Source: Chloroflexota bacterium
GTDB taxonomy: Bacteria; Chloroflexota; Anaerolineae; Aggregatilineales; Phototrophicaceae
Length of the DNA stretch: 34,736 nucleotides
NCBI GenBank assembly: GCA_011523545.1
Contig: WTGN01000019.1
Coordinates: forward strand, 1-34,736
Reading direction: 5' to 3'
Shown here: positions 1-34,736 of the stretch, piece after piece
How the letters are laid out: every line of letters starts with the position of its first letter
How positions within the stretch are numbered: position 1 is the first letter of the stretch
Translations under genes and position numbers: made by a program
The notes under the pieces: model-generated
Seen by the model: the letters and a program-made list of their open reading frames with translations, nothing else
Database searches by the model: none
What the model was told of the DNA's origin: nothing

Positions 1-305
1 GGCGCTTCGGCGACGGACTCTGCCTCCTCGGCGTCTGTGGTCGGCTGTACCAGCGCTTCGGCGGGTTCGCTCACCTCCGGCGCAGCATGCTGATCATCCA
101 TACCGGCATCCGCCGCCAATTCGACGGCGCCCGACCCGTTAACGGCTTCCGGTGATTCCGCCGCTTCCGCTACTTCGCTCGCCGCTTCGTTTGCCGCAGC
201 CTCGTCGGCCGCGCCGGCGGATTCTTCCGCTGCTGGGGGCGTCAACTCGGCGGACGAAGTTTCCGTAGCCAGTTCCTCGTCTTTGCCGCGTTCCTCTAGA
301 CTCAT
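1..305 (-). CDS. N-terminus of an acidic Ala/Glu-rich protein, cut by the window edge
   Basis: An uninterrupted frame starts at an ATG at 305 and runs off the left edge, giving about 101 residues beginning MSLEERGKDEELATETSSAE. The visible part is strongly acidic and dominated by Ala, Glu, Ser and Pro with no recognisable fold, so it looks like a disordered N-terminal extension with the functional domain beyond the window. A strong promoter lies just upstream (342-369), which supports a real gene start here. A GGTGA/CGGA stretch precedes the ATG, a weak Shine-Dalgarno. Acidic extensions of this kind occur on several translation, secretion and RNA-processing proteins, so no function is assigned. 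Confidence 0.6.
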   Translation of the reverse strand, partial: MSLEERGKDEELATETSSAELTPPAAEESAGAADEAAANEAASEVAEAAESPEAVNGSGAVELAADAGMDDQHAAPEVSEPAEALVQPTTDAEEAESVAEA

Positions 306-341
306 TGCGATTTCCGTTTCACCTTCGAATTGCGCCAAGCC

Positions 342-369
342 ATTATAGCCATTGAACCACCATAGTCAA
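342..369 (-). promoter_or_regulatory. Sigma-70-type promoter for the acidic-protein gene
   Basis: Read on the minus strand: -35 TTGACT (364-369), a 16-bp spacer and a perfect -10 TATAAT (342-347). The expected transcript start is near 335, about 30 nt before the ATG at 305. It lies in the 174-nt gap after clpC, so this gene can be transcribed independently of clpC. Confidence 0.65.
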
Positions 370-479
370 ATGACAAATCGGTTGGCTTTACTTGTTGCAC
401 CTGGCTTAGGGGGCTGTTGCTAGGCCGATTATGGCAAGACGAAGCTCGGCAAGGGGGGCTGGACCCGCGTCAATGAGGT

Positions 480-3122
480 CTAGTCCAATCTGTCAACATC
501 CTCGGGCCGGCGTCTCGGCGTTGTCGGGTAGGGATCAAACTCGTCGTCATCGTCAGTCTGCGATAAGAAATCGGCGAAGTCATCGTCTTCATATTCGGCA
601 TCGTAGTATTCACGCGCGGGGTAGCCCTCTTCGAAAAGATTTTCGTATCGGTTTTGCGGCGCGGGGGCGGCGCCCGCGTAGTCGCTCGCTTGATCGCGGT
701 GGCGCGAGAATTCGAGCTGGTCATCCTCTTCGCTGATGACGACTAGATCGCCGGCGCTGAATTCGCCCTGCAGCAGGTGAATGCTCAGCGGGTTTTCGAT
801 ATGCCGCTGAATGGCGCGGCGCAGGGGGCGGGCGCCGAACTGCGGGTCATAACCCTGCCTCGCCAGCCAGTGGCGGGCCGGTTCTGTGAGGTGGATCGCC
901 AGGCCCGATTCGTCCATGCGCTCCGCCAGCTCTCTGATCTGCAAGTCCACCATCTGCTCGACCGCGGCCAGCGTCAGCGGCTCGAAGATGATGATCTCAT
1001 CAATGCGGTTGAGGAATTCCGGCCGGAAGGTATCGCGCATCGCCTTTTCAATCTTGCGATGGTCGGCGACGGCTTCGTCATCGGCCGGCAAGAAGCCCAG
1101 CGCGCCGCCATGCTTGGCGAACTCGGTGCCGAGGTTGCTGGTCATGATCAGCACTGTATTGCGGAAATCGACGGTGTGCCCCTGGCCATCGGTCATGCGG
1201 CCATCTTCCAGCACTTGCAGCAGGGCGCTCCAGACATCGGGATGCGCTTTTTCGATCTCGTCAAAGAGGATGACGCGGTATGGGCGGCGGCGGATGGCTT
1301 CGGTCAATTGCCCGCCCGCTTCATAGCCGACATAACCGGGCGGCGCGCCAAAGAGCCGGCTGACGGTGTGCTTCTCGCGGTATTCGCTCATGTCAACGCG
1401 GACGAGATTGTCTTCGTCATCAAACATAAACTCGGCCAGGGCCTTGGCCAACTCAGTCTTGCCGACCCCGCTCGAGCCCAAAAAAATGAATGAGCCGATT
1501 GGACGCTTGGGGTCTTTGAGGCCGCTGCGCGCGCGGCGGATGGCGTCAGCCAGGGCGGCAACCGCTTTTTTCTGCCCGATGACGCGTTCGTTGACCGCCT
1601 CTTCCATGCGCAGGAGCTTCTCCGATTCCGTCTCGAGCATGCTCTGCACCGGGATGCCCGTCCACTGCTCGACCACTTGCGCTATGTTGTCGGCGGTCAC
1701 GAGCTCATCCAGCGTGTTCTCTCGCCGCCAGGCCTGATGCGCCTGCTCATACTCAGATTCCAGTTGAATGCGCTGCATCTTGCAATCGGCGGCGCGTTCA
1801 TAATCGCGCGATAACCCGGCGGTCTGCTCTTCCATCGCCAGCTGATCGATGGTTTCGCGCATTTGCTTGAGGCTTGGCGGCATGGAGAAAAGGGCCACCC
1901 GCAGCTTGGCCGCGGCTTCATCGAGCAGGTCAATCGCCTTGTCCGGCAGTTTGCGCTCGGTCAGATAACGGGCGGACAAGCGCGCCGAGGCTTCGATCGC
2001 GTCATCGGCTATGTTGACATTATGGTGCGCTTCATAGCGATCACGAATGCCATAGAGCATCTCGATGGTGTCTTCGACATTCGGCTCTTCAACAAAGATG
2101 GGGGCGAAGCGCCGGTCCAGCGCGCTGTCCTTTTCGATGTGCTGCCGGTATTCATCGGCGGTGGTGGCGCCAACCGTCTGCAGCTCGCCGCGCGCCAAAG
2201 CCGGCTTCATCATGTTGCCGGCATCCATGGCGCCGGCCGCCGCGCCCGCGCCCACAACCTGGTGCAGCTCGTCGATGAAGAGAATGATTTCGCCTTCGGA
2301 GCGCTGGATCTCTTCGATCGTGGCTTTCAGGCGCTCCTCAAATTCGCCGCGGAAACGGCTGCCGGCCAGCATCCCGCTCAAGTCGAGGCTCAGCACGCGC
2401 TTGCCGAGGAGCAGGTCGGGCACGTCGTTGCTCGCGATTTTCTGCGCCAGGCCTTCGACGATGGCAGTCTTGCCGACGCCGGCGTCGCCGATCAGCACCG
2501 GGTTGTTCTTGGTGCGGCGGCTGAGCACCTGGATGACGCGCAGAATTTCGCTGTCGCGGCCGATAACGGGATCGAGCTTGCCTTCCTGCGCCATGCGTGT
2601 CAGATCGCGGCTGTACTTCTCGAGCGTGCGGTAACGGCTCTCTGCTTGGGGATCGGTGACGCGCTGCCCGCCGCGGATATCCTTGACGGCGTCGGCGACG
2701 CGGTCGCGGCTGATGCTGTATTCCGCCATCGTATTGGCCACCTCGGTGTTGCGCTCGCTGAGGATGGCCAAGAATATGTGCTCGGTGCTGATGTATTCGT
2801 CGCGCAGGCGATTGGCTTCTTCGTTGGCGCGGTCGATGATGCTTTTCAGGCGCGGCGTGATGAAGACCTGGTTCGTGCCCTGGCCATAAATGGTCGCCGT
2901 GCGCGGGCTGCCCCGCAGGACGTCATCCACGCGCGAACGCAGGGCGCCGACATCGACCGCCAGCCGCTCGAGGATTTGCGGCACGACGCCGTCGGTCTGC
3001 TCAAGCAGGGCCAGCAGGAGGTGTTCGGTGTCCACCTGGCTGTGGCCGTAACGGCCGAGGATATCGTAGGCGCGGGCGGCGGCGTCTTGCGCGCGCTCGG
3101 TGAAGCGGTCGAATTGGATCAT
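480..3122 (-). CDS. clpC: ATP-dependent Clp unfoldase, ClpC type
   Basis: An 880-residue Hsp100/ClpC AAA+ unfoldase, which unfolds proteins in the cytoplasm and normally feeds them to ClpP. Visible order: a double Clp-N repeat (about 1-145, starting [20 protein letters not shown]); AAA1 with Walker A GDAGVGKT at 212-219 and Walker B LFIDELH near 280; a short middle domain of about 60 residues containing a UVR-like RDYERAAD, as in ClpC rather than the long ClpB coiled coil; AAA2 with Walker A GSSGVGKT at 549-556 and [12 protein letters not shown] near 620. ALGF after the second sensor region matches the position of the ClpP-docking loop (VGF/LGF). The last 60 or so residues are an acidic, Tyr-rich tail. 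The ATG at 3122 is chosen because AAGGGA lies 6 nt upstream; the in-frame ATG at 3173 adds 17 residues unlike the family. No CIRCE-type inverted repeat was seen upstream. clpP is not in the window. Confidence 0.95.
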
Positions 3123-3310
3123 GGATGTTCCCTTATCGCCAAGTGTGATGACTCGCTGCCATGGTCGGGTCAACCATTATTGTATAGCGGCGCATGATTT
3201 TCGCATGGCGCATTTGCAGGATAACGGATGACTGTAAGAATCGCGTCAGTGGGTTGGGCCATCGTCGACGTCTACATTCCAGAATGGAAACCAGTAGAAG
3301 TCTTTCTGGT

Positions 3311-3748
3311 TTATTTTGGCAGCGAAAAGCCGATGCAGAAGGCGACCGTGTCTGCGATCAGTTGAAGTTGATCGGGCAAGAGAACGCCGATTCTGTGGCG
3401 AAATCGATCACGCGAAATGGATTTCACCTGGAAAGTGTCTGCGCCGGACTCGTCCTTCAATTTATTGATTCCGTCTGGCGATAATTTCACAATCCAAAAG
3501 TAGTTCTTCGTTACAAATCCGCTCTGCCAGCCCCGCAGAGGTACGACAATGTGCAAATTGCGTTCCCATTTGGCATTTACATTTAAGACAACGGCCGGAC
3601 GTACCTTGTTGATTTCATCGCCAGTCGTCGGCCACTGCGACCTTGGCGTTCCTACTGGCGGCGCTTTGGCTGTAACTGGCGCGTTGAAATTAACAATCCA
3701 GATTTCACCGCGTTGGGGTTCATTTGGAGGTCTCTGTGGTTGCGGCAT
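3311..3748 (-). CDS. PemK/MazF-family toxin-like endoribonuclease
   Basis: A 145-residue protein with the PemK/MazF signature: RGEIWIVNF near the N-terminus (first beta strand and substrate loop), GDEINKVRPAVVLNVN (the conserved RP-V-V core), HIVVPLRGW, and FWIVKLSPDGINKLKDESGA followed by DTFQVKSISRDRF (the final conserved strand). Family members are ribosome-independent mRNA interferases inhibited by a co-encoded antitoxin. The ATG at 3748 has GAGGAA 4 nt upstream, inside the 3' end of the preceding gene, and the two frames overlap by 29 nt, so translation is probably coupled. An earlier in-frame start (3823) would add 25 basic residues and lacks a ribosome site. Base composition looks less GC-rich than the flanks, which suggests transfer. 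Catalysis has not been shown. Confidence 0.85.
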   Translation of the reverse strand: MPQPQRPPNEPQRGEIWIVNFNAPVTAKAPPVGTPRSQWPTTGDEINKVRPAVVLNVNAKWERNLHIVVPLRGWQSGFVTKNYFWIVKLSPDGINKLKDESGADTFQVKSISRDRFRHRIGVLLPDQLQLIADTVAFCIGFSLPK

Positions 3749-4928
3749 CAAATTCCTCGTCGTAATCGTCAAATATCTCGTTGGCTTCGAATATCTCGAA
3801 GTCCTCGTCCGCCGCCAACTCAAACGCCCGCTCCATTACGGCATTGCGTTCGTCTTCGGGCATTTCCAGCAAATCATGAACGGTCAAATGCTCCGACTCA
3901 GATGGTTCGGGATCCGGTTCCCAAATTTCAGCACCTATCCGCGTCATGCGGTCGGGAGAAACCAGACCCTCTGTTACGGCCCGTTGGATCATCTGCTTCA
4001 ACAAGAGCGGCTCTTCGTCGCCGAGATATTCTACCGGTTCGCACGTGCGCCATCCGAACGACGATATTTCAATGTTGAGCGCCTCATAGTGATTCTCCGA
4101 TATGATATTGAGGTCTCTTGCACGCCTGACCCAAGCTGCCATGCTCAGGCCATACTTTCTTTTGAGCATCATTAGTTCACCCCAATCAAGACGTCGCCGT
4201 TCGCGTCCGAGTTCGCGATAGGCGTGCTCGTCTGGCACTATAAGCGCCGCTGCAAAACGATGCGCTAGGCTTTCGTCGTCCACACTAGAATCTGCGGTTG
4301 CCATCACCAAGTGTCCAATCTCATGCGCAAGATTAAACCGTTTTCGGTCCGCGCTCCTCTTTACATTGATCACGGTAACTGGGTATTCGCCGCACCAACC
4401 AGATAGTCCATCAAATTTCCCGCTATCATCGTCCCAGCCGATGACTATCACGCCACGGTCTTCTGCTGTCTGCACAAGATTGTCCAGAGGACGATTACCA
4501 ACATCCCACAGCGACCGAACGCGCGCTGCGACCGCTTCAGCGTCAGCAACGTCAATCACATTCGCCGGTTCGGGCAAACCGGGCGAGGAATCGGGATGAA
4601 ACAATGAATGCAATTCCATCTGCAATTCTGCCAAATCAGAAGCGTAGGCCTTAACCGCTTCCTGTCTATTTTTGCCGAAATTGCTGTGCCGCCGAAATGC
4701 TGTCCACTGGATTTCTGTTTGTGGCTCATGCACAAAGTAGGAACTGGGAACATTTAGCACAGAACTCGCCAGCAACATGAATTGCGCTGTAGGATAGCTC
4801 TTTTCTTTCTCATACTTTGAGATCGCCGCCGCCGTTATCTTGAAGCCGATTTCGCCTAAGCCGCTCGCGAGCTCCCGCTGCGTCATTCCTGCCAACAAAC
4901 GCGCCTGCTTCAGCCTCGCCCCAATCAT
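3720..4928 (-). CDS. XRE-family HTH / ImmA-IrrE metallopeptidase with acidic C-terminal tail
   Basis: A 402-residue protein with three visible parts. Residues 1-60 are an XRE-type helix-turn-helix (RLKQARLLAGMTQRELA, then AISKYEKEKSYPTAQF). Residues about 110-300 are an ImmA/IrrE (COG2856) peptidase with the zinc motif HEIGH at 202-206 and downstream ESLAHRFAAALIVP, typical of the family. Residues about 330-402 are very acidic (MPEDERNAVMERAFELAADE, then EIFDDYDEEFD), a plausible toxin-binding tail. Known relatives cleave HTH repressors in SOS-like or mobile-element regulation. The ATG at 4928 has a perfect AGGAGG 6 nt upstream (4935-4940); a start at 4997 would add 23 residues before the HTH. 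It is the first gene of a two-gene unit with the overlapping PemK/MazF gene, so it is best read as the antitoxin/regulator. Whether the peptidase acts on itself or on another protein is not visible. Confidence 0.88.
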   Translation of the reverse strand: MIGARLKQARLLAGMTQRELASGLGEIGFKITAAAISKYEKEKSYPTAQFMLLASSVLNVPSSYFVHEPQTEIQWTAFRRHSNFGKNRQEAVKAYASDLAELQMELHSLFHPDSSPGLPEPANVIDVADAEAVAARVRSLWDVGNRPLDNLVQTAEDRGVIVIGWDDDSGKFDGLSGWCGEYPVTVINVKRSADRKRFNLAHEIGHLVMATADSSVDDESLAHRFAAALIVPDEHAYRELGRERRRLDWGELMMLKRKYGLSMAAWVRRARDLNIISENHYEALNIEISSFGWRTCEPVEYLGDEEPLLLKQMIQRAVTEGLVSPDRMTRIGAEIWEPDPEPSESEHLTVHDLLEMPEDERNAVMERAFELAADEDFEIFEANEIFDDYDEEFDAATTETSK

Positions 4929-4953
4929 TGGTCGCCTCCTGTCACTGTTGATA

Positions 4954-4981
4954 AGTTTAGCAAATCGAGGCAAAAAATCAA
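4954..4981 (-). promoter_or_regulatory. Candidate promoter of the ImmA-MazF pair
   Basis: On the minus strand: -35 TTGATT (4976-4981), 16-bp spacer, -10 TAAACT (4954-4959), about 25 nt before the ATG at 4928. The match is moderate. The AT-rich segment just downstream could hold the operator for the encoded XRE domain, but no clear dyad was found. Confidence 0.35.
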
Positions 4982-5000
4982 CGTCTTGACTGCGCAACTG

Positions 5001-6185
5001 TCAATCCGTTTCACGCAGGAGCATCGCCTCATAAGCCAGCTCCAGTTTGCTGGCTACTGTCTCCCCGGAGTATTTCGCTTCGGCCAGCCGCCGCGCGTTT
5101 GTCCCCATCTGCTCGCGCAAATGCTGACTGCTCAGCAGCGCGCGCAACCGCCACGCAAAGGCTTCCGCCGTCGCCTCCACCACGGAGCCAGCGCCAGCGT
5201 CCGCGACTTCATCCAGATTGCAGCCCGGCGACAGCAGCACCGGCAGGCCCGCCGCCATCGCTTCCAGCGCCGCCATCGGCTGCCCCTCGCCTGTCGCGGG
5301 CAGGGCGAAGATATCGCTCGCCGCCAGCGCGCCCAGCCGGGCATCGCCCCCCAGATAGCCGGTGAAAACGATGCGCGCATCGCCGCCCGCCAGCGACTTC
5401 AAGGCCGGCAGCATGCCTTCATCGGGACCGACGATGAGCAGGCGGGAGTCCGCCACGTCGGCCGCTTTGAAGGCTTCGATCAGCACATCGACGCCCTTGC
5501 GCGCTTGCAAGCGCCCCATGAAGAGCGCGGTCGGCGCCTTGCCCAGGTCATAGCGCATCCGGAAGTTCGCCGCCAGCTCCCGCTTGTTGAAGTCGCCCAG
5601 CCGAACGCCATTGGGGATGACGCTGAAGCGTGTCGGCCGCTGCCGCCTCCCGAAGCGGCTCCAGAGCGCCTCCGCTTCGGCGCGTTCGCTTGCTGTCAGC
5701 GCGATCACATGATCGATTCGCTGAGCGATGCCCGCGCTCAACGTCCGGTCCCAGGCGGATTTGAGCGCGCCGCGGCCGGTCGACAAGTTGAGCGTGCCAT
5801 GCGGCGAGAGCGCGATGGGTTTCTTGAGCGCCTGGGCAACGGGCGTCACCAGCAGATTCTCCAGCGTACGGAATTCGTGAACATGCAGGATATCGATCGA
5901 CGGCAGAACCGAGGCGGCGGTCTTCTTCATGCTGCGCGGCGTCGACAGGTTGAGGCGCCCGCGCAGCCAGTGCACCACGTTTGGACGCCGCAGGATGCGA
6001 ACGCCCGCGATCGTCTCCTCCAGCGCGCCTTGGTAGCGCGCGCCCTGATCGAGGGCGTCCGTCGTCAGAACCGTCACCTCGTGTCCGCGCCCGGACAGCG
6101 CTGTCGCCATCCCCTCGACCGAGCGCACGACGCCGCCGAAGGCATAAGCCGGCCGATAATAAGGGGTCAAATGCAGGATGCGCAT
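5001..6185 (-). CDS. Glycosyltransferase family 4 (GT-B fold)
   Basis: A 394-residue GT4 enzyme, expected to move a sugar from a nucleotide-sugar donor to a growing glycan at the cytoplasmic face of the membrane. The N-terminal half has the acceptor-side pattern MRILHLTPYYRPAYAFGGVV (glycine loop) and HVHEF. The C-terminal half has the donor-side pattern VIPNGV near 210, ALFMGRLQARKGVDVLIEAF near 240, LLIVGPDEG, FTGYLGGD and a GEGQPMAALEAMAAGLPVL segment with the E-x7-E-like motif of retaining GT4 enzymes. A GGTGAG ribosome site overlaps the stop of the upstream flippase gene, and only 7 nt separate the two, so they form an operon. Specificity cannot be read from the sequence. Confidence 0.92.
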   Translation of the reverse strand: MRILHLTPYYRPAYAFGGVVRSVEGMATALSGRGHEVTVLTTDALDQGARYQGALEETIAGVRILRRPNVVHWLRGRLNLSTPRSMKKTAASVLPSIDILHVHEFRTLENLLVTPVAQALKKPIALSPHGTLNLSTGRGALKSAWDRTLSAGIAQRIDHVIALTASERAEAEALWSRFGRRQRPTRFSVIPNGVRLGDFNKRELAANFRMRYDLGKAPTALFMGRLQARKGVDVLIEAFKAADVADSRLLIVGPDEGMLPALKSLAGGDARIVFTGYLGGDARLGALAASDIFALPATGEGQPMAALEAMAAGLPVLLSPGCNLDEVADAGAGSVVEATAEAFAWRLRALLSSQHLREQMGTNARRLAEAKYSGETVASKLELAYEAMLLRETD

Positions 6186-6192
6186 GGCGCGC

Positions 6193-7719
6193 TCACCAGC
6201 TCAATTCGACATCACGCTGCCAGAAGCGCAGCAGAAAGCCGCCGCCGGGCCCTGACACCGCCAGCCGATAGAGCAGATCCCAATCGTCGCTGTTCAAGAC
6301 GCGTCCCGATATTATGCCGGCGAGGTAGATGACGGCGCCTCCGAGGACCGGGAGCAGGATGAATTGCTCACGCAAGGCAAGCATGGCGAGCGCGGTCGGC
6401 ACAGCGACGATCAGCAGGCGGAAGGCGCTGTTCAGAACCTTGCGGCTACGCCAGCCAGCCGCGCTGAATCCACCCACCAGCAAACCGACGACCAGTATCT
6501 CGCCGACGATAGACGCGATGACGGCGCCGCGCGGGTCCCCCCAATTGAGCAGGAGCAGCGCGGTCAAAGCGACATTGAGCGTCAGCCCTGCGCCGCGGAT
6601 CAGCAGGAGACGGCGCTGCCGATTCTGTATGAGCAGCGCCTTGCTGAAAACATTGCCGAACATGGTGATGGCGGTGTACCAGATCAGCAGGCGCAATATG
6701 CCGGCCGATGGCGCGTATGCCTCGCCCAGGAGCGGCGACATAATTTTGTCGGCGAGGATGCTGATGCCCAGCGCCAATGGAACGCCGATGATCAGCATAT
6801 AGCGGGCGAGCTTTTCGATCATGGTCCCAAAGGCCGGATTGTTACCCTCGTCACAAGCGCGCGCCAGCAAAGGATAAGCCGCCACCAGGACCGATGTGCT
6901 GAAGAGTTCAATGACGCCGAAGTTGATGACAAAAGCGGCGGTCAAATAGCCGGTGACGCGCTCGCCCAGGATGCCGGTGGTCAGCAGCTTGTCGGAGTGC
7001 TGATAGGCCAGCGTCAGAAATGACGACAGGGCGAGGGGCGCGCTGTTGATGATCAGGGGGCGCCCGATGCTTCGGTCGAAGGGAAATTCCGGCCGGACGC
7101 CAGCACGCAGATTGAGAGCGACCAGAACAGTCGAGCGCAGCAAGCCCGAGGCGATCGCGGCGCCATAAACGCCCAGCAATCCCCAGCCCGCCGTCAGCGC
7201 CAGCAGCGCCAGCCCGATGCGCAAGAGAATATGAACGATCTCGACCAGCGAGGTCTTGACCATGTCTTCCCGCGCCAGCAGCAGGTCGTAACCCATATTG
7301 CCGAAAAGATCGATGAAGAGGTTGATGCCCGCCAGGGCGACGAAAGCGCGGACCGCGTCGCTGTAGCCGCCGGCGACGCCGTTCATGGCGACATAGGCAA
7401 ACAGGGCCAGGATCGTCTGAGTTAAGAGCATCGCCGACCAGTATTTGCCGGCTTTATGCGGCGCTCGCGCGACATCGCGGATGACGATCAAGCCCATGCC
7501 GAAGCTGGCGACCGCGGACGCGTTGACCATCAATCCGCCGACCGTGCCGTAGATGCCATATTCGCTGGGGCCGAGCCAGGGGGACAGCACCAGCTGCCAG
7601 AGGTAGAGCGCGCCCTTGCTGATGATGCTGGCGAACATCAAAACGCTGATGTTGCGGGCGGCGCGCCTGGCATCGCTGCCGGAGACGCTTGCGGATTCGG
7701 ACATGGTTGGGCTCGTCAT
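6193..7719 (-). CDS. Polysaccharide/oligosaccharide flippase (MOP superfamily, Wzx-like)
   Basis: A 508-residue, very hydrophobic protein with about 12-14 transmembrane segments. The first begins around residue 25 (ISVLMFASIISKGALYLWQL) and is followed by the LSPWLGPSEYGIYG loop typical of polysaccharide-biosynthesis (PF01943-like) exporters. Wzx-type members flip lipid-linked oligosaccharides across the cytoplasmic membrane. It sits directly upstream of a GT4 glycosyltransferase (7-nt gap), consistent with a minimal surface-glycan unit. The polymerase and ligase expected of a full locus are not in the window. The start at 7719 has a GGGATGAG stretch upstream; an internal Met at residue 6 is an alternative. 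Confidence 0.88.
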   Translation of the reverse strand: MTSPTMSESASVSGSDARRAARNISVLMFASIISKGALYLWQLVLSPWLGPSEYGIYGTVGGLMVNASAVASFGMGLIVIRDVARAPHKAGKYWSAMLLTQTILALFAYVAMNGVAGGYSDAVRAFVALAGINLFIDLFGNMGYDLLLAREDMVKTSLVEIVHILLRIGLALLALTAGWGLLGVYGAAIASGLLRSTVLVALNLRAGVRPEFPFDRSIGRPLIINSAPLALSSFLTLAYQHSDKLLTTGILGERVTGYLTAAFVINFGVIELFSTSVLVAAYPLLARACDEGNNPAFGTMIEKLARYMLIIGVPLALGISILADKIMSPLLGEAYAPSAGILRLLIWYTAITMFGNVFSKALLIQNRQRRLLLIRGAGLTLNVALTALLLLNWGDPRGAVIASIVGEILVVGLLVGGFSAAGWRSRKVLNSAFRLLIVAVPTALAMLALREQFILLPVLGGAVIYLAGIISGRVLNSDDWDLLYRLAVSGPGGGFLLRFWQRDVELSW

Positions 7720-7864
7720 CGAGTCTCATCCCAAAATCTAGCCCAAAGGCCGACATTAGCATAGTGGAAAAGGCGAGCGCTTGTCCCTGACGCCTTCGCG
7801 GCTGGTCTAGGGATGTCGCGCTTCATTCGTTATGATTATGCAGCGGAACCAAGCGGAAAAGGCC

Positions 7865-9223
7865 ATGAACCTCGACTCGATTAATGAGGCGATAGAGAGC
7901 ATCTTCGCCACTCGCCGGCGGCTGGACGGGGCGCCGCGCGGCCTGGATGAATATACACGCGACATCAGTTTGACGCGCAGCCTGCTCGCGCGGGCGCGCC
8001 TGCTTGATGTCGAGCGGGAGTACGCGGTGGTCACCGGCAGCCGGGGCAAGGGCTCGGTCACGGCCATCATGGCGAAATTGCTCAAATCGCTTGGGCATAG
8101 GGTCGGCACGATTACCAGCCCGCACCTGGTGCACTGGAACGAGCGGATCCGCGTGGACGGGCGCATGATACCCAACGAGGACTTCCTGCGCATCCTGCGC
8201 GAGCTGGGGCCGCAGATCGAAGAAATCACCGAAGAGCTGACAGCAGCGCAATACCTCAGTCCGCAAGGCATTTTCCTGGGCATCGCGCTGCGCCACTTCG
8301 ACGAGCAAGGCGTCAACATCGCCGTTCTGGAGGTCGGGCGCGGCGGCCGCTTTGACGATGTCGCCGTCGTGCCGAACAAGCTGGCTGTCTTCACGCCGAT
8401 CATGCTGGAGCACAGGGCGCTGTTGGGTGATACGCTGGAGCGAATCGCCTGGCACAAGGCGGGCATCATCAAAGCCGGCGGCGACGCCTTGAGCTTGCCT
8501 CAGGCGGGGGCTGTGATTGACGCGCTGGCGGCGGAGGCGAAGGAGCAAGGCGCGTGCTTCACTTCGTTGTCAGACCCTGAACTGGCGGCGCTCGTGGCCG
8601 ATCGCCCCGGCGGGCAAGTGCTTCGACTGCATCCTTATGGCGAGCTTTTCCTGCCATTGCTCGGGCGCTATCAAATCGCCAATGCGACGCTGGCGATACG
8701 GGCCGTCGAATGCTTGCAGCGGCGCCTGGATGGAGCCAGACCGGCGACGCCCGCCTTCATAGACGCGATGCGGCGGGGACTGAGCGAGGTGAATTGGCCG
8801 GGCCGGGTGCAGCAGTTGCCGGGGGCGCCCGCTGTTTTCGTCGATGGCGCGATCACGGTGAAGTCGGCGGAGTCCTTCGTCGCCAGCGTCAGAGCGCGCG
8901 CGCGCGAGCCGGTGGTGTCCATCGTGGGCGTCCCGCGCGACCGCGACTACGCCGGCGTCTATCGTGTGATGGCGGCGGTCAGCAAGTCGCTGATCATCAC
9001 CGAGACCGACATCAACCCGAGCACGCGCTTTCCGGCGCGCGAGGCGGCCATGGCGGCGGCGGGCGAGGCGGCCGCGGCAGTTTACTTCGCAAAGGATCTG
9101 ACCGGCGCGCTTGCGATTGCGCGAGAGCAAACGGGAGAGCAAGGCGCGATCTTGCTGGCTGGCTCGCTGATGCTGGTCGGCGAGTGCATGCTGATTTGGG
9201 GCGTGGACACCAGCGCAATTTGA
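7865..9223 (+). CDS. FolC-like Mur ligase family protein with altered motifs
   Basis: A 452-residue homologue of folylpolyglutamate/dihydrofolate synthase (Mur ligase superfamily, ATP-dependent amide ligation). Visible: P-loop TGSRGKGSVT near residue 60 (family usually TNGKGS), TSPHLVHWNERIRVDG (the folate-enzyme omega-loop region), EVGRGGRFDDVAVV (family EVGLGGRLDATN), LGDTLERIAWHKAGIIKAG, and a C-terminal domain where the family's DGAHN is replaced by DGAITVKSAESF. Overall length and order fit FolC, but the altered P-loop context and lost DGAHN make classical folate activity uncertain. It may be a paralogue that ligates another acid. The ATG at 7865 is preferred because GGAAAAGG precedes it and the product begins like FolC; a start at 7832 lacks a ribosome site. 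It is divergent from the flippase gene with about 145 nt between. Confidence 0.82.
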   Translation: MNLDSINEAIESIFATRRRLDGAPRGLDEYTRDISLTRSLLARARLLDVEREYAVVTGSRGKGSVTAIMAKLLKSLGHRVGTITSPHLVHWNERIRVDGRMIPNEDFLRILRELGPQIEEITEELTAAQYLSPQGIFLGIALRHFDEQGVNIAVLEVGRGGRFDDVAVVPNKLAVFTPIMLEHRALLGDTLERIAWHKAGIIKAGGDALSLPQAGAVIDALAAEAKEQGACFTSLSDPELAALVADRPGGQVLRLHPYGELFLPLLGRYQIANATLAIRAVECLQRRLDGARPATPAFIDAMRRGLSEVNWPGRVQQLPGAPAVFVDGAITVKSAESFVASVRARAREPVVSIVGVPRDRDYAGVYRVMAAVSKSLIITETDINPSTRFPAREAAMAAAGEAAAAVYFAKDLTGALAIAREQTGEQGAILLAGSLMLVGECMLIWGVDTSAI

Positions 9224-9252
9224 TGGCCTGGACGTCCGCGACTGGCTGGCAT

Positions 9253-9279
9253 TTGACAAAGCCCGCCTTTTTCTATAGC
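9253..9279 (+). promoter_or_regulatory. Candidate promoter upstream of the cupin gene
   Basis: Perfect -35 TTGACA (9253-9258) and -10-like TATAGC (9274-9279), but the spacer is only 15 bp. It lies in the 106-nt gap between the FolC-like gene and the cupin gene and could start the cupin/MetE-like unit. Confidence 0.35.
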
Positions 9280-9329
9280 CTTTCGCGTATTGATTCTGCA
9301 ACATTGTATTTCGGGGAGAGCGGCGCAAA

Positions 9330-9995
9330 ATGGATTATCCCAGGCAAACACAGGAGAGCATGGCGGCGCGTGTCATGCGCTTTGAAAAACTTAAGGACAA
9401 GGGCATCCCGATCATGTTCATCGATAGCATGCTGCCCCGGCATATGCGCATGAATTATGCCGTGATCGGCGATACCGCGTCCGAGAATCCCGATTTCAGC
9501 ATTCGGCGCGCCATCACCGAGCCGCATCGCTACCAGATCGGCATGGTCTGGGCGCCGCCCGGTTGCGGGCCAGCCTGGCACACCCATGATTATGTCGAGT
9601 CATTTTTCATGCTCACCGGACCCTGGACCTTTTATTGGGGCAATGAAGACGATCCCGACAAGGCCGAAGGCGAATTCGTCTTGAACGCCTGGGACATGAT
9701 TTCGCTGCCGCCGGGCATGTATCGCAGCTTCGAGTACACCGGCGACGAGATCGGCTGGATTTATGCCGTGCTCGAAGCGCACGAGGTCTTCGAGGGCAAG
9801 GATCCCTACTGGTCGCCACAGATTGAGGCGGAGGCGGCGGCAATCGGTTACGAAGCCGACGAGAGCGGCAAAATGGTGCATCCGGCTGATTATGAGGCGC
9901 AGAAGGCCGCCCAGAACGAGTACTTGTTGAAGACGTTTCGCGAGCGGACCGGAGTCGATTTTAAGGACTTTCGTCCGCCGCGCCAGATACGATAG
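9330..9995 (+). CDS. Cupin-domain protein
   Basis: A 221-residue single-cupin protein. Cupin motif 1 is clear near residues 78-97: GPAWHTHDYVESFFMLTG, with the H-x-H and Glu metal ligands in place. Motif 2 (DMISLPPGMYRSFEYTG, about 128-146) has the PPG turn, but the usual final metal-binding His appears to be Arg/Ser, so the metal site may be incomplete or use another ligand. The C-terminal 70 residues are charged and helical-looking. GGGGAG lies upstream of the ATG. Sixteen nt separate it from the MetE-like gene, so the two are probably co-transcribed and may act on the same substrate, which is unknown. Cupins include dioxygenases, isomerases and binding proteins. Confidence 0.8.
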   Translation: MDYPRQTQESMAARVMRFEKLKDKGIPIMFIDSMLPRHMRMNYAVIGDTASENPDFSIRRAITEPHRYQIGMVWAPPGCGPAWHTHDYVESFFMLTGPWTFYWGNEDDPDKAEGEFVLNAWDMISLPPGMYRSFEYTGDEIGWIYAVLEAHEVFEGKDPYWSPQIEAEAAAIGYEADESGKMVHPADYEAQKAAQNEYLLKTFRERTGVDFKDFRPPRQIR

Positions 9996-10011
9996 TGAGG
10001 AGCAGGAGATA

Positions 10012-11166
10012 ATGTTGACCAGTAGGGGACGCATTCTGACCACCCATGTCGGCAGCATGCCGCGGCCGCAATATGTGGTTGATCAGCTGTTTGCGCAGGA
10101 TCGGGACGACGACTATGACCAGGCCGAGTTCGACCGGGTGATGGCGCGGGCGGTGGGCGAGGTGGCGCAAAAGCAAGTTGATGCCGGCGTCGATGTGATC
10201 AGCGATGGCGAGATGAGCAAGATCAGTTATGTCACCTACATGCGGCACCGCTTCACCGGTTTCGAGATCGGCGATGTGCCGCGCGCCACGCCGCAAGACC
10301 TTGATGATTTCCCCGCTTACAAGCAGCGCCTGGCCGACGCCGGCGGCACACCGGTCTATCATCGGCCCATCGTGCGCGACGCGATCACGATAAAGGATCT
10401 GGGTCCCTTGGAGAAGGATATTGCCAATCTGCTGGCGGCGAAAGAAGCATCCGGCGCCGCCGAAGCATTCATGAATTCGGCATCGCCCGGGGTCGTCGCC
10501 GGCTTCCAGCCTAACGAATATTATCCGACGAAAGAGGAATATATCGGGGCGCTGGCTGATGTGCTCAAGGTCGAATACGAGAAGATCACCGAGGCCGGCT
10601 TGATCTTGCAAGTGGATTGTCCCGATTTGGCGATGGGGCGGCATATCTTGTTCCGCGGCGTCGACATCGCGGCCTTCAAGAAGGCGGCCTGGGCGCAAGT
10701 CGAGGCGCTCAACTATGCGCTGGAGAATGTGCCGGCCGACCGGGCCCGCCTGCATCTCTGCTGGGGCAATTACGAGGGACCCCACCACCATGATGTCGAT
10801 CTCGCTGAGGTTATGGATATTGTGTTGGCGGCGAAACCGCAGGCGATCCAGTTCGAAGCTTCCAACCCGCGCCATCAGCACGAGTGGCAAACCTGGGCGG
10901 CGGCCGATATCCCCGATGACAAAATCCTGATTCCCGGCGCGCTGGATACCACGACCAATTTCATAGAGCATCCGCTGCTGGTTGCGGAGCGGATCGAGCG
11001 ATACGCCGGCATCGTCGGGCGCGAGCGCGTCATGGCCGGCACCGATTGCGGCTTCGGCACCTTCGCCGGCTTCGGCGCGATCCATCCCGATATCGCCTAC
11101 GCCAAGCTGAATTCGCTGGCCGAGGGCGCGCGGATCGCGAGCGAACGGCTTTGGAGTCAGAACTGA
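10012..11166 (+). CDS. MetE C-terminal-domain (cobalamin-independent methionine synthase II) family protein
   Basis: A 384-residue protein matching only the catalytic TIM barrel of cobalamin-independent methionine synthase (COG0620). N-terminus TTHVGSMPRP and VDVISDGEMSKISYV are characteristic. Likely zinc ligands: His and Cys in RLHLCWGNYEG (about 245), Glu in QFEASNPRH (about 283) and Cys in GTDCGFGTF (about 345). The folate-binding N-terminal half of full MetE is absent. Short 'core-MetE' and 'family II' members take methyl groups from corrinoid proteins or unknown donors, so the substrate is not assigned. AGGAG/GGAGATA precedes the ATG. Pairing with a cupin upstream (16 nt) and a SAM methyltransferase downstream (7 nt) suggests work on a methylated or thiol-containing small molecule. 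Confidence 0.85.
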   Translation: MLTSRGRILTTHVGSMPRPQYVVDQLFAQDRDDDYDQAEFDRVMARAVGEVAQKQVDAGVDVISDGEMSKISYVTYMRHRFTGFEIGDVPRATPQDLDDFPAYKQRLADAGGTPVYHRPIVRDAITIKDLGPLEKDIANLLAAKEASGAAEAFMNSASPGVVAGFQPNEYYPTKEEYIGALADVLKVEYEKITEAGLILQVDCPDLAMGRHILFRGVDIAAFKKAAWAQVEALNYALENVPADRARLHLCWGNYEGPHHHDVDLAEVMDIVLAAKPQAIQFEASNPRHQHEWQTWAAADIPDDKILIPGALDTTTNFIEHPLLVAERIERYAGIVGRERVMAGTDCGFGTFAGFGAIHPDIAYAKLNSLAEGARIASERLWSQN

Positions 11167-11173
11167 TTCTCAC

Positions 11174-12076
11174 ATGAGACTGCTGCTACACTACCCGTAC
11201 TGGCGCCAGCGATTGCGCAACCGCATTGCAAGAGGCTTACGTCATTACATATATGCCATTGGCCTTTGGTCCGCCTGGGCCATTGTTTCGATCATTCTGC
11301 TGGATTTGTTCGGGCAGAATGGATTGTTCATTTCGATGATATTGTTTGGCGGCATTGCGCTTGCGAGCCTCGTTTACCTTGCGCAGTGGTTGCGCATTGT
11401 CGTCTTGCGCGACAGACAGTGGGAGGAAGGCGCCAAAAGGGAAACCGAACATCTCATTCATGAATTTGTATCGCCGCGGCGGCCGCTGCCGCCCTGGAAT
11501 GATTACATGGCCAGCGCCGAACTAATGCGTTGCCTTTGGCAGCTTATTCACGAGGAACGGCCCACGCACGTGATGGAGCTGGGAAGTGGCCTCTCAACTG
11601 TGGTGATGGCCTACGCCTTGGAAGCATGCGGCAATGGAAGCGTCACGTCGCTGGATGATCACGCGGGCTACGCTGCTAGAACACGCAGTCAATTGCGCGA
11701 GCACGGTCTGGATGAGTATGCCAAGGTTGTGCTCACGCGCTTTAGCCGCCTGGAGCTCGATTGTGGCGTCCCCTTTTGGTACGCTTTACCGGATCTTTGC
11801 GCCGAGCCGCCCATTGACCTTCTTTTCATAGATGGGCCAATGAGGGATTATCATCCACGGATCCGCTATCCGGCATTGCCCATCCTGCAAGAATACCTGG
11901 CCGACAATGCCATTGTCGTCGTGGATGACTGTCACAAGATAGACAACAGCTACGTTCTCCAAGATTGGCTGGCGGAGTTTCCGGGTCTTCAAATTGAAAA
12001 TGAAGACGGCTTCCCGCGTTTCACAGTTCTGCGCTTCTCTCGCTCGCCCCTCAACGCTGGCGACGATGTCCCCTAG
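11174..12076 (+). CDS. Membrane-anchored class I SAM-dependent methyltransferase
   Basis: A 300-residue protein. Residues about 24-75 contain two hydrophobic segments (YAIGLWSAWAIVSIILLDLF and ISMILFGGIALASLVYLAQW) that would anchor it in the membrane. The rest is a Rossmann methyltransferase: motif I VMELGSGLSTVVMA (about 137), acidic SLDDHAGYA after strand 2, DLLFIDGPMRDYHPRIRYPA and IVVVDDCHK, resembling Methyltransf_24-type enzymes. Only 7 nt follow the MetE-like gene, but no good ribosome site is seen and base composition looks less GC-rich than the neighbours, so it may have been acquired separately. The target is unknown; similar anchored enzymes often act on glycans or lipids. Confidence 0.75.
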   Translation: MRLLLHYPYWRQRLRNRIARGLRHYIYAIGLWSAWAIVSIILLDLFGQNGLFISMILFGGIALASLVYLAQWLRIVVLRDRQWEEGAKRETEHLIHEFVSPRRPLPPWNDYMASAELMRCLWQLIHEERPTHVMELGSGLSTVVMAYALEACGNGSVTSLDDHAGYAARTRSQLREHGLDEYAKVVLTRFSRLELDCGVPFWYALPDLCAEPPIDLLFIDGPMRDYHPRIRYPALPILQEYLADNAIVVVDDCHKIDNSYVLQDWLAEFPGLQIENEDGFPRFTVLRFSRSPLNAGDDVP

Positions 12077-12163
12077 ACTGCATCTTATCCGTTAATGGCG
12101 CATTAGGCGGCCCGCGCAATCTCTTGGGGAGGGCTGAATCAACGACAAGGACCGAGGAGCGAT

Positions 12164-13447
12164 ATGGCAATTCGATATGTCAAACGCGGCAAGACCCTTG
12201 AACAAAAGGCCGATGCTGATGCTCAAGTGCAGGAGACGGTGCGCGGCATCCTGGCCGATATCGCGACGCGCAGAGACGAGGCAGTACGAGAATTATCGCG
12301 GAAGTTCGATAAATGGAATCCCGCCAGCTTCAAGCTGAGCGCCGAGCAGATCGAATCGGTCATCGCTGGCCTGCCCGAGCGCGCGATCGCCGACATCCAG
12401 TTCGCTCAGGAGCAGGTGCGCAATTTCGCGCTGGCGCAGCGGGCGGCGCTGCAGGATGTCGAGGTGGAAACGCTGCCCGGCGTCGTCTTGGGGCACAAGA
12501 ATATCCCGGTCAACCGCGTTGGCTGTTATGTGCCGGGCGGGCGCTACCCGATGGTGGCGTCGGCGCACATGAGTGTGGTGACCGCCAAGGCGGCCGGCGT
12601 CAAGGAAGTGATCGCCTGCACGCCACCGATCAAGGGCGAGCTGCCAGCCGCGACCATCGCCGCGATTCATTTCGGCGGCGCCGATGAGATAGTCATTCTG
12701 GGCGGCGTTCAAGCGCTGGCGTCAATGGCCTACGGCGCCTTGGGCATGGAGCCGGTCGATATGCTGGTGGGGCCGGGCAACGCCTTCGTCGCCGAAGCCA
12801 AACGGCAGCTTTTCGGCCTGGTGGGGATTGACCTGCTGGCGGGCCCGACCGAAGTCTTGATCGTCGCCGATGACAGCGCCGACGCCGAAATGTGCGCGGT
12901 TGACCTGCTGGGGCAGGCGGAGCATGGACCGACATCGCCGGCTGTGCTGCTGACGACAAGCCTCGTATTGGCCGAAAGCATCGAATCCGAGATCGGCCGC
13001 CAGTTGGAGCGCCTGCCGACGGCGGACCTGGCCGGCGTCGCCTGGCGCGATTATGGCGAGGTCATCCTGGTCGACAGCGACGCAGAGATGGTCCAGGTCG
13101 CCGATGACATCGCCAGCGAGCACGTGCAGATTTTAACGCGCGACCCCGATTATTTTCTGCGGAACATGACAAATTACGGCGCGCTCTTCCTTGGCCCGGA
13201 GACCAACGTCGCCTATGGAGACAAGGTCATCGGCACTAATCACACGCTGCCGACCAAGAAAGCCGGGCGCTACACCGGCGGTTTGTGGGTGGGCAAGTTC
13301 ATCAAGACGGTGACCTACCAACGGGTGACGGAAGCAGCGAGCGCGCTCATCGGCGAATACGGCAGCCGCCTCTGCGACCTCGAAGGCTTCATGGGGCATA
13401 AAGAACAGTGTGATTTGCGGGTGCGGCGCTATGGGGGCCACAGATAG
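12164..13447 (+). CDS. HisD-family NAD-dependent dehydrogenase, HpsN-like (not canonical histidinol dehydrogenase)
   Basis: A 427-residue zinc- and NAD-dependent dehydrogenase of the histidinol dehydrogenase superfamily. Conserved: [64 protein letters not shown] (Gln and His zinc ligands), SEHVQIL (catalytic Glu-His), [15 protein letters not shown] (Asp zinc ligand) and [13 protein letters not shown] (C-terminal His ligand). [13 protein letters not shown] replaces the GG-x-A-x-YPS-x-VLM of true HisD, and the [12 protein letters not shown] and [15 protein letters not shown] segments recall the clade that includes sulfopropanediol 3-dehydrogenase (HpsN). No other his gene is near. GAGGAG 5 nt before the ATG supports the start. 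Likely a C3 or similar alcohol-to-acid oxidation; substrate unproven. Confidence 0.85.
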
Positions 13448-13453
13448 TCTGGT

Positions 13454-14209
13454 TCAGCGGGAGATACGCCGCTCCTCGACCACAACAGTCCCCGCCATCT
13501 TGTCGTGCCAGGCCTGCTTCTCGGCATCAAAGAGCGCCCACAAGTAGCCCAGGAGAAAGATCTGCGAGACGGTGTAACCGAAGACATTGCGCAGCAGCGC
13601 GTCCAGCAGCGTGATGCGGCCGCCGCGCTTCTTGACCACGCGCAGGCCCAGCATCATCTTGCCCAGCGTCTGCCCGTTGAACAAGACCATCAGGGCGACA
13701 TTGTATACCGCGCTGACCAGCAGATTTGCCGTGAGCGTCGTGGATTGAAACTGTGAAAACGCTTCCGACACGGCGTCGGCGTCGGCGCTGGAGAGGGCGG
13801 CGTCCAGGGGCGCCATTGCCCCGCCAAGGATCAAGACCAGCACGGTGGCGACACCAACGATGACGCCATCAATAATGATCGCCATCCAGCGCCTGCCAAT
13901 AGTCGCCAATTGAAGCGCCGGCGCTTCCGCCACCGGCTGCGAGACCGCCTCGACCTTAGGCTCTGGTTTGGGTTTTTCTTTCGGCTTGGACAGGCCCAGT
14001 TCTATAGCCGCCGGCTGAAAATCGGGGTCGATTTCCAGCGCCTGGCGCAAATAGTTCAGGCGTTCCCCTTGCGTCAATGCCGCTTGCGACGCCAGGTAAT
14101 AGGCGGCCGCGCTCGGGTTCTCATCCAGCTCCTGCTGCGCCAGGGCACGCGCTTCATCCATGCGGAAACTGTCGAGCGCCCGCTGGATTTCCGCCAATCT
14201 CTCCGTCAT
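13454..14209 (-). CDS. TPR-like / RDD-family membrane protein
   Basis: A 251-residue protein. Residues 1-75 form a short tetratricopeptide-like helical repeat (ALDSFRMDEARALAQQELDE, then YLRQALEIDPDFQPAAIELG), followed by a Pro/Lys-rich linker (KPKEKPKPEPK) and an RDD domain. The RDD hallmarks are IGRRWMAIIIDGVIVGVATV, GQTLGKMMLGLRVVKKRGG and DAEKQAWHDKMAGTVVV, with about three transmembrane helices. RDD proteins are poorly characterised; some act in ion exchange or membrane-protein assembly. It ends 6 nt from the convergent HpsN-like gene, leaving no room for a separate terminator. Confidence 0.8.
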   Translation of the reverse strand: MTERLAEIQRALDSFRMDEARALAQQELDENPSAAAYYLASQAALTQGERLNYLRQALEIDPDFQPAAIELGLSKPKEKPKPEPKVEAVSQPVAEAPALQLATIGRRWMAIIIDGVIVGVATVLVLILGGAMAPLDAALSSADADAVSEAFSQFQSTTLTANLLVSAVYNVALMVLFNGQTLGKMMLGLRVVKKRGGRITLLDALLRNVFGYTVSQIFLLGYLWALFDAEKQAWHDKMAGTVVVEERRISR

Positions 14210-14268
14210 ACGCCTGTTAGGCCTTTCGAATCGCTATAGCCGCAATGATACTTGATTTTGCCGGCTTG

Positions 14269-14277
14269 TGTTATGAT
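14269..14277 (+). promoter_or_regulatory. Extended -10 promoter candidate
   Basis: TGT-TATGAT (14269-14277) fits an extended -10 element. A TTGATT at 14252-14257 is too close (14-bp spacer) to be a standard -35. It lies about 65 nt before the ATG at 14343 and could drive the unknown gene and nadE. Confidence 0.4.
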
Positions 14278-14342
14278 ATGGCGCAGTCTGTAGACGCCGT
14301 CGGTTGATAGAGTCCGCAGGCTTGGCATCGGAAGCCGTCTTT

Positions 14343-14759
14343 ATGAATGATCTGAAACAGCAAATCGGCGCGAGCAAGGCGGGGCGGCGCTTCATGGCTC
14401 AGATGCGCCTTTACAACGAGGGCGACTTTCGTAAACTGCGCGGCTTTATGCGCAGCGGCTATTACGACCTGATCTTGATGGAGAACCCGGTCGAACGGCG
14501 GCTGCTCGATTTGAAAGCGACCCGCCGCTTGCATGGCCGCTTGAAAGTGACCGGCGTGGAACGGGCCGAAGATTACAGCATTGCGCTGACACTGTCCGGC
14601 GAGAAGGGCGGCGCCCGCTTGCGCTTGCGCATGAATGTCACCGAGAGCTACCCGCATCTTATCACCCATTATTCTTTGAAGCCGATTGATGGCGGCGACA
14701 ATGACTGTTATGAAGACGGAAGCGCCGGGCGAGTCAGTGCTACCGCGCCTGGCGATTAA
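14343..14759 (+). CDS. Hypothetical protein overlapping nadE
   Basis: A 138-residue protein I do not recognise. It begins MNDLKQQIGASKAGRRFMAQ; a helical first half is followed by alternating strands (LHGRLKVTGVERAEDYSIAL, LRLRMNVTESYPHLITHYS), a layout like small alpha+beta NTF2/cystatin-type folds, but this is only impression. No signal peptide, membrane segment or Cys motif. The ATG at 14343 is preferred (GGAAG about 8 nt upstream); a TTG at 14304 could extend it. Its last 59 nt overlap the proposed nadE start in another frame, which suggests translational coupling with nadE and perhaps a regulatory or accessory role. Confidence 0.6.
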   Translation: MNDLKQQIGASKAGRRFMAQMRLYNEGDFRKLRGFMRSGYYDLILMENPVERRLLDLKATRRLHGRLKVTGVERAEDYSIALTLSGEKGGARLRLRMNVTESYPHLITHYSLKPIDGGDNDCYEDGSAGRVSATAPGD

Positions 14760-15576
14760 CACCGCGCTGGCGACGCGCATCCTCACCGGTTTCATCCGCG
14801 ACAGCATCAGCAAAGCGGGCATGACGCGGGCGGTGATCGGCCTGTCCGGCGGCATTGACTCGGCGGTTTCCGCATATCTCGCTGCGCAGGCGCTGGGCCG
14901 GGATAATGTGCTCGCGCTGCGCATGCCCTACAGCAGCTCTTCCGCCGAAAGCCTGAGCGATGCCGAAGCCGTGATTGAAGACCTTGGCCTGCCCCACATG
15001 ACCGTCTCGATCAGCGAAATGGCGGACCCGCTGATTGAGCGCTTCCCCGATATGAGCCGGCTGCGCAAGGGCAATATCATGGCGCGCCTGCGCATGATCG
15101 CGCTTTACGATCAGTCGATGGCCTGGGCCGGCCTGGTGATGGGCACGAGCAACAAGACGGAATTCTTGCTCGGTTACAGCACCATCTATGGCGACAGCGG
15201 CGTGGCTCTGCATCCGATCGCCGACTTGTACAAATGCCAGGTGCGTCAGATGGCGCGGCATTTGGGCGTGCCGGCGTCAATCATCAACAAGCCGCCATCG
15301 GCCGATTTATGGGTTGGGCAGACCGATGAAGAGGAACTTGGCTTCACTTATGACGAAGCCGACCAGGTCCTCTTCCTTCTGGTTGATGAACGCTATACGG
15401 TGGATGAGGTGGCCGATGAAGGCTTCGACCGCGATTTCGTCGTCAAGATTTGGGAACGGGTCAAAGCCAACCACTACAAGCGCACGATGCCCAATATCGC
15501 CAAGCTCAGCAAGCGCAGCATCGGGCATGACTTCTTGTACCTGCGCGATTACACTGGCCGCGCCGGAAAAGTCTGA
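14701..15576 (+). CDS. nadE: NH3-dependent NAD(+) synthetase
   Basis: About 291 residues. NadE converts deamido-NAD to NAD with ATP and ammonia, the last step of NAD synthesis. Signature: PP-loop LSGGIDSAVSAYLAAQALG, MPYSSSSAESLSDAEAV, LVMGTSNKTEFLLGYSTIYGD-type core (MGTSNKTE and YGDSGVALHPIADLYK) and KPPSADLWVGQTDEEELG. There is no N-terminal glutaminase (nitrilase) domain, so ammonia must come free or from a separate subunit. The start is ambiguous: ATG at 14701 or 14710, or GTG at 14737, none with a strong ribosome site. All overlap the preceding gene, consistent with coupling. Confidence 0.93.
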   Translation: MTVMKTEAPGESVLPRLAINTALATRILTGFIRDSISKAGMTRAVIGLSGGIDSAVSAYLAAQALGRDNVLALRMPYSSSSAESLSDAEAVIEDLGLPHMTVSISEMADPLIERFPDMSRLRKGNIMARLRMIALYDQSMAWAGLVMGTSNKTEFLLGYSTIYGDSGVALHPIADLYKCQVRQMARHLGVPASIINKPPSADLWVGQTDEEELGFTYDEADQVLFLLVDERYTVDEVADEGFDRDFVVKIWERVKANHYKRTMPNIAKLSKRSIGHDFLYLRDYTGRAGKV

Positions 15577-15604
15577 AAGCTCCACTTCCCTAGCTCGCTG
15601 GATG

Positions 15605-15624
15605 CCCGCCATAGAGATGGCGGG
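15605..15624. repeat. Hairpin between convergent nadE and PPOX genes
   Basis: A perfect 8-bp inverted repeat, CCCGCCAT / ATGGCGGG, with a 4-nt AGAG loop, in the 75-nt convergent gap. No T-run follows on either strand, so it is not a standard intrinsic terminator, though it could stabilise 3' ends. Confidence 0.5.
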
Positions 15625-15651
15625 AAGGGGCCGGGGGATGGGGTTGAGCCC

Positions 15652-16062
15652 CTACATCCCGTTGACTTTGGTCGGGCTGATCTTGTAGATGACGCGCTGT
15701 TCCTTCCCTTTGCCCTCGGGATTGAAAGCGTAGTAATCATCGTTGCCGGCATAGAGCCCGGCGAGCTTGTTGATATGCGCCAGCGCCGCTTCCGATTCAT
15801 CGAATTCGACCACTTCGCCGCGGATCTCGGCCCAATGGAAGTCATTCTCCGGGTCGAGGGCGAGCACAGTCACTTTGGGATTGGCGCGGATATTGCGGTC
15901 CTTGCGCCGGCCAACCGCCGAATTGATCCACACCTGGTCGCCTTCCAGGCTGGCCCAAACCGGGGTCACCTGCGGCTGTCCATCGGGATTGCTGGTGGCG
16001 AAGGCGACGACGATCGGCCGCTCAAGCAGATCTTTCACATTATCCGGGATGCTTGCGGGCAT
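15652..16062 (-). CDS. PPOX-class (pyridoxamine-5'-phosphate-oxidase-like) F420/FMN-dependent protein
   Basis: A 136-residue split-barrel flavoprotein of the PNPOx-like superfamily. Typical: IVVAFATSNPDGQPQVTPVW, QVWINSAVGRRKDRNIRANP (cofactor phosphate-binding Arg/Lys cluster) and WAEIRGEVVEF, matching small F420-dependent PPOX proteins. Members reduce or bind diverse substrates, and some only bind cofactor. AGGAG about 9 nt before the ATG supports the start. It is convergent with nadE and 43 nt downstream of the membrane-protein gene on the same strand. F420 versus FMN use cannot be decided here. Confidence 0.85.
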   Translation of the reverse strand: MPASIPDNVKDLLERPIVVAFATSNPDGQPQVTPVWASLEGDQVWINSAVGRRKDRNIRANPKVTVLALDPENDFHWAEIRGEVVEFDESEAALAHINKLAGLYAGNDDYYAFNPEGKGKEQRVIYKISPTKVNGM

Positions 16063-16105
16063 GGTTCTCTTCTCCTCTTGATACGATTAAATAATTGTCT
16101 TGTGC

Positions 16106-17521
16106 TTAGGCCAGGGGGCTCGGGTCGGTCTCGTCGTCCAATTCCGCCGCCTCCCAGATCTCCCTGGGATTCTGCGGCAAGCCGTTCTGGCGGGCCGCTT
16201 CCTCCATTGAGGCGCCGGCGCCCTGCCCAACTTCGTGGTGGTAGAACAGGCTCGCCAGCACCTGCGCCGCCTCCTCTCGCAGACGCAGCTTCAACTCGCT
16301 CTTGCTCTCGCCTGGCAGCTGCCCGTTGAGCGTAAACGAGAATTGTTCCGGCACGCGCTCGCCGGTCTGCCCCAATTCCGGTTCCCACTGATCAATGAGC
16401 TGCCAGCCGCCCTCGCGGTTCTGATACAACTCAAAGACGATGCGGACGTCGTCGGCCAGGCCCTCAAAGCGAATATCAAGCGCGATGGGCAGCATCAGGT
16501 TTTGCTTTTCTACCGGGTCGAGGGCTTGCTTGCTCAGAGTCCGCGCGATGGGCAGCATGGCCTTGTGCAATTCCTCGCTGCTCAAGGCTGGCGCGCGACG
16601 GGCGACCCGATTGAGCATCTTGATTATCTTGCGCGGCATCACCACTTCAGTTCGGTTGATGCGCCCATAGACGTCATATTGGGCGCTGCGCATCGCCTTG
16701 ACTCGCCAGCCGCCGAGCACAAGGCCGCGCTTGTCCAGCAGACGCTTGACCACCGTCACCTGGTCCGGCGCGCCTTGAGCGGGGATGACGCTGTTCTGCG
16801 CATGAAACTGCCAGCCTTGACGCCGTCCAATTGTCGAGTTGGGGTCCTGCCAATTGTTCAGCGCGTAGGGCGGCTGCCATTGCTCGAGTTTCGGCGGCCG
16901 GCGGAATATCAGGCGCAGGACTAGGCTGAGCAGCCACAGGCACAAGAGCGCCAAGGCCAGCACGGCGACCGCGCGCAACATGTCGTCCCGGGTGAACAGG
17001 CTGTCATTAAGCAGGATCCCGTCAGCGCGGAAGTCAATGCCCAGATTCACGATCGGGATTACGATGTCAAAGCGATCCGCCGGCGGGTCGACGCCGGTCG
17101 CAGCCCGAGCGGCCGCCTTGTTGATGCGGAACAGTTGGGTGTTGTTGCGCGCGATTGGGCTGCCCGCGACTTCGTAATCGTCGATGCCCGCTTCAATTTT
17201 GAAGAATATGTCGTCATCGCCATAATCCGCCAAAGCCAGTTCAATGGAGAATGATCGGGTTTGACCGGCCGCGAGGGCAGGCAGGACTTCTCTGATTTTG
17301 ACGCTGCCGCTTTGGTTTTCAGTGATGACGATCAAGGAGGGTTCGGCGGCGTCGCCACCCTGGTTGCGCACGGTGAAGCTGACGACGGCGGTCCTGCCAT
17401 CGGGACTGTAACGGACGGGCGGCGGCGAGATAGAATAATCGCGCGGGCCGGCTTGCGCGGCAACCGCCAGCGGGAAGAGCAAAAGGCAAGCAAGCGCGGC
17501 CCGCTTGGTCAAACCACGCAT
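16106..17521 (-). CDS. Secreted-type membrane protein with CARDB-like domain
   Basis: A 471-residue protein with an N-terminal signal (MRGLTKRAALACLLLFPLAV...AQA), an extracytoplasmic Ig-like CARDB-type domain (VRYSPDGRTAVVSFTVRNQG, then LPALAAGQTRSFSIELALAD), one transmembrane helix near 182-202 (AVAVLALALLCLWLLSLVLR) and a cytoplasmic region of about 260 residues of unknown fold, with a basic hinge RRPPKLEQW and an acidic end. It may link surface sensing to the cytoplasm, but no catalytic motif is visible. The ATG at 17521 is chosen because it starts a clean signal peptide and because the promoter at 17582-17610 would leave almost no leader for the alternative ATG at 17572. Confidence 0.7.
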   Translation of the reverse strand: MRGLTKRAALACLLLFPLAVAAQAGPRDYSISPPPVRYSPDGRTAVVSFTVRNQGGDAAEPSLIVITENQSGSVKIREVLPALAAGQTRSFSIELALADYGDDDIFFKIEAGIDDYEVAGSPIARNNTQLFRINKAAARAATGVDPPADRFDIVIPIVNLGIDFRADGILLNDSLFTRDDMLRAVAVLALALLCLWLLSLVLRLIFRRPPKLEQWQPPYALNNWQDPNSTIGRRQGWQFHAQNSVIPAQGAPDQVTVVKRLLDKRGLVLGGWRVKAMRSAQYDVYGRINRTEVVMPRKIIKMLNRVARRAPALSSEELHKAMLPIARTLSKQALDPVEKQNLMLPIALDIRFEGLADDVRIVFELYQNREGGWQLIDQWEPELGQTGERVPEQFSFTLNGQLPGESKSELKLRLREEAAQVLASLFYHHEVGQGAGASMEEAARQNGLPQNPREIWEAAELDDETDPSPLA

Positions 17522-17581
17522 GATGACAGCGGCCCTTCCACCGCGCAGGCGGCAGCATTCTCGATTCAGCATGATGTTGTT

Positions 17582-17610
17582 ACTATAATGCTAAAGTGTG
17601 GCCTTTCCAA
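17582..17610 (-). promoter_or_regulatory. Sigma-70-type promoter for the CARDB-like gene
   Basis: Minus strand: -35 TTGGAA (17605-17610), 17-bp spacer, -10 TATAGT (17582-17587). The predicted start near 17575 gives a leader of about 55 nt for the ATG at 17521. Confidence 0.5.
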
Positions 17611-17799
17611 GTACGTCGCCATTTTAGGAGCGGATGGCTCACTGGACTCCCGCCGATACGAAAAAATGAGGGGGCGAGCCAATGAGTCGCCAGCGAAAGT
17701 CACTGCGTGAATGACGGGCGACTTCATTAGCCGCCCCTTTCGGCTGCCAACCCTTGGCGCTCCGCTTCGGTCATATCCCGGCTGCTACTAAGGATGCGA

Positions 17800-18462
17800 A
17801 TGATGAAATCTCGCACCGACTCTCAAATTGATGACTTTATCCACGATCTGGCTAATGCAGACTTGTCGCCCGATGCCTTCAATCAATACGCGCCCGGCGA
17901 CGAAAACAACGCGGTCCGCCGGGAGAATCTGCGGCTGTATTTGAAGACCCTGGCGGCGCGCGGGCCGACTGCCTTGCTGCTGATGGAGGCGCCCGGATAT
18001 CGCGGCTGCCGGCTGACCGGTGTACCGGTGACGAGCAGGAAAGTCTTGCTGGAAGGGGCGCCCGCGCTCGACATCTTCGGTCGCCAGGCTGGTTTCCGCG
18101 ATGTCGCCGATGTTGGCTTCGAACGAGTCTACGGCGAGCAATCGGCGACGATCGTCTGGAATACGCTGTCGGATTTGGGCGCGCTCCCCCTGATTTGGAA
18201 CAGTTTTCCCTTCCATCCGCATCAGCCGGGCAAGGCGGTCAGCAACCGCCGTCCGCGGTTGGCGGAAATCGTACATGGCGTCGAATTCTTGCGTCAGATT
18301 CTGGCGATTTGGGATTTCGAGCAGTTGATCGCCGTGGGCAATGTCGCCTTTGAGACGCTGGAGCTTGTGCGCGTGGAGGCGCGGAAAGTGCGGCATCCGG
18401 CGCATGGCGGCAAGCGTGACTTTGTCGCCGGCCTGTCGGCGCTCCTGTCAGTCGGCGCTTGA
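17800..18462 (+). CDS. Uracil-DNA glycosylase superfamily protein
   Basis: About 220 residues. Fits the uracil-DNA glycosylase fold: EAPGYRGCRLTGVPVTS (the nucleotide-pocket motif, with the water-activating residue near GYRG), WNSFPFHPHQPG (the Asn-containing base-recognition strand) and VRHPAHGGKRDF (the H-P-x-x-GG DNA-intercalation loop). It would remove uracil or other damaged bases during base-excision repair. The ATG at 17800 has AAGGA 5 nt upstream; ATGs at 17794 and 17803 are near-equivalent. Its last 15 nt overlap the convergent EthD-like gene. The exact UDG family is not resolved. Confidence 0.75.
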   Translation: MMKSRTDSQIDDFIHDLANADLSPDAFNQYAPGDENNAVRRENLRLYLKTLAARGPTALLLMEAPGYRGCRLTGVPVTSRKVLLEGAPALDIFGRQAGFRDVADVGFERVYGEQSATIVWNTLSDLGALPLIWNSFPFHPHQPGKAVSNRRPRLAEIVHGVEFLRQILAIWDFEQLIAVGNVAFETLELVRVEARKVRHPAHGGKRDFVAGLSALLSVGA

Positions 18463-18834
18463 TGGCGCCGTGGTAGTTTCGTCCGCCTTCGCCACTGCTT
18501 CATCGCCCGCTGGATCCGGCTCGCCCCCGCCGTCTTCTTCGTAGACTTCGGCGAAGAGCAGTTGCGCCGCACCGGCGGGCAAACGCGCGAGCTCGGCGCC
18601 CGCTTCCTGGCCGGCTGGCGACAGCAGCGCTTCCGTCTGCTTCTCTGTCGATTCGAAGTAGATTTCCAGGATTCGGTAGATTTCGGGCGCGCCTTGCGGG
18701 CTGCCGGTCACATGCACCACCTGACGGCGCAGTATATTCGGCATGCGCTCGACCAGCGCCAGAAAATCCTGATAAATGTTTTCGAAAGTCTCTGCGTCTT
18801 CTGGCATGCAGAAGAGGATCATGAACTTGATCAT
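18448..18834 (-). CDS. EthD-like dimeric alpha-beta barrel protein
   Basis: A 128-residue protein. The N-terminal 95 residues resemble EthD-family small ferredoxin-like barrels: MIKFMILFCMPEDAETFENI (first strand and helix), VVHVTGSPQGAPEIYRILEI and QLLFAEVYEE as the final strand. Family members are usually dimers tied to ring oxidation or monooxygenases, but many are uncharacterised. The last 30 residues are a Gly/Asp/Ala-rich acidic tail. No strong ribosome site is seen. The stop lies inside the convergent glycosylase gene (15-nt overlap). Confidence 0.65.
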   Translation of the reverse strand: MIKFMILFCMPEDAETFENIYQDFLALVERMPNILRRQVVHVTGSPQGAPEIYRILEIYFESTEKQTEALLSPAGQEAGAELARLPAGAAQLLFAEVYEEDGGGEPDPAGDEAVAKADETTTAPSSAD

Positions 18835-19035
18835 CGCGCGGTCATTCTAAATTGGGAATCATAAGCGAATACGATACGCAAATTAAGCGCGATATGCAAG
18901 GGGATGACGCGTTACGCTTTCTGGGGGGACCTTCGACGCTCAGGCGCGTGAACTTGCTGTAATCTCGGCCCCTGTGGTAAAGTCTTCAGCGCTGGATACT
19001 GCACGGAATACAAGCAATTGTAAGGAAAAGTAAGC

Positions 19036-21693
19036 ATGCCTGAACTGAATGCCATCGGACGTCTGCCCCTGCCATCGGACAACTGCGCGATTGCCATTCG
19101 GGATTTGGACGCGGGACTAACGGTGCGCCACGGCGAATCGTCGTTTAAATTGTCGCACCATGTACTCGTCGGCCATCGCTTCGCGATAGAGCGCATCGCC
19201 CGGGGCGAGCGCTTGACATCATGGGGCCAGCGCTTCGGCATCGCCCTGCGCGATATCGAAGCTGGCGACTATGTCATCAACGAGGGCGTGCAAATCGAAT
19301 TGGCGCGGCGCGAGCTCGATTTTGAGACGCCGGCGGCGCCAAATTTCGACAACAAGATTGTCCCCTACGCCTTTGACGAATCCACCTTCCGGCCGACGCC
19401 GCCCTTGCCGCGGCACGCCGACATGCGCCACTTTATGGGATATCCGCGCGCAGGCGGCCGGGGCGTTGGCACGCGCAATATGATCGTCGTCCTGGGCACT
19501 TCATCGCACACCGCCGGTTTCGTGCGGACGCTGACGCAGATGACAGCCGCTATGGCCGCTGGCTATGACAATGTCGATGGCATTGTGCCGGTCGCTCATA
19601 CCGAAGGCGGGCATAGCGACCCCAACAATCGCGAGCAGCTGCTGCGGACGCTGGCAGGTTTTGTCGTGCACCCCAATGTAGGCGCGGTCGTCGCCATCGA
19701 TTACGGCAACGAAGCGGTCAACAACGATGACCTGCGCGCCTATCTGCAAGCGCACAACTATCCCCTGGCCGATGTGCCGCATCGCTTTTATTCGCTTTCG
19801 CGCAGCTTCGAAGCCAATGTCGAGTGGTTCATGGACTTGCTTGCTGAATGGCTGCCGCTGGTGAATCGATCCCGGCGCAGTCCACAGCCGCTCAGCCAGT
19901 TGCGGATCGCCCTGCAATGCGGCGGCTCCGATACCTTTTCCGGCATCAGCGGCAACCCCCTGGCGGCCTGGGTGGCGAAGGAGGTGATCCGCTACGGCGG
20001 CTCGGCAAACCTGGGCGAGACCGACGAGTTGATCGGCGCCGAATCTTATGTTTTGGACAAGGTTGAGCGGCTGGAAAGCGCCCGCAAGTTTCTGGGGATG
20101 GTGGAGCGCTTCAAGGAGCGGCTCGGCTGGCACGGGCAAACTGCGGAAGGCAACACCTCCGGCGGCAACAAATTTCGCGGCCTCTACAACATTTATTTGA
20201 AATCTCTTGGGGCGGCGGCCAAACGGCATCCCGATGTGCCGCTGCATGATGTGATTGAATACAGCCAGCGCATGACCGATGGCGGTTTTTATTTTATGGA
20301 CAGCCCGGGCAATGACCTGGAGAGCGTCGCCGGCCAGGTGGCCAGCGGCTGCAATGTGATCTTCTTCATAACCGGCAACGGCTCCATCACCAATTTCCCC
20401 TTCGTGCCGACCATCAAGTTTGTGACGACAACGGCGCGTTACAACCTGCTGCCGAATGAGATGGATGTGAATGCCGGCGAATACATCGACGGGACGCCGC
20501 TGGACGAGCTGGGCGCGCGCACGCTCGATTTGACGGTTGATGTAGCGGGCGGGCAGCGCTCCGCCGGCGAGAAGGCCGGGCATTATCAAGTGCAGATTTG
20601 GCGCGATTGGCAACAGACGCGCCCGGCCAATGTCAGCTTGGTTGAGAACCGAACCTACACAGGGCATCCCCTGGCGATTCCGGACGATGGTCCGCTGCCT
20701 CAGGTGCGCATCCCCGCCTACGACATCAACGGCCTCTGGACGACCGAGCAAGTCGCTCTGATCATGCCGACCAGTCTCTGTTCCGGGCAGATCGCCAAGA
20801 TGACAACCGACAGGCTGAACGGCGAAGGGCTGGCGCAGGCTGCCGGGCTCTCCCGCTTTGCCACGCTGGTGCACACCGAGGGCTGCGGTGGCAGCGTCGT
20901 GCCTGAGTACAAAGATATGCAGATCGGTTATTTGCAGCATCCCAAGTTGCGCCACGTCATGCTGCTGGAGCATGGCTGCGAAATCACGCATAACAGTTAT
21001 TTTCGCGTCATGATGGCGGAGCAGGGCCTGGCCCCGGAGGATTTCGGCTGGGCGAGCATTCAGTTGGACGGCGGCATCGATGCGGTCATGCGCAAGATGG
21101 CGGGCTGGTTCGGCGAGCGGCTGCGCGACGATGCCATGCCGCCGCGCAAGATTGCCGGCCTCGACGCGCTGCGCATCGGCTTGCTGACGCAGGCGGCGCC
21201 GTCCGATCATGTGTGCTTGGGCTTGGCGGCGCTTTGCAAGATCATCGTCGCCGGCGGCGGCACGGTCGTTCTGTCGGATCAAGACCCCTTGCTTGACGGA
21301 CCCTTTGCGGAGGCGCTGCGCCTCAAGAGTGACGCGGGCGCGACTCTGGGTTATGGCCAGCGGGCGAAGCGGGCCGGCTTTCACATCATGGCCAACCCGC
21401 GCCAGCATTGGGCCGAGACCCTTGCCGGTTTGGGCGCCAGCGGCGTCGAGCTCATGCTTGGTTGTGTCGAGGGCTTCCTGCTGGCCGGTCACCCGTTGGT
21501 GCCGGTGCTCCAGGTCGGCGGCGCGGCGGCGGTTGACCAGCTTGACGCCGTCTTAGCCGAGGGCGATGATGTCGCCGAGCGCTTGCTCAATCTGCTGGTG
21601 GCAACTCTGTCCGGCGATTATACGCCCCGGCATCACGTGACCGGCACCCATGATTTCCAAGTGACGCGCGGCGCGCTCGGGGTCTCGATGTAA
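19036..21693 (+). CDS. Long UxaA/GarD-family lyase (SAF + duplicated altronate/galactarate-dehydratase domains)
   Basis: An 885-residue member of the altronate/galactarate dehydratase family, far longer than UxaA or GarD (about 500). Order: an N-terminal SAF-like domain (about 1-95, with HHVLVGHRFAIERIARGE and DYVINEGVQIEL); a GD/AH core (about 135-500) with MGYPRAGGRGVGTRNMIVVL, ALQCGGSDTFSGISGNP, ETDELIGAE, EGNTSGGN and FITGNGS; then a second, divergent copy of the central domain (about 575-700) with MPTSLCSGQIAKMTTDRLN, LVHTEGCGGS and MLLEHGCEITHN, and an alpha/beta C-terminal region. Family enzymes are iron-dependent dehydratases or lyases of hydroxy acids; SuyAB sulfolactate sulfo-lyase is a relative. 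AAGGA precedes the ATG. It stands alone on the plus strand. Substrate unknown. Confidence 0.82.
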   Translation: MPELNAIGRLPLPSDNCAIAIRDLDAGLTVRHGESSFKLSHHVLVGHRFAIERIARGERLTSWGQRFGIALRDIEAGDYVINEGVQIELARRELDFETPAAPNFDNKIVPYAFDESTFRPTPPLPRHADMRHFMGYPRAGGRGVGTRNMIVVLGTSSHTAGFVRTLTQMTAAMAAGYDNVDGIVPVAHTEGGHSDPNNREQLLRTLAGFVVHPNVGAVVAIDYGNEAVNNDDLRAYLQAHNYPLADVPHRFYSLSRSFEANVEWFMDLLAEWLPLVNRSRRSPQPLSQLRIALQCGGSDTFSGISGNPLAAWVAKEVIRYGGSANLGETDELIGAESYVLDKVERLESARKFLGMVERFKERLGWHGQTAEGNTSGGNKFRGLYNIYLKSLGAAAKRHPDVPLHDVIEYSQRMTDGGFYFMDSPGNDLESVAGQVASGCNVIFFITGNGSITNFPFVPTIKFVTTTARYNLLPNEMDVNAGEYIDGTPLDELGARTLDLTVDVAGGQRSAGEKAGHYQVQIWRDWQQTRPANVSLVENRTYTGHPLAIPDDGPLPQVRIPAYDINGLWTTEQVALIMPTSLCSGQIAKMTTDRLNGEGLAQAAGLSRFATLVHTEGCGGSVVPEYKDMQIGYLQHPKLRHVMLLEHGCEITHNSYFRVMMAEQGLAPEDFGWASIQLDGGIDAVMRKMAGWFGERLRDDAMPPRKIAGLDALRIGLLTQAAPSDHVCLGLAALCKIIVAGGGTVVLSDQDPLLDGPFAEALRLKSDAGATLGYGQRAKRAGFHIMANPRQHWAETLAGLGASGVELMLGCVEGFLLAGHPLVPVLQVGGAAAVDQLDAVLAEGDDVAERLLNLLVATLSGDYTPRHHVTGTHDFQVTRGALGVSM

Positions 21694-21719
21694 GCGGCCA
21701 CCGTTCGGGCGCCTTTGCC

Positions 21720-22271
21720 TCATCCGCGCCGAATCGCCAGCTCGCGCCAGAAGGTCACGATGCGCTCGATGAGGATGGCCTCTGTGACATAGGTCGCGTC
21801 GAATTCGACGACCTGGTCAATGTCGCGGATTCTCCATTCGCGCTGCAACTCGCCGATGGCGCGCGAGCGCTCTACCGGATCATGGTAGCGCGCCCCCAGC
21901 GTGAGATGAATGCGCCTCAGAATCGAATCCAGCGACGCCACCAGGCAAACGATCACGCCGTTGCGCTGCAATTCGGCCAGATGCCCGCTGTTGAGCAGCG
22001 TGTTGCCGGAGACGCGTATCAAGGCGCGCCGGTGCAAGACGATCTCGTCCATTATCTGCGCTTCGAACGCTTGCAAGCGGCGCTCGCCGTAGAGCTGGCG
22101 CATTTGCTCGATGGTATTGCCAAGGCGATCTTCCAGCGCCCGCTCGGCATCAATCATTTCCAGGCCTAGCCGCCTGGCCAGCTCGCGCGCGATCCGCGGT
22201 CGATTGGGTTCGACATAACCGGTGACGATCAAATTAAGATCGCCATGCAGCGGAAAGTCACGCGCCACCAT
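21720..22271 (-). CDS. Shikimate-kinase-like protein lacking a P-loop
   Basis: A 183-residue protein whose length and pattern follow shikimate kinase: first strand LNLIVTGYVEPNRPRIAREL, then LGLEMIDAERALEDRLGNTI, EAQIMDEIVLHRRALIRVSG (the position of the GGG motif region), VIVCLVASLDSILRRI, and a helix resembling the lid. The Walker A (G-x4-GKS/T) is replaced by TGYVEPNRPRIA, so ordinary ATP binding is doubtful, and the DxD and GGG motifs are also not intact. It may be a pseudokinase or have a new role. The ATG at 22271 overlaps the end of the HAD gene by 14 nt, indicating coupling; a longer frame to 22415 is just HAD-gene shadow. Confidence 0.65.
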   Translation of the reverse strand: MVARDFPLHGDLNLIVTGYVEPNRPRIARELARRLGLEMIDAERALEDRLGNTIEQMRQLYGERRLQAFEAQIMDEIVLHRRALIRVSGNTLLNSGHLAELQRNGVIVCLVASLDSILRRIHLTLGARYHDPVERSRAIGELQREWRIRDIDQVVEFDATYVTEAILIERIVTFWRELAIRRG

Positions 22272-23073
22272 TGCGCCAACCTGGATACCATTCGTCCAGG
22301 ATCGCCGGCAATTCTCGCAGCGACTGGAGACTGCGCTGGTCGTCCAGCCGGTCCTTCGTGGTGGCCGGGGTCGCCCCGCGCAGCAATTCGGCGCCATCCT
22401 GATCGGCGCCGCCATTCAGCCGCAGGACCGTGCGCATGCCGATCGCGTTGGCGCCGGCAATATCCGCATCCGGGTTATCGCCGATGAAAACGGTCTCCGT
22501 CGGCGCGGTACCCAGACACTCCAGCGCGCAGTTGAAGATTCGCGCATGCGGTTTCAAGTAGCCGACATCGGCCGCCGACAGACGGCAATCGGGGAAAAAA
22601 TCAAGCAGACCGTGAGTGGCCAATTCGGCATCGCGCATGGACATCGGCTGCGAGGCATTGGTGACGATGCCCAGTTTGAGGCCCTGGTCGCGCAGCATTT
22701 TCAGCGCCGGCGGCACATCGGGGAAGACGACCGTGCCCGGCACCACATTCCAGTCGTAAGCGCGAATGACTTCCTCAGCGTCCAGGCGCTCGACCGCCAC
22801 GCCCAGCGATTCCAGCGCGCCCATGAGAATGCTCGGCATGTGTGGCGCGCGCAAGCTCAGACGCGCATCCGCCCAGGCCGCGCGCGTACGCTGCAGATAG
22901 ACCTCCAGGAGCGAGTCGGTGTTGAGCCAATCGGCATGAGTCTTGTCGTCGACATATTCCCGTACGCGGGACAGGCACGCGGATTCAATGTCTCGCCAGC
23001 GCAGCCGGACCCCGCTCCAGTCGACCAGGGTGTCATCAAAGTCGAAGAGCAATCCCCGCAGTTGCTCGGCCAC
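22258..23073 (-). CDS. HAD-superfamily hydrolase
   Basis: A 271-residue HAD phosphatase. Motif I FDFDDTLVDW (about 10-19) with nucleophile and acid Asp, motif II IVTNAS (about 135), motif III Lys in GYLKPHARIF and motif IV GDNPDADIAGAN with both metal-binding Asp. The cap is helical (C1 type), as in phosphoglycolate phosphatases and nucleotidases, and the substrate cannot be read. It begins 6 nt after the SDR-like gene stop and its own stop lies within the shikimate-kinase-like gene, so the three form a tight operon. No strong ribosome site is seen at the ATG, so translation may depend on the upstream gene. Confidence 0.88.
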   Translation of the reverse strand: MAEQLRGLLFDFDDTLVDWSGVRLRWRDIESACLSRVREYVDDKTHADWLNTDSLLEVYLQRTRAAWADARLSLRAPHMPSILMGALESLGVAVERLDAEEVIRAYDWNVVPGTVVFPDVPPALKMLRDQGLKLGIVTNASQPMSMRDAELATHGLLDFFPDCRLSAADVGYLKPHARIFNCALECLGTAPTETVFIGDNPDADIAGANAIGMRTVLRLNGGADQDGAELLRGATPATTKDRLDDQRSLQSLRELPAILDEWYPGWRNGGA

Positions 23074-23079
23074 TGTCCG

Positions 23080-24306
23080 CTAGCCTCCGGCCTGCCGGGC
23101 GGCGCGCTTGGCTTTGCGTTCGAGGGCTTTGCGGCGGCGTTCTTCCCGCTTGGCCTCGTCTTCATTCCAGGGCGTGGGGCCATCCGACGGCGGTGGCGCG
23201 GCCGCTTTGACCGGCGCCGCTGCTTCCACCTCCTGCTGAGGGGCGGGCGCTGCCGTTTCCGTCACCGGCTCCGGCAAAGCCACATCGTAGGCGAAGGACG
23301 CGATCGCCACCGCCGCCGCGTCTTCGTAGGCATTATAGAAGTCGTCGGCGTCTACAGCGTCTCGCATGCGCCAGACCAGGGCGCTGGCCTCCAGGCCGCT
23401 TTCGATGCTAGTGTGCGCTGGCGCCCAGCCGATTTGCTGTTCTAGCGCGCTGCTGTCGATGATGATCTCCCGTTCCAGCAGCTTGTCGCGCAGGGACTTT
23501 TCTCGCAACGTCGAGAAAAAACCGCTGGTGGCGAAGCGGGGCGCGCCCAGCCCGAGCGCATCGCTGAGGGCGCTGCAGAAATCATTGGGCGAAACGGGCG
23601 CCCCGGCCGCGGCGTTCAGCAGCGCAATGCCAGCGGGAGAATCGCCGGATTCCAGCAGGGCGACGAAGGCCGCAGCGAGATCGTCTTCGTGAATCCAGGA
23701 GGCGGGCCGGCTGCCTGCGGGAAGGCGCTGTGAGCCCTTGATGGCATCGGCAAGGGCGGCGGTCTCGCAGCTGTGGCCGCCGTAGATGTAGCCGCTGCGG
23801 ATGATTGTGCCACTTAAGCCGCTTTCGCGGACGAGCGTCTCGGCCCGCAGCATCGGTTCGTAATCGGCGTCATGCACAGCGCGGTCGCCTTCTTTGGCGG
23901 CGCCATCGGTCGCGTCGTAGAGGTAGGCGAAGCTGAGCGAAATCACGCGCTTGACGCCATGCTGCGTCGCCGCCTCAATCACAGCGGCGGTGACATCGGG
24001 CAGTCGGTCGGCGGGGGCGGCGTCTTCCGCATAAGCTTGCGGGACAGCGCAACAAACCTGCGGCGCGGCATGAACCAGCGCGTCGGCTTCTATCAATTGA
24101 AGGATGCTCAAGATTTCACTGGCGCGGTTGAGATCGGGGTAGACCGGCAGCGCGCCCGCTTGACGAATTGCCAGGGCGCCCGCCGCGTCCGGCGCCGTCG
24201 CGGCGACCTTGTGCCCTCGTTTAAGTAAAGCGCGCGCCGTCGCCAGGCCAAGGCCCGCGGCGCCGCCAGTAACCAGAACGCTTAACGGGTTGCTCGCTTC
24301 CGCCAT
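23080..24306 (-). CDS. Extended-SDR-like NAD(P)-binding protein with basic C-terminal tail
   Basis: A 408-residue protein. Residues 1-300 are an NAD-dependent epimerase/dehydratase-like Rossmann domain: SVLVTGGAAGLGLATARALL (TGxxGxxG loop), VHAAPQVCC, ISLSFAYLYDA, then DYEPMLRAETLVRESGL, TIIRSGYIYG and HEDDLAAAFVALLE. The catalytic Y-x3-K appears as Y-x3-R, so activity may be changed. Residues 330-375 are an Ala/Pro-rich linker, and the last 25 (NEDEAKREERRRKALERKAK) are a highly basic helix that could bind nucleic acid, membrane or a partner. GGAGAG lies upstream of the ATG. It leads the SDR-HAD-kinase-like operon. Substrate unknown. Confidence 0.78.
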   Translation of the reverse strand: MAEASNPLSVLVTGGAAGLGLATARALLKRGHKVAATAPDAAGALAIRQAGALPVYPDLNRASEILSILQLIEADALVHAAPQVCCAVPQAYAEDAAPADRLPDVTAAVIEAATQHGVKRVISLSFAYLYDATDGAAKEGDRAVHDADYEPMLRAETLVRESGLSGTIIRSGYIYGGHSCETAALADAIKGSQRLPAGSRPASWIHEDDLAAAFVALLESGDSPAGIALLNAAAGAPVSPNDFCSALSDALGLGAPRFATSGFFSTLREKSLRDKLLEREIIIDSSALEQQIGWAPAHTSIESGLEASALVWRMRDAVDADDFYNAYEDAAAVAIASFAYDVALPEPVTETAAPAPQQEVEAAAPVKAAAPPPSDGPTPWNEDEAKREERRRKALERKAKRAARQAGG

Positions 24307-24638
24307 TAGATCGTCTCTCTCCGCTTGTGAAATCCTTCGCCATTATGCCATATATTGCGGACCTTTGGCATGCGCGTTTGCCGGCGTATTGAGTCGCTGT
24401 CCTCAGCCGATCGCGGCGAGCATGGGTGAACGCGCTTAGATAGCGCGCTCAGCGAATAAAATCGGGAGTGCAGGCGGCGCGCCAAATGGGCGCCTAAACC
24501 GCAAGAACCACATCGGCGGGGAAGGCCCGCTTCGCCTCTTGCCCAATTATGGCGAGCGGTGCCCGGCGTCATGCACTGCGAAATATGGACGCGTTTGCCT
24601 TCCCGCATTGAGGCTAAAACGCCGATACCGCGTATCTA
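24307..24638. other. Gene-free stretch between the SDR operon and tRNA-Ala
   Basis: About 330 nt. Short frames here show no ribosome site and no recognisable product. The 24340s on the minus strand contain a CATAAT that may be the -10 of the SDR operon, without a convincing -35. A GCGGG / CCCGC inverted repeat near 24518 has no T-run. Nothing else was seen. Confidence 0.4.
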
Positions 24639-24667
24639 TTGACAGACCTCTGCATCGTCGCTATGAT
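24639..24667 (+). promoter_or_regulatory. Strong sigma-70-type promoter of tRNA-Ala
   Basis: Perfect -35 TTGACA (24639-24644), 17-bp spacer and -10 TATGAT (24662-24667), 12 nt before the mature tRNA 5' end at 24680. The predicted start is at about 24674. Confidence 0.75.
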
Positions 24668-24679
24668 ACGCCGACTTGC

Positions 24680-24752
24680 GGGCCTGTAGCTCAGTTGGGA
24701 GAGCGCCACAATGGCATTGTGGAAGTCAGGGGTTCGAGTCCCCTCAGGTCCA
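24680..24752 (+). tRNA. tRNA-Ala (anticodon GGC)
   Basis: Full cloverleaf. The acceptor stem GGGCCTG pairs with CAGGTCC and contains G3:U70, the alanine identity element. D arm GCTC/GAGC; anticodon stem CCACA/TGTGG with loop ATGGCAT, so the anticodon is GGC (24713-24715); 5-nt variable loop; T arm AGGGG-TTCGAGT-CCCCT; discriminator A at 24752. The 3' CCA is not encoded (CTG follows), so it must be added enzymatically. Confidence 0.96.
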
Positions 24753-24797
24753 CTGACGAGCTTGCATGATTTGTCGGATTCCGGAAAGGGCGCTGCC

Positions 24798-24962
24798 GTG
24801 GCGAAGCACAAGCGCAATGTTTGGGAAGAATTGCTGGAGTTGGGTCGTCGGATTGTGAAGGAAGTGGACGACTTGTTTGATATGGGAGCGCGGCAGCCAC
24901 GCAAGCCGGCTCGCGTGCCCGTGCCCGCCCGCCAGCGACGCGAACGGCAGCGAGACAAATAG
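24798..24962 (+). CDS. Small basic protein, unknown function
   Basis: A 54-residue frame starting at GTG (24798), with AAAGGG 7 nt upstream. The first half is an amphipathic helix (HKRNVWEELLELGRRIVKEV) and the second half a Pro/Arg-rich basic tail (KPARVPVPARQRRERQRDK), suggesting contact with nucleic acid or ribosome. It begins 45 nt after tRNA-Ala with no terminator between, and a good intrinsic terminator follows 26 nt after the stop, so it is probably read from the tRNA promoter. An upstream ATG (24711) would lie inside the tRNA and is unlikely. I do not recognise a family. Confidence 0.55.
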   Translation: MAKHKRNVWEELLELGRRIVKEVDDLFDMGARQPRKPARVPVPARQRRERQRDK

Positions 24963-24988
24963 GCCGCTTTCCAATAGACAGTCGCATG

Positions 24989-25020
24989 GCGCAGTCGAGA
25001 TGGCTGCGCTTTTGTTTTGT
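24989..25020 (+). terminator. Intrinsic terminator of the tRNA-Ala/small-protein unit
   Basis: Stem GCGCAG / CTGCGC (24989-24994 with 25004-25009), 9-nt loop, followed by TTTTGTTTTGT. This is the clearest rho-independent terminator in the window. Confidence 0.75.
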
Positions 25021-25034
25021 ACCGCAATTGGGGC

Positions 25035-25059
25035 GGGCGACCCAATGGGTAGCCCCTAC
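25035..25059. repeat. Single copy of the GGGCGA-CC intergenic palindrome
   Basis: A 21-nt imperfect palindrome (GGGCGACCC-AAT-GGGTAGCCC) followed by CTAC, the same family as the arrays at 28963 and 31502. It lies just after the terminator and before the dipeptidase promoter, in the orientation opposite to the copy at 26230. Confidence 0.65.
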
Positions 25060-25082
25060 ATATACGAATGCGCTGGATTCGT

Positions 25083-25088
25083 TATAAT
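25083..25088 (+). promoter_or_regulatory. -10 element of the dipeptidase gene
   Basis: Perfect TATAAT, 59 nt before the ATG at 25148. No good -35 is present at 16-18 bp upstream, where the sequence adjoins the palindromic repeat, so strength may depend on an activator. Confidence 0.4.
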
Positions 25089-25147
25089 GTTTGGGTCATG
25101 ACGAGGTTTGCGCGCGGCAATGCGTCGCCGCTAATTGGAGGTAGATA

Positions 25148-26200
25148 ATGGCGGAATACCCGATATTTGATGGCCACAACGACACGCTGCTGCGCTTTTA
25201 TCAAGACGATGATGTCAGTTACAGGGATTTCTTCCGCGAAATGGATAGCGGGCATATCGACCTGGTTCGGGCGCGCAAGGGCGGCTTCGCCGGCGGCTTC
25301 TTCGCCGTCTATGTGCCCAATCCTGATCGACGCATTGACCCCAACAGCATGCCCGACCTGAGCAAACCCTATACATCGCCGGCTGTCGAATTCACTTATT
25401 CGCAGCGGGTCGCCTTGCGCATGGCGGCCGACTTGTTTCGCATCGAGGCTGAGTCGGGCGGCCAGGTCAAAGTCGTGCGCACGGCGGATGAATTGGGGCA
25501 TTGCATCGACAATGATATCTTCGCCGCCATCCTGCATTTTGAAGGCGCCGAAGCCATTGATGAAGATTTGAACGCGCTTGAGGTCTTTTATCAGGCCGGG
25601 CTGCGCTCGCTGGGCATCGTCTGGAGCCGCCCGACCATCTTCGCCCATGGCGTGCCGATCGCCTTCCCGTCCTCGCCCGATATCGGCCCCGGCTTGACCG
25701 ACGCGGGGAAGCGTCTGGTGAAGCGCTGCAACCAGCTCGGCATCCTGATCGACCTCTCGCACATGAATGAAAAAGGCTTCTGGGATGTGGCCGCCTTGAG
25801 CGACGCGCCCCTGGTCGCCACGCATTCCAACGCGCAAGCGATCTGCCCGATTTCGCGCAACTTGACCGACAAGCAGCTGGACGCGATCAAAGCCTCGGAT
25901 GGCATGGTCGGTTTGAATTTCGCCACCGGCTTTCTCAATGAAGACGGCGCCTGGGACGCCGACCGGCCGCTGGACATCATGGTGCGGCATCTTGATTATC
26001 TGGTGGAGCGGCTGGGTGACACGCGCGTCGGCCTGGGCTCGGATTATGATGGGGCGCGCGTGCCGAGCGCTGTCGGTGATGTGTCCAAGCTGCCGAACTT
26101 GATCGCCGCGCTGAAAGAGGCCGGCTACAGCGAGGACTTGCTGCACAACCTGACGCACCGGAATTGGTTGCGCGTCCTGCGGCGGACTTGGGGCGCTTAG
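25148..26200 (+). CDS. M19-family (membrane) dipeptidase
   Basis: A 350-residue zinc dipeptidase of the renal-dipeptidase family, cleaving dipeptides, some with D-amino acids. Metal-site landmarks: FDGHNDTLLRF (His and Asp, residues 7-17), LHFEGAEAI (bridging Glu, near 130), IDLSHMNEKGF (His) and ATHSNAQAICPISRNLTD (His plus substrate Arg), with GLGSDYDGARVPS (Asp) near the C-terminus. No signal peptide or membrane anchor is visible, so it is probably cytoplasmic. GGAGG 6 nt before the ATG firmly sets the start. The terminal segment LTHRNWLRVLR replaces the more common G-x-N-x-LRV. Its stop-codon region is duplicated at 28926. Confidence 0.93.
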   Translation: MAEYPIFDGHNDTLLRFYQDDDVSYRDFFREMDSGHIDLVRARKGGFAGGFFAVYVPNPDRRIDPNSMPDLSKPYTSPAVEFTYSQRVALRMAADLFRIEAESGGQVKVVRTADELGHCIDNDIFAAILHFEGAEAIDEDLNALEVFYQAGLRSLGIVWSRPTIFAHGVPIAFPSSPDIGPGLTDAGKRLVKRCNQLGILIDLSHMNEKGFWDVAALSDAPLVATHSNAQAICPISRNLTDKQLDAIKASDGMVGLNFATGFLNEDGAWDADRPLDIMVRHLDYLVERLGDTRVGLGSDYDGARVPSAVGDVSKLPNLIAALKEAGYSEDLLHNLTHRNWLRVLRRTWGA

Positions 26201-26239
26201 ATCCTGCCCGCCAAATCAGAGCCATGTAGGGGCGAGCCA
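26193..26239. repeat. Duplicated segment covering the dipeptidase stop region (copy 1)
   Basis: 47 nt that recur at 28926-28972 with two mismatches. It contains the last codons and TAG of the dipeptidase gene, so the second copy is a footprint of tandem duplication. Confidence 0.85.
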
Positions 26240-26250
26240 TTGGGTCGCCC
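26230..26250. repeat. Single copy of the intergenic palindrome (26.2 kb)
   Basis: GGGCGAGCC-ATT-GGGTCGCCC, preceded by TAGG and followed by GCCCC. At the equivalent position behind the second surface gene, the element has grown into a 42-bp tandem array. Confidence 0.7.
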
Positions 26251-26298
26251 GCCCCGGCATTGACAAATTGTGGCCCGGCTAGCCAGGCCCGCAGCCGC

Positions 26299-28656
26299 CT
26301 AGCCGCAGTTGCCTTTGGCTTCGAGATAACCATTGCTGACCCAGCCCGACGTGCCAAGATAATCCACCTTGAACCAGTCAGCCGTGCGCGCCATCGCCGT
26401 CAGCGTTGCATTGTAAGGAACAGCGCCGATGACCGCGCCGCCCGGGCTGGAGCGCAGGTTCAATATGAACTTCGTCTGCACCATGCAGCTGTCCAGATCC
26501 CATTGATTCGGAGGCATCGGCGTGGCCGCGGGCGCTGGCGGGCCGGGCAGCAGGGCGACCATGCCCGGACGGTCGATCATCGTGCAGATCATGCCGTCGA
26601 TGCCGACGGCGGGCGTGTCGTAAACCACGCGCGGCAAAGGCGTCGTGTCGATGAACTTGAAGCTGCCGCTCGTGCGGGCGAAGCAAACCTGCGTATCCGG
26701 CGGCACCCAGCCCCAAACATCAACGGCGTAAATGGCGACGGCCGCGATCGCTTCATTGCCGATCACATAGCCCGCTACCTCCTGGCACTGCGTCGTCGGC
26801 GTGATATTGCTGACGACGATGTGGGCGGGCAGGGACTTGCAAGTTGATACGCGCGGCTTGGCCGGCTGTGGCGCTGGCGCGATCGCGGCGGCGGCGTTGC
26901 CTTCGTCGCGGGCGCTACCCGACGGTCCTCCGCCGGACCGGTTGCTGGTCGTCGGCGCGCCAGACACCGTGATTTGCTGCGTGGCGCTGTTGCTGCCGGC
27001 CGTGTTGCTGACCGTCAGCGTAACGGTATAGGTCGCGGCGCTGCCGTAGGTGTGAACCGGGTTCTGCGTCGTATAATCCGCCGTGCCGTCGCCGTCGACA
27101 TCCCAACTGAAACTGAGGTTGGTGCCGGTCGAGGTCGATGTGAAACTGGCTTGATAGCGGTTGACGCTGACGGTGAAGCTGGCTGTCGGCGCGGTGTCCG
27201 GCTGCGACACCGAAATGTCCTGCGTGGCGCTGCCGCTGCCGCCGGGACCGGTCGCCGTCAGGGTTACGGTATAGCTGCCGCCGCTGGTGTAGGTATGGGA
27301 AGGCGTCTGGCCCGTGCCGGTATTGCCATCGCCGAAGTTCCAGGCATAGCTGGTGATCTGGCCGCTGGAGCCGCTGGCGTCGAAGGTCCAGGTCAGCTCG
27401 TCGTTGCCATCGACCGCCGCGGTGAAGCTGGCGTTTGGCGGCGTCGCTACCTGCACCAGCTCGAAAGAGCCGGCATCGCAATCGCCGCCTTCCGGCTGCG
27501 GACGCGGCCTTGCCAACTGATCGCTGCTGGAGAAATCGACGGGCGCGCGGCAGTTGCCAACGGAGTCGACCGCCGGGCTGTCGGCCGCCAGCGGGAAATG
27601 CGTCGTTGCGCCGGAACCGCTAGGGGAGCTTGGCAGGTTGGGATCCCCGCTCAAGTGCATATCGCCGCCGCAATTGTTGTTCTGGGAAAAGTTCTTGCGG
27701 TATCGCGTCATTGTGCCGCTGTCGACCAGCGTGCAGCCGCCCCAGATGATGCTGTTGTGCACATAGTGCTGCCCGCGTCCGAATTTTATGCTGTCCAGGG
27801 TGGTCACATGATGCAAGCGAGACGTGAGTGTGGCCCCTGTGGCTGCCACCATCGACATGCCCGCGCTGTTGCCGGTGAAGGTGCTGTCAAGGATCTTGAC
27901 ACTGGCGCTTAGGCTACCCCCGACATCAACAGAAATCGCCGCCGCTCCGGCATTGTCGACAAAGGCGCTCTTGCTGATGAGCAATTCGCCCGATGCATGA
28001 TCAATTGCGCCCGCGCCGTCGCTCCCGCCTTGCCTCACGCCGCTATTGTTGGCGAAGTAGCTTTCGCTGATTTGCAAGTGCGCGCCGCCACTGAAGATCG
28101 CCGCCCCGCCTCCTGTCGTGGTTGTGCTGGCGGTGATGCTGACCTTTGCGAGGAACAAGCTGCCGGCCTGATGATAGATGGCGCCGGCATTCGTTCCGCT
28201 CCCCTTCGTCAGCGTCATATTCCGCAAGCTGAGTGATGCGTCGTTATGGAATGTGTGGAAGAAGTATTTGGCGTTGCCGCCGTCGAAGGTGCGGTTGTTG
28301 CCATTGATGAGGATGCGGGAGGTGACCTGGGGGTATGCCGTCGTGACGTTGATGACATCAGTGCCGGCGGGCATGATGATGGTGTCCTGGGAGCCGGTGC
28401 TGTCGTCGCCGTCCTCGCAGGTGACGCCTTCGGGCTTGGCGTCGCCGTTGGCTTCTTTGATGGCATCGGCCAGGCTGCAGCCCTCGTCGACGTAGATGTC
28501 GTTGGCGAAAGCCGGCAGCGCCGCCAGCAGCAGGAAGAGCGCGATGAGGCCGAGCTTCAGGGTGGTGGCCGCGGAACCGGGGACAAGTGCGTTTAATACA
28601 TAGAAATTTTCGAAAAATCTTTTGCAGGCGGAAGCGGGGCTGGATGCTTGCGTCAT
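26299..28656 (-). CDS. Secreted beta-helix surface protein with two PKD domains and SH3b (copy 1)
   Basis: A 785-residue exported protein. A long signal region ends with hydrophobic LGLIALFLLLAALPAFA. Then comes a CSLREA-like start (CSLADAIKEANG), a right-handed beta-helix region (about 70-395) rich in Asn/Gly turns, two PKD domains (about 408-484 with NFGDGNTGTGQTPSHTY, and 489-565 with DVDGDGTADYTTQNPVHTY), a Gly/Ala/Pro linker, a conserved Cys-containing region (572-715) and a bacterial SH3b domain (FILNLRSSPGGAVIGAVPYN to the C-terminus). It is likely a cell-surface or secreted binding protein. Start choice: the ATG at 28656 has GAGGGAG upstream; an ATG at 28722 would add 22 residues, but that stretch differs from the paralogue only by amino-acid-changing substitutions, as expected of a leader. 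It is a tandem paralogue of the gene at 29156. Confidence 0.85.
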   Translation of the reverse strand: MTQASSPASACKRFFENFYVLNALVPGSAATTLKLGLIALFLLLAALPAFANDIYVDEGCSLADAIKEANGDAKPEGVTCEDGDDSTGSQDTIIMPAGTDVINVTTAYPQVTSRILINGNNRTFDGGNAKYFFHTFHNDASLSLRNMTLTKGSGTNAGAIYHQAGSLFLAKVSITASTTTTGGGAAIFSGGAHLQISESYFANNSGVRQGGSDGAGAIDHASGELLISKSAFVDNAGAAAISVDVGGSLSASVKILDSTFTGNSAGMSMVAATGATLTSRLHHVTTLDSIKFGRGQHYVHNSIIWGGCTLVDSGTMTRYRKNFSQNNNCGGDMHLSGDPNLPSSPSGSGATTHFPLAADSPAVDSVGNCRAPVDFSSSDQLARPRPQPEGGDCDAGSFELVQVATPPNASFTAAVDGNDELTWTFDASGSSGQITSYAWNFGDGNTGTGQTPSHTYTSGGSYTVTLTATGPGGSGSATQDISVSQPDTAPTASFTVSVNRYQASFTSTSTGTNLSFSWDVDGDGTADYTTQNPVHTYGSAATYTVTLTVSNTAGSNSATQQITVSGAPTTSNRSGGGPSGSARDEGNAAAAIAPAPQPAKPRVSTCKSLPAHIVVSNITPTTQCQEVAGYVIGNEAIAAVAIYAVDVWGWVPPDTQVCFARTSGSFKFIDTTPLPRVVYDTPAVGIDGMICTMIDRPGMVALLPGPPAPAATPMPPNQWDLDSCMVQTKFILNLRSSPGGAVIGAVPYNATLTAMARTADWFKVDYLGTSGWVSNGYLEAKGNCG
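26624..26940. repeat. Near-identical coding tract shared by the two surface genes (copy 1)
   Basis: 317 nt aligned without gaps to 29481-29797 with only three mismatches, coding for part of the linker and the Cys-containing domain. The adjacent 325 nt (26299-26623 against 29156-29480), also gap-free, differ at many more positions. The abrupt change suggests gene conversion. Confidence 0.85.
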
Positions 28657-28818
28657 GTCGTCTTTCTCCCTCATCTGTGGCAAGAAAACTTGCGCAATAC
28701 GCGTGCTGGCGATACGGCCCATCGCTTAAGTTCTCCTATAGGTTAGTTTTGCGGACAAGGAAACTTGCTGGCGAGTCACGCGCGACCTTGCGAAAAAGGA
28801 ACGCAAGACCGCGTATAT
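28657..28818 (-). promoter_or_regulatory. Conserved long 5' leader of surface gene copy 1
   Basis: About 160 nt between the predicted transcript start and the ATG at 28656, clearly related to the leader of copy 2. It holds a hairpin CTTGCG / CGCAAG (28787-28807) and a small stem CAAG / CTTG with a 4-nt loop that is kept in copy 2 while its loop changes. It also carries two ribosome-site-like stretches (AGGAGA near 28735 and GAGGGAG near 28668). It could be a regulatory leader or encode a short upstream peptide. Confidence 0.4.
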
Positions 28819-28824
28819 TGTGAA

Positions 28825-28853
28825 AGTATACAGAGAGTTAAATTTTGTGTCAA
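28825..28853 (-). promoter_or_regulatory. Promoter of surface gene copy 1
   Basis: Minus strand: perfect -35 TTGACA (28848-28853), 17-bp spacer, -10 TATACT (28825-28830). The same two hexamers with the same spacing occur in front of copy 2, with a mostly different spacer, so selection appears to keep the promoter. Confidence 0.8.
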
Positions 28854-28925
28854 GCAGCGCCGAGGGTGAATGCAAGTTATAGCGACAGAATCGTTCGGAT
28901 CTGCGCGGACGCGCTCGCGCCTGGC

Positions 28926-28972
28926 GCGCTTAGATCCCGCCCGCCAAATCAGAGCCTTGTAGGGGCGAGCCA
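28926..28972. repeat. Duplicated footprint of the dipeptidase 3' end (copy 2)
   Basis: Matches 26193-26239 with two mismatches, including the GCGCTTAG that ends the dipeptidase gene. No dipeptidase coding sequence precedes it here, so it marks the edge of the tandem duplication. Confidence 0.85.
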
Positions 28973-29147
28973 CCGGCTCGCCCGTACGCACGGTGGGCTT
29001 GGACCGGCGAGCCACCGGCTCGCCCGTACGCACGGTGGGCTTGGACGGGCTAGCCATTGGGTCGCCCCTACGCACGGAGGGCTTGGACGGGCTAGCCATT
29101 GGGTCGCCCCTACGCACGGTGGGCTTGGACGGGCGAGCCACCGGCCC
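28963..29147. repeat. 42-bp tandem array of the palindromic element
   Basis: Units start at 28963, 29005, 29047, 29089 and 29131 (the last partial). Each has a GGGCGAGCC-ACC-GGCTCGCCC palindrome (units 3 and 4 use GGGCTAGCC-ATT-GGGTCGCCC), then a C/GTACGCACGG-T/A-GGGCTTGGAC arm. The period is exact at 42 bp. It ends 8 nt before the stop of surface gene copy 2, so it would lie in that gene's 3' untranslated region. Confidence 0.92.
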
Positions 29148-29155
29148 GCAGCCGC

Positions 29156-31036
29156 CTAGCCGCAGTTGCCTTTCGCTTCGAGATAGCCATTGCTGACCCA
29201 GCCCGACGTGCCAAGATAATCCACCTTGAACCAGTCGGCCGTGCGCGCCATCGCCGTCAGCGTAACGTCGTAGGGCACAGCGCCGATGACCGCGCCGCCC
29301 GGGCTCGAACGCAGGTTCAAGATGAACTTCGTCCGCACCATGCAGCTGCTGAGGTTCCACTGGTTCGGGGGCATCGGCGTGGCCGCCGGCGCCGGCGGAC
29401 CCGGCAGCAGCGCCACCATGCCCGGGCGGTCGATCATCGTGCAGATCATGCCGTCAATGCCAACGGGCGCCGAATCATAGACCACGCGCGGCAAAGGCGT
29501 CGTGTCGATGAACTTGAAGCTGCCGCTCGTGCGGGCGAAGCAAACCTGCGTATCCGGCGGCACCCAGCCCCAAACATCAACGGCGTAAATGGCGACGGCC
29601 GCGATCGCTTCATTGCCGATCACATAGCCCGCTACCTCCTGGCACTGCGTCGTCGGCGTGATATTGCTGACGACGATGTGGGCGGGCAGGGACTTGCAAG
29701 TTGATACGCGCGGCTTGGCCGGCTGTGGCGCTGGCGCGATTGCGGCGGCAGCGTTGCCTTCGTCGCGGGCGCTAGCCGACGGTCCTCCGCCGGACCGCGG
29801 ATTGACGCGCGGCGCCTGCGGCCGCTCGTAAGCGCCGATGTCGCAATGGCCGCCGGCGGGCTGCGGACGGCTCGTGCCGATCTGGTCAATTGTGGTGAAG
29901 GCGGAGCAGTCGCCGGCCGCGTCGACCGCCGGGCTGTTGGCCGGCAGCATGAAATGGGTCAAATAGCTGCTGCCCCGCGGGCTGGCGGGCAGCAAGGGAT
30001 CCGCGCTCGAGGGCGAGCCGCCGCATTCGTTGACGCCGATGATATTGTTCTCGTTGGCCGCCAGCGTGACGCCCGTGCTCTTTGCACAATCGGTGGCCGC
30101 GCCGTAGAGGATACTGTTGTGCAGATAATGCGTGCCGGCGCCATACCCGACGCCGCCGCCTACAACAGTCAGGTGGTGCAAGCGAGACGTCAGCGCGCCG
30201 CCAACAGAGCTAATGGTGATGCCATCGCTATCGTCATCGACAGTGTTGCCGTAAAAGGTGCTGTTTCGTATGATGAACTCGGCGCTGTCGACCGCGCTAA
30301 CCGTGGCGCTGATCAAACTCGCACCGCTGTTGCCGGTGAAGACGCTTTTCTCGATAATCAAATCGGCATTGCGGTGATTAATCGCGCCCGTCCGGTCTGA
30401 CCCCGCGTTAGTCACCCCGCTATTGTTCAGAAAGTAGCTGTCCTTGATATTGAGATAGCCAGCGCTATAGATCGCGCCCGCGCCTTGATAGAGAAGGCCG
30501 CCATTCTTGATGGTAACCCCCGTGAGGTACAATCGGCCGCCTCTGTGGTCCAGCGCGCCGCCATTGTCTTCATGATAGCCGTCGGTCAGCGTCAGGTTTC
30601 TCAGGCGCAATTCAGCGCCGCCATCTGATGTGAAGAAATTGGTCGTGCCGCCGCCGTTGATGGTGTTGTAATTGCCCTCGATGGTGATGTGGGTGGTGAT
30701 TTCGGGATAGGTCGTCGTATTGCGGATTTCCGCTCCGCCGAAGGGTATGATGATGGTGTCGTGGCCGGCCGCGCCGGCGCCGTCGCTCCCGTCGGCGCAA
30801 GTGACGCCTTCGGGCTTGGCCAGTCCTTGCGCTTCGTTGATGGCGTCGGTCAGGGTGCAGCCGGCGCCGACGGTGATGTCGAGCGCTAAAGCCGGCAGCG
30901 CCGCCAGCAGCAGGACGAGCGCCACAAGGCCGAGCTTGAGCAAGGTGGCCGCGGAACCGGGGACAAATGCGTTTAAGGCATAGACATTGTCGAAAAATCT
31001 TTTGCGGGCGGAAGCGGGGCTGGATGATTGCGTCAT
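29156..31036 (-). CDS. Secreted beta-helix surface protein with SH3b, no PKD (copy 2)
   Basis: A 626-residue paralogue of the preceding protein. Same signal region (LGLVALVLLLAALPALA), CSLREA-like CTLTDAINEAQG, and a beta-helix region (about 70-400) with repeated strand-turn units (LRNLTLTDGYHEDNGGALDH; LNIKDSYFLNNSGVTNAGSD). It then passes directly through a short linker (RPQAPRVNPRSGGG) to the shared C-terminal region (412-626) and SH3b domain (LNLRSSPGGAVIGAVPYDVT). The two PKD domains of copy 1 are absent. The ATG at 31036 has GAGGGAG upstream; an earlier ATG at 31102 is possible. Probably surface-exposed or secreted; ligand unknown. The beta-helix halves have diverged strongly while the C-termini remain nearly identical. 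Confidence 0.85.
   Translation of the reverse strand: MTQSSSPASARKRFFDNVYALNAFVPGSAATLLKLGLVALVLLLAALPALALDITVGAGCTLTDAINEAQGLAKPEGVTCADGSDGAGAAGHDTIIIPFGGAEIRNTTTYPEITTHITIEGNYNTINGGGTTNFFTSDGGAELRLRNLTLTDGYHEDNGGALDHRGGRLYLTGVTIKNGGLLYQGAGAIYSAGYLNIKDSYFLNNSGVTNAGSDRTGAINHRNADLIIEKSVFTGNSGASLISATVSAVDSAEFIIRNSTFYGNTVDDDSDGITISSVGGALTSRLHHLTVVGGGVGYGAGTHYLHNSILYGAATDCAKSTGVTLAANENNIIGVNECGGSPSSADPLLPASPRGSSYLTHFMLPANSPAVDAAGDCSAFTTIDQIGTSRPQPAGGHCDIGAYERPQAPRVNPRSGGGPSASARDEGNAAAAIAPAPQPAKPRVSTCKSLPAHIVVSNITPTTQCQEVAGYVIGNEAIAAVAIYAVDVWGWVPPDTQVCFARTSGSFKFIDTTPLPRVVYDSAPVGIDGMICTMIDRPGMVALLPGPPAPAATPMPPNQWNLSSCMVRTKFILNLRSSPGGAVIGAVPYDVTLTAMARTADWFKVDYLGTSGWVSNGYLEAKGNCG
29481..29797. repeat. 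Near-identical coding tract (copy 2)
   Basis: Partner of 26624-26940; three mismatches in 317 nt and no gaps. Confidence 0.85.
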
Positions 31037-31204
31037 GTCGTCTTTCTCCCTCAACTGTGGCAAGAAAACTTGCGCAATATGCGTGCTGGCGATACGTCTC
31101 ATCACTTAAGTTCTCCTATTAATTAATTCTGTAAACAAGGACACTTGCTGTCGATTCGCGCGAGAACTTGCGTTAAAAGAACGAAATCCCGTATATGTCA
31201 TGAA

Positions 31205-31233
31205 AGTATACATAGAATTCAATTCTGTGTCAA
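31205..31233 (-). promoter_or_regulatory. Promoter of surface gene copy 2
   Basis: Minus strand: TTGACA (31228-31233), 17-bp spacer, TATACT (31205-31210), as in copy 1. The downstream leader is also related to that of copy 1. Confidence 0.8.
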
Positions 31234-31501
31234 GCAGGGCTGGCGCTGAATGCCATGAGAAACAGGCCCGGCCGGGGCAAGCCGCGCTCGCTGGGCATTC
31301 GCTGTTTACAGGCGCGCCGCGCTATGGTATGGTCAGCGCCGACCAGACGAAAGCAAGCATGACATGAAAGCGATAGCGACTTCGGGTTTTGGGGTGACCC
31401 GCTCTTTCCTTATGTAGGCCTTGTTGGCCGCTTGCTTCGTTTTCCTTCGCGAATTTCACCCAACTCCTTACCGAGTGTTCAAATCAAGGATGTACTGCGC
31501 G
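31234..31501. other. Gene-free stretch between surface gene copy 2 and the leuS-proximal array
   Basis: About 270 nt. A 17-codon frame at 31363 has no ribosome site. No T-box features (no specifier stem or T-box sequence before a terminator) and no clear leuS promoter were identified. Nothing else was seen. Confidence 0.4.
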
Positions 31502-31725
31502 CCGGCGGGCGATATATCCACTTCCCGCGCGTACGGGCGAGCCGGTGGCTCGCCCCAATTTCCCGCGCGTACGGGCTAGCCGGTGGCTCGCCCCAATTTC
31601 CCGCGCTCCGGCGGGCGATATATCCACTTCCCGCGCTCCGGCGGGCGATATATCCACTTCCCGCGCTCCGGCGGGCGATATATCCACTTCCCGCGCGTAC
31701 GGGCGAGCCGGTGGCTCGCCCCTAC
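31502..31725. repeat. Composite tandem array of two unit types upstream of leuS
   Basis: Two units alternate in the order A-B-B-A-A-A-B. A is 30 bp (CCGGCGGGCGATATATCC then ACTTCCCGCGC), at 31502, 31608, 31638 and 31668. B is 38 bp (GTAC, palindrome GGGCGAGCC-GGT-GGCTCGCCC, then CAATTTCCCGCGC), at 31531, 31569 and 31697 (the last lacks the tail and ends in CTAC). All units share the TTCCCGCGC junction. The palindrome is the reverse complement of that in the array at 28963. The array ends 68 nt before leuS. Confidence 0.9.
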
Positions 31726-31793
31726 AGTTTTCGCTGGTGGCAGGAACGCGGCCTAATACAGGATGATGGTCAAGTGATCTGGAAGGACAGGAA

Positions 31794-34682
31794 ATGCAAA
31801 TGAGTGAAACCTATCAACCGCACTCGATCGAAGTGAAATGGCAGAAGCGTTGGGAAGAGAGCCAGCTCTATCGCTCGAAAGTGGATTGGAGCAAGCCCAA
31901 GCACTATGCCCTGACCATGCTGCCTTATCCGTCGGGCGATCTACACATCGGCCACTGGTTCGCCATGACGCCGTCAGACGCGCGCGCCCGCTGGATGCGC
32001 ATGAAGGGCTACAATGTGCTCTTCCCAATGGGCTTTGACGCCTTTGGCTTGCCGGCCGAGCAAGCGGCCATCTCCAACAACATCCACCCCTGGAAGTGGA
32101 CTTACGCCAATATCGAACGCATGCGCGAGCAGCTGCGCAGTATGGGCGCCATGTTCGATTGGGAGCGGGAAGCCATCTCCTGCACGCCGGAGTATTACAA
32201 GTGGTCGGAGTGGTTTTTCAAGAAATTCTATGAGCATGGCCTGGCGTACCGCGGCGCGGCCCTGGTGAACTGGTCGGAGACTTTGCAGACTGTCCTGGCC
32301 AACGAGCAGGTCATCGACGGCAAAGACGAGCGCATGGGTCAGCCGGTCGTGCACAAGATGATGGAGCAGTGGTTCTTTCGGATCACCCGCTACGCCGACG
32401 AGCTGCTGAACTTCGCGCCCTTGGATTGGCCCGAATCGATCAAGATCATGCAGACAAACTGGATCGGCCGCAGCGAAGGCGCTCGCGCGATATTCTATAC
32501 TGCTGAAAGCGCGCCTGGCGATGCCGCTTCCACAAATGCTGAAAGCGCGCCTGGCGAGGCCGCATCCACAAATGCAGAAGGCGTGTACGGGCGAGCCGGT
32601 GGCTCGCCCTCGTCCGGAAAGGCCGGCCATCCCATCGAAATCTATACCACGCGGCCGGACACGCTCTGGGGCGCGACATTCATGGTGCTGGCGCCCGAGC
32701 ATGACCTGGTCGAGACAATCACAACCGCGGAGCAGCGGCCGGCGGTGGAAGCTTACATTGAAGAGACGGCCTTGGAGAGCGAAATCGAGCGCATGGTCGA
32801 AGATCGCGAGAAGACCGGCGTCTTCACCGGCGCATACGCCATCAACCCGGTCAACGGCGAACGCATCCCGATCTGGATCGCTGATTATGTGATGATCACC
32901 TACGGGACGGGCGCCATCATGGCTGTGCCGGCGCATGACCAGCGCGACTTTGAATTTGCGCGGGCGCAGGGTCTGCCGGTCCGGGTGGTGATCCAGCCCG
33001 AGGAGGCGGAAGCGCTGGATGGCGCTACCATGAGCGCGGCTTATGATGGCCCCGGGCGGATGGTCAATTCGGATGCGATGGATGGGGTGGAAAGCACATG
33101 GGACAAAGGGCGCAAGAACCCGGCCATCAATCGCGTCATCGACTGGCTGGAAGCGACGGGCAAGGGCGAGGAGGCGGTCAATTATCGCCTGCGTGACTGG
33201 CTAATCAGCCGCCAGCGTTATTGGGGCAGCCCGATACCGATGATCTTCGACGGCGACGCGGTGATACCGGTTGAGGATGAGAAGCTGCCGGTGGAATTGC
33301 CGGAAGACGTCGACTTCATGCCGACCGGCCGCAGCCCGCTGACCTATCACGAGCCCTTCTACAAAGTGGACGAGAGGCGCCGCCGCGAGACCGATACGCT
33401 TGATACCTTCATGTGCTCGTCCTGGTATCAGTTGCGTTATCTGTCGCCCCAATGCGAGAGCGCGCCTTTCGACGCCGAGGAAGCCGCTTACTGGCTGCCG
33501 GTCGATGTCTATACCGGCGGGGCCGAGCACGCGGTGATGCACCTGCTGTACACGCGATTTTTCACCAAAGCGCTGCGCGATATCGGCCTGTTTGATGACG
33601 CGGCCGAAGCGATGCGCCGACATGGACGCGACCCCGCCAGCGCCTTTGACGAGCCGATGACGGTGCTGCGCAATCAGGGACAGGTTCTGGGCGGCGAGCG
33701 GCAGGGCGACTTCGTGCTCTGCAGCGGCAGGCAGGTCGGGGGCAGGTTGCTGGCGGACCGCGTCGAGGTGGTCGATTGGAATCAAGTGCCGCCTGGTTTC
33801 ACCGGCGTCTTCGGCGAGATCGCCCATCGCACCGAGAATGTCTTGCATGTCGATATGGGGGGCATCACGCAATTCGTCGATGTGCAGCCCGACGCCGAGA
33901 TCATCATTCCCGATATCGCCGGCGAGAACCACGTGAATCAACTGCGCCATCACCTGGAAATCCAGCGCATGTCCAAGAGCAAGGGCAATGTAGTCAACCC
34001 GGATGAGCTGGTGGCGAAATACGGCGCCGATGTCGTGCGCTGCTACCTGATGTTCAACTTTGATTGGCAGAAAGGCGGCCCCTGGAACGAAAACAATATC
34101 AAGGGCCCGCAAGGCTGGCTGGGGGATGTTTACGAGATTGCGGCCGCCGGCGCGCCCGGGGCGCCTGGCGACCCATCAGCCGAGCGCGATATCGAGCGCA
34201 AACTGCATCAGACGATCGCCGTGGTCAACCGCGGCCTGGAGGAATTCAGCTTCAACACCGCCATCGCCGAGCAGATGAAGTTCAAAAACGCCCTTAAAGC
34301 GGCTTTGCGCGCGGGCGGCATCGGCGCGGAGGTCTGGCATGCGGTGATGAATCAGGCGATACGCTTGCTGGCGCCCTTTGCGCCACACATCGCGGAGGAA
34401 CTTTGGGCGATGCTGGGTTGGGAATACAGCGTGCACAGCCAGCCCTGGCCCGAATATGATGCCGTAAAAGCGCGCGAGGAGCAGGTTGATCTGGTGGTGA
34501 TGATCAATGGCAAGCCACGCGAGACGATCTCGGTGGCTGTCGATATCGCGCGGGAACGGGCGCAGGAGCTGGCTTTGGCGAGCGGGGCCGCCCAGCGCTT
34601 CCTGGATGGCAAAGCGCCGCGGCGCACGATATTCATCCCCGGACGAAATGGGACTGACCCGAAGGTGAATATTGTCGTTTAG
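31794..34682 (+). CDS. leuS: Leucyl-tRNA synthetase with repeat-derived insertion
   Basis: A 962-residue class I enzyme charging tRNA-Leu with leucine. HIGH motif at 51-54 (SGDLHIGHWFAMTPSDARAR); CP1 editing domain starting near 224 (IGRSEGARAIFYT) with the threonine-rich TTRPDTLWGAT and the conserved YGTGAIMAVPAHDQRD; catalytic return at DWLISRQRYWGSPIPM; KMSKS as RMSKS at 725-729 (QRMSKSKGNVVNPDEL); anticodon-binding helices and a C-terminal domain at the end. Residues about 237-277 are an extra low-complexity segment: two 12-residue repeats AESAPG(D/E)AASTN, then a translated palindromic repeat (YGRAGGSPSS). It falls in a loop before the IEIYTTRPDT strand, where the family varies, so the enzyme is likely functional. 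The ATG at 31794 has AAGGA 6 nt upstream; the ATG at 31800 is equally possible. Confidence 0.96.
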   Translation: MQMSETYQPHSIEVKWQKRWEESQLYRSKVDWSKPKHYALTMLPYPSGDLHIGHWFAMTPSDARARWMRMKGYNVLFPMGFDAFGLPAEQAAISNNIHPWKWTYANIERMREQLRSMGAMFDWEREAISCTPEYYKWSEWFFKKFYEHGLAYRGAALVNWSETLQTVLANEQVIDGKDERMGQPVVHKMMEQWFFRITRYADELLNFAPLDWPESIKIMQTNWIGRSEGARAIFYTAESAPGDAASTNAESAPGEAASTNAEGVYGRAGGSPSSGKAGHPIEIYTTRPDTLWGATFMVLAPEHDLVETITTAEQRPAVEAYIEETALESEIERMVEDREKTGVFTGAYAINPVNGERIPIWIADYVMITYGTGAIMAVPAHDQRDFEFARAQGLPVRVVIQPEEAEALDGATMSAAYDGPGRMVNSDAMDGVESTWDKGRKNPAINRVIDWLEATGKGEEAVNYRLRDWLISRQRYWGSPIPMIFDGDAVIPVEDEKLPVELPEDVDFMPTGRSPLTYHEPFYKVDERRRRETDTLDTFMCSSWYQLRYLSPQCESAPFDAEEAAYWLPVDVYTGGAEHAVMHLLYTRFFTKALRDIGLFDDAAEAMRRHGRDPASAFDEPMTVLRNQGQVLGGERQGDFVLCSGRQVGGRLLADRVEVVDWNQVPPGFTGVFGEIAHRTENVLHVDMGGITQFVDVQPDAEIIIPDIAGENHVNQLRHHLEIQRMSKSKGNVVNPDELVAKYGADVVRCYLMFNFDWQKGGPWNENNIKGPQGWLGDVYEIAAAGAPGAPGDPSAERDIERKLHQTIAVVNRGLEEFSFNTAIAEQMKFKNALKAALRAGGIGAEVWHAVMNQAIRLLAPFAPHIAEELWAMLGWEYSVHSQPWPEYDAVKAREEQVDLVVMINGKPRETISVAVDIARERAQELALASGAAQRFLDGKAPRRTIFIPGRNGTDPKVNIVV
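32502..32573 (+). repeat. 36-bp in-frame coding tandem repeat inside leuS
   Basis: Two adjacent 36-bp units (32502-32537 and 32538-32573), differing at two positions and coding AESAPGDAASTN and AESAPGEAASTN, followed by the start of a third (GCAGAAGGC). Confidence 0.92.
32585..32609 (+). repeat. Palindromic element inserted in frame in leuS
   Basis: GTAC followed by GGGCGAGCC-GGT-GGCTCGCCC (core 32589-32609), identical over 25 nt to the B unit of the upstream array and in the same orientation. It is read as GRAGGSP in the leuS frame. Confidence 0.93.
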
Positions 34683-34736
34683 CCAGGAGAACGGAAGCCC
34701 CTCCCTGCGCCCGTTCCCGCGCGATATCGACAGCCA

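Follow-up and report, generated by a model that had tools for sequence, protein, structure and literature searches.

We consider it probable that residues 237-274 of the leucyl-tRNA synthetase (LeuRS) of this Chloroflexota bacterium are an in-frame insert which ends with an exact GTAC/GTAG REP plus two serines, which was likely acquired by a putative REP transposition and which is predicted to be tolerated because its place, a turn of the CP1 editing domain, is predicted to be disordered. The window, i.e., the whole stretch of DNA that was analysed, has 34,736 nucleotides. Its relevant features are:

28963-28987, minus strand: exact repeat copy behind the ORF 29159-31105, in an array spaced by 42 bp (28963-29151)
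29005-29029, minus strand: copy with one mismatch in the same array
31531-31555, plus strand: intergenic copy upstream of leuS, exact
31569-31593, plus strand: intergenic copy upstream of leuS, one mismatch
31697-31721, plus strand: intergenic copy upstream of leuS, exact
31794-34682, plus strand: leuS, leucyl-tRNA synthetase, 962 codons and stop (alternative start ATG at 31800)
32502-32615, plus strand: in-frame insert missing in most relatives, residues 237-274, read in the leuS frame as the next three segments followed by SS
32502-32537, plus strand: 36-bp unit 1, AESAPGDAASTN
32538-32573, plus strand: 36-bp unit 2, AESAPGEAASTN
32574-32609, plus strand: 12-residue segment AEGVYGRAGGSP, which contains the palindrome
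32585-32588, plus strand: GTAC tag of the repeat
32589-32609, plus strand: palindrome core GGGCGAGCC-GGT-GGCTCGCCC, 9-bp stem and 3-nt loop, read as GRAGGSP

The insert and its site in LeuRS

Judged from its sequence the leuS gene looks complete and intact. HIGH (residue 51) and RMSKS (residue 725) are in place, and the protein matches the leuS_bact equivalog with 884.6 bits (cut-off 548.4). The initial annotation had described a 25-nt unit, GTACGGGCGAGCCGGTGGCTCGCCC, which is read in frame within leuS; an exact copy indeed resides at 32585-32609. It is preceded by the two 36-bp coding repeats that were also described; a repeat search placed them at 32501-32536 and 32537-32572, with 94% identity to each other. 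The gain, put at about 40 residues, is 38 residues above the 31-residue loop of most relatives. Three identical units had been reported upstream of leuS. Two of these are exact (31531 and 31697), the third (31569) has one mismatch.

A full-length model of LeuRS was poor (mean pLDDT 56.8), thus a CP1-only model was used (mean pLDDT 83.1). Its best fold matches are solved LeuRS structures. The insert corresponds to residues 28-65 of the modelled fragment; residues 37-64 have a pLDDT below 50, and strands flank the insert on either side (17-28 and 71-76). Mapped in this manner, as the initial annotation had suggested, the insert is predicted to lie in a disordered turn of the editing domain and to be tolerated there.

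A REP family of the genome

The 21-nt core of the repeat is present in 64 exact copies in the genome of 4,541,718 bases, compared to 3e-5 copies expected from base composition; a backward control of the core had no match in the same genome. The preceding tag is GTAC in 48, GTAG in 15 and GTAT in one of these copies. Conservation in 63 aligned copies extends from about -6 to +20, i.e., the conserved element has about 27-29 nt. The repeat agrees with a REP, which is a high-copy, mostly extragenic palindrome of 20-40 bp, in copy number and core length and also in location: 98 of 126 copies with up to two mismatches, within the genome stretches examined, are under no ORF of at least 150 aa. Leaving leuS aside, copies lie under 29 such ORFs, one of which runs antisense to leuS. 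Pfam scans of 27 of the 29 detected a domain in four, and in all four the copy is outside of the domain. A search of the genome for the unit, as proposed initially, thus leaves the leuS copy as the only one of the 126 which was found inside a recognisable protein (27 of the 29 other covering ORFs scanned). The family exists in 33 of 34 genomes of the genus and in three of 27 genomes outside of it.

An assembly error, which the initial annotation had named as a possible refutation, or a chance palindrome in coding sequence has next to no probability. The end of the contig is 54 bases past leuS, and a 42-nt inverted repeat there reaches into the gene. Yet five further leuS genes or proteins (G013, G018, P0019, P0096, P0122) have homologous inserts, which makes an assembly error at this point unlikely, and the excess of exact copies speaks against either. 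The database cluster of which this exact LeuRS is the representative (90% identity) comprises two contigs, one of them with 273,002 bases, compared to 34,736 in the contig of the window; at this level of identity the grouping does not imply an identical insert in both.

With a stem of 9 bp and a loop of 3 nt the leuS repeat is within the ranges of the GTAG REP super-family (stem 5-13 bp, loop 2-20 nt; Table 1 in PMC3733652). According to the excerpted text of that paper, GTAG REPs are likewise short, high-copy palindromes with a one-sided GTA- tag, mostly extragenic, single or arrayed. The leuS repeat differs by its predominant GTAC tag and its Chloroflexota host, and in Anaerolineae repeats of several kinds occur again and again in a single loop of the same gene. 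Intragenic REPs were reported from several species, including tRNA synthetase genes of X. oryzae, E. lithoralis and S. alaskensis (Di Nocera 2013, PMC3733652); in the excerpted text a shared intragenic site is given only for recB of two Xanthomonas. Thus, intragenic REPs are already known and the leuS insert is a variant of that kind; the earlier statement that in-frame palindromes are mainly a matter of Rickettsia has to be withdrawn. The likeness in process to the Rickettsia palindromic elements is supported; in both cases a palindromic repeat is in frame in a conserved protein gene and probably tolerated. In reviews, the Rickettsia elements are described as 105-146 bp (PMC2229807) or about 150 bp long and as hitting many genes (PMC10969869, PMC2229807), and the small RPE-4 and RPE-6 possess a CGTC tag (PMC3733652). 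In contrast, the smallest leuS insert has 42 nt, the element itself is shorter still with a GTAC/GTAG tag, and a single one of the examined copies is in a recognisable protein. Intragenic ERIC and Correia MITEs are likewise small, non-autonomous repeats which are joined to genes in frame; unlike the leuS repeat, they are described in the excerpts as about 100-200 bp long with terminal inverted repeats and are not REP-like (Delihas 2007, PMC2229807).

The same genome contains a RAYT-like ORF (C74:1157-1864) which is flanked on either side by GTAG-GGGCTTGCC palindromes, similar to the RAYT genes flanked by GTAG palindromes in the excerpted text of PMC3733652. Because its NCBIfam score of 66.2 bits is below the cut-off of 80 and the stem with GGGCTTGCC arms differs from that of the leuS repeat, it is at best a putative transposase for the leuS repeat family.

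Carriers, empty relatives and the origin of the insert

The insert is present in six leuS lineages of the genus: G000 (the leuS of the window), G013 and G018, known from DNA, and P0019, P0096 and P0122, known from protein only. Where measurable, it adds 14, 26 or 38 residues. P0096 has the repeat alone, without a 36-bp unit (+14), P0019 has +26, and P0122 has at least three units. Thirty loops of the genus were read; 27 have 31 residues, two have 69 and one has 57, in line with a lineage-specific insert, for which an alignment with relatives had been proposed as a check. In G013 and G018 the 600 bp preceding leuS contain no such repeat (up to five mismatches), and it is therefore not necessary to derive the leuS copy from upstream copies. 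Relatives which possess the loop and lack the intergenic repeats had been regarded as contrary evidence; G013 and G018 fit this in part, yet both genomes hold the repeat family.

The sequence YGRAGGS is identical in all six carriers while the units vary. The codons of the repeat are identical in all three lineages with DNA (chance estimate 0.0135; the same applies to two of 110 other 7-codon stretches). Such constancy, synonymous sites included, would be compatible with a hairpin or peptide kept for a putative function in leuS, e.g., in mRNA stability, editing or tRNA contact. We regard this as quite improbable, considering that most relatives are without insert, that elsewhere this turn is taken up by different repeats and has different lengths and that the insert is predicted to be disordered. 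In the stems of G013 and G018 one G-T replaces a G-C; this says little against a function since the RNA would still pair.

The last 24 nt of the units are alike between lineages: they agree at 16-21 of 24 positions, which no more than 19 of 2000 shuffles equalled. Compared to the repeat only 6-10 of 24 agree, and 323-1588 of 2000 shuffles are as good. For these 24 bases this rules out that the units are decayed REPs, an idea which had been prompted by an intergenic REP array (C58:43314-43494) with a period of 36 bp, equal to the leuS unit length. The first 12 bases of the units resemble the 12 bases preceding the repeat (8-11 of 12), as is expected if the units arose by duplication beside it. 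Among the matches listed from a search of 34 genomes, the unit part is matched in G000, G013 and G018 only. The units of these three are homologous, and a common origin of the inserts with units follows from this.

A leuS tree without the loop shows, for the six carriers, six changes, five of which are forced by starred branches. A single clade of carriers was rejected (p-AU 1.62e-5, quick tree). Left out of this tree were P0002, P0010, P0017, P0028, P0030, P0035 and P0044 as near copies, and P0061-P0083 and P0075 as distant or long; P0096 was trimmed to 700 residues, P0122 is represented by the part after the loop only, and G018 fills 26% of columns. Repeated independent insertion, i.e., the same REP arriving six times, once per lineage, by target preference at one site and with one strand and frame, while the short loops were always empty, would account for carriers nested among empty genes on a patchy tree, for the flanks in G000, which resemble the empty sister G011 (27/27, 21/21 and 57/60 nt identical), for the identical repeat codons, for the lone repeat in P0096 and for the exactly 31 residues in all 78 empty rows of the tree. 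Nevertheless we consider it unlikely; the homologous units stand against it.

A different proposal is a single origin and subsequent transfer from species to species by gene conversion, in tracts which comprise little more than the insert. This is in keeping with a homologous insert on an incongruent gene tree and with the 18 nt immediately left of the insert. In G000 these agree with ten compared genes at 11-13 positions, i.e., there is no good match; in G013 they agree at 17 positions with carrier G018 and with G011, at 16 with its sister G029. A short imported tract could be the cause of these odd flanks, and FRTA left of the insert is common to the carriers G013, G018, P0019 and P0096. On the other hand, in G000 and G013 an imported flank on the left would not exceed about 18 nt, and on the right there is none. 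Further, their units differ at 9-10 of 36 nt, as much as or more than most of their flanks (18-20%), which argues against a recent transfer. We hold short-tract transfer in general to be rather doubtful.

Within the genus, the homology of the units from lineage to lineage points to one old insertion followed by many losses as the most likely history. The repeat would have entered the loop first, as in P0096, and the 36-bp unit would then have multiplied beside it (+26, +38). Losses may have occurred, e.g., by slippage between short direct repeats at the ends of the insert, which would restore the exact 31-residue loop. Against a single old origin stand the 19 losses which one gain entails, a number valid for the resolved tree only, and the lack of any imprecise loss among the 78 empty rows. 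Identical repeat codons next to diverged units would be in keeping with selection or with recent insertions that occurred separately.

Repeats of other kinds in the CP1 turn of other Anaerolineae

The pattern extends beyond the window. In other Anaerolineae the CP1 turn of LeuRS is filled by repeats which are likewise genome-wide but differ from the one in the window. These comprise a GTAG-type palindrome distinct from the first, a palindrome with CCCCTCTCCC, and arrays of heptamers, the latter in G128, G211, G249 and G254. The survey covers part of 249 genomes; in L248 and L249 no loop was readable. On a tree of 74 genes, the presence of repeats in the turn has eight changes, six of them forced. 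Short tandemly repeated heptamers are known from cyanobacteria and other bacteria as intergenic sequences. The arrays in the leuS loop resemble them, but are in frame within LeuRS. The heptamer of G249 has 45 matches, some in its own leuS, versus 14 in the backward control; smaller k-mer samples gave no excess in G249 or G254. The 27-mer in the loop of G076 was found only in its own leuS and was not confirmed as a genome repeat, nor were, in small samples, the loop inserts of G256, G241, G292, G153, G123 and G227, for which further searches with the loop sequences themselves were likewise negative. At the level of titles, a literature search yielded no paper on recurrent repeats in the LeuRS CP1 loop and nothing relevant on LTPGPSP/GRGE.

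The repeats likely share this loop across the class because added residues would be tolerated in a loop with predicted disorder. All six frames of the REP are free of stop codons, thus it could persist as added open codons. The turn itself is probably not a target: repeats would land widely and persist where open codons meet a tolerant place. That the turn is instead a landing pad to which at least three unrelated kinds of repeats (GTAC/GTAG palindromes, CCCCTCTCCC palindromes, heptamer arrays) are steered, e.g., by some property of leuS linked to replication or to single-stranded DNA, to enter in frame repeatedly and leave precisely, appears rather unlikely to us; if true, an essential enzyme would continuously sample repeat-coded peptides. 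The LeuRS loop is a record of scattered repeats, i.e., REPs, other palindromes and heptamer arrays, turning into protein in separate lineages, and empty sister genes offer a direct comparison to the filled loops. Whether such inserts are neutral survivors, targeted events or useful can be examined on one small, well-understood domain.

A scan for hairpins gave four in the loops, of which the one in L111 turned out to be native sequence, and the hairpin excess was weaker at other stem limits (4/26 at 8 bp, 2/5 at 10 bp). The palindrome of L096 was not counted as an unrelated kind because it begins like the window REP (GTA-GGGCG). The loop of L095 contains, as judged by eye only, a degenerate, reversed CCCCTCTCCC palindrome.

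A genome-wide repeat in frame within leuS

The window is a complete contig (34,736 bases); the genome to which it belongs comprises 4.54 Mb in 105 contigs. By LeuRS search the named relatives are Chloroflexota and Anaerolineae MAGs, the closest at 90% (the window's own record was possibly excluded). The gene concerned is:

31794-34682, plus strand, leuS, coding for a full-length LeuRS

Residues 237-274 (bases 32502-32615) are additional compared with most relatives. The insert consists, in this order, of two 36-bp units which are 94% identical to each other, a 12-residue segment with the palindromic unit as its final 25 bases, and two serines.

The 21-nt core of this palindrome, GGGCGAGCCGGTGGCTCGCCC, occurs 64 times exactly in the genome. 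At up to two mismatches 162 forward and 168 reverse occurrences are found, some near-palindromic copies being scored on both strands; the backward control yields 0. Stretches around 100 listed places (390,542 bases including the window) hold 126 copies, of which 64 are exact, 40 have one mismatch and 22 have two. Conservation extends from about -6 to +20 in the 63 exact copies with full flanks, and the four bases preceding the core are GTAC in 48, GTAG in 15 and GTAT in one of the 64 exact copies. The element is open in all six frames.

Most copies (98/126) lie under no ORF of at least 150 aa. The other 28 lie under 30 distinct ORFs, i.e., leuS, one antisense to leuS and 28 more. A Pfam scan of 27 of the 29 non-leuS ORFs (two in locus L149 were omitted because of masked bases) identified a domain in four: rhodanese, cyclophilin, TIM barrel and aldo/keto reductase. 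In all four the copy falls in an N- or C-terminal stretch, not in the domain itself. Thus, when recognisable protein is judged by Pfam family match alone, the leuS copy is the sole one among 126 seen flanked by it on both sides. A genome-wide repeat sits in frame within an intact leuS.

PMC3733652 reports intragenic REPs, tRNA synthetase genes included, and a recB site common to two Xanthomonas; RPEs are described in PMC10969869 and PMC2229807. A title-level search, with subscription literature mostly outside its reach, found no title on LeuRS-loop repeats or REPs in Chloroflexota proteins.

The insert among relatives and its history

The repeat family is present in 33 of 34 genus genomes searched, G033 being the only one with none, and in 3 of 27 outside the genus (G041, G047, G060). 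A LeuRS search matched all 61 genomes, some via fragments or paralogues only. At loci L031-L060 without L059, plus L143, the loop has 31 residues in 27 cases, 69 in the window's genome (G000) and in G013, and 57 in G018. In 121 proteins (120 listed plus P0001, translated from G018) its length is 31 in 90, 30 in 27 (all P0086 or later and outside the 84-row tree), 57 in two, 69 in one and 45 in one.

A protein search with the insert region gave five matches: P0002, P0019, P0096, P0122 and P0123. P0019 has one 36-bp unit, and the P0096 loop, TAESAYGRAGGSPSTEDGGHP, contains the repeat without any unit. P0122 has at least three units, its protein model beginning within the insert, and P0123 carries a different, proline-rich type of insert in the same loop. 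The insert sizes of +14, +26 and +38 proceed in steps of 12 residues, i.e., one 36-bp unit.

On trees computed with the loop removed the six carrier lineages are scattered. The 84-row quick tree requires six changes, five of them forced by well-supported branches; constraining its carriers together is 575 log-likelihood units worse (p-AU 1.6e-5). All 78 empty rows of this tree have exactly 31 residues. A single gain requires 19 losses on the resolved 113-row tree. Most likely, the insert had one origin and was lost many times. This is favoured because the units are alike across lineages and unlike the repeat (their last 24 nt agree at 16-21 positions between lineages and at 6-10 with the repeat), and because among the matches listed for 34 genomes the unit part was matched only in G000, G013 and G018.

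Compared with its empty sister G011, G000 is identical at 27/27 positions on the left, then at 12/18 adjoining the insert, and at 21/21 and 57/60 on the right. The corresponding values for G013 and its empty sister G029 are 26/27 and 16/18, and 18/18 and 57/60. In the 18 nt adjoining the insert G013 is slightly closer to G018 and G011 (17/18) than to G029. ACCG is found at both insert ends in G013 and G018; a deletion between such end repeats would restore a loop of exactly 31 residues.

Other repeats in the same LeuRS turn

Other repeats recur in this turn. Loops were read at 61 of the 62 loci L081-L142 (of 80 loci); they are mostly of 29-32 residues, with several long ones. The L096 loop holds GTAGGGGCGCAATATATTGCGCCCCTAC, which, at up to three mismatches, is present at 52 places in that genome. 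The L100 and L109 loops hold a CCTCACCCC...CCCCTCTCCC palindrome, with 60 and 55 genome places at up to one mismatch, among them the leuS copies at G062:C23:138527 and G063:C7:4395. By eye, the L095 loop seems to contain a degenerate reversed form of it.

A class-wide survey gave LeuRS matches in 231 of 249 genomes. From the matches listed, 24 genomes with long or split matches were picked and 22 loops read. In G208 the loop (73 residues) is the same as in L109. The loops of G128 and G211 contain arrays of the heptamer CCCAATA; the most frequent 11-mer of each array is found outside leuS 17 and 4 times, respectively, in 31-32 kb of sequence. G254 has ACTCCTG heptamers (55 genome hits including overlaps and its own leuS, control 0) and G249 ATTACTG-like heptamers (45 hits including its own leuS, control 14). 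The remaining loops of 37-43 residues mostly resemble an ordinary, if longer, loop of the family.

The nine genes with repeats, counting L095, require eight changes on a 74-gene tree, six of them forced. Perfect hairpins with a stem of at least 9 number 14 in the 86 of 88 leuS genes scanned, and four are within this loop, which makes up 1.9% of the sequence; 0.27 are expected there (tail 1.2e-4, the genes not being independent). Of these hairpins in the loop, three are inserted repeats and the one in L111 is native sequence.

Structure of the turn and spread of the repeats

A model of the CP1 fragment has a mean pLDDT of 83.1. The insert corresponds to fragment residues 28-65; residues 37-64 are coil with pLDDT below 50, flanked by strands 17-28 and 71-76. 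Among solved structures Thermus LeuRS matches best, and the model covers the S. pneumoniae editing domain with a TM of 0.92. In alignments with the solved chains of Thermus and E. coli, a short stretch between (N)WIGRSEG and TTRPDT occupies the equivalent place. Frame-keeping insertions would survive here because the turn would tolerate them.

REPs would spread via a RAYT-type transposase. A RAYT-like ORF (C74:1126-1864) with GTAG-GGGCTTGCC-TT-GGCAAGCCC palindromes at both ends is present in this genome. Their stem sequence differs from that of the leuS repeat, and the gene scores under the NCBIfam cut-off. Since one palindrome falls inside the listed ORF, the actual start of the ORF probably lies further inside.

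A six-copy REP array with a 36-bp period is located at C58:43314-43494 (in L145) of the same genome. In the window, two neighbouring large minus-strand ORFs, 26302-28722 and 29159-31105, both have SH3_3 domains, the former also a PKD domain; their C-terminal parts are very similar, and they are apparent paralogues. Behind the second, five REP-like palindromes are spaced by 42 bp (28963-29151). Upstream of leuS a tandem unit of 30 bp containing GGGCGATATATCC, present three times consecutively and once more, is interleaved with the REPs (31507-31519 and 31613-31685). In the leuS genes of G044 and G057 the matches are interrupted, near query residues 419-443 and 409-412, by about 370 and 170 bases, which suggests insertions at another LeuRS site. 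P0096 extends beyond the LeuRS C-terminus into a frame reading like REPs. A 42-nt inverted repeat, 90% complementary, pairs 34534-34575 within leuS with the contig's final 42 bases (34695-34736), possibly a contig-end artefact.
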